Assembly (NCBI RefSeq): GCF_000470655.1 | Contig: NC_021921.1 | Coordinates: 1,922,001 to 1,986,000 of the forward strand | Length of the DNA stretch: 64,000 nucleotides | Direction of reading: 5' to 3' | Origin: Halorhabdus tiamatea SARL4B | GTDB taxonomy: Archaea > Halobacteriota > Halobacteria > Halobacteriales > Haloarculaceae | Shown here: one piece after another, positions 1-64,000 of the stretch | Layout of the letters: every line of letters starts with the position of its first letter | Position numbering within the stretch: position 1 is the stretch's first letter | Program-made: the position numbers and the translations under genes | Notes under the pieces: model-generated | Database searches by the model: none | Told to the model about the DNA's origin: nothing | What the model saw: only the letters and a program-made list of their open reading frames with translations

Positions 1-556
1 TCGCGTCCGACGGGTAGCGCCCACCAGTCGGGAGCAGTTCCCACTGGTAGCCGAGGAACACGAGCATGACGACGGCGATGACGTAGTACGGAATGGAGTT
101 CATCGTCAGCACGTAGGCGACCAGCCCCGAGTCGATCCTGGTCCCCTCGTACCACGCCATAACAGCCCCGATGACAATGGTCGCCGTGTACCCGAGCAGG
201 AGGCCGTAGACGCTGATGAACACAGACCACGGCATCGCCCGAAAGAGGATGTCGAAGACGTCCGTGTTGTAATAGATGGATTGCCCGAAGTCCTGATGGA
301 GGACGATATCGGAGATGTACCCAATGAAGCCCTCGATAACCCCCGAGTCGGGATTGATCCCCGTCATCTGTTCCGCCTGCCGGGCAATCTTCTGTGGGTC
401 CGGCGGCTGCCCCTGTCCCGTTCGCTGTTGAACCAGTGACGCGATAATCGAGTCCAGTGGACTCCCGGGCATTATCCGGTACAGCGCGTACGTCACAAAT
501 GTTCCGGCGATCAACGTGATAACCGCCTGTGCGATACGATTGATGTAGTAACCCAT
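1..556 (-). CDS. Dipeptide/oligopeptide ABC transporter permease (DppB-like), 3' end beyond the window
   Basis: Inner-membrane permease of a peptide-type ABC importer (binding-protein-dependent transport family). The visible 185 residues start MGYYINRIAQAVITLIAGTF, with a hydrophobic first helix (about residues 8-30), then a large extracytoplasmic loop and the region YNTDVFDILFRAMPWSV followed by two more membrane segments, the usual DppB arrangement. The start ATG is at 554-556. A TATA-like ATATAATAGG lies about 30-40 bases upstream. The binding protein of the same system probably is the gene at 2063-4237, which points the same way, so the two are separated by the oppositely oriented HEAT-repeat gene. 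Substrate could be peptides or, as often in haloarchaea, sugars; the sequence does not decide. Confidence 0.85.
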   Translation of the reverse strand, partial: MGYYINRIAQAVITLIAGTFVTYALYRIMPGSPLDSIIASLVQQRTGQGQPPDPQKIARQAEQMTGINPDSGVIEGFIGYISDIVLHQDFGQSIYYNTDVFDILFRAMPWSVFISVYGLLLGYTATIVIGAVMAWYEGTRIDSGLVAYVLTMNSIPYYVIAVVMLVFLGYQWELLPTGGRYPSDA

Positions 557-577
557 ACTATGGACGTATATGGTGAA

Positions 578-600
578 TTCGTCCTATTATATTTTCCGTC
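578..600 (-). promoter_or_regulatory. TATA-like promoter of the ABC permease gene
   Basis: On the minus strand the AT-rich stretch ATATAATAGG (around 584-593) lies roughly 30-40 bases before the permease ATG at 556. The position fits an archaeal TATA box with a short leader and implies that the permease has its own promoter rather than depending on read-through from the binding-protein gene. Confidence 0.4.
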
Positions 601-741
601 ATCGAATCCCTTTTACTGTGTCCAATTCGTACCAAATATTAAACCACTCTGAGTTATATGACGTACGTTTCCTGGCGGAGATCCTCGATGCGACGATACG
701 AGCGACACCGTTTTTCGGGTGGCCGTCCCAACTCGGTAGTG

Positions 742-1884
742 ATGACCGATGATCCACGCGAGCGGGCGACAGCGTTGCTACGGGAGGCCCGTGCGGATCC
801 GGACCCTGACGACGCCCCGGCGTTCGACGAACTGCTCTCGGCCGACGACCCGACGCTCCGTCGCAACGGCCTCGACGGGCTAGCGATCCTCGGGGGTCGG
901 GATCCGTCGTTGCTCACCGATCGCGTGGACCGGTTCGCGGAACTCTTATCGGACCCTGACCGCGAAGTGCGGGCCGGCGCGAGTGCGCTCTACGCGAACT
1001 CGCTGTCGGGGGACGCGGTGCTCGAAGCAGCCGACGCCCTCGCCGAGTGTCTCACTGATTCGTACTCGATCGTGCGGTGGAACGCGCTGGAGGGACTCCT
1101 CGCGGCCGCCCGGACCGATCCCGCCGCGTGTACGGACTTCGTCGACGATGTCCTGGCGTTTCTCGATGCCGACGCCGACCACGTCCGTGCTCACGCCGTC
1201 CAGTTTCTCGCGGTCGTCTCGACTGCCCATCCCGAGGCCGTCCTGCCGGCGACCGACCGTCTCCTCGATGTCTTGCTTTCGAGCGAGGACATCGACGTTC
1301 CGATCGACGCGACGGTCCGTCGGCGGGCACCCGACTCGGGTTCTCGCGTCGACGACATGGCCGACGAAGGCCGCAAACGCATCCGTGACACTCGACAGGC
1401 TGCCGGCCACGCGATCTACGAGGTCGCGAGGGGTGACCCGGACGCCGTCCGACCAACCGTCGACGACCTCCTTGAGTTGCTCGATGACCCGGACCCGCAG
1501 ATTCGCGTCGTGGCCCTCGATGTCCTCGTCGCGCTTGCGGAGGACGATCCCGAACCGCTCACCGAGTACACCGAGCAGATCGCCACTTGCCTCGACGACG
1601 ACGCCGCGATGGTCCGGGCCAGCGCGTCTCAGGCCCTTACAGCAGTCAGTCCCGCAGCCCCGGACGACGTCGCTGGGGCCGCCTTCGAATCCGTCGACCG
1701 GATCGCGCCACTACTCGAAGACGACGACCCGGCTGTCCGGGCGAGCGCCGCGTCGCTGCTCGCACTCGCGGCAGAGCGCGATCCCGATGCCGTCGCCGGT
1801 CTCTGGGACCGACTCGAGGGCCTCCGATCGGACGACGCCGCGTTCGTCCGGGAGGCCGCCGCCGACGCACTCGACCAGCGCTGA
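742..1884 (+). CDS. HEAT-repeat protein
   Basis: 380-residue acidic protein made of degenerate helical HEAT/PBS-lyase-like repeats. Motifs of the form DPDxxVRxxAxxxL recur along the whole chain (for example near LLSDPDREVRAGASALY, LLDDPDPQIRVVALDVL and LLEDDDPAVRASAASLL). No signal peptide or membrane segment is visible, so it is probably a cytoplasmic protein-binding scaffold. I chose ATG 742 (MTDDPRERA) because the longer open frame from 658 adds a basic, atypical extension that overlaps the promoter region. It lies between and opposite to the two ABC-transporter genes, and its partner cannot be told. Confidence 0.8.
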   Translation: MTDDPRERATALLREARADPDPDDAPAFDELLSADDPTLRRNGLDGLAILGGRDPSLLTDRVDRFAELLSDPDREVRAGASALYANSLSGDAVLEAADALAECLTDSYSIVRWNALEGLLAAARTDPAACTDFVDDVLAFLDADADHVRAHAVQFLAVVSTAHPEAVLPATDRLLDVLLSSEDIDVPIDATVRRRAPDSGSRVDDMADEGRKRIRDTRQAAGHAIYEVARGDPDAVRPTVDDLLELLDDPDPQIRVVALDVLVALAEDDPEPLTEYTEQIATCLDDDAAMVRASASQALTAVSPAAPDDVAGAAFESVDRIAPLLEDDDPAVRASAASLLALAAERDPDAVAGLWDRLEGLRSDDAAFVREAAADALDQR

Positions 1885-2062
1885 TCGATCTTCTCGCGGT
1901 GGTCCGGTGTTCGTGGCTGGTGGGCGCTGTCTGTCTGCTGTACGCGATTCGAGTATCGCCGTGGCTCGGGGGTCGAACTTAGAGGAACTGAGACGAAAAA
2001 ACCGCGTTCGAAATCAGCCGATTACCGTCGGCCGCGACGACCTGTCGTTCAGGCGCGTGCGT

Positions 2063-4237
2063 CTACGAGCGGTGATCCGCGGGCGGGTCGGGGTAGCTCT
2101 CGTCGTACTTGAGCTGGGGCATGCCGGCGATGACGCTGTAGTTGCGCGAGCCGTATTCCTTGGTCGAGCCCCAGATTTCGTGGTCCGCCGGCGGGAAGTT
2201 GAAGTCCTTGACGTTGCCGTAGACGCCGTTGTAGTACGAGTGGAACACGAAGTTCGGGAGGTAGTAGTTGAAGTACCTCGCCGGGACTCGTGCGCGCTCG
2301 CGGACCTGATCGATACTGACCCCCGGCTCACGAAGGCCCTCGGTGACGTCCAGCATGTCGTAGGTCTCCGCACCGCCCGGGATGCTGTCGGGCACCTTGT
2401 AGGCACCCTCCGGGGCCTCGATCGAGCCGACTTCCGAGGGGAGCGGGACGTTCTCGACCGGCCGCCCCAGACCGTCGACCTCGTCGTCGTCTCCCAGCTC
2501 GAAGTACGGGGACGTGTTTGGACTGCCCGAGAGCATCGGGTTCGACCACCACGCGCCGTTGTCGTTGTAGGCGCCAGTGATCGTCTGGAAGTTCGCCCAC
2601 TGCAGCCCGATGTCGTAGTCGTAGTCCGGCGGCTCGAGTCGCGAGGTGTAGGTGTCCCAGGCGTTGCCGTCCAGCGTCACGCCAAGACCGAAGTCCTCTA
2701 AGTTCGCCATCACGGTCTGGACGCCGCCGATCCAGGCGGCCTCGCCGGAGTTGAACGTCAGATCCCAGTCCGGGCTGTCGCCGTCCGGACCGACCCACGA
2801 ACCGCCCTGCTTCTCGTAGCCCGCCTTGCGCATCCATTCGGCGGCGAGTTCCTGGTCGGCCTCGATCGGGTAGGTGTACATCTGATCGAGGAAGTCCTGG
2901 GAGAAGTTCCCTTCGGCGACGGACTCGAGTACGCCGATGTGGTGGGGGTTGGCTTCCGAGACTTCGGGCCCCCAGCCGTTGGCCCCGACCTGGTTCCAGT
3001 CGATCGCGGCGACTGCTGCACGCCGGACCCACAGGCGACCGAGGTGTTTGTTGTTGAAGTTGAAGATCAGGTTGTCCCCACCGATCTGGAGCCACCGGGC
3101 GATCTCCTGGGTGTAGTCCGGAACGGCGTTCCGGTTGACGTTCCCCGTGTCCATCGGTAGGACGCCGTTCTCGAGGTCGACCAGACCACGTGCCCGCATG
3201 ACCTGTGCACGGTCCTCGGTCGCAAACCGGATGCGGAGCTTGGGGACATCGATGTGGTTGTTGGGGTGGTTATCACGGAGGTGCAACAGGGCGTCGGTCC
3301 CGGAGACGTCGTCCCCGGATTCGAGCTTGTACGGGCCACCGCCCCAGCCCTCGTTGGCTAACCGCGGCATGGAGATGCGGTCGCCGTTGAGGTCGTCGGT
3401 GATGGTGGTCGTCTCGTCGGTGTTGGCCGCGTCCGCGTATCGCTCGGCGTACGGTGTCGTGTACCCCGGGTGTTCCGGCATGGCCTCGGTCTGGGCGATG
3501 CCCTCGACCGTATCGGTCTCCATGACGTAGGCGTTGGTGCCGTTGTCCGGCAACTCGGACTCGCCGCTGGGCGCGTTGGAGTTGCGCGGCGTCAGGCGCC
3601 GCGTGCCATCTTCGTACCAGAAGTGATGGCGGTACTGCTCGACGGCCTCGGACTTGAACGACTCGTCCGCGTTGAAGATCAGCCCGTCGTAGCCGTAGTA
3701 CACGTAGTCGTGCTCGACTCGTGCCTCGGCGTCGATGGGCGTCTCCTCGTCCCAGTAGTACATGTCCTGATTGTAGGTGTTGTACATGTCATACGGCGGC
3801 TCCGCCGTATAGTCCGTGATAAACGCCGGGATGGAGACCTCCTCGACGCCGTCGACGTGGGGCATCGAGTAGGTGTGGCCATCGATGATGATGTTGAGCC
3901 CCTGGGTGCGGGCCGAGGAGAGCTCCGTCATCCAGTTTTTCCCGGTAGAACGGTCCCCCGTTTGCCAGGTGGACATGTCGGCCTGCTCGGGAACGTTGTT
4001 GTCGACGACCGTGAACTCGTCGGTGACCGGCTGTTGGCCCCCGCCGTTCTCGGTCCCGTTCCCGGTCCCGTTTTCGTCACCGTTCCCGGTTCCGTTCTCG
4101 TCACCATTCCCCGATGGTTCAGTCGTGTCGTCCCCGTCGCCCGTACAGCCAGCAGCCCCCGCGACGCTGGCCGCGACGATCGCCTGAACGTATTGTCGCC
4201 TGGACAGTTCATCCAGCGGATTCTTGGGTCTCCGCAT
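2063..4237 (-). CDS. ABC transporter substrate-binding lipoprotein (family 5, DppA/OppA-like)
   Basis: 724-residue extracytoplasmic solute-binding protein of the peptide/nickel/oligopeptide class (SBP_bac_5). It has a Tat signal with the twin arginines at 13-14 (SRRQYV) and a lipobox ending at Cys31 (AAGC), so it is exported folded and lipid-anchored. A 40-residue Gly/Asn/Glu-rich linker (repeating GNGDENGT) follows, typical of haloarchaeal lipoproteins. The rest is long for the family, as is common in haloarchaea. It should feed the permease at 1-556. The alternative is a sugar-oligomer binder, since haloarchaeal family-5 proteins are often mis-assigned to peptides. Confidence 0.85.
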   Translation of the reverse strand: MRRPKNPLDELSRRQYVQAIVAASVAGAAGCTGDGDDTTEPSGNGDENGTGNGDENGTGNGTENGGGQQPVTDEFTVVDNNVPEQADMSTWQTGDRSTGKNWMTELSSARTQGLNIIIDGHTYSMPHVDGVEEVSIPAFITDYTAEPPYDMYNTYNQDMYYWDEETPIDAEARVEHDYVYYGYDGLIFNADESFKSEAVEQYRHHFWYEDGTRRLTPRNSNAPSGESELPDNGTNAYVMETDTVEGIAQTEAMPEHPGYTTPYAERYADAANTDETTTITDDLNGDRISMPRLANEGWGGGPYKLESGDDVSGTDALLHLRDNHPNNHIDVPKLRIRFATEDRAQVMRARGLVDLENGVLPMDTGNVNRNAVPDYTQEIARWLQIGGDNLIFNFNNKHLGRLWVRRAAVAAIDWNQVGANGWGPEVSEANPHHIGVLESVAEGNFSQDFLDQMYTYPIEADQELAAEWMRKAGYEKQGGSWVGPDGDSPDWDLTFNSGEAAWIGGVQTVMANLEDFGLGVTLDGNAWDTYTSRLEPPDYDYDIGLQWANFQTITGAYNDNGAWWSNPMLSGSPNTSPYFELGDDDEVDGLGRPVENVPLPSEVGSIEAPEGAYKVPDSIPGGAETYDMLDVTEGLREPGVSIDQVRERARVPARYFNYYLPNFVFHSYYNGVYGNVKDFNFPPADHEIWGSTKEYGSRNYSVIAGMPQLKYDESYPDPPADHRS

Positions 4238-4556
4238 GATACGTTATTCTCCATCAGACATTAATAAAGCTTTCCATTATAATTTCGGTCCGATACTGTG
4301 CTAACGAAACTATGCGGCGACGCGATGCCGGCCGAACGTCCCAACGCCAATGCCTCGTTCGTGATTCCCGACGTTAGCGGGTTTCGCCGACAGTCCCTCG
4401 CTGAAGTACGTTTCAGACTGATGGATGATTGTCGTACTCTTTCTTCGTCTTTCTCCGTGTGGCACATTCAGAGCAAAGGAAACACTTTTTCACTCGACGC
4501 CGGGAGGTGTTAGATATGCGACCCCGTCAGAATGAGCGCGAGTGGGGGACTCCGGC
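4238..4556. other. Intergenic region without a supported gene
   Basis: Divergent spacer between the binding-protein gene and the small membrane-protein gene. It holds the TATA box described separately and moderately AT-rich sequence. The short open frames on both strands (4261-4467, 4298-4513) have no recognisable composition and mirror one another, so I see no gene. Confidence 0.5.
4258..4272 (-). promoter_or_regulatory. TATA box of the binding-protein gene
   Basis: The minus strand reads CTTTATTAATG about 25-33 bases before the ATG at 4237, the spacing expected for a leaderless or very short-leader haloarchaeal transcript. Confidence 0.5.
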
Positions 4557-4784
4557 ATGAGCGACGAGCCGTCGATGTTCATGGTGGAAATCTGTGATCG
4601 ACGCATGCAGTTCTTCTATATCTTCGCGTTCTCGCTTTTCTTCCTGTTGCTCACCATTCCGTACCTGTTCGTGATCGATCCGAACTCGGCGCTGTACGTC
4701 GTCTCTACGCTTAATGCCGTCGGTCTGGGCATCTTTGCGCTGTTGAGTGGCCTCGCGATCTTCTACTGCAAACGGAACTTCTAG
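4557..4784 (+). CDS. Small two-helix membrane protein of unknown function
   Basis: 75 residues with two hydrophobic segments (about 16-40, FFYIFAFSLFFLLLTIPYLFV, and 48-70, VVSTLNAVGLGIFALLSGLAIFY). It ends in a short basic tail CKRNF. ATG 4557 (MSDEPSMFM) is preferred over GTG 4542 because a GGGGA stretch sits at ribosome-binding distance upstream. It looks like the many small haloarchaeal membrane proteins. No family recognised. Confidence 0.6.
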   Translation: MSDEPSMFMVEICDRRMQFFYIFAFSLFFLLLTIPYLFVIDPNSALYVVSTLNAVGLGIFALLSGLAIFYCKRNF

Positions 4785-4813
4785 GGCTTCCTGACTCGCC
4801 CCGTTCGATTGCG

Positions 4814-4930
4814 TTACTGTTCTGGATAGCGCTCGGATTCCGGCACCTCGTACGCGGTGATCTCCGCGTACCGATCACCGAAATCCTTGGTGACATCGAC
4901 GAGCACCTGTGCATCTTCACCGCCGCCCAT
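4814..4930 (-). CDS. 38-residue acidic small protein, unknown function
   Basis: Reads MGGGEDAQVLVDVTKDF followed by GDRYAEITAYEVPESERYPEQ. It is acidic, has no membrane segment and shows the codon bias of neighbouring genes (third position mostly G/C). It resembles a class of short haloarchaeal soluble proteins containing a V-D-V-T-x-D-F-G-D-R-Y block, but I cannot name a family. It lies convergent to the gene before it and divergent from the reductase gene at 5218, with the palindrome 5000-5079 in between. Confidence 0.5.
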   Translation of the reverse strand: MGGGEDAQVLVDVTKDFGDRYAEITAYEVPESERYPEQ

Positions 4931-4999
4931 GTCCGTTGTTATTCACCACAACAGTTTATGCGTTGTCATCCTCACGATACGGCCACGGTCCCGGGAGTC

Positions 5000-5079
5000 A
5001 TACTGCCGGCTGTAAGTTCGTAACGATATTCGCCACACCGGGGTGGCGAATTCCGTCAGTCTGTTACAGCCGGCAGTAT
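5000..5079. repeat. 80-base nested palindrome (cruciform-capable)
   Basis: A perfect 16-base inverted repeat (ATACTGCCGGCTGTAA at 5000-5015, its complement at 5064-5079) encloses a second perfect 9-base inverted repeat (ATTCGCCAC 5028-5036, GTGGCGAAT 5043-5051) with six bases at the centre. The two arms between them are both exactly 12 bases long but unpaired. The strict symmetry is unlike a simple terminator and suggests a palindromic intergenic element or a two-site operator upstream of the gene at 5218. Confidence 0.7.
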
Positions 5080-5217
5080 CAGTGGGCGTCAACCCAGATC
5101 CAGTCCGTTGAGTAGACGACGAGAAGACCACAGTTCGCCATCCGAAAACCGTTCGTTCGTCCCCGGTCGGCGGAAACCGGTACGGACACTTTTGTCATCT
5201 GGAGCCGATATCGGCGT

Positions 5218-6255
5218 ATGGCCGTCCTCATCTACGGCGCGTACGGCTACTCGGGCGAACTCGTCGCCCGGGAGGCAGCCGACCGCGATCTCGACGTCGT
5301 CCTCGCCGGGCGCAACGGGACGAAGACGCGCGGGCTCGCGATCCAGCTCGGCGTCGACGCCCGCGTGTTTCCCGTCGAGGAGGCCGAACGCCATCTCGAC
5401 GGCGTCGACGTGGTCCTCAACTGCGCGGGCCCATTCGTCGAGACGGCCGAGGCGATGGCCGAGGCCTGTCTGGCGACTGGAACGCACTACCTCGACATCA
5501 CAGGGGAGATCGCCGTCTTCGAATCACTGGTCGAACGCGACCGGGAGGCCGAAGACGCCGACGTCTGTCTCCTCCCGGGCGTGGGCTTCGACGTCGTCCC
5601 GACGGACTGTCTGGCCGCCCACCTCCACGACAGACTGCCGACTGGGACACACCTCCGTCTCGGGATCGACACGCCGGGGTCGGTCTCCGGCGGGACACTG
5701 GCGACCGCCCTCGAACAGGCCGGGGCGGGCGGCATGGGTCGGCGGGACGGGCGACTACGGCCGGAAGCACCGGGAGCGAAGACCCGAACGATCGACTTCG
5801 GAAGCGGGCCAGAACACGCCGTCAGCGCGCCGATGGGCGACGTCTCGACGGCCTACTACACGACCGGCATCGAGAACGTCGAGGTGTATCTGAGCGCGCC
5901 GGAGTACACCGAGCACCTACTGAGAGCGAGTGGCTACGTCACACCGCTGCTGGCCGTCCCTGGCGTCAAGAACGGGTTGCAGGCACTCGTGCGTGCGCTC
6001 GTGAGCGGACCATCCGCGGACGCGAGAGAACGTGAACGGGTCAGACTCTGGGGAGAGGCGACCGACGGCGAGACGACCGTCACGTCACGACTCGAGACGC
6101 CCGAAACGTATGCGCTGACGGTCGATGCGGCGACGACGGCCCTCGAACGGATCGAGGCGGGTGCCGACATCACTGGCTACCAGACGCCAGCGACGGCGTT
6201 CGGTCCCGAATACGTCCTCGAACTCGACGGCGTCGACGGGTTTCTCGACGAGTGA
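5218..6255 (+). CDS. Saccharopine-dehydrogenase-like NAD(P)-dependent oxidoreductase (trans-acting enoyl-reductase type)
   Basis: 345 residues with an N-terminal Rossmann fold (MAVLIYGAYGYSGELVAREA, glycine-rich loop GAYGYSG at about 7-13) followed by the VVLNCAGPFVETAEAMAEACL block that marks the saccharopine dehydrogenase/enoyl-reductase superfamily. These enzymes reduce small carbonyl or enoyl substrates with NAD(P)H, but lysine metabolism is not implied by the family name. No membrane segments. It is a single gene and its substrate cannot be inferred from neighbours. Confidence 0.75.
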   Translation: MAVLIYGAYGYSGELVAREAADRDLDVVLAGRNGTKTRGLAIQLGVDARVFPVEEAERHLDGVDVVLNCAGPFVETAEAMAEACLATGTHYLDITGEIAVFESLVERDREAEDADVCLLPGVGFDVVPTDCLAAHLHDRLPTGTHLRLGIDTPGSVSGGTLATALEQAGAGGMGRRDGRLRPEAPGAKTRTIDFGSGPEHAVSAPMGDVSTAYYTTGIENVEVYLSAPEYTEHLLRASGYVTPLLAVPGVKNGLQALVRALVSGPSADARERERVRLWGEATDGETTVTSRLETPETYALTVDAATTALERIEAGADITGYQTPATAFGPEYVLELDGVDGFLDE

Positions 6256-6324
6256 ATGCTCGATCTGGATTAGCCGTAGTCGCATCGAAAACTGAACGTA
6301 AATCTATCCCTACAGCTGTTCGCT

Positions 6325-6355
6325 AACCAAAATATTGTTCAGAATATTTTAGTTA
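6325..6355. promoter_or_regulatory. AT-rich palindrome upstream of uvrB
   Basis: TAAC-c-AAAATATT, a six-base spacer, then AATATTTT-a-GTTA forms a near-perfect inverted repeat in otherwise GC-rich DNA, about 65 bases before the uvrB start. It could be an operator or a terminator of the preceding gene. The long AT-rich arms without a poly-T tail favour a protein-binding site. Confidence 0.4.
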
Positions 6356-6417
6356 CGTTGCTTTTACACCCAGTAACGAAGAGACGAGCTACCAGCTGAA
6401 TCGAGCGAGGCCATCAA

Positions 6418-8511
6418 GTGTCTCAAGCGACTACGACAGACACGATGAGCGACACCGGCGGCCCCCTTTCGCCCGACCGCCCCGACGCCGAGAGCGAGTT
6501 CCGTGTCGACGCGCCGTTCGATCCCGCGGGCGACCAGCCCGACGCCATCGCGCAACTCGCCGAGGGCTATCGCTCGGGCATGGACGAACAGACCCTCCTC
6601 GGAGTGACGGGGTCAGGCAAGACCAACACCGTCTCGTGGGTGCTCGAAGAGATCCAGCAGCCGACGCTGGTCATCGCCCACAACAAGACCCTCGCCGCCC
6701 AGCTCTACGAGGAGTTTCGGGAGCTGTTCCCCGACAACGCCGTCGAGTACTTCGTCTCCTACTACGACTACTACCAGCCCGAGGCCTACGTCGAACAGAC
6801 CGACAAGTACATCGAGAAGGACGCCTCGATCAACGACGAGATCGACCGCCTTCGGCACTCTGCAACGCGATCCCTCCTAACTCGCGAGGACGTGATCGTG
6901 GTCGCCAGCGTCTCGGCAATCTACGGGCTCGGTGACCCCGCCAACTACGTCGACATGTCCCTCCGCCTCGAAGTCGGCCAGGAGATCGACCGCGACGAGT
7001 TACTGGGCCGGCTCGTCGATCTGAACTACGAGCGCAACGACGTCGACTTCACCCACGGCACCTTCCGCGTTCGCGGGGACACCGTCGAGATCTACCCGAT
7101 GTACGGCCGTTACGCGCTCCGGGTGGAGTTCTGGGGCGAGGAGATCGACCGCATCTCGAAGCTCGACCCCCTGGAGGGCGAACTCAAGAGCGAGGAGCCT
7201 GCCGCGCTGATCCACCCCGCCGAGCACTACTCGATCCCCGAGCAGCGCCTGGAAGATGCCATCGCGGAAATCGAGGAATTGATGGACCGACGCGTCGACT
7301 ACTTCGAGCGCCAGGGCGACCTCGTGGCCGCCCAGCGCATCGAGGAGCGGACGACCTTCGACCTGGAGATGTTAGCGGAGACCGGCTACTGCTCTGGCAT
7401 CGAGAACTACTCCGTCCACCTCTCCGATCGAGAGTCGGGCGAAGCCCCCTACACACTGCTGGATTACTTCCCCGAGGACTTCCTGACGGTCGTCGACGAG
7501 TCCCACCAGACGATCCCACAGATCCGCGGGCAGTACGCGGGCGATAAGTCCCGGAAGGACTCGCTGGTCGAGAACGGCTTTCGCCTCCCGACGGCCTACG
7601 ACAACCGCCCGCTGACCTTCGAGGAGTTCGAGGAGAAAACGGACCAGACGCTGTACGTCTCGGCGACGCCGGGCGACTACGAGCGCGAGCAGAGTGATCA
7701 GGTGGTCGAGCAGATCGTCCGTCCGACCTATCTCGTCGATCCCGAGATCGAGGTCAGCCCCGCCGAATCGCAGGTCGACGACCTGATGGATCGCCTCGAT
7801 TCCCTGCCCGACGACGAGCGGGCGCTGGTGACGACCCTGACCAAGCGTATGGCCGAGGACCTCACCGAGTACCTCGAGGAGGCGGGCGTCGCCGTCGAGT
7901 ACATGCACGACGAGACCGACACCCTGGAGCGCCACGAACTCGTCCGGGGATTGCGAGCCGGGGAGTTCGACGTGCTCGTCGGGATCAACCTCCTCCGTGA
8001 GGGCCTTGACATCCCGGAAGTGAGTCTCGTCGCCATCCTCGACGCCGACCAGGAGGGATTCCTCCGGAGCGAGACGACGCTGGTCCAGACGATGGGTCGG
8101 GCCGCCCGGAACGTCAACGGCAAGGTCGTCCTCTACGCCGACGATCCCAGCGATGCGATGGAGTCGGCCATCGCAGAAACGAAGCGGCGGCGGCGGATCC
8201 AGCGGGAGTACAACGCCGAACACGGTCACGAACCCACCACCATCGAGAAGGCCATCGGTGAGACGAACCTGCCGGGAAGCAAGACCGAGACGGGCGGGTC
8301 GGCGACGGCCGATCCCGCGGACGAGGAGGCCGCGGCCCGGCTGATCGAAGAGCTGGAGGAGCGCATGGGTGAGGCGGCGGACAACCTGGAGTTCGAACTC
8401 GCGGCGGACATCCGCGATCGTATCCGGGAGCTACGCGAGGAGTACGATCTGGACGGGCCGGACGGCCCGGGCGCGGACGGCGTCCCGGCTCCCGGCCCCG
8501 GTGAGTCCTGA
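6418..8511 (+). CDS. uvrB: Excinuclease ABC subunit B (UvrB)
   Basis: Damage-verifying helicase-like subunit of nucleotide excision repair; it is loaded by UvrA and presents the lesion to UvrC. About 697 residues, the normal UvrB length. It shows the Walker A motif GVTGSGKT (about 61-68), the DNA-probing beta-hairpin region with [11 protein letters not shown], motif II VDESHQT, the helicase motifs toward MGRAARN, and a C-terminal UVR coiled-coil domain ([18 protein letters not shown]) that binds UvrC. Start GTG 6418 or ATG 6445 are both possible. It is convergent with the next gene, with 10 bases between stops. Confidence 0.97.
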
Positions 8512-8521
8512 GCGAGTCGCC

Positions 8522-9490
8522 TCACCCGTCTTCGAGTCGATAGCCGGTGTTGTCCGGCCCCGTGACGCGGACCGCACCGTCGACGTCGAGATCGGCGAGT
8601 GCGTCTGTGGCTGCTTCCCGAACGCGATCGGCGGTCGCCGTATCTGCGATCGCATAGACCGTCGGCCCCCAGGAGGACTGGCCGACGCCGGAGACGCCCG
8701 AGACGTTCGAGAACGACTCGATCAGCCGACCGGCCGGCGGGCGGTAGACGCCGCCCTGTTCGTCGGCGTACCACGCGCCGTTGAGTCGGCCGAGTCGGGT
8801 GATCGCCTCGCCGAACGTTCGGCGGTCCCCCTCGGCGATCGCGGGCAGGAGCCGCTGGGTCAGAAGCGGGGCGATCTCGTCGGCGATGCCCGGATCGGCC
8901 CGCTCGACGGTCGAGCGCATGCTCGCGTCTTCCGTGCTTCCACTCTGGCCGGCGTCGGCGTCCGGGATGACGAGGACGAACCGCCAGGAGTCCGGAATGG
9001 GATGACGGGCGATGACTGGTGGTGTCCGCCAGGCCCCCGTTTCCGGCGGACTGTGGGTAAATCGCTCGGTGGGATGGCCGCCGTCGACGACGAAGCCACC
9101 GTCGCGGAACGTCGCGATTCCGACGCCGCTGCGACCGCCGCGGCCGAGATCTGGGGCGAGCTCTCGGACGTCGACCTCGCGGCCGTAGACGTCGGCGATC
9201 CCCACCAGCGACGCGAGCGCGAGTCGCGTCCCGCTGCCCAACCCGGCGTGGCGGTCGAAGCGCTGCTCGACGGTGATCTCGGCCCCCGGAACGTCCAGCG
9301 CCTCGATCGCCCGGCGGGCGTACGGTTCGACGGCCTCGTCCGGGCAGACGAGTTCCTCGGCCCGCTCGACGTCGAGGACGAGCCGCGGTTCGTCGATCGC
9401 CCATCCGATCCCGCCGTAGAGCCGATCGCGGGCGAGCGAGAGGTTCTGGAAGCCGGCGTGGAGTCGTGCCCCGATCGAGACGCGCGTCAT
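8522..9490 (-). CDS. Beta-ribofuranosylaminobenzene 5'-phosphate synthase family protein (GHMP-like)
   Basis: 322 residues. The N-terminus TRVSIGARLHAGFQNLS and the glycine-rich loop DRHAGLGSGTRLALA (about 114-128) match the beta-RFAP synthase branch of the GHMP kinase superfamily. In methanogens this enzyme condenses phosphoribosyl diphosphate with 4-hydroxybenzoate or p-aminobenzoate in the first committed step of methanopterin synthesis. Haloarchaea are thought to use folate-type carriers, so the true product here is uncertain. It is a single gene, convergent with uvrB. Confidence 0.8.
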   Translation of the reverse strand: MTRVSIGARLHAGFQNLSLARDRLYGGIGWAIDEPRLVLDVERAEELVCPDEAVEPYARRAIEALDVPGAEITVEQRFDRHAGLGSGTRLALASLVGIADVYGREVDVRELAPDLGRGGRSGVGIATFRDGGFVVDGGHPTERFTHSPPETGAWRTPPVIARHPIPDSWRFVLVIPDADAGQSGSTEDASMRSTVERADPGIADEIAPLLTQRLLPAIAEGDRRTFGEAITRLGRLNGAWYADEQGGVYRPPAGRLIESFSNVSGVSGVGQSSWGPTVYAIADTATADRVREAATDALADLDVDGAVRVTGPDNTGYRLEDG

Positions 9491-9546
9491 GGGGTGAGAA
9501 TACTGCCAGCGGATCCTTGAAGGCTCCCCTCCAGGGACGAACAGGG

Positions 9547-9582
9547 TTGACCTCCTCTCCGCCCAGAAGGGCGAAGATTCCC
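9547..9582 (+). mobile_element. IS200/IS605-like end hairpin, copy 1
   Basis: TTGACCTCCTC, then an imperfect hairpin around CGCCC-agaa-GGGCG, then AAGATTCCC. From general knowledge this resembles the terminal hairpin of haloarchaeal IS200/IS605 (TnpB-type) elements. It aligns with the second copy at 10808-10846, in the same orientation. No tnpA or tnpB remains recognisable between them. Confidence 0.5.
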
Positions 9583-9631
9583 ACGTTGAGAGTTTCAGGT
9601 TTGCAGGCCGGTCGGTATGACCAGACTCCTG

Positions 9632-9990
9632 GCGTTAACGAGAACTCCGTTCTCGTTCGCACATCAGAAATCAAAGATTTCTGAGGACGGGGCCAAGCCG
9701 CCGTTACTCCTATCCTCGGTATGGGGATTCAGAGTTACCTTGTCTCGGAATCCACAGCCAGCGGCCCGAAGGGGATTCCTTCAGATATGGCGTGGTCCGA
9801 ATCCCGATATTATCCGTTTAATTGGGCGGCGAAGCCGCCTCGGTGTGGTCGTACCTATGTCGTGATTGAATATAAAACTCTGGAAGAGTGTAGTCACATA
9901 GATTGGCTCAGAGTTGTCGGCTTCATCCCCGTCCCCAGAAATCAAAGATTTCTGGTGTGCGAACGAGACGCTTCGCGTCTCGTCAACGCC
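9632..9990. repeat. MITE-like element with about 70-base inverted arms
   Basis: The left arm (9632-9703) and the right arm (about 9914-9990, read on the other strand) share GGCGTT-ACGAGA, TCTCGTTCGCACA, a CAGAAATC hairpin and GGACGGGG followed by AAGCCG. Each arm contains its own small hairpins: CAGAAATC-aaa-GATTTCTG occurs at 9665-9683 and again at 9936-9954. Between them the sequence is AT-richer and non-coding. The arrangement is that of a non-autonomous element, possibly two IS605-type left ends in inverted order. Confidence 0.55.
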
Positions 9991-10057
9991 GTAAACGGCG
10001 AGGCTTTCGCCTCGACAGCCTGTAAGTATTTGTGGGCCACCGACGTTGTCACACGCA

Positions 10058-10810
10058 ATGACGCTCGCCCAGATCCTCGAGGCGATCGGCGACCACGAGA
10101 AGGAACTCGTCGTGTTCAACGACGAGGCCGACGGGTCGATCGTCGACGAGCTTCGCGAGTACTTCCGGACGCAAAACGTCCGTATTCGGGCCGAGACGAC
10201 CGCCTCGGGGAGACCGACGGGCGTCGCCGTCCTCGCCAAACGCAGGACCGTCCTCTCGGTGGTCTCGGTCGCGACCCTCAGGGAGTTACTCGCGGGCGTC
10301 CCGTCCGGGGCGGACGCCATCGGGATCGCGGACGGCGACTACGAACCGATCCTCGGGTATCTCAAGGAGACGACCTTCACCTCCCGCGACACCGAGCAGA
10401 TGCTCTACACCACCCGCGAGATCGAGGACCGTGCGCGACGTGTTCGCGGGGGGACGATCCACGCCGGGTTCCAGCGCCTCTCGCTGGTGGCCGACCAGCA
10501 GCCGATCTACGCCGACCTCGCGGCGCGAGGCGTCGACGTGCACATCTACGGCGTCCCCGACGTGCCCACACCGGAGATCGACGGTGCAGTCCACGCCGTC
10601 GGGAACGACGAGATCGCCGAGACCTGGTTCGTCGTCTTCGACGGCGGTGGCGAGGGCGTCCAGAAGTGTGCCCTCCTCGCGGAAGAGCGGGGCGATGGAA
10701 GCTTCGACGGTGCCTGGACGTACGACCCGACCATCGTCGACAGCATTCTCGAGCACCTCGAAGAAACGTATCTCGCCGCTGATCGGACCCGGCCACAGTC
10801 CGACACGTGA
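10058..10810 (+). CDS. DICT-domain sensory protein
   Basis: About 250 residues. The N-terminal part MTLAQILEAIGDHEKELVVF, followed by a predicted alpha/beta region ending near DGDYEPILGYL, matches the DICT domain, a sensory module found with GGDEF, PAS and bacterio-opsin-activator-type regulators. The C-terminal half (QRLSLVADQQPIYADLAARGVDVHIYG) continues the fold seen in haloarchaeal stand-alone DICT proteins. I chose ATG 10058 over TTG 10046. The TGA stop lies inside an IS605-like end sequence, so the last residues may have been altered by insertion. The signal it senses is unknown. Confidence 0.75.
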   Translation: MTLAQILEAIGDHEKELVVFNDEADGSIVDELREYFRTQNVRIRAETTASGRPTGVAVLAKRRTVLSVVSVATLRELLAGVPSGADAIGIADGDYEPILGYLKETTFTSRDTEQMLYTTREIEDRARRVRGGTIHAGFQRLSLVADQQPIYADLAARGVDVHIYGVPDVPTPEIDGAVHAVGNDEIAETWFVVFDGGGEGVQKCALLAEERGDGSFDGAWTYDPTIVDSILEHLEETYLAADRTRPQSDT

Positions 10811-10846
10811 CATCCTCCGCGCCCTGCAGGGCGGGGCTTTCTCCTT
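10808..10846 (+). mobile_element. IS200/IS605-like end hairpin, copy 2
   Basis: TGACATCCTC, then the hairpin CGCCCTGCAGGGCG, then GGGCTTTCTCC. It matches copy 1 (9547-9582) at most positions and in the same orientation. It overlaps the DICT stop codon. It may also act as a terminator between the convergent DICT and kinase genes, since a T-rich run follows the stem. Confidence 0.5.
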
Positions 10847-10889
10847 GATTTCCGTAATTGATCGCTGGCCGTATTCGATGGTCGCGGAC

Positions 10890-13862
10890 TCACTCCGCGA
10901 CCGGGAGTGTCACGACGAAGACCGAGCCCGTGGGGTCGTTGTCCTCGACCGTGACCGTCCCGCCGTAGCGATCGACCAGCGTCTCGACCAGATAGAGGCC
11001 GAGTCCTGTCCCGGTACTGTCGAGGCCGGTCTCGCCCTGGTCGAAGATGGCGTCCCGACGTTCTTCGGGGATTCCTGGACCGTTGTCGGCGACGCTGACC
11101 GTGACGTGGCCCTCGGCGCGAGCCGTGACGGTGACCTCAGGGACATCGCTATCGTTGTGCTTGACGGCGTTGGTCAGCAGATTCCGGAAGACGGACGCGA
11201 GCATGTCGTCGGCGAGCACCTCGACGTCGGGGAGGGGTTCCTTGACGGTCACGACGGCGCGTTCGTACCGCGAGCGGAGGTCCTCGACCGCTTCGAGGAG
11301 GACCGTCGGGAGGTCGACCGGTGTCGGATCGGCGTCAGACTGGAGCATGATCTCGGTCACGTCGCGTGCCGTCTCGATGATGTCGACAGCACCGCGGGCC
11401 GCTTCTAGGACGGTCTCGGCGTAGTCGCTTTCGGTCCCATCGGCGTCTCGGCGCAGGAGATCCGCGTAGGCGACGACGAGCTGGAGTTCGTTGCGAATGT
11501 CGTGGCGGACGACCTGATTGAGGACTTCGAGGTTGTCCCGCTGGGCCTCGAGTTCCCGCTCGTACTCCATGAGTTCCGTAATGTCCCGGGCGTACCCGAG
11601 AACGGCATCCTCGCCGCTGCCCTGGACTTCGTAGGGGATCTTCGTCGTCTCGAGAATGCGGGTTTCGCCGTCAGCAGTCGTCAGCTCTTCCTCAGGCACG
11701 ACCATCGGCTCACCCGACTCGATCACAGCGAGGTCGTCTTCGCGGAACTGTTCGGCATCCTCGACATCGGGGATGATGGCTGACTCGAGTTTGCCCTCGA
11801 CTTCCGCGGAGGAGAGTCCGTACGCGTCGGCAGTCGTCTCGTTCGCCAACAGAAAGCGACCATCGCGATCCTTGGCGAAAAGCAGGTCCGGCACGAGGTC
11901 GATGACCTGGCGGAGTTGCGCGCGGGCGCGTTCGAGTTCGCGTTCGGCCTCCTTGCGCTGGGTGACGTCCTGGGCGACAGCGACGAACTTCGTCGGGTCG
12001 CCGTCCGCGTCGGTGATCGGTGCGATCGACTGTTCGAGGACGATCCGGTCGCCGTCGGCGTCCCGGTCGATCATCTCCGCACGCCATCGCTGGCCGTCGG
12101 TGATCGTTTCCCAGAGATCCTCGTAGAACGTCTCGTCGTATTCCCCTGAGTTGAGAATGCTCGGGTCGTTCCCGAGAGCCTCGGTCTCTGTGTAGCCGGT
12201 TACCGGCTCGAAAGCGGGATTGACGTACTCGATCGTTCCGTCGACGTCGGTGATGTAGACGGCGTGGGCAGTCTGTTCGACCGCTTGCCGGAACAGCCGG
12301 AGTTGCTGTTCCCGTTGCTTGCGGTCGTCGATGTCCAGGTGGATCCCCACGGCACGGCGTGGCTCGCCGTTCTCGTCCCGTTCGACGACACGGCCGATGT
12401 CCCGAATCCACTTCCAGTCGCCGTCGGCCGTCTTCATCCGGTGTTCGGTGTCATACAGCGGCGTTTCGTCTTCGATGTGGGCCTCGAGGGCCGCTTCGAC
12501 CACCGGCAGGTCATCGGGGTGGACGCGACGTTCCCAGGCATCGAGGTGCGGTTCGATCTCTTCGGTGGAGTGGCCAAGCATCGCGGCCCACTGCTCGTTG
12601 AATTCGACGTCGTCGGTGGTCATGTCCCAGTCCCAGACGCCCAGGTTCGCCCCCTCGACGGCGAGTTCGAGGCGCTCGGAGAGTCGGGACAACTCCCGCT
12701 CTCGTGCCTTCCGGTCGGAAATATCCCGGAACACCCACAGACGCCCATAGCGAGTCCCGTCCGCGCCAACAACTGGCGTCGAATAGCGATCGAACCAGCG
12801 ACCGTCGGTGAGTTCGATCTCGTCTCTGCTCTCGGCGTTGGGCTGGTCGTAGAGGGATTCGACCAGGGTCCGAAACTCGTCGGGATCGGCCGTTTTCTCG
12901 ACTACGTGATCGAGCACGGCTTCGTCGTCCCTGCTTTCGATGAGGTTCTCGGGGATGTCCCAGAGCTCGAGGAGTCGGGAGTTGTACGACACGATCGTCC
13001 GATCGTCGTCGACGACGAGGTGGCCATCGAGTGTGGCTTCACTCTGTGCGTTGTACAGCGCCCGCTCCCGACATAACCGGGCCTCGACAGCGTTCTCCTC
13101 GGAGACATCGGAGAAGACCGTGGCGAACTGGCCCGTCTGCGGAGAGAACACCGAGACGTGAAAGTGTTTGCCCAGCGGTTCGAAGTGAGTCTCGAACTCC
13201 ATCGACTCACCGGTTTCGGCGACCTGGACGTATCGATCGAAGTACGGCGGTTCTTCGACGTCGTAGACGTCGATCGCTCGCCGCCCGATGGCCGCTTCCG
13301 CCGAAATGTCGAGAACCGTCTCGAAGTTCCCATTGACCTCCAGGATCTCGTAGCCGACTGGCTCGCCCCCCTCGTAGACGAGTTGGTGTAACGCCGCCCC
13401 CTCGTTCATCTCCTCGAACAGCGTTCGGTAGCGTCGTTCGGCCCGCTCGACGCGCTCGCCCGCCCGATACCGCTCGACCGCGTTCACGATCCGGTTGGCC
13501 AGCAACCGGTAGTGGTCGGCCCCGGACTCTTTCTGGAGATAATCCGTTACGCCAGCGCCGATCGCGTCGCTGGCGACTGCCTCTGAGCCCTTCCCAGTAT
13601 AGAGAATAAAGGGAAGGTCCGGGTACTCCTCGCGGACTGTTTCGAGGAACTCGATGCCGTCCTGGCCGGGCATGTCGTAGTCAGAGACGACGCAGTCGAC
13701 AGTCTCCTCGGCGAGTTCGTCGAGCCCCTCGCTCGCACTCGCCGCGGTCCCGACCGTGATCCGGTCGTCTTCGCGCTGGAGATACTCGCCGGTGACTGCC
13801 GCGAGGTCCGGTTCGTCGTCGACGTGCAGGACACGAATCTCGTCCGGCCGTTCGACCGCCAT
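10890..13862 (-). CDS. Hybrid-type sensor histidine kinase: receiver plus five PAS domains
   Basis: 990 residues with no membrane segment, so a cytoplasmic sensor. Order: receiver domain about 8-125 (acid pair Asp15-Asp16, phospho-acceptor Asp61 in VVSDYDMP, Lys111 in YLQKES); five PAS/PAC units over about 135-770 (the fourth contains ITDVDGTIEYVNPAFE and the fifth FAKDRDGRFLLANE); HisKA with His787 in VVRHDIRNELQ; and a HATPase with NAVKH, DNGPGIP and GTGLGLYL. ATG 13862 is preferred because the upstream extension has no homology-like features. A receiver at the N-terminus is typical of haloarchaeal kinases fed by other kinases. The partner regulator is not adjacent. Confidence 0.9.
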   Translation of the reverse strand: MAVERPDEIRVLHVDDEPDLAAVTGEYLQREDDRITVGTAASASEGLDELAEETVDCVVSDYDMPGQDGIEFLETVREEYPDLPFILYTGKGSEAVASDAIGAGVTDYLQKESGADHYRLLANRIVNAVERYRAGERVERAERRYRTLFEEMNEGAALHQLVYEGGEPVGYEILEVNGNFETVLDISAEAAIGRRAIDVYDVEEPPYFDRYVQVAETGESMEFETHFEPLGKHFHVSVFSPQTGQFATVFSDVSEENAVEARLCRERALYNAQSEATLDGHLVVDDDRTIVSYNSRLLELWDIPENLIESRDDEAVLDHVVEKTADPDEFRTLVESLYDQPNAESRDEIELTDGRWFDRYSTPVVGADGTRYGRLWVFRDISDRKARERELSRLSERLELAVEGANLGVWDWDMTTDDVEFNEQWAAMLGHSTEEIEPHLDAWERRVHPDDLPVVEAALEAHIEDETPLYDTEHRMKTADGDWKWIRDIGRVVERDENGEPRRAVGIHLDIDDRKQREQQLRLFRQAVEQTAHAVYITDVDGTIEYVNPAFEPVTGYTETEALGNDPSILNSGEYDETFYEDLWETITDGQRWRAEMIDRDADGDRIVLEQSIAPITDADGDPTKFVAVAQDVTQRKEAERELERARAQLRQVIDLVPDLLFAKDRDGRFLLANETTADAYGLSSAEVEGKLESAIIPDVEDAEQFREDDLAVIESGEPMVVPEEELTTADGETRILETTKIPYEVQGSGEDAVLGYARDITELMEYERELEAQRDNLEVLNQVVRHDIRNELQLVVAYADLLRRDADGTESDYAETVLEAARGAVDIIETARDVTEIMLQSDADPTPVDLPTVLLEAVEDLRSRYERAVVTVKEPLPDVEVLADDMLASVFRNLLTNAVKHNDSDVPEVTVTARAEGHVTVSVADNGPGIPEERRDAIFDQGETGLDSTGTGLGLYLVETLVDRYGGTVTVEDNDPTGSVFVVTLPVAE

Positions 13863-14004
13863 ACGGGCCATACGGCGGCCAACCATAGTACCTTTGTGCC
13901 CGGATCGAGCAGCCAGTGCGACTGACGACGGCGGGCGATACCCGAACTCGGAAACAATCGGCCCCACCGGGCCCTTTTTACTCACTCCGGGGCTCCCTTA
14001 GGGC

Positions 14005-15744
14005 ATGTCAAAGGACGACCGGTTCTCCGTCGACAAAGACGAGGACCTGCCGAGTACCGACGTCACCGAGGGGCCAGACAAGGCACCCCACCGGGCGATG
14101 TTCCGCGCGATGGGCTACGACGACGGCGACTTCGAGTCGCCGCTCGTGGGCATCGCCAACCCCGCCGCCGACATCACGCCCTGTAACGTCCATCTCGACG
14201 ACGTGGCCGAGGCGGCCTGGGACGCGACCGACCAGGCGGGCGGGATGCCCGTCGAGTTCGGCACGATCACCATAAGCGACGCCATCTCGATGGGCACCGA
14301 GGGGATGAAGTCCTCGCTCATCTCCCGTGAGGTCATCGCCGACTCCGTCGAACTCGTGGCCTTCGGCGAGCGCGTCGACGGTCTCGTCACGATCGGCGGG
14401 TGTGACAAGAACATGCCCGGGATGATGATGGCGATGATCCGGACGGATCTCCCATCGGTCTTCCTCTATGGCGGGTCGATCATGCCGGGCCAACACGACG
14501 GCCGCGACGTCACCATCGTCCAGGTCTTCGAGGGCGTCGGTGCCTACGCCTCCGGGGACATGGACGCCGACGAACTCGATTCCCTCGAGCGAAACGCCTG
14601 CCCCGGCGCGGGATCCTGTGGCGGGATGTTCACCGCCAACACGATGGCCTCGATCTCGGAAGTCATCGGCCTCGCGCCGCTGGGGAGCGCCTCCCCGCCT
14701 GCCGAAGACGAGTCCCGGTACGACGTCGCCGAGGAGACCGGCGAACTCGTCGTCGAGGTCATCGAGGAGCGCCGTCGCCCGTCGGACATCCTCTCACGGG
14801 AGTCCTTCGAGAACGCCATCGCGCTGCAGACGGCGATCGGCGGCTCGACCAACGCCGTGCTCCACCTGCTGGCGATGGCCGCCGAGGCCGGTGTCGACCT
14901 CTCGATCGAGGACTTCGACGATATCTCTCGGCGGACGCCCAAAATCGCCGACCTCCAGCCCGGCGGCGAGAAGGTGATGAACGACCTCCACGAGATCGGC
15001 GGCGTGCCGGTCGTGCTCCGCAGACTCCTGGAGGCGGACCTCCTGCACGGCGACGCCATGACGATCACCGGCCGGACGCTGGCCGAGGAGATCGAGTATC
15101 TGGAGGAGGTGGGTCGGCTCCCGCCCGAGAGCGAGATCGACGCCGACTTCCTCTACTCGATCGACGAGCCCAAGGAACCCGAGGGCGCGATCAAGATCCT
15201 CACCGGGAACCTCGCGCCCGACGGCGCGGTGCTGAAAGCGACGGGCAACGACGAGTTCCACCACCAGGGCCCGGCCCGGATCTTCGAGGACGAGGAGGCA
15301 GCCATGAAATACGTCCAGGAGGGGTCGATCGAGTCCGGCGACGTGATCGTGATCCGGGGCGAGGGGCCGAAAGGTGGCCCCGGAATGCGGGAGATGCTCG
15401 GCGTCACGGCCGCCGTCGTCGGACAGGGTCACGAGGACGACGTTGCACTCCTCACGGACGGTCGCTTCTCCGGCGGAACGCGGGGACCGATGATCGGTCA
15501 CGTCGCCCCCGAGAGTTTCGTCGGCGGGCCGATCGGAGCCCTGGAGGACGGCGACACCGTCACGGTGGACATTCCCGAGCGGACGCTCGAAGTCGACCTC
15601 AGCGACGACGAGATCGACCGGCGGCTCGACGAGCGCGACGAGCCCGAGCCCGCATACGAGTCGGGCGTCCTCGCGAAGTACGGCCGCGACCTGGACTCGG
15701 CGGCCAACGGCGCGGTGAGCAATCCGGCCGTCAAGCGAGACTGA
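14005..15744 (+). CDS. ilvD: Dihydroxy-acid dehydratase
   Basis: Fe-S dehydratase of valine, leucine and isoleucine synthesis; it converts 2,3-dihydroxy-isovalerate or -methylvalerate to the 2-keto acid. 579 residues, normal for the family. The cluster cysteines are visible: Cys60 in [10 protein letters not shown], Cys133 in GGCDKNMPG and Cys205 in [16 protein letters not shown]. The C-terminal part carries the GGPGMREML and [12 protein letters not shown] signatures. The related sugar-acid dehydratases (Edd type) are less similar in these blocks. It is a single gene whose start lies about 140 bases from the divergent kinase start. Confidence 0.96.
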
Positions 15745-15957
15745 GACCATCGGTCGTCCCTCGACGCTGAGGTAATGTCCTGCCCAATCGTCAGTCGGAG
15801 CGAATGAGATTTCGGAGTGTCGCTGTCGATCGACTCCGAGAGAGGCTATGAAACGTCGAAATCCAAGGCGCCAGAACGGGAAAAACAGCCCTATCTGTCC
15901 GTATGCCGCGAAAATCTACTGTTAAAAAATTATATATTTTAGATATCTGAGTTTCAG

Positions 15958-16350
15958 CTAGTACTTTTTTAACGAGACAACATAAGGCAAGTAATTGAAT
16001 AATTTTATTCCAATAGGCAATCCGATAACGGTCAAGCTTACGAGATAAGCTACAGCCGTCAGTATACCACTTGCCCACCAACCAACGAGGACAAAGTAGA
16101 CCCCGCGAATAACGAGACTCGGGGAACTTCCGCTGCTCGCTCCCATTTCAACAGTTTCAAGTTCTTCATCTGATCCAAGTTTCTTCAATGTTAACGTATA
16201 CGGAGCTTTGTTAATCAGTTTAATACCGACTGGCAAGCCGATGATTGTTAAGTTGAGGAGCCAGGCTACTGAAAGAACGATACCGGTCAACCACCACCCT
16301 ACAAAAAGAAACCAAAAGCCGCGGACGACGAATGATGGACTGTCTGACAT
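15958..16350 (-). CDS. YccF-family membrane protein
   Basis: 130 residues with two copies of the YccF module: FWFLFVGWWLTGIVLSVAWL then LTIIGLPVGIKL, repeated as YFVLVGWWASGILTAVAYL then LTVIGLPIGIKL. Four membrane helices are expected. The function of the family is unknown. It lies two bases after the PH-domain gene and is probably co-transcribed with it. The gene is richer in A/T than its surroundings and prefers A/T at third positions, which suggests recent transfer. Confidence 0.8.
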   Translation of the reverse strand: MSDSPSFVVRGFWFLFVGWWLTGIVLSVAWLLNLTIIGLPVGIKLINKAPYTLTLKKLGSDEELETVEMGASSGSSPSLVIRGVYFVLVGWWASGILTAVAYLVSLTVIGLPIGIKLFNYLPYVVSLKKY

Positions 16351-16352
16351 TG

Positions 16353-16835
16353 TTATTCGTATTGCCGCTGTTGTTCACGGACAGTGTTTGTCACTTCTTT
16401 GTATTCAGGGACACCGTGCCAGATTAGTTTGTTGTTCGCGCCAGATTGAAATTCGATAGTACCATGCCCAACTAACCGTTCGAAGATACTTTGTGAAGAT
16501 CCGATACTTCGTATATCAGCGATACGATATTCCATTTCCTCTTTTGAAAGAACGCCGATTTTGCCCTTGATCCGTTCGTCAGTGACGATGTATCTCGACT
16601 GTGCTCGTGAAAACACGACATAGCCAAAGACCAACCCTGCCCCGACAATTCCACCGATTGCAGCGTCTCCGCCGATCCCTGCCAGTAAAACTAGTACAGC
16701 AAGCCCAATTTGTTTCCACCAAAGTGTCCAGCTTGGACGTCTATTTTCGAAGACGGATTCTCCCTCCATTAGGGTTACACCGTCTGTTTCGGCGTGATGT
16801 TCTACTTGTCCACCAGTTGCAGTTTCTCCCGACAT
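16353..16835 (-). CDS. Membrane protein with bacterial PH domain
   Basis: 160 residues: a short acidic N-terminus, a hydrophobic hairpin (about 41-80, IGLAVLVLLAGIGGDAAIGG), then a bPH_2-type domain (SRYIVTDERIKGKIGVLSKE, RIADIRSIGSSQSIFERLVG, GTIEFQSGANN). Such domains sit at the cytoplasmic face of the membrane; a specific role is unknown. It is first in a two-gene unit with the YccF gene and shares its low GC content. Confidence 0.8.
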   Translation of the reverse strand: MSGETATGGQVEHHAETDGVTLMEGESVFENRRPSWTLWWKQIGLAVLVLLAGIGGDAAIGGIVGAGLVFGYVVFSRAQSRYIVTDERIKGKIGVLSKEEMEYRIADIRSIGSSQSIFERLVGHGTIEFQSGANNKLIWHGVPEYKEVTNTVREQQRQYE

Positions 16836-17371
16836 CGGACAAAGTATCGAAGAGAGAACTCAAAAGTGATATTCAGCATTTTCAGGAGGAGAAGATACTC
16901 CAGACTGTATAAGACGGTGGTGCAGAATAGTTCTCAAGGCCTGACTCGGCGAATTTCGATCACCGGAATCGTATAAATCACCCAGATATTCGGAGGGCAA
17001 TATCGGTTCATATCGGGCGGAAGCCTGTCTCACTCAAAATAGAGATCACGCAGCTCAGGGTGTGTGAAGACTTCTACACCACCGCCGACTGTATAAATCA
17101 ATTCAGACACTCAATTTTAAATTTTCATGTGCATTATTTGAAAGTATCCAGCTGTGATTAACGACAGTTCATTCGGAATTGAGCACGTTTCAGACAATCC
17201 TAGCAATATTGATAAGCTCATTCTAACCAAGGGAACCCCAGCATACAGTCTGGATTTCGTTCACGAGCGGGGCGATATAAGGAAAGAAGACCGACTTTCG
17301 TATGCGGAAAATAAAATTCCCATTCCGCGATCGAAGCTTTTAGGTTACAGAAAATACAATAGAGAAACGCA
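16836..17371. other. 535-base low-GC intergenic region
   Basis: No gene can be supported. The sequence is much richer in A/T than the rest of the window and contains three similar TATA-like stretches (TGTATAAG near 16906, CGTATAAATCA near 16970, TGTATAAATCA near 17090). The open frame 17154-17420 starts with GTG, has unlike-haloarchaeal composition and overlaps the next gene, so I left it out. It may be the degraded edge of a transferred segment that includes the YccF and PH genes. Confidence 0.5.
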
Positions 17372-17593
17372 ATGGAAGCCGACGAACTCCAGGAGATGCT
17401 CGAAGCGAACGGTGAACTGATGGTCGCAGTCGCTGACTTCGACCAGCCGCTCGAACTCCACCTTCACGACGCGGAGATCGACGAGGAGTCGGTCCGACTC
17501 GAACTGACGGACGGTGTCCTTACGTTCGAAATCGACGCGGTGACCGGCGCGTGGCAGCACACCCACTCGCTCGCTGATCTCGGCCTCGAGTAG
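17372..17593 (+). CDS. Small acidic haloarchaeal protein of unknown function
   Basis: 73 residues, very acidic and without cysteines. Predicted as one helix (MEADELQEMLEANGELMVAV) followed by beta-strands (LELHLHDAEIDEESVRLEL and VLTFEIDAVTGAWQHTH). The composition returns to normal haloarchaeal codon use, which marks the end of the low-GC pocket. No family recognised. Confidence 0.65.
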   Translation: MEADELQEMLEANGELMVAVADFDQPLELHLHDAEIDEESVRLELTDGVLTFEIDAVTGAWQHTHSLADLGLE

Positions 17594-17634
17594 CGACTGG
17601 AACAGCCAGTCGTCCGAACCCACGACACCACCGC

Positions 17635-19068
17635 TCAGCTGGCCGCAACACCCTCTTCAGCATCCGTATTCTTGCCCGCCCCGGGCCGCTGTGCCTCGGC
17701 GGCACGTTCGAACAGCCCCCGGCGGCTGGTGTAGGCGAAATAGGCAAGCAGCCAGCCGGCGGCCGCGACGTTCGAGAGCGTCACTGCCCAGAAGACGACG
17801 GTCACGTCGAAGGTGAGTACGTAGACGCCGACGACAGCGATTGGGACGCGGACGGCCCAGTACTGGGCCAGTGTCGAGACCATGCTCACCGACGTTTCGC
17901 CGGCACCGTTGAAGCCGGCCTCGACGGTGTAGATCGCGCCCAGCGCCCAGTAGCCGTAGGCGAGGATCTGGAGGTACGCGACGGTGTATGCGAGGTCCGT
18001 CCCCGCCATGTCCGGGACGAAGACGTGGGCAATGGCTTCGGGGAAGAGCCACTGGACGACGCCGAAGACGCCCAGGCCGACGGCGGCGATGGCGACGCCG
18101 ATCCAGGTCGCCCGCCGGGCGCGTTCGAGGTGTTCCGCGCCGAGGTTCTGGCCGACAATACTGGTCGCCGCCTGAGCGAGGCCCTGGGCCGGGACGAAAG
18201 CCACAGTCGCGACGCGGGAGCCGACGTGGTAGGCTGCAAGGCCCGCAGCGCCGCCGGCGAAGGAGACCACCGTGATCACGACGAGACGGGCGACCTGCCG
18301 GCCGACGTTCTGGCCGGCGATCGGCGCGCCGACGGCGACGACCTCGCGAGCGGTCCCGAGGTGCGGGCGGACGGCGTCCCGCGTGAGCCGGAACCCGTCG
18401 CGACCGCGGGCCACCAGCGCGACGGCGAACAGCGCGCCGACGCCGTAGCCGATCCCGGTCGCGAGCGCCGCGCCGAAGACCTCCAGGCGCGGGAACGGTC
18501 CGTACCCGAGGATGAGCAGTGGATCCACCACGACGTTGACGATGATCGCGACGGCGTTGACGTACAGCGCGACGCGGGTCTGGCCCCAGCCGGTGAAGCC
18601 GGCCTCGAGGGTGTCCGACAGCGAGGTGGTCACCAGCGCGAGAATGTAGGCGGTGAGGTAGGCGACGGCGTAAGTGGCGACCTGGGCCTGGTCGGTGAAC
18701 AACGCGACGACGGGTTCGGCTCCGATCGACACGACGACGCCGACGGCGGCGGCGAGGGGTATCGCGAGGGCGGCGGCGGTGAAGGGCACCCGCCGGGCGG
18801 CCGCCTCGTCGTCGGCACCGACGCGCTGGGAGGTGACGACCTGCGTGCCGGTAAAGAGCATCATGAACGGGACCATCAACAGACCCACGAGAACGGCGGC
18901 GAGGCCGACCCCGGCGACGGCCGTCCCGCCCAGTCGCCCCACCCAGAACAGGTCGACGACCTCCTGGGCGACCAGGGCGAAGTTCTGTACGACCAGCGGC
19001 ACCGCGAGCACGACCAGCACGCGCGGGAGGGGGCCGCCGACGATGTCCTCCCGGGAGACATCGAACAT
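17635..19068 (-). CDS. MATE-family efflux transporter
   Basis: 477-residue membrane protein with twelve predicted helices and the MATE pattern: N-terminal VPLVVQNFALVAQEVVDLFWVG and the repeated half later in the chain. MATE proteins export cationic drugs or organic compounds with Na+ or H+ antiport; the substrate is unknown. ATG 19068 (MFDVSREDIVGGPL) is preferred to the longer frame from 19137, whose N-terminus is basic and unlike the family. Confidence 0.88.
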   Translation of the reverse strand: MFDVSREDIVGGPLPRVLVVLAVPLVVQNFALVAQEVVDLFWVGRLGGTAVAGVGLAAVLVGLLMVPFMMLFTGTQVVTSQRVGADDEAAARRVPFTAAALAIPLAAAVGVVVSIGAEPVVALFTDQAQVATYAVAYLTAYILALVTTSLSDTLEAGFTGWGQTRVALYVNAVAIIVNVVVDPLLILGYGPFPRLEVFGAALATGIGYGVGALFAVALVARGRDGFRLTRDAVRPHLGTAREVVAVGAPIAGQNVGRQVARLVVITVVSFAGGAAGLAAYHVGSRVATVAFVPAQGLAQAATSIVGQNLGAEHLERARRATWIGVAIAAVGLGVFGVVQWLFPEAIAHVFVPDMAGTDLAYTVAYLQILAYGYWALGAIYTVEAGFNGAGETSVSMVSTLAQYWAVRVPIAVVGVYVLTFDVTVVFWAVTLSNVAAAGWLLAYFAYTSRRGLFERAAEAQRPGAGKNTDAEEGVAAS

Positions 19069-19237
19069 GATTGGTAACTCCCGCCCGCTTTTGTTAAAAA
19101 TCCATTGTTTGTTCGACGATAACACGACCCGGCCCACGAAAACCGATCATTCGCGGTGCTCACCTCGGTTATCCCCGTCTATCTCCTCTTTCGACAGGTG
19201 GAGGGGCTGATCGAACAGAGAATCTGAATCGAGCGTT

Positions 19238-21526
19238 TCAGTCCCGGACCGAGGCGACAGCTACCTGCCCATACGCGATCCCGCCGTCGCCGGGCGGGAC
19301 GCGGTCGTGGCCGAGGAAGTCTAGCCCGGCCGCCTCGACCCGTTCGCGGATCGTCCGGGTGATCGCGTCGTTGTACGCGACGCCGCCGGTGAATCCCACG
19401 GCGTCGACGCCGCGGTCCGCGGCGATTCCCACGGCCACGTCGGCGAGTCCGCGCGCCAGCGCCCACTGGGCCGTCGCAGCGACGTCGCCAGTCGAGTGAT
19501 CGCCAGCCAGGGCGTCGAGATCGCGGACGAACTGCCGGGTATCGACCACCCGATTCCCGTCTCGCGTCCCGAAGGGGATCTCGTAGTCGAGGACAGCCCC
19601 GTCGACCGCTGCGCTTTCGAGTTTCATCGCAGGTTCACCCTCGTAGGAGCGGTCGGTACAGACATCGAGCAGCGCGCTCACCGCGTCGAGCAGTCGGCCG
19701 GCACTGGTCGTCGCCGGCGTGTTGACGCCGGCTTGGACCTGTCGGCGGACCGTCGCCGCCTCGCTCTCGGTCGCGAGTGCACCACGGTCGACGAGGAGTT
19801 CGTCGATCCGAGCCTCGTCGTCGAGCAGACTTGCGAGACTGCGAGCCGGCTGCTCGATCGCGGCCGTCCCCCCGGGAAGGGAGAACGTCGAGAGACCGCC
19901 GACGCGCTCGAAATCAGCCAGCGTCGCGTCGAGAACTTCCCCGCCCCAGATCGATCCGTCCGGTCCGTAGCCCGTCCCGTCGGCAGCGATCACGACCCCG
20001 CGCTCGCGCTCGCGTTCGGCCAGCAGCGAGGCGGCGTGGGCGTGGTGGTGCTGGACCTGCACGGGTCCTGCCATGTCCCCCTCGCTGGCGTACTTCTGGG
20101 CCTCCCTGGTCGTCAGAAAGTCGGGGTGAAGATCAGACGCCACGACGTCCGGATCAGTGCCGAGCAGGTTCCGGAGGTGTGAGACAGTCTCCCGGAGGTA
20201 CTCGACCGTCTCGGGGTTGTCCACGTCGCCGAGATACTGCGAGGGGACGACGTCGCCGTCCTGGGTGAGCGCGACGGTCGCGTCGAACTCCGCGCCGAGG
20301 GCGAGGACGTCCCGATCAGTCTCGGCCGGTGACGGCAGCGACTCGGGCACCCACCCGCGCGAGCGCCGGACGAACCGCCGATTTCCGCCGGCGTACCGAG
20401 CCACGCTGTCGTCACATCGCATCACGATCTCGCGATCGTGGACGAGCGCAGCGTCGATCACGCCATCGAGATCTGCGAGGATCGACGCGCGGTCGGTCGC
20501 CATCGGCACGCCGGGCATGTTGGCACTGGTCATCACCAGTGGTCCGTCGACGTGATCGAACAGCAGGTGGTGGAGCCCGGAGTACGGCAGCATGACGCCG
20601 ACGGTATGCAGTCCCGGCGAGACGGCGTCGAGCCAGCGCGGTCGATCCGTTCGCCGGCCGTCGAGCAGCAGGATGGGGCGGCGGGTGTCACGCAGGGCCG
20701 CCCGCTCGTCGTCGGAGACAGCGGCGAACGATTCGACCGTCGCCAGGTCGGGAGCCATCACGGCGAAGGGTTTCTCGGGGCGACCCGTCCGTTCGCGGAG
20801 TGCCTCGACGGCGGCTGGGTCGGTCGCGTCACAGGCGAGGTGGGTTCCGCCGATGCCCTTGATCGCGACGAGGTCGCCGTCGGCGAGTCGATCACCAGCC
20901 CGTTCGATGGCGTCGTCACCGTCGGCGCGGGCGCTCCCGTCGCCGTCGAGCAGCGAGAGCGTCGGCCCACACCCGGGACAGGCGATCGTCTGGGCGTGAT
21001 ACCGGCGGTCGCTCGGTTCCTCGTAGTCCTCGCGACAGTCCGCACACATCGGAAAGTCGTCCATCGACGTGGTTGGACGGTCATAGGGCAATTCCCGAAT
21101 GACCGTATAGCGTGGGCCACAGTCGACGCAGGCGGTCGCCCAGTAGTCGTGAAACCGGGACTCGGGATCACGCAGGTCTTCGAGACAGGCGTCACACATC
21201 GCCGTGTCGGGCGGGATCGAGCCCGAGCCACCGCTCGAATCCGTCGAATCGACGATCTCGAAGGTGTCGAGGCCCGCCGGCTCGCTGGCTTCGACCACCA
21301 CGTTCTCGACGCGAGCAAGCGGCGGCGGATCGGTCCGAAGCGCCGACAGAAAACCGTCGACGTCCGCTTGCAGACCATCGAGTACAATCTCGACGCGGCC
21401 GTCGCCGGTGTTTTTCACCCGACCGGCGAGGTCGTTTTCGGTCGCAGTCCGGTAGACGAACGGGCGAAACCCCACGCCCTGAACGACCCCCGTCACCGAG
21501 ACCGTCACGTGCGTCCGTTCGCTCAT
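19238..21526 (-). CDS. hypF: Carbamoyltransferase HypF
   Basis: Makes the carbamoyl group that becomes the cyanide ligands of the [NiFe]-hydrogenase active site, using carbamoyl phosphate and ATP, and passes it to the C-terminal Cys of HypE. 762 residues with the full domain order: acylphosphatase (VQGVGFRPFVYR, about 14-25), paired zinc fingers (CDAC/CVDC and CADC/CPGC, about 110-190), YrdC-like (KGIGGTHLACDA, about 220) and Kae1-like carbamoyltransferase (VQHHHAHAASLLAE and ADGTGYGPDGSIWGGEV). ATG 21526 was chosen; GTG 21529 is adjacent. It is divergent from an MFS gene and lies 2.5 kb from the other hyp genes. Confidence 0.96.
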   Translation of the reverse strand: MSERTHVTVSVTGVVQGVGFRPFVYRTATENDLAGRVKNTGDGRVEIVLDGLQADVDGFLSALRTDPPPLARVENVVVEASEPAGLDTFEIVDSTDSSGGSGSIPPDTAMCDACLEDLRDPESRFHDYWATACVDCGPRYTVIRELPYDRPTTSMDDFPMCADCREDYEEPSDRRYHAQTIACPGCGPTLSLLDGDGSARADGDDAIERAGDRLADGDLVAIKGIGGTHLACDATDPAAVEALRERTGRPEKPFAVMAPDLATVESFAAVSDDERAALRDTRRPILLLDGRRTDRPRWLDAVSPGLHTVGVMLPYSGLHHLLFDHVDGPLVMTSANMPGVPMATDRASILADLDGVIDAALVHDREIVMRCDDSVARYAGGNRRFVRRSRGWVPESLPSPAETDRDVLALGAEFDATVALTQDGDVVPSQYLGDVDNPETVEYLRETVSHLRNLLGTDPDVVASDLHPDFLTTREAQKYASEGDMAGPVQVQHHHAHAASLLAERERERGVVIAADGTGYGPDGSIWGGEVLDATLADFERVGGLSTFSLPGGTAAIEQPARSLASLLDDEARIDELLVDRGALATESEAATVRRQVQAGVNTPATTSAGRLLDAVSALLDVCTDRSYEGEPAMKLESAAVDGAVLDYEIPFGTRDGNRVVDTRQFVRDLDALAGDHSTGDVAATAQWALARGLADVAVGIAADRGVDAVGFTGGVAYNDAITRTIRERVEAAGLDFLGHDRVPPGDGGIAYGQVAVASVRD

Positions 21527-21550
21527 CACTTCTACGCGGCCGCCCGCGAT

Positions 21551-21576
21551 GTTGAATCTGCCGCCCGAAGTTCAAC
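21551..21576. promoter_or_regulatory. Possible operator in the hypF/MFS divergent promoter
   Basis: GTTGAA (21551-21556) and TTCAAC (21571-21576) form a spaced inverted repeat (14 bases apart) between hypF and the divergent MFS gene, next to a TTAA-containing candidate TATA element near 21580. Suggestive only. Confidence 0.25.
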
Positions 21577-21608
21577 GCGCTTAACTCGGCGAGCGAGAAA
21601 CAAAAATT

Positions 21609-22781
21609 GTGGAAGAAATAGATAATCGTACGTACTGGGTGATCGCGATCTTCCTGTTCGTGGGGATCACCGGTGCGACGATCCAGGCACGTGGCGCGCT
21701 CGTCCCGACCTTCGAGACGTTCTTCGGTGTCTCGAAGAGTCAACTGGGGTTGCTCACCCCAGTCGGGACCGTCGGGTACCTGGTGGCGATGCTGACGCTC
21801 GGATCGGCGAGCGGACGGGTCGACGTGCGGCGGTTTCTGCTCGCGGGCGTCGCGTTGACCGGTGTGTCGCTGCTCGCGCTCGGGGCAGCACCGGGCTTTC
21901 TCGTGTTGCTGGGTCTGGTCGGGATGCGAAGTCTCGCCTCGGGGGTCTTTCGGGCCCTCGATCGGCCGACGTTGAGTCACCTCTACCCGGAGTCACGGGC
22001 TCGCATGATCAACCTCCAGGAGATGACGTGGGCGATCGGTGCGACCGCAGGACCGCTCCTGGTGACGGCGATCGTGAGTCAGTACTCCTGGCGGGCGACC
22101 TATCTGGTGCTCGCAGCGCTGACCGTGCCCGTCTTCGTGCTAATCTGGCGACTCGACGCGCCGACCGGGACCACGAACGAGCGGTCGTTCGGGCTAAGCG
22201 ATCTGCGTCCGCTGTTGGCGAAGCCAGGCATCTACGGCATGGTCGTGGCGCTGGTGTTCGTCGGCAGCATCGAGAGCATCTACTTCACCTGGCTGCCGAG
22301 CTACGCCGACGCGACCTTTTCGGGCTGGATCACGGGAGTCGTCCTCTCGATTTACCTGGCGGCGTACGTCCCCGGACGGTGGCTGTTCAGCCGACTCAGC
22401 GACCGGTTCAGCTTCACGCGCCTGCTCGTGGTGACGACCGTGCTCCTGACCGGGCTGACCTACCTCGCGTTCTCGGGCGCGAACGGCTACGTGTTGCTCG
22501 GCTCGATCTTCGGCGTCGGCCTCCTGGTTTCGGGCCTGTTCCCGACGCTCATCTCGATGGGGATCGAGGCGATGCCGTCGTTCTCGGGACCCGTCAACGT
22601 CGTCGCCAACGTCGCAACCCAGATCGGGTTCTCCACGGCACCGGTAATCGTCGGCGTCCTCGCCGACGCGACGTCGATCGAGACCGCGATCCTGGTCCAG
22701 ATCGGGCTGGCCGGCCTGCTCGCGCTCGTGATGGTCGTCCTCGAACTCGGACCGACCGGGACTGCCTCGGCCGTCTCATGA
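21609..22781 (+). CDS. MFS transporter (first of a tandem pair)
   Basis: 390 residues, twelve predicted membrane helices. It contains the helix 2-3 loop motif LGSASGRVDVRRFL and a second-half counterpart PGRWLFSRLSDRF. It starts with GTG immediately after an AT-rich run. It is closely similar along its length to the next gene (shared IQARGALVP, FTWLPSYA/FNWLPYYA, SGLFPTLISMGIE and GPVNVVANVA blocks). It lies between hypF and the hypCDEAB operon. The substrate cannot be told from the sequence. Confidence 0.88.
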   Translation: MEEIDNRTYWVIAIFLFVGITGATIQARGALVPTFETFFGVSKSQLGLLTPVGTVGYLVAMLTLGSASGRVDVRRFLLAGVALTGVSLLALGAAPGFLVLLGLVGMRSLASGVFRALDRPTLSHLYPESRARMINLQEMTWAIGATAGPLLVTAIVSQYSWRATYLVLAALTVPVFVLIWRLDAPTGTTNERSFGLSDLRPLLAKPGIYGMVVALVFVGSIESIYFTWLPSYADATFSGWITGVVLSIYLAAYVPGRWLFSRLSDRFSFTRLLVVTTVLLTGLTYLAFSGANGYVLLGSIFGVGLLVSGLFPTLISMGIEAMPSFSGPVNVVANVATQIGFSTAPVIVGVLADATSIETAILVQIGLAGLLALVMVVLELGPTGTASAVS

Positions 22782-22894
22782 TAAATACCCCAGTATGCAA
22801 ACGGACAGGTCACACCACGTCGACGAGTCAGCAAACCGTTGGATAGCGACGCATTTCAGTACGTTTACCTACGCGCCGTCAGGAGGGTCAACCA

Positions 22895-24070
22895 GTGAGT
22901 GACGAGGACGTCAGGCGAGACTGGATCGTGGTGTTGTTCGCGTTCGTCGCCATCGACGGCGCACTCATTCAGGCCCGCGGTGCGCTGGTCCCGGTCTTTG
23001 GAGACGTCTTCACCGTCGGCGAGAGCTACCTCGGGCTGGTGACGCCGGTCGGGACCGTCGGGTTCGTCCTCGCGATGGTCGTCTTCGGGACGGCGAGCGG
23101 CCGTATCGACATCAAGCGCTTTCTCGCCATCAGCGTCGCCGCGACGATCGCCAGCGTTCTCGTACTCGGCCTCTCGCCGACGTACCTCCTCCTGCTCGCC
23201 TTCATCGGTATCCGAAGTTTCTCGACGGGCATCTTCCGGTCGCTCGACCGGTCGGTCCTGAGTCACCTGTATCCGAACTCGCGAGCCCGCGTGTTGAGCC
23301 TGCACACGATGGTCTGGGCCGTCGGCGCGACGCTCGGACCGCTGCTGGTGACGGCCGTGATGTGGGAGTTTCCCTGGCGCGTTACCTACCTGGTACTCGC
23401 GATCGCGCTGGTCCCGGTCCTGGTCGCGCTCTGGCGATTGGACCGTCCCGAGTCACTCGACGACGAGCAATCGCTCGCGTTGGATGACGTGAAGATCCTG
23501 CTCCGGGAACCCGCGATCTACGGTATGGCGATTGCCCTCGTTTTCGTCGGCAGCATGGAGAGTGTCTTCTTCAACTGGCTGCCCTACTACGCGGAGGGAC
23601 TGTTCAGCGAAAATATCGCCAACCTCACGCTGTCGATTTACCTCGCAGCGTACGTCCCCGGGCGACTCACCTTCAGCTATCTGGCCGAGCGCTATCGGTT
23701 CACCGACCTGCTCGTCGGCGTCGGCGTCGTCCTCGTGGTCACGATGTACGCGGCGCTGGTTCTCGCGTCCGGGACCGGACTGCTCGCGCTCGTGTTCGTG
23801 ATCGGGTTTTTCATCTCGGGACTGTTCCCGACGCTCATCTCGATGGGCATCGAATCGCGGCCGTCCGTTACCGGCCCGGTCAACGTCGTCGCCAACGTCG
23901 CCGCCCAGACCGGGTTCTTCATCGCGCCGGCTACCGTCGGGGTGGTCGCCGACGCGACGACCATCGAAACCGCAATGCTCCTTCAGGTCGGCCTGGCAGT
24001 CGCGCTGGTCGTGGTCGTCGTCGGTCTCAAACTCGGCCCGCTGGCCGGGCAAGAGCCGGGAAGCGCCTGA
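22895..24070 (+). CDS. MFS transporter (second of a tandem pair)
   Basis: 391 residues, twelve predicted helices, paralogue of the gene at 21609 and in the same direction. GTG start preceded by a good ribosome-binding sequence (GGAGGG about eight bases upstream) and, further up, a TTTACC-type element. The shared blocks include LVTPVGTVGFVLAMVVFGTASGR and LFPTLISMGIES. It is convergent with hypB, with 22 bases between stops. A link to metal or formate handling would fit the context but is not shown. Confidence 0.88.
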   Translation: MSDEDVRRDWIVVLFAFVAIDGALIQARGALVPVFGDVFTVGESYLGLVTPVGTVGFVLAMVVFGTASGRIDIKRFLAISVAATIASVLVLGLSPTYLLLLAFIGIRSFSTGIFRSLDRSVLSHLYPNSRARVLSLHTMVWAVGATLGPLLVTAVMWEFPWRVTYLVLAIALVPVLVALWRLDRPESLDDEQSLALDDVKILLREPAIYGMAIALVFVGSMESVFFNWLPYYAEGLFSENIANLTLSIYLAAYVPGRLTFSYLAERYRFTDLLVGVGVVLVVTMYAALVLASGTGLLALVFVIGFFISGLFPTLISMGIESRPSVTGPVNVVANVAAQTGFFIAPATVGVVADATTIETAMLLQVGLAVALVVVVVGLKLGPLAGQEPGSA

Positions 24071-24092
24071 AGAAAGCGACAGTCGGCCGCGA

Positions 24093-25016
24093 TTAGTCCT
24101 GGTCGGCGTGGGTGTGGTCGTGAGCGTTCTCGTGGGTGTGTTCGTGCTCGTGAGTCTGCCCGTCGGCGTGGGTATGCTCGTGGGAATGTCCGTGAGCCGT
24201 CTCGGCCACGTAGGCCTCGTGATCGCTCGCGTGGACGTGGCCGCGCTCGTCGAGGAATGCCGCCAGTGCGTCCAGGCCGTCGCCGTGCTCGGCGCTGGTC
24301 CGGAAAGTCGGCATCTCGGGGGCGATCTCGCTCACGTCGCCCTCCATCGTATCGAGGTCGGCGTTGACTGCCCCGGCGATGTCGACCTTGTTGATCACCG
24401 CGCCGTCACACGCCTGGAAGAGCAGCGGGTGCTTGCGCACGACGTCGTCGCCCTCCGTCGCGGAGACGACGAGCACGCGGGCCTGTGCGCCCAGCGGGAA
24501 GTCCGCCGGACAGACCATGTTGCCGACGTTCTCGATGTAGAGCGTATCGAGCGCGTCCAGATCCAAGTCCTCGAAAGCACCTTCGACCAGGCCGGGGTCG
24601 AGGTGACACTCCTTGCCCGTGTTGACGTTGGCGACGGAAACGCCCAGTTCCCGGAATCGGGTCGCGTCGTCCTCGCCGGCGACGTCACCGACGATCACAC
24701 CGATCTCCTCGTCGTCGGGCGCTCGTTCGATGAGGCGCTCGATGAGTCGTGTCTTGCCGCTGCCGGTCGCGCCGAGGAACTCCGCGACGAAGACGCCGTG
24801 GTCGTGGACGACTCGCTCGTGGAGGTTCTCGGCCTGCTCTTCGAACTGTGCGAGGATGTCCGCTTCGGCGTCACTATCGCCGTGGTCGTGGTCGTCGCCG
24901 TGGCCCATCCGATGGGCACCCAGCGGACCGAGAATGCCGGACTCTCCCAGCAGGCGGTCGAGCAGACGGTCGATCGACGGTGCGTCCGTGCGTGGGTGTC
25001 GGTGAGTGTGGTACAT
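24093..25016 (-). CDS. hypB: Hydrogenase nickel incorporation GTPase HypB, His-rich
   Basis: GTPase that with HypA inserts nickel into the hydrogenase large subunit. 307 residues with P-loop GATGSGKT (82-89), the metal-binding pair Cys137-His138 in GKECHLDP, a switch-region aspartate in VGDVAGEDD, and NKVD as the guanine-specificity motif. The N-terminus carries scattered histidines (YHTHRHP, DDHDHGD) but not the CxxCGC nickel site. The last 40 residues are a histidine-rich tail (HGHSHEHTHADGQTHEHEHT), a likely nickel store. Last gene of the hypCDEAB unit. Confidence 0.97.
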   Translation of the reverse strand: MYHTHRHPRTDAPSIDRLLDRLLGESGILGPLGAHRMGHGDDHDHGDSDAEADILAQFEEQAENLHERVVHDHGVFVAEFLGATGSGKTRLIERLIERAPDDEEIGVIVGDVAGEDDATRFRELGVSVANVNTGKECHLDPGLVEGAFEDLDLDALDTLYIENVGNMVCPADFPLGAQARVLVVSATEGDDVVRKHPLLFQACDGAVINKVDIAGAVNADLDTMEGDVSEIAPEMPTFRTSAEHGDGLDALAAFLDERGHVHASDHEAYVAETAHGHSHEHTHADGQTHEHEHTHENAHDHTHADQD

Positions 25017-25037
25017 TGTATGAAATTGAATACGTAT

Positions 25038-25454
25038 TCAGTTGGCCGTGTTCGCGTCCGGCGAATCGTTGGCGTCTCCCCCGTCAGCCGTCTCGGGCAG
25101 CGTGACGCTCATGAGGCGACACTCGTTGCCACGCTGGAGTTCCAGGCGTTCGTCACACGCCGGGCAAGTCAAGTTCGGCGCGTAGGCGAGCGCCCGGTCG
25201 ATCTCGTCGGGTTCGCCGCTCCAGCCACACGCACACTCGGCGTAGGCGGGCTCGGTCCCGAGTTCGATGTCGAGGTCGCCGTCGGTGATCGTCGAATCGG
25301 CCGCGGCTTCCAGACAGGTCTCGAGTTGGTCGGGGTTGACGTGACTCGCCTCGCCGACCGAGACCGTGATGCCTTCGAAGGTATCGGCTCCGTGTTCCGC
25401 GGCGGCCTCCTGGGCAGCCTCGAGTACCTGCGTCGCGATAGAGAACTCGTGCAT
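25038..25454 (-). CDS. hypA: Hydrogenase nickel metallochaperone HypA
   Basis: 138 residues. It starts MHEFSIATQVLEAA, where His2 and Glu3 form part of the nickel site, and has a zinc site of CACGW and CPAC pairs (about 74-101). The C-terminal 20 residues (ADGGDANDSPDANTAN) are an acidic addition. It delivers Ni2+ together with HypB. It is followed 21 bases later by hypB and preceded by hypE with a one-base gap. Confidence 0.95.
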   Translation of the reverse strand: MHEFSIATQVLEAAQEAAAEHGADTFEGITVSVGEASHVNPDQLETCLEAAADSTITDGDLDIELGTEPAYAECACGWSGEPDEIDRALAYAPNLTCPACDERLELQRGNECRLMSVTLPETADGGDANDSPDANTAN

Positions 25455-25455
25455 G

Positions 25456-26682
25456 TCAACAGATCCTGGGGAGTTGTTCGCCCTCCGGTGGCGTGAGGTA
25501 ACGCCGGCCGAAGCCAGTGTCTAAGACGACCTGGCCGGTGTGGTCCTCGACGACGTCACCGACGATCGCGGCGTCCGTGCCTTTCGGGTGCTCCCGAAGC
25601 GCCGCGAGCACCGCGTCGGCGTCCGCACTGTCGACGGCCATGACGGCGACGCCCTCCGAAGCCACGTCGTACGGTTCGATCCCGAGCACCTCCCCGGCCG
25701 AGGCGACAGCCCCCGAGACCGGGATCGACTGCTCGTCGACGTCTATGCCCACGTCGGCCTTCTCGGCCATCTCGTTGAGCACGGTCGCGAGTCCGCCTCG
25801 CGTGGGGTCTTTCATCGCCGTCACGTCGCCGGCATCCATCGCCGCCCGAACCAGGTCGTTGACCGGCTGGACGTCACTCTCGAGATCGCCGCCGAAGTCG
25901 AAGCCCTCGCGCTCGGAGAGCAGCGAGATGCCGTGGTCCCCCACCGTCCCCGAGACGATGAGTTTGTCACCGACCGAGAGGCCGGCGTCGGGGACGTGTG
26001 TGCCCCGCTCGACGATCGCGACGCCCGTCGTGTTGATCGCGAGCGTGTCGATCTCGTCGCTACCCATGACCTTCGTGTCGCCGGTCGTGATCGTCGCGCC
26101 GGCCTCCGCACAGGCCGCCTGCATCGACTCGGTGACGGCCTCGACGGTCGTCTTCGGGGTGCCGGCCTCGATGATCAGCGAGCTACTCAACGCCAGCGGG
26201 TCGGTCGCGCCCATCATCGCCAGGTCGTTGACCGTGCCCGAGACCGCCAGCCGCCCGATGTCGCCCCCGCGGAAGAACAGCGGGGAGACGACGTGACTGT
26301 CGGTCGTGACGACGACCGAGTGCTCGTCGTCGATGGGCTGGACCGATCCGTCGTCGAGTGCGGCCAACCCGACGTCCGCCTCCGCGTCGGCGAAGCGAGA
26401 GACGGCCAGGTTCTCGACGAGGTCGGTCATCTGATCGCCGCCCGCGCCGTGGGCGTACGTGATGACCTCGTCGGCGGTGTAGCCGTCTGTCTCCTCGGCG
26501 GTGGAGCCGTCTGTCTCGTCGGCGGTGGAACCGTCTGCCTCGTCGGCGGTGTAGCCGTCTGTCTCCTCGGCGGTGGAACCGTCTGCCTCGTCGGCGGTGG
26601 AACCGTCTGTAGTGTCAGTGCCGTTCTCGGCGTCGTCGTTCGCGGCGGTGTCGTCCTCGCCGACGTCGTCTGTATCAGTCAT
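25456..26682 (-). CDS. hypE: Hydrogenase maturation protein HypE (cyanide-forming), with repeat-bearing acidic N-terminus
   Basis: Dehydrates the thiocarboxamide on its C-terminal cysteine to thiocyanate for the Fe(CN)2CO group. 408 residues. The core from about residue 70 (VITYAHGAGGDQMTDLVENL) is a PurM/AIR-synthase-like fold that ends in the canonical PRIC with the essential last cysteine. The first 70 residues are an extension of Asp/Glu/Thr, with six copies of an eight-residue unit of type DGSTADEx. That extension is not part of known HypE. The start could instead lie within it, but no better start is visible. Confidence 0.93.
   Translation of the reverse strand: MTDTDDVGEDDTAANDDAENGTDTTDGSTADEADGSTAEETDGYTADEADGSTADETDGSTAEETDGYTADEVITYAHGAGGDQMTDLVENLAVSRFADAEADVGLAALDDGSVQPIDDEHSVVVTTDSHVVSPLFFRGGDIGRLAVSGTVNDLAMMGATDPLALSSSLIIEAGTPKTTVEAVTESMQAACAEAGATITTGDTKVMGSDEIDTLAINTTGVAIVERGTHVPDAGLSVGDKLIVSGTVGDHGISLLSEREGFDFGGDLESDVQPVNDLVRAAMDAGDVTAMKDPTRGGLATVLNEMAEKADVGIDVDEQSIPVSGAVASAGEVLGIEPYDVASEGVAVMAVDSADADAVLAALREHPKGTDAAIVGDVVEDHTGQVVLDTGFGRRYLTPPEGEQLPRIC
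26483..26626 (-). repeat. 24-base tandem repeat inside hypE
   Basis: Six in-frame copies of a 24-base unit encode DGSTADEA/DGSTAEET/DGYTADEA-type octapeptides. The copies also form a higher order of two 72-base blocks (S-S-Y pattern of the third residue). This points to recent slippage or block duplication. Confidence 0.8.
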
Positions 26683-26690
26683 GGGTCACC

Positions 26691-27809
26691 TCAGAGGTCC
26701 GGCTGGCCGCCGTATTCGAGCCAGATCTTGCAGGTCCCCTCGCTGGAGACCATACACGCCCCGACGGGGTCCTGGGGCGTACACTCCTCGCCGAAGAGTT
26801 CACACTCGTCGGGGTCGGCCTTCCCGGCCATGATGTCCCCGCAGATGCACTGCTCGGTCAGCGGGTCGGCCGCCCCCGGGTCGACGTCGATGTCGAAGCG
26901 CTCGCGGGCGTCGAAGTCGGCGTACTCGTCGCTGAGCACGAGGTTCGCGTCGGGAATCTCGGCGATCCCGCGCCACTCGCCGCTCTCGGCCTCGAAGACG
27001 TCCCACATCGCGTCTTTGGCCGGGACGTTGCCCTCCTCGGTGACACACCGCTGGTAGGCGTTGGCGAGACCCGCTTGGTCATCACGGACGAACTCGAGGA
27101 GCTGGACGAGCGCGAACAGGACGTCGATCGGCTCGAAGCCGCCGACGACCACCGGCGTGTCGTACTCGGAGACGAAGTCCTCGAAGAGACCGTACCCAGT
27201 GATGACAGCGGCGTGACCCGCCGCGAGGAAGCCGTCGACGTCGGTGTCGGGCATCTCGGCGACGATCTCCATCGCAGGCGGGACGTACTTGTGTGCCGAC
27301 AGGACCGAGAAGTTCTCGGGCGGGTCCGCGGCGAGGACCGCGGCGGTCGGCGCGGCGGTCGTCTCGAAGCCCGTCGCGAAGAAGACGACATCCTCGTCTT
27401 CTTCGTCGGCGATCTCTGCGGCCTCGCTGGCGCTGTAAACGACGCGGACGTCCGCACCTTCGTCTCGGGCGTCGGCGAGGCTCTTCTCGGTGCCGGGCAC
27501 GCGGAACATGTCGCCGTAAGTGGCGACGATGTTCCCGTTCTCGGCTAAGGCGACGGCCTCGTCGACCTCCGGCATGTTGGTCACACAGACCGGACACCCC
27601 GGCCCCATCCGCACGGTGAGATCGTCGGGCAGGATCGAACGCAGACCGAACTTCGCGATGGCCTGCTCGTGGGAGCCACAGACGTGCATCACGTTGACCG
27701 GCTCGCCGATGTCGTCCATCAGGGCCTGGAGTCGCTCGGTCAACTGTTCGGCCTTCTCGGGGTCACGAAACTGGAGTTCGTCGTCCCCGCTCTCGACGTT
27801 CGTCGCCAT
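26691..27809 (-). CDS. hypD: Hydrogenase maturation protein HypD
   Basis: Iron-sulfur scaffold protein on which, with HypC, the Fe(CN)2CO unit is built. 372 residues, normal length. It has MHVCGSHEQ (about 42-50), GPGCPVCVTN, the ATGFETTA block and a C-terminal cysteine cluster (CICGDIMAG, ECTPQDPVGACMVSSEGTCKIW) for the [4Fe-4S] centre. Its ATG directly follows the hypC stop codon (TAG-ATG), so the two are translationally coupled. Confidence 0.97.
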   Translation of the reverse strand: MATNVESGDDELQFRDPEKAEQLTERLQALMDDIGEPVNVMHVCGSHEQAIAKFGLRSILPDDLTVRMGPGCPVCVTNMPEVDEAVALAENGNIVATYGDMFRVPGTEKSLADARDEGADVRVVYSASEAAEIADEEDEDVVFFATGFETTAAPTAAVLAADPPENFSVLSAHKYVPPAMEIVAEMPDTDVDGFLAAGHAAVITGYGLFEDFVSEYDTPVVVGGFEPIDVLFALVQLLEFVRDDQAGLANAYQRCVTEEGNVPAKDAMWDVFEAESGEWRGIAEIPDANLVLSDEYADFDARERFDIDVDPGAADPLTEQCICGDIMAGKADPDECELFGEECTPQDPVGACMVSSEGTCKIWLEYGGQPDL

Positions 27810-28094
27810 CTATGGCCCCTCGATGCCGAGTTGCTGGCCCTCGGCGGCCCCGATCTCGTCTAAGGCTTCGTCCTCGTCGCCCTCGAGGAACGACTCGTAG
27901 ATCTCCATGGTCTCCTCGACCTCTTCGTCGGGGATCTTTCTGATGGCGAAGCCGGCGTGGTTGAGAATGTGATCACCCACCTCGACGTCCTCGTCGACGA
28001 CGTCGATCCGGACAGTCTTCTCGACGTCCCAGAACTCGGCGCGCGCTTCGTTGCCGTCTATCTCGACGATCTCTCCCGGGATTCCTAGGCACAT
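27810..28094 (-). CDS. hypC: Hydrogenase assembly chaperone HypC
   Basis: 94 residues starting MCLGIPGEIVEIDG; Cys2 is the residue that binds iron and later the hydrogenase large-subunit precursor. A small beta-barrel followed by a C-terminal helix (DEEVEETMEIYESFLEG). First gene of the hypC-D-E-A-B unit. A GGTGAT ribosome-binding sequence lies shortly upstream of the ATG. Confidence 0.96.
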   Translation of the reverse strand: MCLGIPGEIVEIDGNEARAEFWDVEKTVRIDVVDEDVEVGDHILNHAGFAIRKIPDEEVEETMEIYESFLEGDEDEALDEIGAAEGQQLGIEGP

Positions 28095-28401
28095 GTGATA
28101 TCACCTGATTTCGGGTCGGCCTCGCGGGACGGTCCGCTCGGTACCGAGTGACCCGGCCCGCCGACGGGCGAGACGTCATCCAGTCGACGGGCTGGCGGCG
28201 TTCCACCCCGTCGACCACCGACGACAGTCGGCTGGCCGGATCCCATAGCTGATCCCAGAACGTCAGGCTACTTGAGGGTGCGCCCTGTTGTAGCCGGCTG
28301 AAAACTGCGATGATCGTCAATTGAGGACTCAGGGCCGAGAGCGACCGTCCCAGGCCAACCCCCCACGCTCTTGTGGCTCGCCCGAGAAGTCCTCCGTGAC
28401 C
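28095..28401. other. Divergent spacer between hypC and the DUF1508 gene
   Basis: Contains the ribosome-binding site and presumably the promoter of the hypCDEAB operon, on the minus strand. I cannot pick out an unambiguous TATA box. No gene or clear inverted repeat is visible. Confidence 0.4.
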
Positions 28402-28590
28402 ATGACAGCCCAGGCACGCTTCGAGGTGTATCGTGATCGCGCCGACGAGTGGCGGTGGCGGCTGGTCGCCTCCAACGGCGAAATCATCGCGGACAGCGCC
28501 GAAGGCTACGCCGCCAAACAGGGAGCCCAGCGCGGGATCGAGAGCGTCAAGCGCGTGGCTGGGGACGCACCTGTCGTCGACGTCGAGTGA
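28402..28590 (+). CDS. DUF1508 (YegP-like) small protein
   Basis: 62 residues, MTAQARFEVYRDRADEWRWR then LVASNGEIIADSAEGYAAKQ, ending in VVDVE. The pattern FEVYxD..xxWRWRLxAxNGxIIAxSxExY is that of the DUF1508 fold, common in haloarchaea as a small stand-alone protein. The function is unknown. ATG 28402 is used; a longer frame from 28321 has no support. Confidence 0.8.
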   Translation: MTAQARFEVYRDRADEWRWRLVASNGEIIADSAEGYAAKQGAQRGIESVKRVAGDAPVVDVE

Positions 28591-28889
28591 GCCGACAGGA
28601 TACCGCCGTATCGACCGTTTTCGGGACCGTTCGGTCTCCTCGAGCACGATCGTCCGAGATGGCGGCTCACGGGTGTTTCTCCCGGTAGCGCGAGTCTGTC
28701 CGGCAGATGACGGAGGCTCGGTGGAATTGTGTGTTTTATTAGCCCCTCCGGCGTTGGTGTGGACGATTGTCGCATGTACGGGACGGGACCACCGACGGAC
28801 CGTGAATCGAGGCGTGTCGTGGCGTCGACGCACAGCCACAGATTGGATGGACGACGGCGAGACTCGTCGCCAGACACCCGGGAGGGACG

Positions 28890-31589
<2,700 letters not shown>

Positions 31590-31642
31590 CGGCGACGCGC
31601 TGTTTTCCGGGCACACGTGGGCCCACCTACTGACAGGGACAA

Positions 31643-32818
31643 TCAGACAGTCCCGGCGATCGGTAACAGGACGAACGTGGCGTAGGACAGGGCCGTCGCG
31701 ACCGTCGGGCCGATGATCCAGAAGGCGACGAACCGGACGACGACCGACGGATCGAAGAGGTCGCCAGCCCCCTGGAGGTCCTCGCCGGACTCCTCGCCGA
31801 TGGCCGGCACCTCGTCGTCGGTCTCGGTCGCGATGGCGTCGACCGACACGTCGGCGTCGATCTCCCCGCGGGCGAGTTCAGTCGCCGTCGCCGGTCGTGT
31901 CGCCCGCCCCCACCCCAGGCCGACGATCGTCATGACCGTCGACAGCGCCAGGCTGATCGGGATGCCCATCGCCGACGCGATGGTGGTAATCGTCGCGCCG
32001 ATGACCATCACGACCATCGCCGCCAGCAGCGGGAGGTCGGTGATCCCGTTGCCGACGGACTCCATCGTCCGGCGGGCGATGGTGAACGACCCGATGCCGA
32101 TCGTGGCCGTCCCGAGGATGACGGCCATATCGGGCTCGAGCAGCCCGCCACCGACCAGCGGCGCGACGGCGTTTGCCACGTTCGACGCGCCGGCACTGAA
32201 GGACATGTAACACGCGATGAGGAAGACGACGACCGTACTCACGAATTCCCGGGTCGTCGTCCCCGGACCGAGTCGGGGGGTGGGAACCCCGCCGGATCGC
32301 TCGACAGTGACGAGCGAGCCCTCGGACTGGGTCAGCGCGAAGTACCGATCGAGGTACGGATAGACGTACCGGCCGACGATGGAGCCCAGCCAGAAGCCGA
32401 CGACCGGAGAGATGAGCCACCAGACGGCGATCTCGCCCAGGACGGCCCACTCCAGAGACTGGGTCGCGAGGCCGAGACCGGCTATTGCACCGACGGCCGT
32501 CATCGACGTCGAGACGGGCACGCCGTAGATGTTCGCCACCAGCATGCCCAGCCCGATGAACGTGAGCACGACGATGCTGGCTTCGATCGAGAACGCCGCC
32601 TTCGGGACGATCTGCCCGCCGAGCGTGTCGATGACGTTCCGACCGACCGTCCAGCCGCCGAGGAAGACGAAACCGGTCATCAACGCCGCCGCGCCGGTCT
32701 TGCTGACGACGTTCGCGCCGACCGAGGGGCCCCAGGCGACACCGGTCGAGGACCCACCGATGTTGAACCCGACGAACCCGGCGGTCGCGAGTCCGACGAG
32801 CAAGAGGATAGAGATCAT
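31643..32818 (-). CDS. PiT-family inorganic phosphate transporter
   Basis: 391 residues, about ten membrane segments. It has the PiT half-repeats: FNIGGSSTGVAWGPSVGA near the N-terminus and FSAGASNVANAVAPLVG in the second half. It transports phosphate with a cation. A loop of about 50 acidic residues (IDADVSVDAIATETDDEVPAIGEE) lies before the last helices. It is convergent with the P-type ATPase. The divergent neighbour is a universal stress protein, a common pairing near haloarchaeal transporters. Confidence 0.88.
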   Translation of the reverse strand: MISILLLVGLATAGFVGFNIGGSSTGVAWGPSVGANVVSKTGAAALMTGFVFLGGWTVGRNVIDTLGGQIVPKAAFSIEASIVVLTFIGLGMLVANIYGVPVSTSMTAVGAIAGLGLATQSLEWAVLGEIAVWWLISPVVGFWLGSIVGRYVYPYLDRYFALTQSEGSLVTVERSGGVPTPRLGPGTTTREFVSTVVVFLIACYMSFSAGASNVANAVAPLVGGGLLEPDMAVILGTATIGIGSFTIARRTMESVGNGITDLPLLAAMVVMVIGATITTIASAMGIPISLALSTVMTIVGLGWGRATRPATATELARGEIDADVSVDAIATETDDEVPAIGEESGEDLQGAGDLFDPSVVVRFVAFWIIGPTVATALSYATFVLLPIAGTV

Positions 32819-32920
32819 ACTCGTCTATTCCCGCGAGACGGGTGTATATGTTCTGGATGCGTGTGATACGTGCGTGAACATACCTCATAGACTTATGTCG
32901 CAATCGGCCGTAGTAGCCGT

Positions 32921-33340
32921 ATGATCGAACGCGTCCTCGTGGCGATGGACGACTCCGAGATGGGCGAGAAGGCCCTCAGATACGCTCTCGAGGCACATCC
33001 CGACGCCGAGGTGACTGTACTGCACGTCGTCGGCGAGCCCTCGCCGATGATGGGACAGGCAGTCGGACTGGCGCTCGAAGACGACGTCCAGGCGGCGGCA
33101 GAGGAACTCGCCGCGGCGGTACTCGACCGGGCTCGCGAGATAGCCGACGAGTACGACGCCGAGGTGGAAACCAAAGTCGGGTGGGGAACGCCGGCGAAGG
33201 TGATCGTCTCCCGTGCAGCTGACTTCGATACGGTCGTCATCGGCAGTCACAGCGGGTCGCTGGCCGACCAGCTGTTCGTGGGCAACGTCGCCCAGAAAGT
33301 GTTCCGCCGATCGCCCGTCCCCGTCACGACGGTTCGGTGA
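32921..33340 (+). CDS. Universal stress protein (UspA family)
   Basis: 139 residues with the Usp fold: MIERVLVAMDDSEMGEKALRYAL at the start and the ATP-binding loop GSHSGSLADQLFVGNVAQKVF then SPVPVTTV at the end. It is probably a nucleotide-binding regulatory protein. The divergent promoter is shared with the phosphate transporter. Confidence 0.9.
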   Translation: MIERVLVAMDDSEMGEKALRYALEAHPDAEVTVLHVVGEPSPMMGQAVGLALEDDVQAAAEELAAAVLDRAREIADEYDAEVETKVGWGTPAKVIVSRAADFDTVVIGSHSGSLADQLFVGNVAQKVFRRSPVPVTTVR

Positions 33341-33535
33341 GTTACGGGAAGGGAACGATGTCGGCGAGAGACCGGACAGTCGAAAGTAGTCACCAGGAGT
33401 CATTCCGGCGCTGGCTCGAAGTCTCGATGCTCGACGGAATGGAGTCCGGAAGTCATAGACAGGGAAGTCGACCCATTTAAATGCCGAAGCATTTCGAGGG
33501 AAACCCTATACTGAGTTCGTCCCGTAGCTCTCCCT

Positions 33536-33688
33536 ATGGAGAGTGAGCGAGGAGAGACGTTATCGCCAGCGGGCAAGAAATCGGCAGTCACTGTCGAGGA
33601 CCACCTCCGGAGCGCGCTGAACGCGACCGAGAACGAAAACGTCGAATATCACATCCACACTGCGCTGGAAATGCTAGTCGGCGATTGA
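33536..33688 (+). CDS. Small acidic haloarchaeal protein, 50 residues
   Basis: MESERGETLSPAGKKSAVTV followed by EDHLRSALNATENENVEYHI and HTALEMLVGD. Two amphipathic helices, no cysteines. A TATA-like TTTAAAT lies about 55 bases upstream. The helical pattern with VEDHLRxAL...VEYHIHTALEML recalls small proteins found in many haloarchaea, but the family is not named here. Confidence 0.5.
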   Translation: MESERGETLSPAGKKSAVTVEDHLRSALNATENENVEYHIHTALEMLVGD

Positions 33689-34051
33689 GCGGGAGAGTGA
33701 GTCGGTCGCTGGAAGGATCTCCGGGTGCGCCTCTGTCGAGGACAGGAAAACAGTTGTGTGGAGACCGGTCGGGAGTGTACACTCATTCCCCGATCGTCCA
33801 GCGGGGGTGGATGGGATTGCGCTCGTCTCTGAGCGAAGAACGGGACGTCTCGCCGGCAACCACGACGCCCGAATCCGCGCCCACAACGGGCAGATCTGGC
33901 CGGTGTGTAGCCCGCGATGGACGACCGCCAAAACGCGCCTGCGGGTCCGTGAGGCCACCCGCGGGACGCAACCGTTCACGTGGTTGGAAGTATGTGAATC
34001 ACGTGTTGCAAGCGTCTGAAACGAAACAGACGGCTGGTTTGTAATGCTGCG
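33689..34051. other. 363-base region without a supported gene
   Basis: Open frames exist on both strands (33674-33979 minus, 33756-34019 plus) but overlap each other and have arginine- and cysteine-rich translations unlike real haloarchaeal proteins. I see no RNA gene or strong repeat. It may be the decayed remnant of a gene. Confidence 0.4.
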
Positions 34052-34534
34052 TCAGTTCGGGGTGATACGCTTGACGATGTGGGTATCGCCGGTGTCCGGG
34101 TTCTCCCAGACGAGACGTATCGGTGTGCCACTGAACTCGTTGGAGACACTCCCGGAACCGGTGTAGCTGCTTGCGGAGATCCGGACCTTCCCGCCGGGTT
34201 TGAGTTCGGTCTTTAGAGAACTCCCGGTGGGTGTCTCGAAGTCCGCCAGCGCATACTCGGTGCCACCGATGTCGACGACGAACTCGGAGACAGCGACTGC
34301 AGCACCGCCATCGTGCATTACGGTGACTCGATCTTCTGTAATGGATCCGGGAGACATGGTGTCCTGGGAATACATCTCCCAGTAGGTCTTCGGCGGGCTA
34401 TTCGAGTCCGCCCCCATGTTCAGCAGGAACATCCCGATGACCACGGCGAGAATGGCGATGATCCCCACCACGAGGACGACCTCAACTGACGATAGATCAC
34501 GATCTTCGCCTAAGAATAATTTTTTCAGTGTCAT
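34052..34534 (-). CDS. Archaeal type IV pilin-like protein
   Basis: 160 residues. ATG 34534 (MTLKKLFLGED) is followed by a hydrophobic helix VEVVLVVGIIAILAVVIGMFL (about 16-36) preceded by charged DRDLSS, the class III signal arrangement cut by the archaeal prepilin peptidase. The rest is a beta-rich head (GGTEYALADFETPTG, PIRLVWENPDTGDTHIVKR). Haloarchaeal pilins usually have SPVIG at this spot; here SSVEV replaces it. No other pilus genes are in the window. Confidence 0.75.
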   Translation of the reverse strand: MTLKKLFLGEDRDLSSVEVVLVVGIIAILAVVIGMFLLNMGADSNSPPKTYWEMYSQDTMSPGSITEDRVTVMHDGGAAVAVSEFVVDIGGTEYALADFETPTGSSLKTELKPGGKVRISASSYTGSGSVSNEFSGTPIRLVWENPDTGDTHIVKRITPN

Positions 34535-34801
34535 GAACACACTATATAGGATCCGAAAGTATATAACATAGATCAATCGTTCTCACCCGGTGAACACCGG
34601 TTTCAGACGGGTTACTGCCTACTCTCTGCGGACATCCCCTCAATGAACGAATATATAGTCAGCCCTCACCGCTTCGCTCTCCGGTTGCACAAGGAGGGGC
34701 TGCCGGGCTTTCGTGCTGTTTCCTTCGCTCGTCGGCTGCCTGGGACAATACTGCGCGCGGCTTTCAGGTACTGCCTCCGGCGTTTCGTGCTGTCGGCCCG
34801 C
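34535..34801. other. Pilin upstream region
   Basis: Holds an AT-rich stretch (CACTATATAGG and AGTATATAAC around 34540-34570), a plausible promoter of the pilin on the minus strand. The rest is featureless. The plus-strand frame 34643-34993 overlaps the pseudogene and is not credible. Confidence 0.4.
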
Positions 34802-35118
34802 TCAGGACCACACGTCAACAATCGGCGGATCGTTCTCTCGATCGATCACGGGCAACTCATCACCATCCTGAGCAGCGTCCTCGACAGCTTCGAGGTCGCG
34901 CGGTTGTGGACCGAGCGACCCGCTCGGCATGTCCCAGACGGCGTACGCACCGAGGTAGTCGATCAGACACCGATACGACGGTTCTTTGGGTAATGTCGAG
35001 CGATGCCGGGCCGTTCGACCTCTGTAATCGCGCGCTCTATCGCGGCGGCGAGATCGTCACGGATCGGTGTTTCATAGGTGTTCTTTACTGAGAAGAGAGC
35101 ACCAGCAGACTGGCTCAC
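34802..35118 (-). pseudogene. Frameshifted gene of unknown family
   Basis: On the minus strand a GTG-start frame reads VSQSAGALFSVKNTYETPIR, DDLAAAIERAITEVERPGIA and RHYPK. It then continues, in the next frame, with LPKEPSYRCLIDYLGAYAVW, DMPSGSLGPQPRDLEAVEDA and AQDGDELPVIDRENDPPIVDVWS before a stop at 34802. Both halves have haloarchaeal acidic composition. Joining them needs one extra base around 34985-34992. Intact length would be about 105 residues. I do not recognise the family. A sequencing error is the alternative to a mutation. Confidence 0.6.
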
Positions 35119-35199
35119 AATGTTCTGTGATTTTTGTAGAGCATACGCCGAGCGTAGCGAGGCGTTTCACTGCTGGCGAACGCAGTGAGCCAGCAGGTG

Positions 35200-35262
35200 T
35201 TTTTGGTCCAGCTTTTTGCAAGGAGGGGTGCCGACAGGCACCCCTCCGCAGTAAAAAGGTGG
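35200..35262 (-). repeat. Hairpin element, copy A (CCACCTTTTT...GCAAAAAGCTGGACC)
   Basis: A perfect 11-base stem (GGAGGGGTGCC at 35222-35232, complement 35237-35247) is bracketed by TTTTTGGTCCAGCTTTTTGC on one side and AAAAAGGTGG on the other. The same bracket with a different stem occurs at 43435-43495 after secY. Read on the minus strand it has T5 runs and may act as a terminator. Confidence 0.6.
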
Positions 35263-35305
35263 TGTAGTGGGGCCACCGACAACTCGCTTCGCTCGTTGTC
35301 GAGCA

Positions 35306-35346
35306 CTCAGTTTTCGTCGCTCGCGTTGCTCGCTCCGAAAACTGAG
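35306..35346. repeat. 10-base inverted repeat
   Basis: CTCAGTTTTC at 35306-35315 and GAAAACTGAG at 35337-35346, separated by 21 bases of TCG/CGC-rich sequence. Part of the palindrome-rich spacer downstream of tRNA-Pro. Confidence 0.5.
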
Positions 35347-35348
35347 AA

Positions 35349-35363
35349 CGCCGAGATTCGAAC
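35349..35363 (-). repeat. Partial copy of the tRNA-Pro 3' half
   Basis: CGCCGAGATTCGAAC is identical to 35506-35520, the T-arm and acceptor side of tRNA-Pro, 157 bases away. A further inverted, imperfect copy (GCTCGAATCTCGTCGG) lies near 35441-35457. Confidence 0.55.
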
Positions 35364-35499
35364 GAAGGAAGACGGTCCTGCGCTCGTCGTTTGGTCTCAC
35401 TCCGTTCGACCTCACGACGAGTCGCGGGCTGCGACTTCCAGGCTCGAATCTCGTCGGATCCAGCAATTGCTGCTCACGTATTTGTTCGCAGCAAATGGA

Positions 35500-35570
35500 T
35501 GGGGCCGCCGAGATTCGAACTCGGGTCCGACGCACCCCATGCGCCGAGGATACCGCTACCCTACGGTCCC
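35500..35570 (-). tRNA. tRNA-Pro (anticodon GGG)
   Basis: 71-base cloverleaf: acceptor GGGACCG/CGGCCCC, D stem GGGT/ATCC, anticodon stem GGCGC/GCGTC with loop ATGGGGT (anticodon GGG), T arm CCGAG-TTCGAAT-CTCGG, discriminator A. No CCA encoded. The fourth acceptor pair is A opposite C, because 35504 is G on the plus strand where A would be expected. A CCTTAA TATA-like element lies about 30 bases upstream, before the Cbf5 gene end. Confidence 0.92.
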
Positions 35571-35622
35571 GTGATTCGATGAATGACTGAGCCGGAGTTA
35601 AGGCCTTCGTTTCGTCGCGGGC

Positions 35623-36510
35623 TCAGACCAGCACGCGCTCGAGATCCACAACGGTCCCCTCATCGGAATCCGGGTCGCCGACGAGGGTCCCCAGACACAC
35701 CGCCGCGCCGTTCGGAATGTAGCAGGCGACGAGCGGTTCGGCGTCAGAATCGAGCCCGTCGTCGGCGTCGATCACACCCGGCGCGTAGACGGGTGCCCCC
35801 TCCGCAACTGACTCCGCGGCGCTCGGTGCGATCGTGACCGACGGGAGATCGACGAGCGCGCGTTCGGCGGGCTGGACGACCTCCCGAAGCGCTTGTGGGT
35901 CGTCGTCTTCGCGCCACCACGCGAGCGCGTCGACGAAGTCGTGCATCGTTACCAGATCGCTATCCTCGAAGGGGTCGGTCGCCGCCCGGCGGAGGTCGCC
36001 CATGTGCGCGCCGGTGCCCAGCGCCAGCCCCATGTCGTGACAGAGCTTTCGGATGTAGGTGCCACTCTCACACCGGATCGAGAGGAGGACACGGCGGTCC
36101 TCGGCTTCCAGTACGTCCAGACTGTGGATCTCCCGAGAGCGCAGCCGACGGACGACGGCGCTTTTCTTCGGCGGCTTCTGGTAGATCTCGCCCTCGAACT
36201 CGTCAGCGATGGCCTCCAGTGCGGCGGAATCGGCGAGGCGTTCGTGGAGTTCGAGGACAGCGACGTATTCCTTCCGGCTGTCGTCGAAGACCTGGGCCAT
36301 CCGGGTGGCGTCGCCGAGCAGCATCGGGAGACAGCCGGTGACCTTCGGATCGAGTGTCCCGGCGTGGGCCGCCCGGTCGACGGTCGCGAGGTCCCGGACC
36401 CAGGCGGCGACCTGGTGGGCCGAGGGGCCCGGCGGCTTGTCGAGATTCAACACGCCAAAGGACAGCAGTTCGGCCGGGGATCGGTCCTCGGGGGGTCCTC
36501 GGAGTGCCAT
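35623..36510 (-). CDS. cbf5: tRNA/rRNA pseudouridine synthase Cbf5 (H/ACA RNP catalytic subunit)
   Basis: Archaeal dyskerin homologue that turns U to pseudouridine with guide RNAs, and position 55 of tRNAs. 295 residues with the catalytic block HAGTLDPKVTG (Asp about 53), the YIRKLCHDMG motif and a C-terminal PUA-like portion (APVYAPGVIDADDG, NGAAVCLGTL). Translationally close to cmk (1 base between genes). Last protein gene of the adk-DUF106-cmk-cbf5 run. Confidence 0.94.
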   Translation of the reverse strand: MALRGPPEDRSPAELLSFGVLNLDKPPGPSAHQVAAWVRDLATVDRAAHAGTLDPKVTGCLPMLLGDATRMAQVFDDSRKEYVAVLELHERLADSAALEAIADEFEGEIYQKPPKKSAVVRRLRSREIHSLDVLEAEDRRVLLSIRCESGTYIRKLCHDMGLALGTGAHMGDLRRAATDPFEDSDLVTMHDFVDALAWWREDDDPQALREVVQPAERALVDLPSVTIAPSAAESVAEGAPVYAPGVIDADDGLDSDAEPLVACYIPNGAAVCLGTLVGDPDSDEGTVVDLERVLV

Positions 36511-36511
36511 G

Positions 36512-37090
36512 TTAGAAGTCGTAGGAGACGCCCTCGATAGGGGCTTTGCCCTCGTCGCCGTTGGCCTCGTAGGACTCGACGGCGTGGAGGACGACGCTCA
36601 ACATGCCCTGGGGACTCCACCGGGCGGTGTTGATCGCCAGGTCGTAAATCGAGAGGTCCTCGATATCGATGTCGTAGTAGTCCTGGTAGCGATGAGCTTC
36701 GCTCTCGGCGCGCTCCTTCGTCTCGGTTCGGGCCTGCTCGACCGGTTTGTTCTCCCGCTGGGAGATCCGCTCGGCGCGAACCCCGAGCGGGGCGTCGAGC
36801 CAGAGCTTGAGATCGGCGTACTCGCCGGCCATCCACCCCGCGAGTCGGGATTCAAGCACGAGATCGTCCCGATCGCGAGCGATGTCCCGAAGACGGCGAT
36901 CTAGGTCACGATCGATCGCGTCGTCTTCTTCGGCCTGCTTGTTGAGTTCCAGCGGCGTCATGCCGCGCTCCTCGGCGAGCGAGCGAAAGATATCGCCGCC
37001 GCTGACGTGATCGTAGTCCAGGGCGTCAGCGAGGCTGGCCGCGAGCGTGCTCTTCCCGCTCCCGGCCGGTCCGGAGACGGTTATCAACAT
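36512..37090 (-). CDS. cmk: Cytidylate kinase, archaeal type
   Basis: Phosphorylates CMP/dCMP. 192 residues, [20 protein letters not shown] with the P-loop GPAGSGKS (7-14), then [19 protein letters not shown] and [25 protein letters not shown]. Short archaeal form without the bacterial insert. Placement next to cbf5 and DUF106 is the conserved archaeal order. Confidence 0.93.
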
Positions 37091-37180
37091 ACCTGATGTG
37101 GGGCAGTGAGGCTAAAAGAGGTTGCGTCTCGTGGGCGAACGAGCGTGTTCGCCGATCGTCCCCTCGAACGTCCCCGAGAG

Positions 37181-38056
37181 TTACGTCGGCGACGTCTGGA
37201 CGTTCAGCGCCTTGCGGATGATCTGCGTGAAGCTGAGCGAGCAGATGAAATACCAGAACAGCCAGGCCGGCCACGGGCCGAGCGTCCCGGCACCCCAGCT
37301 CTCTTTCGAGCCGAAAAATGGCATGACGATGGCGTTCCCGTCGACGGCGAGTTGCGGAACCCGCCAGTACATCCACAGGAACACCGGGATCGTCAGCAGC
37401 ATGATCCACACCATCGGGCGGAACTGCTTGGTGAACGCACCCAGCTGATCGCTCATCATATCCATCTGTTCTTGCTGGATCCGATCGAGTTCCTCCTGAT
37501 CGCCGCGCTCCTGGGCGGCTTCCCGGCGCTCGTTGAGCTCTTCCATCTTCTCTTGATGCTGGCTCATCCCGCTCATGTCCATGAGGTTGTCCTGTAGCAG
37601 CGTCGACCACAGGCCGGTGAGCGTCGCGAGCACGAGAATGACCAGGTAGAAGGGCAACAGCGATTCCAGCGGGCCGAGGATGAGATCGATCGACCCGCCG
37701 ACCAAATTTCGGATGGACGTCATCGAGTAGCCCAAGAAGAGTGCGATAACGCCGACGCCGGCGAGTTTGTCCCAGGTCGACCACCCGCTGTCGTCGTCTT
37801 CGGCGTCGGCGTCGGTCTCCTCGAGCGCTTCGTGAACGCCGTCGGGATCGTCGATCACGAACCCGTCGCCGTCGGCGTCGACGAGCAGACCCGTCTCGAT
37901 GAGGCGACCCCACTGACCGCTGGTCAACTCGTCGCTGACGTCGCCCCACGCGACAGTTCCCTGCTCTTCGGCCGTCGCCAACACTGTCTGGATCGCGGTC
38001 TCCATGCTGGCGTCGTCAGCCACGAGCCGATCTATCTTCTCACCGGTACGTGCCAT
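37181..38056 (-). CDS. DUF106/EMC3-type membrane protein insertase (Oxa1-like)
   Basis: 291 residues: an N-terminal soluble part (1-100, acidic), then membrane segments at about 102-120, 137-155 and two near 219-280. A coiled-coil-rich cytoplasmic loop between them (SQHQEKMEELNERREAAQERG) is typical of the YidC/Oxa1/EMC3 superfamily. Archaeal DUF106 proteins are thought to help membrane-protein insertion. It lies in the conserved adk-DUF106-cmk arrangement. Confidence 0.88.
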   Translation of the reverse strand: MARTGEKIDRLVADDASMETAIQTVLATAEEQGTVAWGDVSDELTSGQWGRLIETGLLVDADGDGFVIDDPDGVHEALEETDADAEDDDSGWSTWDKLAGVGVIALFLGYSMTSIRNLVGGSIDLILGPLESLLPFYLVILVLATLTGLWSTLLQDNLMDMSGMSQHQEKMEELNERREAAQERGDQEELDRIQQEQMDMMSDQLGAFTKQFRPMVWIMLLTIPVFLWMYWRVPQLAVDGNAIVMPFFGSKESWGAGTLGPWPAWLFWYFICSLSFTQIIRKALNVQTSPT

Positions 38057-38084
38057 TATATGCCCTCTTTGGACTGGGGGTAAA

Positions 38085-38738
38085 TCAACGTTTTAGTTCG
38101 TCTTCGACGGCGGCCTCGAGGTCGGCCCAGACAGCATCGAGGGACTGTTCGCCGTTGATCTCGACGAACGCATCACGATCGCTGTAGTACTCGATGACGG
38201 GTTGGGTGTTCTCGGCGAAGACCTCGAGCCTGTTGCGGACGGCCTCTTCGGTGTCGTCCTCACGCTGGATCAACTCCCCGCCACACTCGTCACAGACGCC
38301 CGCCTCCTCGGGCTTGTCGAACTCGACGTGGTAGTTCTCGCCACATTCCGCACAGACCCGCCGGCCAGTCAATCGATCGACGAGTTCCTCCTCGCCGACC
38401 GACAGCGAGACGATCACGTCCAGATCGGTCATCGATTCGAGTTCCTCGGCCTGTTCTAAGTTGCGGGGATACCCGTCGAGGACGAACCCGTCGGCACTCG
38501 TCAACGCTTCCTCGACGATGGCGTTGACGACCTCGTCGGGAACGAGTTCACCCCGGTCCATGTACTCGCCGGGCGTGTCGTACGCCAGACCGAGGTCGGA
38601 GATGTCCATCTCCTTGTTCGACCGGAGTGCGTCACCCGTCGTGACGTGTTCGACGCCGAACGTCTCGACGAGGTTCGAACTCTGTGTTCCCTTACCAGCA
38701 CCTGGCGGACCCAGGAGCAGAATCTTCGGAGTGCGCAT
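38085..38738 (-). CDS. adk: Adenylate kinase
   Basis: Interconverts ATP, ADP and AMP. 217 residues: P-loop [10 protein letters not shown] (10-19), AMP site DALRSN and [11 protein letters not shown], and a LID with four cysteines (CAEC and CDEC, about 134-160) that bind zinc. This long form resembles bacterial Adk and is usual in haloarchaea. It normally follows secY in archaea, but here 4.7 kb of other genes lie between. Confidence 0.95.
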
Positions 38739-38819
38739 GTGGCCGGGTTTGCGACGGGCGGTTAACTAAGTGACGTTCTCGCCGCCGCTCGGCGTCGAGA
38801 CACTGCCTTCCCGCGCCGA

Positions 38820-40838
38820 CTACCCGTCGAGTTCGTGGACGGTGACGTTCTCGAAACGCGCTTCGGCGGTCAAGTCGTCGGTGTGGCTACAGACGGCCAG
38901 CCCGACGTGATAAGGGGCCTCGAGTTCGATCGGCAACTGATCGAGCGCCTGCCAGTCCTCGCCGTCCGTCGAGAACGACAGCGTCACGCCCCGGTCGTCC
39001 ACCACGAGTTGATACCACTGGAAGGCATCGTAGGGCTCCTCGTACTGGATACTCTCGGCGTTGTCGCCGGTTCGAGTGCGCCAGAGCGTCTCGCTCCCGT
39101 AATCCCGGGTCGCACCGATCAGCGCGAGCGCGTCGTCGGCCCCGAGTCCGTCCCGAACCATCAACCCGGCCTTGCTGTACTCCTGGACCCCGTCGAGTTC
39201 GGCCAGTCGACCCTGAATGCGGACGGGTTCGTCGGTGGTCGCGTACACGAAGTGGAACTCGTCGATGTCCTGCCAGATGTCCCGGCCGTTCCCGACGACC
39301 GTCCAGGCGTCTGTGTCCGGGTCGTAGCTCGCCTCGCCCACGACGGAGACGTCACCGATGTCCTCGTTTGTCGAAAGCGAGAGCGGTTCACCCGTTTTCG
39401 TGGTCGAGGGTTCGACGACCGGGCAGTCGGTGATCTCGAAACGCGCGCCGCCCGACTCGCTCTCGGAGACAGCGAGTTCCCAGTCCTGCTGGGTGGCTGT
39501 CTCGCTGACGATAGTCAGCCCAGTCCCGCTTCCGTCCTCGGCGGTCGTATACCCCTCCTCGAAGATCCGGTCTCGCTCGTCAGGCGGGATGCCGGGGCCG
39601 TCATCAGCCACGAAGAAACCACGACCCATCGTCCCGACGCGGACAGTCACGTCTGGGCCGGCGTGATCGACCGCGTTCTTCAGCAGATTCTCGACCAGCG
39701 GCCGGACCGTCTCGGTCTCGGCGACGATCTCGGTCCCATCGGGCACGTCGACCTCGAGGGTCGCCGTCTCGGGGCTGTCGAGTCGCCAGACGCTTTCGAG
39801 AAGTGAGGGGAACTCGGTCGTCGAGACGCCGATGTCGAGGGCGTCGAGCACTTCCTCGGAGAAGTTCGTCTCTGACGTATCACCCTTCGAAAGGGCACTC
39901 AGGTCGTCGATGATCTCGCTGATGCGATCGGTCGCGCGCTCGATGCGATCGAGCGCCTCCTCGTCCCCCTCACGAGCGCGTTCGAGCGCACCGACGATGA
40001 TCTGCAACGGCGTCCGAAGGTCGTGTGAGACGTAACTCGCGAACTTGTCGAAGCGGCGGCGCTCTTCCTCGAACCGTTTCTTGTACTGCATTCGCTTGGA
40101 GACGTCTTTAGCGTACCCGACCAGGCCGATGATTTCACCGTCTTTTCGCCACGGTATCTTCGTCGACTCAGACCAGTACTCCCCGCCGGTTCCGGTGAAC
40201 TCTTCTAACTTGTCACGGACCGGCTCGCCCGTCTCGACGACCCGGAGGTCGTCAGCGAGCGCTGCCTCCGAAACCGCTCGCTGAGAGAAGACTTCCGGAT
40301 CGGTCTTGCCCCTGGCCTCAGCCGGGTCGGCCGTGTAGGGCACGTCGGCAAAGCGAACGTATCGCCCCCGGTCGTCCTTGGCAAACATCGACAGTTTCCC
40401 CTCCGCGAGCAGCGTCTCGAGGATCGCACTGTCTGCCCCCTCGTTGCGATCGCTGTCGTACGCGGCGAGGGCGTCTTCGACAACCCCCTCGAGTGCGTGG
40501 GCGTCAGCCGACCGCGGAAGGAACCGACACCTCGACCGCTGGCTGACTGCCGTGACCAAGGACTCCTCGACGGTGGCGTAGACGACGATCGGGACGTACT
40601 CGTCTGCGTTTCGAGCGGTATCGTAGACGTCGACGAACGTCGACTCGTCGACGTCGACCGCGAGCACACAGCCGATATCGTCTCGGACCCCAACCATCGA
40701 TCCGACGTCCTCGATGTCCTCGGCTTCGACGACATCTTCGGCGGCTGAATCGACAAGCAGTGACCGAACAGCATCGAGATCTGAAGGGGATCCGCCGACG
40801 GCGAGCACCGTTTTCGGATCTGTAAGGAGACAACTCAT
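38820..40838 (-). CDS. PAS histidine kinase fused to a C-terminal lectin-like (DUF1349-type) domain
   Basis: 672 residues, no signal peptide or membrane helix. Receiver-like N-terminus about 9-115 (lacks a clear phospho-aspartate), PAS/PAC about 130-260 (KDDRGRYVRFADVPYTADP, GLVGYAKDVSKRM), HisKA with His272 (YVSHDLRTPLQ), HATPase (NLLKNAVDHAG, ADDGPGIPPDE, GSGTGLTIV). From about 494 to the end lies a beta-sandwich resembling the concanavalin-like DUF1349 module of glycoside-hydrolase-linked proteins (GRDIWQDIDEFHFVYATTDE, YSKAGLMVRDGLGADDALALI). ATG 40838 (MSCLLTDPKT) is preferred to the frame from 40964. Confidence 0.85.
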   Translation of the reverse strand: MSCLLTDPKTVLAVGGSPSDLDAVRSLLVDSAAEDVVEAEDIEDVGSMVGVRDDIGCVLAVDVDESTFVDVYDTARNADEYVPIVVYATVEESLVTAVSQRSRCRFLPRSADAHALEGVVEDALAAYDSDRNEGADSAILETLLAEGKLSMFAKDDRGRYVRFADVPYTADPAEARGKTDPEVFSQRAVSEAALADDLRVVETGEPVRDKLEEFTGTGGEYWSESTKIPWRKDGEIIGLVGYAKDVSKRMQYKKRFEEERRRFDKFASYVSHDLRTPLQIIVGALERAREGDEEALDRIERATDRISEIIDDLSALSKGDTSETNFSEEVLDALDIGVSTTEFPSLLESVWRLDSPETATLEVDVPDGTEIVAETETVRPLVENLLKNAVDHAGPDVTVRVGTMGRGFFVADDGPGIPPDERDRIFEEGYTTAEDGSGTGLTIVSETATQQDWELAVSESESGGARFEITDCPVVEPSTTKTGEPLSLSTNEDIGDVSVVGEASYDPDTDAWTVVGNGRDIWQDIDEFHFVYATTDEPVRIQGRLAELDGVQEYSKAGLMVRDGLGADDALALIGATRDYGSETLWRTRTGDNAESIQYEEPYDAFQWYQLVVDDRGVTLSFSTDGEDWQALDQLPIELEAPYHVGLAVCSHTDDLTAEARFENVTVHELDG

Positions 40839-41012
40839 CCGGTTTAGCTCGATCCTACGCAACGGGAGTAAATAATACCCCGGGCTGTTTTCGAGACAGA
40901 CGACAGTTTTCGTGACAATCCTTCGCGAAAAGGCAGGCATCAGTGGCGAGACGGGAGCGGCCATGCCGATCGAAGGAATCGCTTAACCACGTCGCCCCCC
41001 AACCGAGCGCCG

Positions 41013-42020
41013 ATGAACGACTTACTCGTGCGGGCCGCCCGCGGCGAGCGCACCGAACGCCCACCGGTGTGGCTGATGCGTCAGGCCGGCCGACACCTCC
41101 CCGAGTACCGCGAGATACGCGAGGAGTACGACTTCCTCGAAGCTGTCACGACACCCGAGATCGCCGCAGAGATCACACTCCAGCCCTACGAGCGGTATCG
41201 AACCGACGGCGTCGTGATGTTCTCGGACATTCTGACGGTTCTCGAACCGCTCGGCTTCGCCTATCACATCGAGTCCGGCACTGGCCCCGTCGTCGACGCA
41301 CCGATCTCCGGGCCAGACGATGTCCCGCAAACGTACGACGACGTCGGATCGTCACTGGCGTACGTCGGCGACTTGCTCGACCGACTCGACGCCCGGGTCG
41401 GCGACGAGACGGGGATCATCGGCTTCGCCGGCGGCCCGTTCACGCTTGCCTCGTACGCGGTCGCGGGACGGGCGACGCGAAATCACTACCCGCTCCGGCA
41501 GTTCACGGCCCGCCACCCCGAGGCGTTCGCGGACCTGCTCTCGATCGTGGCCGACGCTGTCCGGGAGTTCCTCCAGTACCAGGTCGCCCACGGCGCGGAC
41601 GTCGTCCAGCTGTTCGACACCTACGCCGGGGTGTTGCCGCCGGCAGACTATCAGGAACTCATTCTGCCACTCCACCGGAAAATTCTGGCCGACCTCGAGG
41701 TCCCGACGATCGTCTTCGTCCGGAACATGGGCGGCCGCCTCGACCAGTTGACTGCGACGGGTGCCGACGTGATCGGTCTCGACTGGACCGTCGAGATGGG
41801 TACGGCCCGCGAACAGTTAGGAGATCGCCCTGTCCAGGGGAATCTCGATCCGTCCGTCCTCTTCGCCGATCCCGAGACCGTCCGCGAGCGAACGCGCGAG
41901 GTAATCGAGCAGGCGGGACCGCGGGGACACGTTCTCAACCTCGGTCACGGCCTCCATCGGGACACACCCATCGAGGGCGTCGAGGCGTTCGTCGAGACCG
42001 CAAAGTCGATCGAGCGCTGA
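41013..42020 (+). CDS. hemE: Uroporphyrinogen decarboxylase
   Basis: Converts uroporphyrinogen III to coproporphyrinogen III in haem synthesis. 335 residues with the signature RPPVWLMRQAGRHLPEYRE (about 17-35), the FSDILTVLEPLG block and the C-terminal GHVLNLGHGLHRDTP. It is convergent with hemH, with 13 bases between stops. Confidence 0.95.
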   Translation: MNDLLVRAARGERTERPPVWLMRQAGRHLPEYREIREEYDFLEAVTTPEIAAEITLQPYERYRTDGVVMFSDILTVLEPLGFAYHIESGTGPVVDAPISGPDDVPQTYDDVGSSLAYVGDLLDRLDARVGDETGIIGFAGGPFTLASYAVAGRATRNHYPLRQFTARHPEAFADLLSIVADAVREFLQYQVAHGADVVQLFDTYAGVLPPADYQELILPLHRKILADLEVPTIVFVRNMGGRLDQLTATGADVIGLDWTVEMGTAREQLGDRPVQGNLDPSVLFADPETVRERTREVIEQAGPRGHVLNLGHGLHRDTPIEGVEAFVETAKSIER

Positions 42021-42033
42021 GAGAGCAAAGCGG

Positions 42034-43077
42034 TCACTCCAGGGGCGCGTTCAGACACATCGTCCCCGGTTCGTCCCGGCACTGACACTGCCGGAACTGA
42101 TAGACTGCGGGATCGAAGTCGGCGATGAAGGGCTCGACGAGATCTTCCAGGACGCCGACGAACCGCTCGTCGTCGTGGGGGATAGGGACACGGTAGAACT
42201 CCAGACCCGCCGCCTCGGCTTCCTCGCGCAACTCGACGTCGAGTTCCGAGAGTGTCTCGCTCTGTTCGTGCATGAAGCTGATCGGCTCGACGACGACGCG
42301 CTCGGCGTCAACCCGCTCGATGACGTCCTCGACCTCGGGTTCGGTCCACGGGATCCCGCGGTTCTCGTGGTTCTGATAGCCGAGTTCGTACTCGTCGATC
42401 CCGAGCAGCCCCGCGACAGTCTCGACGTATTCGGTAACGTAGATGTCGTACCGGCTGCCCTCCGCGAGGTAGTGCTGTGGCGTGCCGTGGGCCGAGAATA
42501 CCAGCGCCGTGTCGGGGTCAGTCAGATCGACGTCACGCTCGTCGGCGAAGGCTTCGATGTTGTCAACCCGCAAGCGAGGGTAATCGGGGTGGCGATGCCA
42601 GCCCGAGATTTCCTGGAGCGCGTCGAACTCACGCTCGTCGGCCGCCGCGCGGAGTTCTTCGAGGGCGTCGACGGTCGTCGAGGGGCCGCTGAGCGGGTAG
42701 ATCGGCAGGCCGATGATCTCGTCGTGACCGTCGGCGATGGCTGCCTCGAGCGCCTCGTCGATGAACGGCTCGGTGAACTGCATCCCGAGGTAGGTCTCGA
42801 CGTCGTGACCACGCTCGCGGAGTCGCTCCTCAAGGGCCTGTGCCTGACCGCGAGCCTGTTCGTTCAGCGGTGAGCCACCGATCTCCTCGTACTCTTCGAT
42901 GAGTGGGCCGGCGCGGCGCTCGGCCAACTCCCGGGACCGCTCGCGAGCTTCAGCCTCGGTCGTGTCGCCCTCGATCTCGCGATTGTTGAAGAAAATACGT
43001 TCGAGATACGAGACGACGGCCTCACGCTCGGGCGTGGCTGGTTCGCCGAAGTTCAACAGCAAGATTCCGGTCGACAT
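42034..43077 (-). CDS. hemH: Ferrochelatase-like protein with C-terminal cysteine cluster
   Basis: Inserts iron into a porphyrin as the late step of haem synthesis. 347 residues: LLLNFGEPATPE at the start, SAHGTPQHYLAEGSRYD containing the metal-binding histidine, and ISFMHEQSETLSELDVEL. The end reads CQCRDEPGTMC (Cys331, Cys333, Cys341), a likely [2Fe-2S] ligand set. Coproporphyrin ferrochelatase (decarboxylative branch) is also possible. The gene sits among secY and hemE rather than with other haem genes. Confidence 0.9.
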   Translation of the reverse strand: MSTGILLLNFGEPATPEREAVVSYLERIFFNNREIEGDTTEAEARERSRELAERRAGPLIEEYEEIGGSPLNEQARGQAQALEERLRERGHDVETYLGMQFTEPFIDEALEAAIADGHDEIIGLPIYPLSGPSTTVDALEELRAAADEREFDALQEISGWHRHPDYPRLRVDNIEAFADERDVDLTDPDTALVFSAHGTPQHYLAEGSRYDIYVTEYVETVAGLLGIDEYELGYQNHENRGIPWTEPEVEDVIERVDAERVVVEPISFMHEQSETLSELDVELREEAEAAGLEFYRVPIPHDDERFVGVLEDLVEPFIADFDPAVYQFRQCQCRDEPGTMCLNAPLE

Positions 43078-43434
43078 GGTCCGTCCTTACGGCTGGATCG
43101 GAAAAGAGGTTTGCCTGCCGGCGGATTGATCGAGTAACACTCGCCGTCCGCGAACGAAGTGAGCGTCTCGAATGCGAGCGGTGTAACCGCGAGCGAACTG
43201 ACCCGTGAGCAGCGAGGACGAGCGAAGCGAGTCCTCGGCACGAGCGAGCGGGGAGTGAAACGACCCGCGAGCCCAGCGATCCGTGGACGACGGGAGCGTC
43301 TCAGAAACGCGAACAGCTATAGCGCGGAACGAAGCTCCGCGGACCATTTGATGGGTTTTCGGCCCGCGAGAAGAATTCGTGAGCGGAGCGAGCGATTTAC
43401 CGACGACGAGCGGTCGAACCGCGAGTCGTCGGCC
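43078..43434. other. Palindrome-rich spacer downstream of secY
   Basis: About 360 bases without a gene between hemH and secY, on the downstream side of secY. It is filled with short GAGCGAAGCGAG- and CGAACGAAGTGAGCG-type imperfect palindromes, including GAGGAC-gagcgaagc-GAGTCCTCG near 43218 and GACGACGAG-cggtcgaaccg-CGAGTCGTC near 43402. Open frames here are arginine/serine-rich translations of the palindromes. Confidence 0.5.
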
Positions 43435-43495
43435 TTTTTGGTGCAGATTTTTGCGCCGAGAGGTGCGCGTTGCGCACCCGAGGCGGAAAAAGGTG
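43435..43495 (-). terminator. Hairpin element, copy B, directly after secY; probable terminator
   Basis: It begins at the base after the secY stop. On the minus strand: CACCTTTTTCC, then stem GGGTGCGC/GCGCACC, then CAAAAATCTGCACCAAAAAGG. The T5 tract plus stem would end the long ribosomal transcript. The flanks match copy A at 35200-35262 while the stem sequence differs. Confidence 0.55.
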
Positions 43496-44950
43496 CTAGC
43501 CGAACATCTGGCGCATCATGGGATGCATCTCCATGAGTTGCTCCTCGGCGATCTCCTCGTAGAGCTTGTAGGTGATACTCACCGTCAGCAGCAGGCCGGT
43601 GCCGGTGACGTTGCCGAGCGTGCCCATCATGTTCGCCATGACGGCGAGTAGCCCGACCAGAGCCCCGCCGATGACCGTCACCTGCGGGATGTAGCGGGCG
43701 AGCACCTTCTCTAAGACGCCAGGACTCTGGCGGAACCCGGGGATCTGCATGCCGGAGTTCTGGATCTGTTGGGCGGTCGCCTCCGGGCCCATGTCGGTGG
43801 TTTCGACCCAGAAGACGGCGAAGATCGCGCCGCCGAGCAGCATGAACGTCAGGTCCACGCCGATCCGGATCATGATCTGCCAGGTCTCCGCGGAGACGTT
43901 GTGGACGAACCACGCCCAGTCCTGGGGGCTCTGGATCGGTGCGAGGTAGTAGAACAGGCCGCTGACTGCCTGTCCGTTGTCGTTGTACGTCCCGAGCCAG
44001 GCGGGCAACCCGCCAAGCTGGGAGTTGAGCAGTCGACCCAGGAACTGGATGTTCATCTGCAGGGCCCGGACGAGGATCATCGGCAGGACGCTCGCGTAGA
44101 TGAGTTTCACCGGGAAACGACCCCGTGCGCCCTTCACGCGAGCGTGACTCAGCGGAATCTCGACGCGGACGGACTCCGCGTAGACGACGATCACGAAGAT
44201 CAGTACCGTCGTGATCAGCGGGATGATCATCCCCTGGTTGAACAGCAGGTCGATCATCCCGGACCCAGTCAGCACCGACGGGAGTTCACGGTAGCCCAGC
44301 GCCATGCCGACCCAGGAGGGGATGAACCCCCAGTTGCCGGAGATCTGGGGGAAACCGATGATCCCGCCGACGAGACTCTGGCTGACGCCGGCGACGATGA
44401 ACAGGCCGATCCCGCTACCGACGCCCCACTTGCTGATCACCTCGTCCATGTAGAGGATGAGGACACCGCCGGCGAAGATCTGGGCGAACATGAGCCACTT
44501 CACGATCCCGGTGCTCAGACCCAAGACGGACTCGGCCGGCAGGAAGTCCGCGGCGAACACCATCGGAAAGCCCGTCAGCACGATCATCACGAGCACCAGC
44601 AACTTCTGGAGACCCTGATAGAGCACCTGATCGCGCGGGTTGTTCTGGGTGTCCAGCCCGAGCAAGTCGGCCCCGCCAAGCAACTGCAGGACGATGCTCG
44701 CGGTGACGATCGGTCCGATCCCCAGTTGCAGGATCGATCCCTGCTGTGAGGCGAGGATCGACGAGAATCGACCGAACGCGTTCGAGCCCCCGGTACCGAG
44801 TCCGTAGATGTTGATGTTGGTCAGGAAGAAAAACAGGACCAACACGCCGGCCGTCCAGCCCAGCTTGCGCTTGAAGGGCACGTGGCCCTCCGGGCGGGCG
44901 ACCGACGGCATCCGCGTGAGTAGTGGTTCGGCGGTGTCCTTCCAGCTCAT
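43496..44950 (-). CDS. secY: Preprotein translocase subunit SecY
   Basis: Channel subunit of the Sec translocon. 484 residues with ten membrane segments. It contains the plug region after helix 1 (GTGGSNAFGRFSSILASQQGSILQLG) and the helix 8/9 loop with basic residues (SHARVKGARGRFPVK). The archaeal position at the end of the spc operon is kept. ATG 44950 (MSWKDTAEPLL) two bases after rpl15. Confidence 0.96.
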   Translation of the reverse strand: MSWKDTAEPLLTRMPSVARPEGHVPFKRKLGWTAGVLVLFFFLTNINIYGLGTGGSNAFGRFSSILASQQGSILQLGIGPIVTASIVLQLLGGADLLGLDTQNNPRDQVLYQGLQKLLVLVMIVLTGFPMVFAADFLPAESVLGLSTGIVKWLMFAQIFAGGVLILYMDEVISKWGVGSGIGLFIVAGVSQSLVGGIIGFPQISGNWGFIPSWVGMALGYRELPSVLTGSGMIDLLFNQGMIIPLITTVLIFVIVVYAESVRVEIPLSHARVKGARGRFPVKLIYASVLPMILVRALQMNIQFLGRLLNSQLGGLPAWLGTYNDNGQAVSGLFYYLAPIQSPQDWAWFVHNVSAETWQIMIRIGVDLTFMLLGGAIFAVFWVETTDMGPEATAQQIQNSGMQIPGFRQSPGVLEKVLARYIPQVTVIGGALVGLLAVMANMMGTLGNVTGTGLLLTVSITYKLYEEIAEEQLMEMHPMMRQMFG

Positions 44951-44952
44951 CC

Positions 44953-45438
44953 TTACTCTGTGTCGGCGTCGGCGTCCTCTTTATCTTGTCGTTGTTCGCC
45001 GCGGTCGCTCAACTCCGTACTGCCGCCAGCGGCGTCGATCTTCTCGCGGGCCGCATCGGAGAAGGCGTCGGCGACGACGGTCAGCTCGTTGCGAACCTGC
45101 CCGCCGCCGAGAACCTTCACGACGTCGGCCTCGTAGCCGTCCTCGACGACGTCACGGGCGTCGATCTCGTAGCCGCCGTCGGTCTCCTCGGCGAGTCCGT
45201 CGGCAGCCAGCAGGACGGCGTCCTCGTCGAGCGTCTGGACGTCGACAGTCGCGACGTCGTCCTGGGTCTTCTCCGGTCGCGTGAACCCGCTCTTGCCGAT
45301 CGGCGGGTAGTTGTGCATCTCGTGTTTGTCGCGACCGGCGTCACCACGACCACCGCGGTGACCGGCACCGCGCCGGTTCTTGTGCGTGCCACCGCCGTGC
45401 GTTCGCGAGCCGCGCTGGCGTTTGCTCTTGTCTGTCAT
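44953..45438 (-). CDS. rpl15: 50S ribosomal protein L15 (uL15)
   Basis: 161 residues: a Gly/Arg-rich, rRNA-threading N-terminus (QRGSRTHGGGTHKNRRGAGH, up to about 50), then a compact domain with KVLGGGQV. The acidic C-terminal addition (RGEQRQDKEDADADTE) is a halophile feature. Start overlaps the L30 stop by one base. Confidence 0.95.
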   Translation of the reverse strand: MTDKSKRQRGSRTHGGGTHKNRRGAGHRGGRGDAGRDKHEMHNYPPIGKSGFTRPEKTQDDVATVDVQTLDEDAVLLAADGLAEETDGGYEIDARDVVEDGYEADVVKVLGGGQVRNELTVVADAFSDAAREKIDAAGGSTELSDRGEQRQDKEDADADTE

Positions 45439-45902
45439 TATCGCATCGCCTCCAGCAGTGCGTCGATCTCTTCGGTCGAGTGATCGCCGAGTTGGCCACC
45501 CTCTTTGGTGGGGTGTTTGATGCCGTCGTGACCCTTCCGGGGCGGGTGCAGACGCAGCGTCGGCGAGAGACCGACCGCCTGCAGCGTCGTCTCCTCGTCG
45601 ACCAGCGCCTCGGCCAGCGCCGAGATGTCGTCGTAGTTAGTGTTCCAGCCGACCCAGTCGTCGTCGATCTCCTCGTCGCCCTCAACGGGCTCGGCCCGCT
45701 TTTCGAGGAGGAGTTCGACGGTCTCGACCGACGGTTCGCCGTGGGCGACCACGTCGTGGACCTTCGTTATCATACCCCGGTAGGGGTCGGTCTCGGGGAC
45801 GAGTGTGGCGTGGTTGACGCGGCCGAGGTTGAGCATCGTCAGGGTGTCGACGACGTCGCCGCTGACGTCGACCTCGCCGCGAAGCTGAACGAGCGCTTCC
45901 AT
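45438..45902 (-). CDS. rpl30: 50S ribosomal protein L30 (uL30)
   Basis: About 154 residues, the long archaeal/eukaryotic form: [20 protein letters not shown] then LNLGRVNHATLVPETDPYRG, followed by an added helical domain ending in LLEAMR. ATG 45902 is used, overlapping the S5 stop in TGATG; the GTG one codon earlier is less likely. Confidence 0.94.
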   Translation of the reverse strand: MEALVQLRGEVDVSGDVVDTLTMLNLGRVNHATLVPETDPYRGMITKVHDVVAHGEPSVETVELLLEKRAEPVEGDEEIDDDWVGWNTNYDDISALAEALVDEETTLQAVGLSPTLRLHPPRKGHDGIKHPTKEGGQLGDHSTEEIDALLEAMR

Positions 45903-46537
45903 CACTCGATCACCTCACGTTCGTCGAAAGCGTGCTCGGGGACGCGCGCCTCGGCCGTGTTCCGGAGGGCGTTGAACGTCGCCTTCGCGAAGTTGACCGT
46001 CGTGCGCGTGTTCCCGCTACTGCGCGTCCAGATGTCTTCGATGCCGGCCAGTTCCAGCACGTGCCGGACGGTCTCACCGCCGGCCAGTCCGAGCCCACGC
46101 GGGGCGGGCTGGAGTTCGACCTCGACGCTGCCGGCCTTGCCCGTGGTGCGGAGTGCGACCGTGTGGGGTCGTCCGCAGCCACACTCCCACGAGCCGCATC
46201 CGCGGGAGACGTCGATCATGTTGAGCTTGGCGACCTCGATGGCCTTCTGGATCGCGCCGCCGACCTGGTCGTCACGCCCCTCGGCGTAGCCGACGAGGCC
46301 GTCGCGGTTGCCCACGACGACGACACACCGGAACTTCACCCGGCGGCCAGAGTCGGTCATGCGCTGGACCATGTTGATGTCCAGTACTTCGTCTTCGAGC
46401 CCGGGGACGAGCTGGTCGACGATCTCCGGTTCCTTCAGTGGCAACCCGGCGTTCAGCGCATCCGACATCGAGTCGATCTCGCCGTCGGCGACCTGTCGGC
46501 CGAGCCGCGTTCGTGGTTCCCATCCGTCTGCGCTCAT
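45902..46537 (-). CDS. rps5: 30S ribosomal protein S5 (uS5)
   Basis: 211 residues with the double-stranded RNA-binding fold ([20 protein letters not shown], residues about 68-87) and the C-terminal S5 domain ([20 protein letters not shown]). Start overlaps the rpl18 stop by four bases (ATGA). Part of the mRNA-entry proofreading centre. Confidence 0.95.
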
Positions 46538-47097
46538 AGTTCGATGTCACCTTCGAGTAACTGCTCTCGCAACTCGGTGAAGTGTGCGGGCAGTTCTGTC
46601 GCGTCGAAATCCCCGCTGTAGAGGTCCTCGTCGAGGCCCTCGGCATACTCGGCGATGTGTTCGCCGCTGGTCCGCTCCCAGTCGGCGAGCACGTCGTCGT
46701 TGTGGGGAATCTCCAGGCCCGCGTCGATCGCGCCCTCCTGGATCGCGAATACTTTACTTCCTGGCGTCGGCGTGTTGAGTCCGATATCCAGCACGGCCTC
46801 TTCGAAGCCGGCGTCGATCGCCCGAAGCCCAGCGAGCAGGCCAGTGAGGTACGCGGCGGGCAAGTTGCCCGTCGGTGCCTCCCAGCCGTACTCGGCGAGG
46901 TCGTTCGACTGTGCGGCTGCAACTGTCTCGTCGCCGTCGGGCCCGGTCGTCACCAGCTGCGCCCTGGCCTGGCTGTTCGAGAGCCGCGCCACGAGGCGGG
47001 GCTTGCCGGATTTCAGCAGGCGCAACCGCTGATGGTAATCCGTCCGGGATTCGCGGCGCCGACGCATCGGCACCTTGTATCGTGGTCCTGTCGCCAT
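46534..47097 (-). CDS. rpl18: 50S ribosomal protein L18 (uL18)
   Basis: 187 residues, archaeal long form that binds 5S r[23 protein letters not shown] then [18 protein letters not shown], and [20 protein letters not shown]. The C-terminal extension contains [20 protein letters not shown]. It starts immediately after the rpl19e stop. Confidence 0.95.
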
Positions 47098-47547
47098 TCA
47101 CTGATCACCGTATTGGTCGTCGATATACCGATCCAGGTCACCGACGTCGTCGAATTCGCCGCCGCTGGCCTGGTCGTACAGTTCGCGGTACTCCGTCGGC
47201 GAGAGTTCGCCGGAATCACGGAGTTCGCGCAGGCGCTCGCGCTGTGCACGGATGCGCGAGACCCAGTCGTCCTTCTCGTTCTGTCGGGCACCCGCGGCAC
47301 CCTTCCGGGACCCGTGTCCCTTCTGGTGGCCGTAGGCGCGTTTCTCGGCGCGCTCTCTGGCCTGACCCCGGGAGTTGCCCTGCTTGTCCTTCTCGCGGAC
47401 GACGCCTTGCTCGATCAAATCGCGAACGTCCTCGCGCGTGATCGCGTCGGCGATCTCGCCCTGGGCCTCGGGATCGAACCAGACACGGTTCTTCCCGACG
47501 TCCAGGACGTCGGCCGCGAGTCGCTTCTGTGCGCTCAAGTCAGTCAT
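47098..47547 (-). CDS. rpl19e: 50S ribosomal protein L19e (eL19)
   Basis: 149 residues, archaeal/eukaryotic only. [20 protein letters not shown] followed by [19 protein letters not shown] and the basic, long helix ([20 protein letters not shown]) that crosses the subunit interface. Overlaps the rpl32e end by eight bases. Confidence 0.95.
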
Positions 47548-48517
47548 CGTTCACCTCGACTTCGACGTAGGTGGGGTTGAGGACGCGAACCCCCTCGCTC
47601 TCGGCTCGTTCCTCGATACGCTCGCGTTTGCGCGCACCGACTTTCGAGGCGATCCGTACCGCCTGGGAGTCGCCGTCCACGCCCTCGAGATCGTCGACGT
47701 TGTGGACGCGAACTTCCTCGAAGCCAGATGGATGCAGGCCCCGAATCGCTTTCGGGGTCCGGAATCCGGCCTCGACGGTGTCGCCTTTGCCCTTGACGCC
47801 GCGGCGCTGCTTCGAGAGGCCGCCGCGCGGGCGTCGCCAGGACGTCTTCACGCGCTTTTTCTTGTGGTGGTCCTGCCGGTTGAACTGGGGTTTGCCCTCG
47901 CGTCGGCGCTGGACGAGCAGGCGTGCCGCCTCGTCGCTCAGTTCGGGCGTCTTTGCGGCGTGACCGCGCGCCTGCAGTTCGGTTTCGGCCGCTTCTTCCT
48001 CGGCCGCTTCACCGGCTTCCTCGACCTCGGCCGTCTCGGCTTCCGAGACGTCGAGTTCGCCGACGTCCGCCTGAATCCGAGCGGCCAGCGCGTTGCCGAT
48101 GCCCTCGACCTCGGTCAGGTCGGACTGCTCGGCGCGAGCGACGTCCTCGACCGTCTCGAAGCCGGCATCGCGGAGGTTCTCGGCCGTCCCCTTGCCGACG
48201 CCGCTGATGTCCGTGAGGTCGTCGTAGGACGAGGCGTCGTCTGCGTCTGCCTCGTCCTCGTCAGCATCCGCGTCGTCAGCCGACGACTCGCTCTCTTCGA
48301 TGTCGGCGTCCCCGGTCTCCTCGACCTCGACGCCGCCGACGTCGGCCTTGATGCGAGCGGCCAGCGCGTTGCCGATGCCCGCCACGTCGGTGAGGGCGTC
48401 CTCGTCGGCTTCACGCAGGTCCTCGATCGTCTCGAAGCCACTCTCTCGCAGGGCTCCGGCCGTCTCCTCGCCGATTCCGCTGACTTCTGTCAGTTCCGTC
48501 GGTTCCTCGTCGGCCAT
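47540..48517 (-). CDS. rpl32e: 50S ribosomal protein L32e (eL32) with duplicated helix-hairpin-helix N-terminal extension
   Basis: 325 residues, whereas the usual haloarchaeal protein is about 240. The last ~130 residues are the L32e core ([20 protein letters not shown] and [20 protein letters not shown]). Ahead of it lie two tandem helix-hairpin-helix units of about 75 residues each: [20 protein letters not shown]...[18 protein letters not shown] (residues about 7-62) and [20 protein letters not shown]...[18 protein letters not shown] (about 95-150), each followed by an acidic linker. Confidence 0.94.
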
Positions 48518-49053
48518 CAGGCCTCACCTCGGTTCGGCTTTTCCGTGATGTAGACGCCGTCCTGGAAGACCCGGACGTCCTTGCCCGGGACACGGGTGAG
48601 TTGCTCGATGTCGGCCGCCGTCTGGCCGACGTCCTCGATACTTGGCCCGCGCAGCGTGATGAGTTCCTCGTCGATCTCGACCTCGGTGTCCCCGTGGACC
48701 GGGGTCGTCCGCGGCGCTCGCTCGCCGAGGAAGTTCTCGATGACGATCTCGCTATCCTCGGCGCGCACCTGCATGGGGAAGTGAGAGTAGAAGACTTCCA
48801 TCTCGTACTCCCAGCCCTCGGTGACGCCGTGGAACATGTTCTGCACGTGGCTCTCGAAGGTCCCGATCGTCGACATCGTCTTCGCATCGTCCTCCGCGGA
48901 CTCGATGACGACGGCGTCGTCGGTCACCTCGACGGTGATGTCCGGATACCACAACCGGCGCGTGACGCTGCCTTCGGGCCCTTCGACGGTGAGCTCGAGA
49001 TGGTCCATCTCGGCGCTCGCGTCTTCCGGTAGCTGTAGTTCTGTTCGTGGCAT
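48517..49053 (-). CDS. rpl6: 50S ribosomal protein L6 (uL6)
   Basis: 178 residues, two L6 repeats: [20 protein letters not shown] then [14 protein letters not shown], and [31 protein letters not shown]-terminal [12 protein letters not shown] near the factor-binding site. Overlaps rpl32e by one base. Confidence 0.95.
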
Positions 49054-49055
49054 TG

Positions 49056-49448
49056 TCAGTAGACGTACGCGATCACCTGGCCACCGACGCCCGCCTCGCG
49101 GGCCTCGTAGTGGCTCATGATGCCGTGGCTGGTCGTGACGACGAGCGTCCCGTAGTCACGGGCGGGGAGGAATCGCTTCTCCCACTGCTCGAACTCGTCG
49201 GCCCCGACTGAATACCGGGGCTTGACCGAGCCACATTCGTTGATCGCACCGCTCAATTCGACCTCGAACCGACCGGCTTTGCCGTCCTCGACGCGCTCGA
49301 AGCCGTCGATGTAGCCGCGATCGTACAGCACTTCGAGGACGCTGCCGATCTCGTTCGAGGCGGGCTCGACTGTGTGTGTCAGCTGACCGACGCTCTCGGC
49401 GTTGTCGAGCCCCGAGAGCGCGGCGCTGAGTGGATCGTTACCCGTCAT
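49056..49448 (-). CDS. rps8: 30S ribosomal protein S8 (uS8)
   Basis: 130 residues from ATG 49448 (MTGNDPLSAALSGLDNAESV). The C-terminal motif GTLVVTTSHGIMSHYEARE (about 100-118) is the S8 signature. Binds helix 21 of 16S rRNA. The longer frame to 49634 reads through rps14 in another frame and is rejected. Confidence 0.95.
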   Translation of the reverse strand: MTGNDPLSAALSGLDNAESVGQLTHTVEPASNEIGSVLEVLYDRGYIDGFERVEDGKAGRFEVELSGAINECGSVKPRYSVGADEFEQWEKRFLPARDYGTLVVTTSHGIMSHYEAREAGVGGQVIAYVY

Positions 49449-49449
49449 G

Positions 49450-49644
49450 TTATCGATACTTCCTGAATCCCATGTCGCGGGAGATCTCCCGGAAACACTG
49501 CCGGCAGAGCCAGATGTCGTACTTCCCGACCAGACCCTGCTCGCGGCCACACCGCTGGCAGGCTTCGCGCCCGCCGGTCCGCTTTGCGGCCTGCTCGCCG
49601 GTCGCTTCCGCGCCCGCATCGTCAGTTGTCTCACTCTCGCTCAT
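49450..49644 (-). CDS. rps14: 30S ribosomal protein S14 (uS14), zinc type
   Basis: 64 residues. Zinc ribbon CQRC...CRQC (about 29-50) and C-terminal [15 protein letters not shown] 25-residue acidic N-terminal extension ([20 protein letters not shown]) is longer than in most archaea. It overlaps the rpl5 stop by four bases. Confidence 0.94.
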
Positions 49645-50171
49645 TGGCTCACCTCCGCGTCGAAGGTCGACTCGACGAACGCGATGGCGTCCGCGGGGTC
49701 GAGTCGATGGTTCGAGGGAATCGGCCGGGCGGCCTTGTCGCGCTTTGCCACGCGATAGCCCGGCCGCGTCAGGTTCACCGTCACGTCCAGCCCGTAGATC
49801 CCGATCGTCGGGTCGTACTCCTGGCTGGGGAAGTCGGTGTGTTCCTCGACGCCGAAGCTGAAGTTGCCGGTCTCGTCGAACTGCGCCGCGTCGAGGTCGA
49901 CCAGTGCCAGCGCCGTCTCGAGGAACGCCTCGGCGGCCTCGTCACGAAGGGTGACCTTCGTCCCGACCGGATCGCCCTGACGGATGTCGAACTCGCCGAC
50001 CGTGGCCTTCGCGGTCGTCCGCACCGGCTGCTGGCCGGCGATCTCTGCCAGGATCTCCTCGGCGTCTGCGAGTTCCTGGCCACCCTGGCCGATACCCATG
50101 TGGACGACAACCTTCTCGACGGAAGGCTCGCGCATGTCGTGGAACTCGGCGTCCCGACTCTCGGAGCTCAT
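49641..50171 (-). CDS. rpl5: 50S ribosomal protein L5 (uL5)
   Basis: 176 residues, 5S-rRNA-binding protein: [20 protein letters not shown], the loop [20 protein letters not shown] and C-terminal [20 protein letters not shown]. Overlaps the rps4e stop by four bases. Confidence 0.95.
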
Positions 50172-51001
50172 TCGTCCTCACCTCCGTCGGTATCGCCGTC
50201 TTCGTCGGCCGCATCGGCCTCCTCGGCCGTCTCCTCGTCGGCCGCGTCAGCGTCGGCGGTCGCTTCGTCAGCCTCGTCGGCTTCCGCGTCAGCGTCCTCG
50301 TCGTCACTCTCGACGAAGTTCTCGTCGATGACGACGACGTACTCCTCGATCGTCTCGATGATCGAGCCGTCCTCGCGGTCGATGCGGACGTTGTTCTCGG
50401 CGCTGCCGGGCGTGACCTGGATCTCCTCGATCGTCCCGATCTCGCCGGCGTGCTGGCCGTCGACAGCCGTCACGAGTGCGCCCTCCTCGTACTCGAAGTG
50501 GGCGATGACCTCCTCGCTGTCGTTCTCGACGACGATCGAGTCGTTGCCCTCGTAGGGCGCGTCCTCGGAGACCAGCAGCGTCTCACCGTCGTGCAGCGTC
50601 AGCTGGAGGTCGCCGCCGGGGACGAACTGCTTTTGGACGATTTTCCCCAGCTTCGACTGGGCCGAATCCTCGTCGATCGGCGTCAGCGCGAGTCGACCGC
50701 CCTCGCCGGGGAAGACGCGATAGAACTCCTCGCGCTCCGTGAACGCGAGGATGTCGAACATCCCCACCGGGCGGGTCTCGTCGCTTTCGGGGTCGCCGTT
50801 GATCAGGACCTGGTCCTGATCCAAGGCGAAGCGAGCCTCCTTGCGGCTGTCGACGTACCCCAGGACGTCACGAAGGACGATCAACAGGGGCACGCCCGCC
50901 TCGCCGTGGGGGCCGGCGTCGGCCTTCACGGTGAAGGTCTCGGTCTTGCGCTCGATCGGCCAGCTGTTCGGTACCGAGAGTCGTTTCTGGTGGTTGCTCA
51001 T
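50168..51001 (-). CDS. rps4e: 30S ribosomal protein S4e (eS4) with acidic tail
   Basis: 277 residues. S4-like RNA-binding part at about 40-85 ([40 protein letters not shown]), a central domain, then KOW-like ([20 protein letters not shown]). The last 45 residues are almost only Ala, Asp and Glu ([20 protein letters not shown]), an addition not needed for the fold and seen also in rps3 here. Confidence 0.94.
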
Positions 51002-51357
51002 TGGCTATCCTCCGATTCAAGTCGTTGTGCGCGCACGTCGTCCGAGAGGTCGAGGTCGGTCACGCGGACGTTGCTCGCCTCGAGTCGCCGGGGCACTTCC
51101 TCGCCGTCGGCAGTCTCGAGGGTGACGTCCTCGACGCTGATCGTCGCGTCCCGCAGATCGACGTCGAGCACTTCGCCTTCCTCGCCGGCGAAGTCGCCGC
51201 GCATGACCTCGACCGTGTCGCCCGCGTTGACACGAACGCGGCGCTGGCCGTACTCCTCGCGAAGGTCCTCGGTCAGCGTCGCGTGCACCTGCTTGTGTCG
51301 CTCGTGCAGCGAGGCACGCTCGGTCTGATTGCGCTGTTTGGTTGGTTGTTCACTCAT
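50998..51357 (-). CDS. rpl24: 50S ribosomal protein L24 (uL24)
   Basis: 119 residues; the KOW motif is [20 protein letters not shown] (about 45-64). N-terminus [20 protein letters not shown] is typical of archaeal uL24. Nucleates 50S assembly. Four-base overlap with rps4e. Confidence 0.94.
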
Positions 51358-51359
51358 GG

Positions 51360-51758
51360 CTAGACGATCATCGTTGCGGCCGAGGCGATGGAGCCGAAGC
51401 GTTCGGCCACCTCGCGGGCGATCGGCCCGCGGAGTTCGGTGCCCCGGGGATCCTCGTTCTCGTCGACGATGACGGCCGCGTTGTCCTCGAACTTCACGCG
51501 CGTGCCGTCAGGTCGGCGGATCGGCTTGCGCTGGCGGACGACGACCGCCTCCAGCACCTGCCGTCGCATCTCCGGGGTCCCCTTGGTCACCGAGACGGTG
51601 ATCTTGTCGCCCAGGCCCGCCTTCGGATGGCGGTTCTTCGTGCCGGAGTAGCCGGCGACGCTGATCACCTTGAGTTCGCGTGCGCCGGAGTTGTCGGCAC
51701 ACGTCACCAGCGAGCCCTTCTCTAGGCCCTGGGTGACGTCGGCGTTGAGGGCCTCCAT
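51360..51758 (-). CDS. rpl14: 50S ribosomal protein L14 (uL14)
   Basis: 132 residues: [20 protein letters not shown] and [20 protein letters not shown] then [20 protein letters not shown]. Binds at the subunit bridge. Overlaps the rps17 stop by one base. Confidence 0.95.
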
Positions 51759-52084
51759 CAGTCCTCACCTCCGTGTTTCGCGACCACTGCGTGGGATTTC
51801 GTCTTCGACAGTGGTCGGGTCTCTGCGATCGTGACCGTGTCGCCTTCCTCGACGTCCATGCACGGGGGTGCATGGGCCGGAATCCGGCTCCGCCGTTTCA
51901 TGAGGCGGTCGTATTTCGGCACTGTTACGTCGTACTCTCGCTCGACGACGACGGTCTTCTGCATGTCGGTGGACGCGACTGTGCCTTCGAGCGTCTGCCC
52001 GCGCACCGAAAGGGTGCCGTGGAACGGGCAGTTCTCGTCGTCGCAGGTCGCATCCGGTTGCTGTACGTTCAGTCCTAGCGCCAT
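51758..52084 (-). CDS. rps17: 30S ribosomal protein S17 (uS17)
   Basis: 108 residues: [40 protein letters not shown] and [20 protein letters not shown]. The OB-fold core is archaeal in type. Overlaps the rnp1 stop by ten bases. Confidence 0.94.
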
Positions 52085-52386
52085 GTGGATTCACCTCTGC
52101 GTTCGGTCCGTCTGGCCGGCGGGGCCACGAGTCGTTCGCCGTCGACAGTGACGACCAGCTCGCCGTCCGTGGCGGCTGGATCGTCACTCGATAGCGTGAA
52201 CTCGACGGTCGCCGTCGCCTTCGGGACCTGCCACGTCCGACTCCCTCGCTCGATCGACAGCGTCTTGGCCGTCTCGTCGACGACCGTGCCGTCGATGCCG
52301 ACGAGATCCGCGTTGGTCGCGGCGCTCACGCGGGCGGAAAGCCCGATGAGTTCGTGCCGCGCAAGGGTGTCGGGGGTGAGTGGCAT
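52075..52386 (-). CDS. rnp1: RNase P protein component 1 (Rpp29/POP4 homologue)
   Basis: 103 residues, protein subunit of the archaeal RNase P that trims tRNA 5' ends. LARHELIGLSARVSAATNAD, LVGIDGTVVDETAKTLSIER and TWQVPKATATVEF form the Sm-like barrel. Location between rpl29 and rps17 is the conserved archaeal one. Confidence 0.92.
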   Translation of the reverse strand: MPLTPDTLARHELIGLSARVSAATNADLVGIDGTVVDETAKTLSIERGSRTWQVPKATATVEFTLSSDDPAATDGELVVTVDGERLVAPPARRTERRGESTWR

Positions 52387-52388
52387 CG

Positions 52389-52595
52389 TTATTCGCTCTC
52401 CGCGTCCTCAGCGTCGATCGTCTTGATCCGCGCGATCGCCTTCCGGATCTCCTTGATCCGCCCGGGATTCTCCGGGGCACCACCCGTCGCCTGGACGGCG
52501 CGGGCGTTGAGCAGCTCCGTCTGGAGCCCCTCGAGTTCGCTCTCGCGTTCGGCTTGAGTCATGTCGCGGATCTCTTCGGGATGGAGGATCGTCAT
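52389..52595 (-). CDS. rpl29: 50S ribosomal protein L29 (uL29)
   Basis: 68 residues, two long helices: [20 protein letters not shown] and [20 protein letters not shown], ending in acidic AEDAESE. Sits at the exit-tunnel mouth. Overlaps the end of rps3 by four bases. Confidence 0.94.
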
Positions 52596-53572
52596 TCGGC
52601 CTCACCCTCCTCGTCCGCGTCAGCCGCCGTATCTCCGTCGTCCGCGGCGTCGTCGTCTTCCGCACTGTCCATCTCGTCGAGAAGCTCCTCGGCTTCCGCC
52701 TCGGTCTCCTCGTCGAGTTCCTCGTCGACGGACTCCTCGAGTTCGTCGAGTTCGTCCTCGACACCCGCGTCGTCCGGGACGTCGACGTCGTCGAACTCCT
52801 CGGCCTCGGCGGCCTCCTCGACGACCTCTTCGTCGGGAGCGTCCTCGGCCGCGTCGTCCGCGGCGTCGGCGGCGTCCGCATCAGCTGCCTCGGCAGCGTC
52901 GCCCTCCTCGGGCTCACCGGCGAGCAGCTCCTCGACGGAGCCCTCCTCGACGTCCTCGACGTAGTCCTCGACTTCGACGTCCTCGTAGATCTCGAAGTCG
53001 TCGGGCAGCTCGGCCTCGGGCGGGATGATCTTGACGTCCACCCCGATCGTACCGAGCTTCATGACGGCGACGCCCTGACCGTGATCGACGATGTCCTCGG
53101 CGGGTTCGCCGTTGTGCTTGATGTAGCCACGGTTGAACTTCTCCACGCGGGAGCGTGCGCCCGTGACCTTTCCGGAGAGGACGATCTCGGCACCCTTCGC
53201 GCCGGACTCCATAATCCGGTCGATCGTGGTGTGACCGGCCTTCCGGAAATACCAGCCGCGTTCGAGGGCGTTCGCCAGGCGATCGGCGACGATCCGGGCG
53301 TTGAGGTCCGGTTCCTCGACCTCCTGGACGTCGACCTGGGGATCTTCGAGGCCGAACTCCTCTTCGAGCGTGGTGGTGATCTTGCGGATGTTCTTCCCAC
53401 CCTTGCCGATCACCATGCCGGGCTTTTCGGCCTCGAGGACGATCTGAGTCCCCATCGGCGTCTTGGCGACTTCCATGCCGCCGTAGCCCGCGCGACCGAG
53501 TTCGTCCTCGAAGAACTCGTCGATCTGGGTGCGCTGAAGGCCGTCCTCGATGAACTGGAGTTCGTCCGCCAT
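52592..53572 (-). CDS. rps3: 30S ribosomal protein S3 (uS3) with long acidic tail
   Basis: 326 residues. KH domain with [20 protein letters not shown] (about 57-76) and the C-terminal S3 domain ([40 protein letters not shown]). From about residue 210 on the chain is a 115-residue tail of Glu, Asp and Ala (for example [20 protein letters not shown]). Such tails occur in haloarchaeal S3 but this one is long. Overlaps rpl22 by one base. Confidence 0.95.
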
Positions 53573-54045
53573 CAGTCATCACCCTCCGCGTCGAGTTCCT
53601 CGAGGATGAGTTCGACGTCGACTTCCGGCGTGTTCCACGGGTTGGCCCGCCCCATCGCGCGGGGCTTGCGGCCCTGCTGTTCGCCGACCTTGTGGGCGGC
53701 GACGTGGGCGATCTGCATGGACTCGCCGTCCATGCCCGCGTACTCGGCGTTGCCGATCGCGTTCTCGAGCAGATCGATGAAGGCCTTGCTGGCCTTCTCG
53801 GGATAGCGGCCGGCGTCCCAGCCGTCGATGTCGTTTCGGTGGCCGACGCCCGAGTTGTGGGACTTGAAGGGCACCGATCGGTTGCCCTCGATGACGTCCT
53901 CGAGATAGGCGACCGCCTCGGCGGCCGTCATGCCCTTGATCTCCCGGGCGATGGCCTTGCTGTGCTTGTGGCTCATCTGACGCTCCCGGAGCATCGCTTT
54001 CGCCGTCGTGTCCGGATCCGCGTCGACTGAGTAGCTGATTCCCAT
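53572..54045 (-). CDS. rpl22: 50S ribosomal protein L22 (uL22)
   Basis: 157 residues: KAMLRERQMSHKHSKAIARE, then the beta-hairpin arm lining the exit tunnel and the QQGRKPRAMGRANPWNTPEV region. Binds the 23S rRNA domains. Precedes rps3. Confidence 0.95.
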   Translation of the reverse strand: MGISYSVDADPDTTAKAMLRERQMSHKHSKAIAREIKGMTAAEAVAYLEDVIEGNRSVPFKSHNSGVGHRNDIDGWDAGRYPEKASKAFIDLLENAIGNAEYAGMDGESMQIAHVAAHKVGEQQGRKPRAMGRANPWNTPEVDVELILEELDAEGDD

Positions 54046-54048
54046 GGA

Positions 54049-54474
54049 TTACTTGAGTGGCACGAACTTCGAGGAGCGGGTCGCCCCGATCCCGGCCTGT
54101 CCGTGCTCGACGCTCGTGCGCGTGAGCTGGAACTCGCCCAGGTAGTGGCCGAGCATCTCCGGCTCGACCTTCACGCGCTCGAAGCTCTGGCCGTTGTAGA
54201 CCGCGAACGTGATCCCGACGAACTCGGGGAGGATCGGCATGTCCCGCAGGTGCGTCCTGATCGGGTCGTTTGCCGTCTCCTCCTCGCCGGCCTCACGGGC
54301 CTCTTCGAGCAACTGTCGTTTCTCGTAGGACAGGCCGCGCTTGATACTTCGCCGCTGACGTGCGGGCAGCAGTTCCGCGACTTCCTCGACGGACATGTCC
54401 TGCAACTCCTCGAGCGTGTGGCCACGGTAGGTAAACTCGCCCTCGTGACCGATCTGGTAATCGTGTGAGCTCAT
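54049..54474 (-). CDS. rps19: 30S ribosomal protein S19 (uS19)
   Basis: 141 residues, archaeal long form: [25 protein letters not shown]-type region [20 protein letters not shown] and [20 protein letters not shown]. The head protein of the small subunit. Four-base overlap with rpl2. Confidence 0.95.
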
Positions 54475-55199
54475 TCGTCACCACCTCGGCCAGTCCGGCG
54501 CGAGGAGATGTCGCCAACCTTCCGTCCCGGCGGGGCGTTCCGCGAGATGGACTTCGGCTGTCCGGGGTGCTGGCGGCCACCGCCACCGAAGGGGTGGTCG
54601 ACCGCGTTCATGGCGACCCCGCGAACCCGCGGGTACTTCGTCCCGCGGGATTTCATCTTGTGGTACTTGTTGCCGGCCTTCACGAAGGGTTTCTCCGTCC
54701 GGCCGCCGCCGGCGACCACGCCGATCGTCGCCCGGCAGTCCGGGTCGAGTCGGCGGACGTCGCCGCTCGGCAACTGGACGACCGTCACGTTGCGGTCGTG
54801 GGCCATCAACTGCGCCGAGACACCGCCAGCCCGGGCGAACTTCCCGCCGTCGCCGGGGTTGGCCTCGACGTTACAGATCTGGACGCCCTCGGGGATCTCG
54901 GCCAGCGGGAGCGTGTTCCCGGGCTCGATCGCCGCAGTGACGCCGACCTGGATCTCGTCGCCGACGCCGACGCCTTCCGGCGCGAGGACGAGGCGCTGAT
55001 CGCCGTCCTCGAACTCGACGGCGGCGACGGGTGCACTCCGGGCGGGGTCGTGTTCGATGTCCACGACTGTCCCCGAGATGACGTCGCCCTCTCGGGCTTC
55101 GGTGCTCCGGTGTGAGAGATCGGCCTTGTAGCGATGCGAGGGGGCACGGAACGTCGGGGTCCCGCGACCGCGTCGTTGACCTTGAATGCGTCGTCCCAT
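54471..55199 (-). CDS. rpl2: 50S ribosomal protein L2 (uL2)
   Basis: 242 residues: [20 protein letters not shown], then [20 protein letters not shown]. The peptidyl-transferase-centre loop reads [20 protein letters not shown] with the conserved histidine. Near the rpl23 start. Confidence 0.96.
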
Positions 55200-55201
55200 G
55201 C

Positions 55202-55465
55202 TCAGAACACCCCGATTCGGGAGGCGACCTCCTCGGCGTCGTCGTCGGCCGAGAGGGTCACCTCTGCCTTTTTGTTGCCATTCATCGTGACCTGTGCGTT
55301 GACGTTCTCGACGGTGACGTCGAACTGCTGTTCGACGGCGTCGCGAACGTCGGCTTTCGTCGCATCCGTCTTGACGATGAACTGGAGCTTGTTCTGGAAG
55401 TCCATCTTGTCCATCGCCTTCTCGGTGACGTGGGGATGGTCGATCACGTCGATCGGATCGGTCAT
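55202..55465 (-). CDS. rpl23: 50S ribosomal protein L23 (uL23)
   Basis: 87 residues: MTDPIDVIDHPHVTEKAMDK, MDFQNKLQFIVKTDATKADV and VENVNAQVTMNGNKKAEVTL. Docking site for signal recognition particle at the tunnel exit. Four-base overlap with rpl4. Confidence 0.95.
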   Translation of the reverse strand: MTDPIDVIDHPHVTEKAMDKMDFQNKLQFIVKTDATKADVRDAVEQQFDVTVENVNAQVTMNGNKKAEVTLSADDDAEEVASRIGVF

Positions 55466-56205
55466 CGGTCGGCCACCTCCGCGAGTGCGCTCTCGGTCCA
55501 GAGGGTGAGTCGGCCGGCGTCGGTCCCCGGCGCGAGGTCCTCGGCGTTGACCTCCCGGGCGGTGGTTACGTCCGCGCCCGCGAGGTTGCGAGCCGCCTTC
55601 GACGGCTCCTCGCTCGTGACGAAGAGGATCGACTTCGGCGTCCGGTACTTCCGGCCACGGGTCGTCCCCTGGCCGGCCCGGACTGTCCGGTCGTCCGCAC
55701 GCTCGATGTCGGCATCGACGCCGAGCGCTTCGAGCACGTCGACGACCGCCTGGGTCTTGACCAGGTCCTCGAAGTCGTTAGAGACGACCAGCGGCAGGTC
55801 GGTCTCGTCGTCGAAGGCGTGCCCGCGCTCGGCAACCAGTTCGGCGTCCGCCGTCGCGGCTATCGCCGACCGGGTCGCGAGCTTTCGCTCCTTGTCGTTG
55901 AGGTCGGGCGCGGGATCCTTCTCGGCCTTTGGCGGATGGGCCGCTCGGCCGCCGACGGTCTGGGGGACGCGTCGGCTGCGTCCGTCCTGCTGGGGGACGT
56001 GGGCCTGACCGCGACCACTGCCCTGTGACTCGGCGGGCGTCCGCAGGCCCGCGTACTCGTCTGCGCCGTAGTCCTGCTTTCTGTTTGCCTGGGCTGCGAG
56101 CACCGCGTTCTTGATGAGATCGGGCCGATAGGGCGTCTCGAAGACGTCCGGCAGCTCGATCTCGTCGGCGGCGTCGCCGTCCAGATCGTGTAGTGTTGCC
56201 TGCAT
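55462..56205 (-). CDS. rpl4: 50S ribosomal protein L4 (uL4)
   Basis: 247 residues, archaeal/eukaryotic type. The tunnel-lining extended loop is GLRTPAESQGSGRGQAHVPQ with RVPQTVGGRAAHPPK. Ends in ESALAEVADR. Start ATG 56205, six bases from the rpl3 stop. Confidence 0.95.
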   Translation of the reverse strand: MQATLHDLDGDAADEIELPDVFETPYRPDLIKNAVLAAQANRKQDYGADEYAGLRTPAESQGSGRGQAHVPQQDGRSRRVPQTVGGRAAHPPKAEKDPAPDLNDKERKLATRSAIAATADAELVAERGHAFDDETDLPLVVSNDFEDLVKTQAVVDVLEALGVDADIERADDRTVRAGQGTTRGRKYRTPKSILFVTSEEPSKAARNLAGADVTTAREVNAEDLAPGTDAGRLTLWTESALAEVADR

Positions 56206-56210
56206 TCATC

Positions 56211-57227
56211 TCACCCCTGGTTAGACTCCGTGGAGACGTACCGTACCTCGGGGTCGAGGCGCGGCTGGTCGTTCGGCCGGACGGCCGGGCGCAGGCGAAC
56301 CAGGCGACCGTCGGGCCCGGGAAGCGAGCCCTTGATCAGCGCGTAATGCCCCTCGACTTCGCCGTAGTTGACGAAGCCACCCTCGGGGGTGACGTCGTCC
56401 TCGTCGCCGAAGTCGATGAGGCGCTTGTTGAGCTCGGTGCGCTGGTGGTAGCCAGTCTGGCCCTGCTGGGGCACCGTCGAGCGAACCCGCGATGGGTTCC
56501 ACGGGCCCAGGTTGCCGATCCGGCGTCGCCAGCCCTGGCGGGCGTGTTTGCCCTTTCGCTTCTGGACACCCCAGCGCTTGACGGGGCCCTGGGTACCCTT
56601 GCCCTTGGTGACGCCCGCCACGTCGGCGTACTCGCCGGCGCGGAAGACGTCGGTCATGGCGTACTCGCCGCCGTCGGCCACGAGCTCGAGTCCGTGCTCG
56701 AGGCGATCGGCAAGCGAACCGCCGCCGACGCGAGTCTCCATCACGTCGGGTTTGTTCTTCGGGACGCTCGGCAGGTCGCCGGGAACGGTGTGCGTAATGA
56801 GGCGCACGTCCCCGAGTCGACCCGCATCGAGAGCGTCTCTGATCTGTGCCTCTGCGCCGTCGCGGTCCTGCTCTGCAGGGAGATCGATGGCCCGGTCGAG
56901 ATCCTCGTGGAACTCGTCGGTCCAGACCTCCGTGAGCGGTCGCAGGCCGTACGGCGTGTCTTCGTAGGCTCGCAGCGCCACTGCCCGCATCGGCGGGGTT
57001 TCGACGACAGTGACGGGCACGGTTTCCTCCATGCCCTCCCGCGGTGAGTTGGGCTCGTCGTTGATGACAACGACGTGGCTCATGCCGGCCTTGTAGCCGG
57101 CAAAGCCCTGTACGCCCGGCTGGCCCTCGTCGTCGGGCCAACTGTTGAACCGCGGCGTCTCACTGGTCGCCCGCGTGCGCGGACCGTAGCCCAGCGAGCC
57201 TTTGCGTGGTCTGCTTGGTTGTGGCAT
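56211..57227 (-). CDS. rpl3: 50S ribosomal protein L3 (uL3)
   Basis: 338 residues: MPQPSRPRKGSLGYGPRTRA, YKAGMSHVVVINDEPNSPRE and VAGVTKGKGTQGPVKRWGVQ (the W-finger near the peptidyl-transferase centre). First ribosomal gene of the S10 block, eight bases after the methyltransferase gene. Confidence 0.95.
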   Translation of the reverse strand: MPQPSRPRKGSLGYGPRTRATSETPRFNSWPDDEGQPGVQGFAGYKAGMSHVVVINDEPNSPREGMEETVPVTVVETPPMRAVALRAYEDTPYGLRPLTEVWTDEFHEDLDRAIDLPAEQDRDGAEAQIRDALDAGRLGDVRLITHTVPGDLPSVPKNKPDVMETRVGGGSLADRLEHGLELVADGGEYAMTDVFRAGEYADVAGVTKGKGTQGPVKRWGVQKRKGKHARQGWRRRIGNLGPWNPSRVRSTVPQQGQTGYHQRTELNKRLIDFGDEDDVTPEGGFVNYGEVEGHYALIKGSLPGPDGRLVRLRPAVRPNDQPRLDPEVRYVSTESNQG

Positions 57228-57234
57228 CGGATTC

Positions 57235-58140
57235 TCACTCCGTGAGTGTCAGGGGGCCGAGGGTGGCGAACATCGCTTCTTCGGTTCGCACGACCTCGCT
57301 TCCCTGGTTGGGAACCGTATTGAGCCAAAGGTCGAATCGGGGTCCGTCCGATCCTGATCCGGTGACCGTTTCGTCATTCCGTTCCGCCGCGTCGACGGCT
57401 GCCGCCAACTCGTCCACGGTGCACGGGTCGACAGCACCCGGTTCGACGCCGAGGATAGCCGGCAAGCCGCGCTCCGGCGCGCCAAAGGCGACTGTCATGT
57501 CGCCAGCCGACGCGATCGTTCCGACGAGTCGACCGAGTCGCTCGGTCGTGAGCGACTGGCCGTGTCGGGACGCGGCGATCCGCACGCCGGCGTCGGGCCG
57601 CGAGAGCGCAGCGTCAAGGTTCGCACGGTCGACCTGATAGCCCGGTGGGGGCTGATCGACGATCTTCGCGCGAACCGGTCGTCTCGAAGAGATCCTGACG
57701 GTGACGCGTTCCCCCTCACGTATCGTCCGGTCGCCCGGAACGGCGAGGGAGATCGGGTGTTGCATACCGCAATTGACCCGGACGCGCCCATCAGATCCGA
57801 CCTCGGTCACGATTCCCTGTCTTAACGACCCCGAATCGTCCGATCCGGAGCCGGTCTGGGTCGCAACGCGGAGCGGCGGCAGGACGCCGACACACTCCAG
57901 TTCGTCCCGCCTGTCCCAGACCTCCTTTCGGAGGTATGGGGGCGTGGCGGCGTACCGCAGCACGGTTTCGACGAACCCGTCGCCCCATCTCCCCGCCCCG
58001 TCAGGGTCGGGGTAGACGATGAGTCGATCAACCCGGAAGACGGTGGCCGCGCGGGCCACGTAGCCGATCTTCCGGGTCGCCTCACGTTTGTCCTCCGCCT
58101 CGCGGCAGAGCGACGACGGCACGAGTGCGCTTTGCGTCAT
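57235..58140 (-). CDS. SPOUT-class RNA methyltransferase (DUF171 family)
   Basis: 301 residues. MTQSALVPSSLCREAEDKRE followed by VARAATVFRVDRLIVYPDPD, then TPPYLRKEVWDRRDELECVG, and a C-terminal knot-like part (LNTVPNQGSEVVRTEEAMFA). DUF171 proteins form the SPOUT class of trefoil-knot RNA methyltransferases with an inserted OB-like domain. A ribosomal-RNA target is plausible given its place at the head of the ribosomal operon. ATG 58140 is used rather than 58161. A TTTTACGA element about 60 bases upstream may be the promoter of the whole operon. Confidence 0.85.
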   Translation of the reverse strand: MTQSALVPSSLCREAEDKREATRKIGYVARAATVFRVDRLIVYPDPDGAGRWGDGFVETVLRYAATPPYLRKEVWDRRDELECVGVLPPLRVATQTGSGSDDSGSLRQGIVTEVGSDGRVRVNCGMQHPISLAVPGDRTIREGERVTVRISSRRPVRAKIVDQPPPGYQVDRANLDAALSRPDAGVRIAASRHGQSLTTERLGRLVGTIASAGDMTVAFGAPERGLPAILGVEPGAVDPCTVDELAAAVDAAERNDETVTGSGSDGPRFDLWLNTVPNQGSEVVRTEEAMFATLGPLTLTE

Positions 58141-58303
58141 GCCGTGACGCTTCCACGTCACGCCACTAGACTGTGCCGATTACTCGCGGGCGGGGTCGTA
58201 AAAGGATGCCGCTTCCAACCGGTCGTGAGACGCTCTCGCAAGGGATCGCGCCCCACGCGAGTCGGTGGCGCGACGGGGCACTCCCGTCCACGAGATTCGG
58301 AAG

Positions 58304-58313
58304 CCTTATATTT
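58304..58313 (+). promoter_or_regulatory. TATA box of tRNA-Gly
   Basis: CCTTATATTT lies 30-39 bases before the first base of tRNA-Gly, the classic archaeal TATA spacing. Confidence 0.65.
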
Positions 58314-58342
58314 CTCTCCGGCCCCAGTTTGGAATGCACCGT

Positions 58343-58413
58343 GCGACGGTGGTGTAGTGGTATCACAGGACCCTGCCACGGTCCTAACCCGAGTTCAAAT
58401 CTCGGCCGTCGCA
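58343..58413 (+). tRNA. tRNA-Gly (anticodon GCC)
   Basis: 71 bases. Acceptor GCGACGG/CCGTCGC fully paired, D stem GTGT/ATCAC region, anticodon arm AGGAC-CCTGCCACG-GTCCT with anticodon GCC, T arm CCGAG-TTCAAAT-CTCGG, discriminator A. No intron, no encoded CCA. Confidence 0.95.
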
Positions 58414-58840
58414 CTTCTACCGAGCGCAAAACCGCGAGCGACCGCTTTGCGTGTCGCTCGCTTCAGCGCGAGGGTGAATGCGGTAATAGAGATTTGAACT
58501 ACGCGAGTCGCAGCGCGAACGAAGTGAGCGACCGTCTCGCCATCGAGTTCAAATCTCGGCCGTCGCACTTCTACAATTTCAAACCGCGCGGAGCTACGTC
58601 TCGGCGCCATGCTCTGAATTTGCTGAGTGCGCGAACCGAGATTTGAGCACGCCAGTCGCACCCCCGGAACGGCCGACCAGCGGGAGGCCACACGCCCGGA
58701 ACGTCTGACATCTGTTCAAATTCCGATCGACGGAGTCGATCGACGTTCACCTCGCTTGCGCTCGGTGAACTCTCGGCCGTCGCACCTTCTTCAACTCAAA
58801 TCCACAAGCGACGCGTTTCATCGCGTCGCAACAGCCTACA
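58414..58840. other. Gene-free region with partial tRNA-Gly copies
   Basis: About 430 bases. The stretch from the tRNA T loop to eight bases past its end (58390-58420) is repeated exactly at 58544-58574 (31 bases, 154 away). A shorter copy of the acceptor end (TCTCGGCCGTCGCA) is at 58771-58784. Also holds GAGCGAACGAAGTGAGCG-type palindromes. The open frames here are translations of these repeats. Confidence 0.65.
58544..58574 (+). repeat. 31-base exact copy of the tRNA-Gly 3' end and flank
   Basis: Identical to 58390-58420: begins CGAGTTCAAATCTCGG and ends with GCACTTCTAC beyond the tRNA. Looks like an attachment-site duplication left by an integrated element, or a short tandem duplication. 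Confidence 0.7.
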
Positions 58841-59305
58841 TCACTCGATCAGCAGCCGATCCCATATTCTCCGAAGGATCACCATGCCTCCCATGAGGAC
58901 GGAAAGAACACCGCCAAGGAAGACAGCAGCCATTCCGACCAACACAAGCGGGAAGCCCCACGAGGTGCCGTCGAAAGCGAGCAGACTAGAGGAGTAGCGG
59001 TCACCCTGGTACAGTATCACTTTCCCACTCAGGGTATCTACCAGCTCGGTATCGTTGCAAAACTTCGTCGTGTTACCCGCGAGTGTTTCCCTGAAAAGGT
59101 CCTGCTCGGCAGACGAAAGGTTCTCGAAGGCCACTTCTTCGATAGGCGGGTGCACCGATTCGTCTGCACTCATCTGCTCGATCATTATCATATGTCCCGA
59201 CGTACAGGCACTGGATTCCTGATACATGCCCACACCATAGGCGAGACCACCGCTGAGCAGGAGGCCGAGACCGAGCAGCAGACCCAGCCGCGAACTCGAA
59301 CCCAT
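58841..59305 (-). CDS. Membrane protein of unknown function
   Basis: 154 residues, one hydrophobic segment at each end: about 7-27 (GLLLGLGLLLSGGLAYGVGM) and about 119-145 (PLVLVGMAAVFLGGVLSVLMG). Between them an extracytoplasmic domain with two cysteines (SSACTSG and TKFCNDT), probably a disulfide. Topology in-out-in. No family recognised. Confidence 0.65.
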   Translation of the reverse strand: MGSSSRLGLLLGLGLLLSGGLAYGVGMYQESSACTSGHMIMIEQMSADESVHPPIEEVAFENLSSAEQDLFRETLAGNTTKFCNDTELVDTLSGKVILYQGDRYSSSLLAFDGTSWGFPLVLVGMAAVFLGGVLSVLMGGMVILRRIWDRLLIE

Positions 59306-59456
59306 ATGTCGCCCGTCAATTGGCCCTCATATGTGTTTTCTGGTCAACACACCCCCGTTGAGCCAGTCGATTCTCCCGCCAGAAGACAAATCCAGTTGGA
59401 GACGACTGTTGCGAAGTGACCCAAATGTTCATTCCCGAGCCAACACAGTATCACTC

Positions 59457-59789
59457 ATGAAACGACGACTCGCCATCGGGATCCTCACCGGCGCGTTCCT
59501 CGGCATCTTCTGCATCGTCGGCGTCGGCCTCCGGATCGGCTTCGCGGGCAACGAACTGTTCCTGTTCTCGATGTGGTACAATCGCGTTGTGATGGGGCTC
59601 GTGATCGGGCTGGCAGGCGGGCTCCAGGTCGTCGATTCGAAGTACAACGTCTACGTCAGGGGCTTGCTGTTGGGACTCGTGGTGTCCGCGGCGGTCACGT
59701 TCACCAGCGAGTTGCGCGACCTCCCGAGTTTCGCCGCCGGCGTTGCCTACGGCGTGATCATCGACTGGGTCGCAACCAGATACAGTTGA
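59457..59789 (+). CDS. Small integral membrane protein
   Basis: 110 residues, three to four hydrophobic segments: 6-28 (AIGILTGAFLGIFCIVGVGL), 43-60 (RVVMGLVIGLAGGLQVV), 70-85 and 92-105. ATG 59457 (MKRRLAIGILTG) has the typical basic N-terminus; the upstream frame to 59331 is not supported. No family recognised. Confidence 0.6.
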   Translation: MKRRLAIGILTGAFLGIFCIVGVGLRIGFAGNELFLFSMWYNRVVMGLVIGLAGGLQVVDSKYNVYVRGLLLGLVVSAAVTFTSELRDLPSFAAGVAYGVIIDWVATRYS

Positions 59790-60357
59790 TTGAACGGCAG
59801 AATGGCGTGAAGTATTGCAGTCAATACGGTCTTGTTTGGAAGCAATATTTCTGACGTTAGAGTGGTTCTCTCTTCGGATTAGTAGAAATCTCTCGGTCCG
59901 CTCGCGCACGCTCAGCAGGATATCCTCGCTTCGCTCGGATAGGGGCCGCTGAGACGCACGCGACCTGAGCGGTCGGTGTACACCGACCGCCTTATAACGT
60001 GGCGGCGAAGCCACCACGCTGCCCTCGCCCTTTCAATCCACCAGGAATTCGGTCACATAGCTGATCTACGCACATTATTCGCCTGGTGGATCGAAAGGGC
60101 GAACCCGTCTCGCGCGTCGCTGAGTGACCCCTATTCGAGCGAGTATGGCGAGCGAGAATATGTCACTCAGCGGCCGAGAGCGGGTGAGGGCTTTCTACCG
60201 CTTCTCGATAGTGGTCCTGAACACAGTGAAATCAAGCGTCAAACCAAGGCCGCCAACACAGAAAGCCCCCGTCGAATCCAGCCACACAGCAGATCATCCC
60301 CAAAGCGCCACGTGCCGCGATGCAAGGACGTATCCCCGTGTCGCACCTCTATCACCC
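59790..60357. other. 568-base intergenic region containing a nested palindromic element
   Basis: No gene. Contains the inverted-repeat element listed separately and, before it, the GGATATCCTCGCTTCGCTCGG-like palindrome. Open frames starting upstream of the FKBP gene (60124-60831) are shadows. Confidence 0.5.
59934..60139. repeat. Nested inverted-repeat element, about 206 bases
   Basis: Outer imperfect arms at 59934-59953 and 60120-60139 (16 of 20 match). Inner arms TCGCCCTTTCAATCCACCAG-g at 60025-60045 and its complement at 60082-60102 (20 of 21). Between them is a 22-base perfect palindrome at 59969-59990 (core CGGTCGGTGTACACCGACCG). A CTGAGTGAC/GTCACTCAG pair follows at 60120-60128 and 60162-60170. 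Arrangement resembles a non-autonomous transposable element or a large multi-stem RNA. Confidence 0.6.
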
Positions 60358-60831
60358 ATGACGATAGCTACTGGCGATTCAGTCAGCATCGAGTATACAG
60401 GACGGCTCGAGGACGGGACCGTCTTCGACACCTCCCGGGAGTCAGTCGCCGAGGAGACCGAACTGGCCGACGAACAGCCGGACCGTGAGTTCACGCCGCT
60501 GACGGTCGAAGTCGGCGCTGGGCAGGTCATCGACGGGTTGGAGGACGCACTCATCGGCATGGAGCCGGGCGATACGCCGACTGTCAGGATCCCGCCGGAG
60601 AAAGGCTACGGCGAGTGGTCCGAGGAGCGCGTCCGGACGTTCGATCCGGCCGAACTCAGCCAGCAACTCGGTGACGAGCAGCCCGAGGAGGGGATGTTCC
60701 TCCAGACCCAGGACGGCAATCTCGCCGAAATTACCGAAGTAACGGACGAGGTCATCCGCGTCGACTTCAATCCGCAACTCGCGGGCGAGACCCTGGAGTT
60801 CGACATCGAAGTCGTCTCCGTCGCCAACTGA
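60358..60831 (+). CDS. FKBP-type peptidyl-prolyl isomerase (SlyD-like)
   Basis: 157 residues: MTIATGDSVSIEYTGRLEDG then TVEVGAGQVIDGLEDALIGM and PEKGYGEWSEERVRTFDPAE. The split FKBP plus insert-in-flap domain (about 80-130, VRTFDPAELSQQLGDEQPEE) is the SlyD type. It catalyses proline cis-trans isomerisation and acts as a holding chaperone. SlyD in bacteria also delivers nickel to hydrogenase, but no His-rich tail is present here, and its own link to the hyp genes is not shown. Confidence 0.93.
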   Translation: MTIATGDSVSIEYTGRLEDGTVFDTSRESVAEETELADEQPDREFTPLTVEVGAGQVIDGLEDALIGMEPGDTPTVRIPPEKGYGEWSEERVRTFDPAELSQQLGDEQPEEGMFLQTQDGNLAEITEVTDEVIRVDFNPQLAGETLEFDIEVVSVAN

Positions 60832-60845
60832 AGCGGTCGATCTAC

Positions 60846-61091
60846 TCAGTAAAGATACTGGTCAGCTTTCTTTGCGGTGATCGAGGAGTCGGCTGTCGGA
60901 TCTTTCGAGGGTTTTGAGAAGAACGGATCGTCCGGATCGTGTTTTCCATGACGGTTCACGTACTCCCTCACGGCTTTCCGAAGTGCGTCTTGGAGGGACA
61001 GATCGTTCTCTGTTGCCACCCGTCGCAACCGTTCGTATTCGCCCTCTTCGAGTCGTGTCTGAACGACAGCCGAGGCTTCGTCGTTCGACAT
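60846..61091 (-). CDS. VapB-like antitoxin without a neighbouring toxin
   Basis: 81 residues: MSNDEASAVVQTRLEEGEYE, LRRVATENDLSLQDALRKAV, then REYVNRHGKHDPDDPFFSKP and a short basic/acidic tail KKADQYLY. The first half is a ribbon-helix-helix-type DNA-binding fold as in haloarchaeal VapB proteins; the second half would bind a PIN toxin. No VapC follows (only noncoding bases to the next gene). Confidence 0.6.
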   Translation of the reverse strand: MSNDEASAVVQTRLEEGEYERLRRVATENDLSLQDALRKAVREYVNRHGKHDPDDPFFSKPSKDPTADSSITAKKADQYLY

Positions 61092-61305
61092 AGTTCGTGA
61101 AGGTATATTTTCAGGAGCAAGCATTTAGCTCTCTCGGATACGACCACTTACAGAGATATTCTCTTCCCGAACGCTAGTGGAATCCGTTCTCGAAAGCGGC
61201 TGCCTTCGTCGAACGAGTCGAATCGAAGATTCGCCAGTTCGATCCGGCTCAGGCCGAATCGAACGCCGGCAGACTCACTTCGTTCGTCTGTCGAGCCCGA
61301 CGAAG

Positions 61306-62544
61306 CTACGCTTCGTCGAAGACAGTCTCGCCCTCGACCTTGTACTCCTCGACGGCGTCGAGATCGAGCGTCAGGCCGAGCCCGGGCTTCTCGGGGATCG
61401 CCATCGAGCCGTCCTCGATCAGGCCGTCCTCTTCGACCAGATCCTCCCACCAGCCGAGTTCGTAGGAGTGGTACTCGACGGCCAGCGCGTTGGGGATCGC
61501 CGCGCCAACCTGCGCGGAGGCCATCGTCGCGATCGGCGAGCCGACGTTGTGCATCGCGACAGGGATGTAGTAGGTGTCGGCCAGATCGGCGATCTTCTTG
61601 GTTTCGCGCATCCCGCCCACTCGGGGCACGTCGGGCGCGATGATGTCGACGGCCTGTTCTTCGAGCAGGCGGCGCTGGCCGTGCTTGCGGTAGACGTTCT
61701 CGCCGACGGCGATCGGGGTGGTCGTCGACTGGGTGACCTCCCGCTGGACGTCGTGGTTCTCCGGCGGAACGGGGTCTTCGAGCCACCAGACGTCGAGTGG
61801 CTCGATCTCCTCGGCGAGGCGCTTGGCGCTACCGCCGGTGAACGACCAGTGGCAGTCGAAGGCGACCTCGGCCGTTTCGCCGACGCGCTCGGTCGTCGCG
61901 CGGACGATCTCGGCCTTGTGCTCGATCTCGGGTTGGCTGAGGTGGCGATTGGCCGAGTCCTTCTCGTGGCCGCTCGGGACGTCCAGATCGAACTTGATCG
62001 CGTCGTAGCCCAGGTCCGCGACGACGCGCTCGGCCTCGTCGGCGCAGGCCTGCGGGTCGGCCTCGTCTTCAGTGTGGAGGTCACAGTAGACCCGGACGTC
62101 GTCGCGGTACTTCCCCCCGAGGAGCTGGTAGGCTGGAACGTCCAGGAGCTTGCCGGCGAGGTCGTGCAGCGCGATCTCGATGCCGGAGACGGCGTGGATC
62201 GTCACGCCGGCGATCGACCCTTCGCCCGACATCTTCTGAACCATGTGTTCGTAGAGACGATCGATGTCCAGCGGGTTCTCACCGACAATGAACGGTTTCA
62301 GGCGCTCGACGAGTTCCGGGACGCCCGCGCCCCAGTAGGCTTCTCCCGTGCCGACGACGCCCGCGTCGGTGTAGACCCGCACGAGCGTCCAGGGGTAGTT
62401 GCCGTCGACCATCGTCGTCTGGACGTCGGTGATCTCGACATCGCGCGGGCCGCGGTCTGCGGTGACGCCCATCGTCTCCGAAGAGAGGTCTCGCATCGTG
62501 TACTCGGCGTTCGGGTCGCTGAGCTGGGAGTAATCGATCGGCAT
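61306..62544 (-). CDS. Sugar-acid dehydratase, mandelate-racemase/enolase superfamily (D-xylonate or gluconate dehydratase type)
   Basis: 412 residues, an enolase-superfamily barrel with acid/base lysine in DAIKFDLDVP and metal ligands in AFDCHWSFTG (Asp), WWLEDPVPPEN (Glu) and AVGENVYRKHG (Glu). The catalytic His is in HNVGSP. The start YSQLSDPNAEYTMRDLSSETMG and the 412-residue length match the haloarchaeal enzymes that dehydrate gluconate, galactonate or xylonate to the 2-keto-3-deoxy acid (semi-phosphorylative Entner-Doudoroff or xylose pathway). The exact sugar cannot be told. It is divergent from the next gene. Confidence 0.85.
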   Translation of the reverse strand: MPIDYSQLSDPNAEYTMRDLSSETMGVTADRGPRDVEITDVQTTMVDGNYPWTLVRVYTDAGVVGTGEAYWGAGVPELVERLKPFIVGENPLDIDRLYEHMVQKMSGEGSIAGVTIHAVSGIEIALHDLAGKLLDVPAYQLLGGKYRDDVRVYCDLHTEDEADPQACADEAERVVADLGYDAIKFDLDVPSGHEKDSANRHLSQPEIEHKAEIVRATTERVGETAEVAFDCHWSFTGGSAKRLAEEIEPLDVWWLEDPVPPENHDVQREVTQSTTTPIAVGENVYRKHGQRRLLEEQAVDIIAPDVPRVGGMRETKKIADLADTYYIPVAMHNVGSPIATMASAQVGAAIPNALAVEYHSYELGWWEDLVEEDGLIEDGSMAIPEKPGLGLTLDLDAVEEYKVEGETVFDEA

Positions 62545-62678
62545 ACCTGATGATCTCCGGTGGGCGGTTTATGCCTTGCGCGACGAGTGTGACGACCAGA
62601 GACGAACAACGCGATCACACTCTGTCTGTGAATCCGTCTCGCCAACGTTTTAGGACGAGGCAGCCAGAAGGTTCGCGT

Positions 62679-63182
62679 ATGGTGAGGCGTCACTGGCTGT
62701 ATTTCGTGGGATTCGTTCTCTCGGGCGTGGGCCTCGTTGGTGTGACACTGCTGGGACTCGTCGACGCGGTGTCGGTCCTGTCCGGCGGCGTCTACTACGG
62801 CGAGGAGTTCGTCGTGTTGGCGATGCTCGGTGAAGCTGTCGAATGGGTGGTGGCCGCGGTCGTTTTCGGCGTGTTCGCCGTAGCCTTCCTCGCAGCGACG
62901 GTCGTCTCAGTCCTTCGGAACACGTCGATCCACCGCAACGACTGGCTGGCGTCGATCGTCGAGCGACTCGAGCACGAGTACCCGATACTCCGGCAGTTCG
63001 ACGTCGCCGAGAAGGTCGAGCCGACGACAGCGGACCGCAAACAGACACTCAAACAGCAGTACGTCGACGGCGACATATCGGACGCGGAGTTCGAACGCGA
63101 GATGGAGCGGTTGCTCGACGACGGTGACGGGAACGAGAAGTCGACGGCCAACACTGCCACGTCGATCGAGATCGAGGACTGA
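62679..63182 (+). CDS. Membrane protein with SHOCT-like C-terminus
   Basis: 167 residues. Two membrane segments (8-30, YFVGFVLSGVGLVGVTLLG, and 51-80, GEAVEWVVAAVVFGVFAVAFL). The C-terminus contains RKQTLKQQYVDGDISDAEFE then REMERLL, the short helical SHOCT/oligomerisation pattern (Y.xGxISxxEFExxxxxLL). ATG 62679. It is divergent from the dehydratase. Function unknown. Confidence 0.75.
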   Translation: MVRRHWLYFVGFVLSGVGLVGVTLLGLVDAVSVLSGGVYYGEEFVVLAMLGEAVEWVVAAVVFGVFAVAFLAATVVSVLRNTSIHRNDWLASIVERLEHEYPILRQFDVAEKVEPTTADRKQTLKQQYVDGDISDAEFEREMERLLDDGDGNEKSTANTATSIEIED

Positions 63183-63296
63183 CCGGCGGCCACAGGCCCC
63201 CACCGAGCGAGTGGGGGCTGTTCACGGCCCGACTCCCGCCCTTGCGTTCCGGGGGCAGAAGATTCACAAAGCACTCGAGCGAATATTCCGGTAGCG

Positions 63297-64000
63297 ATGT
63301 CCAAAGAGACATCTACACGACGGCGATTCCTCGAGCTCGGTGGGGTAGCGCTCGCGACTGGGATCGCTGGCTGTGCGACATCAAAGTCGGCACCCGACGC
63401 GTCGGAGACAGCGTCGCCGACGGTGACCACGACTGAGGGGCCCACTGAAGCGGACACCGCCGACAGTCCCTACACCCAGGTATACCAGGATGCCATCTCC
63501 TCGGTCACGACGGTCCAGACGACGACCGGCCAGGGGACTGGCTTCCAGTACGACGCGAATCACGTCGTCACGAACGCCCACGTGGTCGGGACGGCGAGCG
63601 AAGCGCAAGTCCGCTTTCACGACGGCACGTGGGCGAGCGGGTCGGTGAAGGGAACGGATCCCCACAGCGACCTCGCCGTGATCGAACCCGAGACGGTGCC
63701 CGATTCCTCGCGGCCACTCCCGTTCAGCGACGAGCCGCCGACGATCGGCCAGGAGGTCGTCGTCATCGGCAACCCGTACAACCTCGACGGCTCAGTCACG
63801 TCGGGGATCGTCAGCGGGACCGACCGGCTGATCCCCTCGCCAGCGGGCTATCAGATTCCGGACGCGATCCAGACCGACGCGGCGGTGAACCCGGGCAACA
63901 GCGGCGGTCCTCTGATGAATCTCGACGGCTCCGTGGTGGGCGTCGTGAACTCGAAGCAGGGCGACAGCATCGCCTTCGGAATCTCGGCCGCGCTGACTCG
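63297..64000 (+). CDS. HtrA/DegP-like serine protease, Tat lipoprotein (3' end beyond window)
   Basis: The first 234 residues. Tat signal with twin arginines (RRRFLELGG at 8-16) and lipobox Cys26 (IAGC), so it acts at the outer face of the membrane. A Thr/Ser/Glu-rich linker follows. The trypsin-like domain shows His95 (TNAHVVG), Asp125 (PHSDLAVI) and Ser202 (NPGNSGGP), the catalytic triad. A PDZ domain should follow beyond the window. Start ATG 63297 (MSKETSTRRRF). Role in protein quality control at the cell surface. Confidence 0.9.
   Translation, partial: MSKETSTRRRFLELGGVALATGIAGCATSKSAPDASETASPTVTTTEGPTEADTADSPYTQVYQDAISSVTTVQTTTGQGTGFQYDANHVVTNAHVVGTASEAQVRFHDGTWASGSVKGTDPHSDLAVIEPETVPDSSRPLPFSDEPPTIGQEVVVIGNPYNLDGSVTSGIVSGTDRLIPSPAGYQIPDAIQTDAAVNPGNSGGPLMNLDGSVVGVVNSKQGDSIAFGISAALT

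Follow-up and report, generated by a model that had tools for sequence, protein, structure and literature searches.

The window, i.e., the whole stretch of 64,000 nucleotides analyzed here, comes from a haloarchaeal chromosome (G000:C2, 2,815,791 bases; the second contig has 330,369 bases). On its minus strand, at 38820..40838, we found an uninterrupted frame of 672 amino acids for a sensor histidine kinase with a DUF1349/concanavalin-A-like (ConA-like) tail. The ATG lies at 40838 and the stop at 38822-38820; this start is supported by the G089 orthologue, where the stop-to-stop frame leaves 18 residues ahead of the same Met. Neighboring genes, named from sequence, are hemE on the plus strand (41013) and adk on the minus strand (38738). 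The TATA-like AT-rich element TATTATTTA was read at 40869..40877 on the minus strand, 31-39 bases 5' of the kinase start codon, and is a possible haloarchaeal promoter that would serve the kinase gene alone. A sigma-70 scan for the kinase promoter was uninformative for archaea. Together with hemE and hemH, the kinase gene sits between secY and adk (window 38085-44950), which are frequently near each other in archaeal ribosomal-protein-linked clusters. The kinase occupied the hemE/adk site in those examined members of its genus that bear GH10 xylanases (G050, G089). Outside this genus no conserved gene neighborhood was found, adk/hemE adjacency being confined to the genus, and the neighborhood comparison yielded no partner response regulator gene near the kinase. 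Elsewhere in the window, an ARAGORN tmRNA call (35500-36031) over the truB gene overlaps tRNA-Pro (35500-35570) and is almost surely false.

The kinase comprises five domains and a linker, all encoded on the minus strand. Residues 10-130 (40449..40811) form a REC-like N-terminal domain with alternating beta/alpha structure, modeled by full-length AlphaFold2 at a pLDDT of about 88. Pfam Response_reg stayed below cut-off in the window protein and was reached in nine of 37 aligned family members. The original prediction had recognized the kinase and the tail and left this N-terminal domain unnamed. PAS_4 (residues 155-249, 40092..40376, E 9.2e-10) is followed by the dimerization/phosphoacceptor domain HisKA (residues 265-321, 39876..40046, E 1.3e-14), with His272 within SHDLRTPLQ as predicted phospho-acceptor, and by the catalytic domain HATPase_c (residues 377-470, 39429..39710, E 2e-16). 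All kinase boxes are intact, i.e., FASYVSHDLRTPLQ, ENLLKNAVDH (N-box), DDGPGIP (G1) and GSGTGL (G2), and the HisKA/HATPase_c motifs class the protein as a sensor histidine kinase. A linker at residues 471-487 (39378..39428), weakly conserved in sequence and of near-constant length in the family, leads to the ConA-like beta-sandwich tail at residues 488-672 (38823..39377), assigned by Pfam DUF1349 (PF07081), AlphaFold2 and Foldseek. The DUF1349 match covers residues 505-669 with E 1.8e-8 and 34.7 bits in the full-length search (cut-off 32.4), and the tail alone as query reached 39.1 bits (E 8e-10). PAS_4, HisKA, HATPase_c and DUF1349 thus each lie above the Pfam cut-off; GH43_C2 (PF17851) stayed below it (13.2 bits, cut-off 22.7, E 0.07), and the protein is not counted as a member of that family. 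No membrane helix was detected in the protein (best 19-residue Kyte-Doolittle mean 1.2) and its N-terminus is not signal-like. Hence the two structural claims of the original prediction, a soluble kinase lacking signal peptide and membrane helix and a DUF1349/ConA-like domain C-terminal to the HATPase, were both borne out.

Searching the PDB with the tail sequence, alone or as a four-row profile, gave chance matches only, mostly kelch-type, and a fold search was therefore needed. From four tails (the window protein, its HArc-gm2 relative and two from Halosimplex salinum), AlphaFold2 produced a nearly all-beta model with pLDDT 80 and pTM 0.84. In Foldseek against the PDB, the top matches were 3mep (E 1.8e-7) and 3o12 (E 3.0e-7), with TM 0.55-0.68. 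We take 3mep (ECA2234) and 3o12 to be DUF1349 proteins, the latter presumably Saccharomyces cerevisiae YJL217W/Ree1 and intracellular. They match the tail best in fold, but they are stand-alone proteins with 16-19% identity to it and contain no kinase. Next came GH43 beta-xylosidase C-terminal domains (9he8, 8uws, 1yrz; 1.5e-5 and weaker) and other ConA-like lectins and glucanases; the GH43 domains resemble the tail in fold and, unlike it, are part of a glycosidase. From model and Foldseek neighbors, the ConA-like assignment proposed for the last ~180 residues is right. A full-length AlphaFold2 model from four rows was poor (pLDDT 58), so that domain packing and the contact between tail and ATPase domain are unreadable.

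Relatives of the tail occurred in 46 of 294 haloarchaeal genomes. Reading their frames revealed two kinds, i.e., kinases with the domain at the extreme C-terminus and predicted polysaccharide-active proteins that carry GH5 cellulase, GH81, RGL11 lyase, pectate-lyase-like, ricin-B lectin or dockerin modules. The latter agree with the earlier remark that the tail resembles modules of secreted glycoside-active proteins, since haloarchaeal relatives do combine it with GH5, GH81, RGL11 and ricin-B. In the window's own genome, the tail-relative search detected no secreted-type DUF1349 gene. A further DUF1349 domain of the classical type, apparently stand-alone, lies in this genome at G000:C2:1476605-1477126 (L053, E 1.7e-64). 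Kinase-DUF1349 fusions were present in 22 of the 294 genomes, from nine genera. We analyzed 40 single-frame fusion proteins, two of them from Halosimplex salinum and the others from these 22 genomes. Among 37 aligned proteins (36 kinases), DUF1349 was found in 36 (at E 0.01), HisKA in 35 and HATPase_c in 34. No relatives outside haloarchaea were found among 295 genomes drawn from the phylum, and a plasmid search returned secreted-type DUF1349 modules (27-32% identity) and no kinase fusion.

The search for the same fusion in relatives thus yielded about 40 single-frame proteins of identical domain order. Within the genus of the window, dN/dS was 0.07-0.12 for the tail, 0.05-0.09 for HATPase, 0.27-0.35 for REC and 0.24-0.32 for the linker; the tail is hence under constraint similar to that on the ATPase domain. 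A frameshift or annotation artefact fusing two genes is refuted by these relatives together with the purifying selection on the tail, and we give it practically no probability.

For the origin of the fusion, we compared the 40 tailed kinases with the 30 tailless kinases most similar to the window's core, found in 117 genomes. In the core tree the two sets lay on opposite sides (support 99/94), and the presence of a tail had to change only once, as it did in 100% of the bootstrap replicates. The tail tree separated kinase tails from 21 secreted-type DUF1349 modules (99/96), again with a single change. These secreted-type haloarchaeal modules are of the same family as the tail, with about 30-35% identity and scaffold residues in common, but they are predicted to be extracellular, form the separate branch and have another conserved residue set. 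The trees are consistent with a single fusion event, with no loss among the sampled proteins, and with later duplication and transfer. We propose that an ancestor of haloarchaeal lineages gained the ConA-like DUF1349 domain once, after the ATPase domain of a REC-like/PAS/HisKA/HATPase kinase. The unusual position after the ATPase domain, noted in the original prediction, is accordingly real, yet it is not a one-off, as the architecture is fixed across 40 proteins and evolved once. The nearest tailless paralogue in the window's genome is L105:1056-3191 (G000:C2 about 1520055-1522190), which lies directly after a GH5 cellulase-family gene (G000:C2:1518872-1519663).

The spacing between HATPase and tail was 19-21 residues in 35 of the 40 tailed kinases, and the linker sequence was variable. 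The short, near-constant linker therefore tethers the tail close to the ATPase domain. Such a linker would also suit a structural passenger that stabilizes the ATPase domain and leaves input to REC and PAS, which are the usual archaeal inputs (PMC5847659). However, the 30 nearest relatives do without a tail, the tail was never lost in the 40 proteins, and its conservation extends beyond the core to specific polar positions. We consider a mere passenger very improbable.

Both kinds of DUF1349 domain have G92, R96, W120, R121 and S157 in common (tail numbering), as well as D159-G160, W163, G180, L181 and F196. Secreted-type modules are nearly fixed for R109 (0.86), Q119 (0.95) and Y155 (0.95), where kinase tails have instead a set of their own, i.e., G109 (0.97), E117 (0.90), T153 (0.93), D167 (0.97), Q168 (0.88) and R169 (0.85); the window protein itself has Leu at the R169 position. 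As judged from strand alternation only, the positions specific to kinase tails would face one surface. We read the tail as a retained scaffold with a re-specified site. It did not keep the secreted-type residue set, i.e., R109, Q119 and Y155 were replaced and scaffold residues retained, and we therefore did not file it as a carbohydrate-binding module. A true intracellular carbohydrate-binding module, acting on polysaccharides or glycoproteins such as storage glucan or nascent S-layer glycans, would agree with the ConA-like fold and with the scaffold residues common to secreted modules (G92, R96, W120, R121, S157, D159-G160, W163), but the same three replacements speak against it and make it quite improbable. 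The original prediction had left the choice between a sugar or glycan sensed inside the cell and recruitment for another ligand, and the replaced R109, Q119 and Y155 favor the second option, in which the domain was recruited for a different ligand or for a partner. The changed site therefore cautions against assuming a sugar ligand.

Seven of the 40 tailed proteins lost kinase motifs and kept the tail. In L042_5304, L043_1838 and L044_5066, the His is changed to Gln and the N, G1 and G2 boxes are lost; L039 and L040_1774 lost the His, and L035/L038 show changes in the N-, G1- and G2-boxes. The degenerate proteins at L042:5304-7361, L043:1838-3889, L044:5066-7576 and L040:1774-4056 are each encoded directly upstream of a tailed kinase that is active by its motifs, which suggests that such neighbors may work as pseudokinase/kinase pairs. 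In the g5 pseudokinases, constraint on the tail is looser (dN/dS 0.35-0.94, with dS very small), so that these tails may be decaying.

Retention of the tail in decayed kinases, in two lineages (L040; L042/L043/L044) next to an active tailed kinase, would also be expected of a protein-protein interaction or localization module that docks a partner or pairs with the neighboring tailed kinase and binds no sugar. The exchange of secreted-type positions for conserved, partly charged E117, D167, Q168 and R169 points the same way, as does the presumed intracellular location of the yeast relative 3o12. Against docking, most tailed kinases lie outside tandem pairs, and the usual context of the fold and the association with GH10 described below point to glycans. 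On balance, docking seems somewhat unlikely.

GH10 xylanases were found in 35 of 294 haloarchaeal genomes and in 12 of the 22 fusion genomes (Fisher 3.5e-7). Counts of GH10 per genome are those among the matches listed, where about seven means at least seven. Where a genome had at least five GH10, which was so in 12, the fusion was present in 11 (Fisher 2.8e-13); this threshold was picked post hoc with the counts already known. At genus level, the association amounted to 5/6 versus 9/78 (3.4e-5). More telling than these counts is the finer pattern. The orthologue clade of the window kinase (support 100/99) was confined to genomes that have five or more GH10. Among the seven genomes of the window's genus, the orthologue was present in exactly the three with GH10, and in a second genus, also of seven genomes, relatives were present in exactly the three with GH10 (G283, G138, G266). 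Another genome of the second genus, G536 (89% complete), carries tailed kinases of the sister group, and GH10 was not detected in it. Halosimplex salinum, which belongs to the orthologue clade and lies outside these counts, has six GH10 genes, as we had predicted beforehand from the pattern. Glucomannan was the substrate on which strain HArc-gm2 was isolated (PMC9726719). Ten of the 22 fusion genomes are without GH10 and carry other, more divergent groups of tailed kinases, most of whose genomes lack GH10; xylan is therefore not what the family as a whole serves. No linkage of kinase and GH10 genes was seen on the chromosome, where the kinase gene lies far from them. By co-occurrence, the orthologue group of the window is tied to plant-polysaccharide degraders; such a pattern could also arise from lifestyle or from genes being transferred together.

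Our main reading, to which we assign a probability of about 0.45, is that the tail is a regulatory module for binding a ligand or partner in a cytosolic kinase tied to plant-polysaccharide (xylan) use. In the cytosol, the tail would bind either a soluble ligand or a protein partner and, from its place beside the ATPase domain, may shift the balance of autophosphorylation and phosphatase activity or position the kinase. As the orthologue group of the window most likely regulates plant-polysaccharide (xylan) use, a first candidate would be a sugar or sugar phosphate derived from xylan or cellulose, or a protein of that pathway. PAS and REC are possible additional inputs. A wider reading, that the fold of secreted-type glycan modules was turned into a cytosolic sensor and gave rise to ligand-gated kinases for plant-polysaccharide use, some of them paired with a sensing-only pseudokinase, is unlikely in our estimate.

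Soluble REC-PAS kinases are already known in archaea (PMC5847659; PMC6944256). In the census of Galperin et al. 2018 (PMC5847659), 62% of archaeal kinases lack membrane segments and many have an N-terminal REC. Its REC-HisK class shares cytosolic location and N-terminal domain order with the window kinase but ends at the ATPase domain, where the window kinase continues into the DUF1349 tail. The sections of the census that were consulted name no ConA-like or DUF1349 domain, and those of PMC6944256 likewise mention no kinase with a DUF1349 tail. In the literature searched, full text included, we found no description of a histidine kinase fused to DUF1349, and the DUF1349-tailed architecture is thus apparently new. 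The same literature held no haloarchaeal histidine kinase regulating xylan use.

Input domains after the ATPase domain are rare, and most archaeal kinases are without a known signal. In the DUF1349-tailed kinases, a single conserved domain of known fold, acquired once, offers a compact target for ligand screening, and the pattern among xylan degraders indicates the ligands and growth conditions with which to begin. The tailed kinase is hence a testable candidate for a sugar-related intracellular switch.
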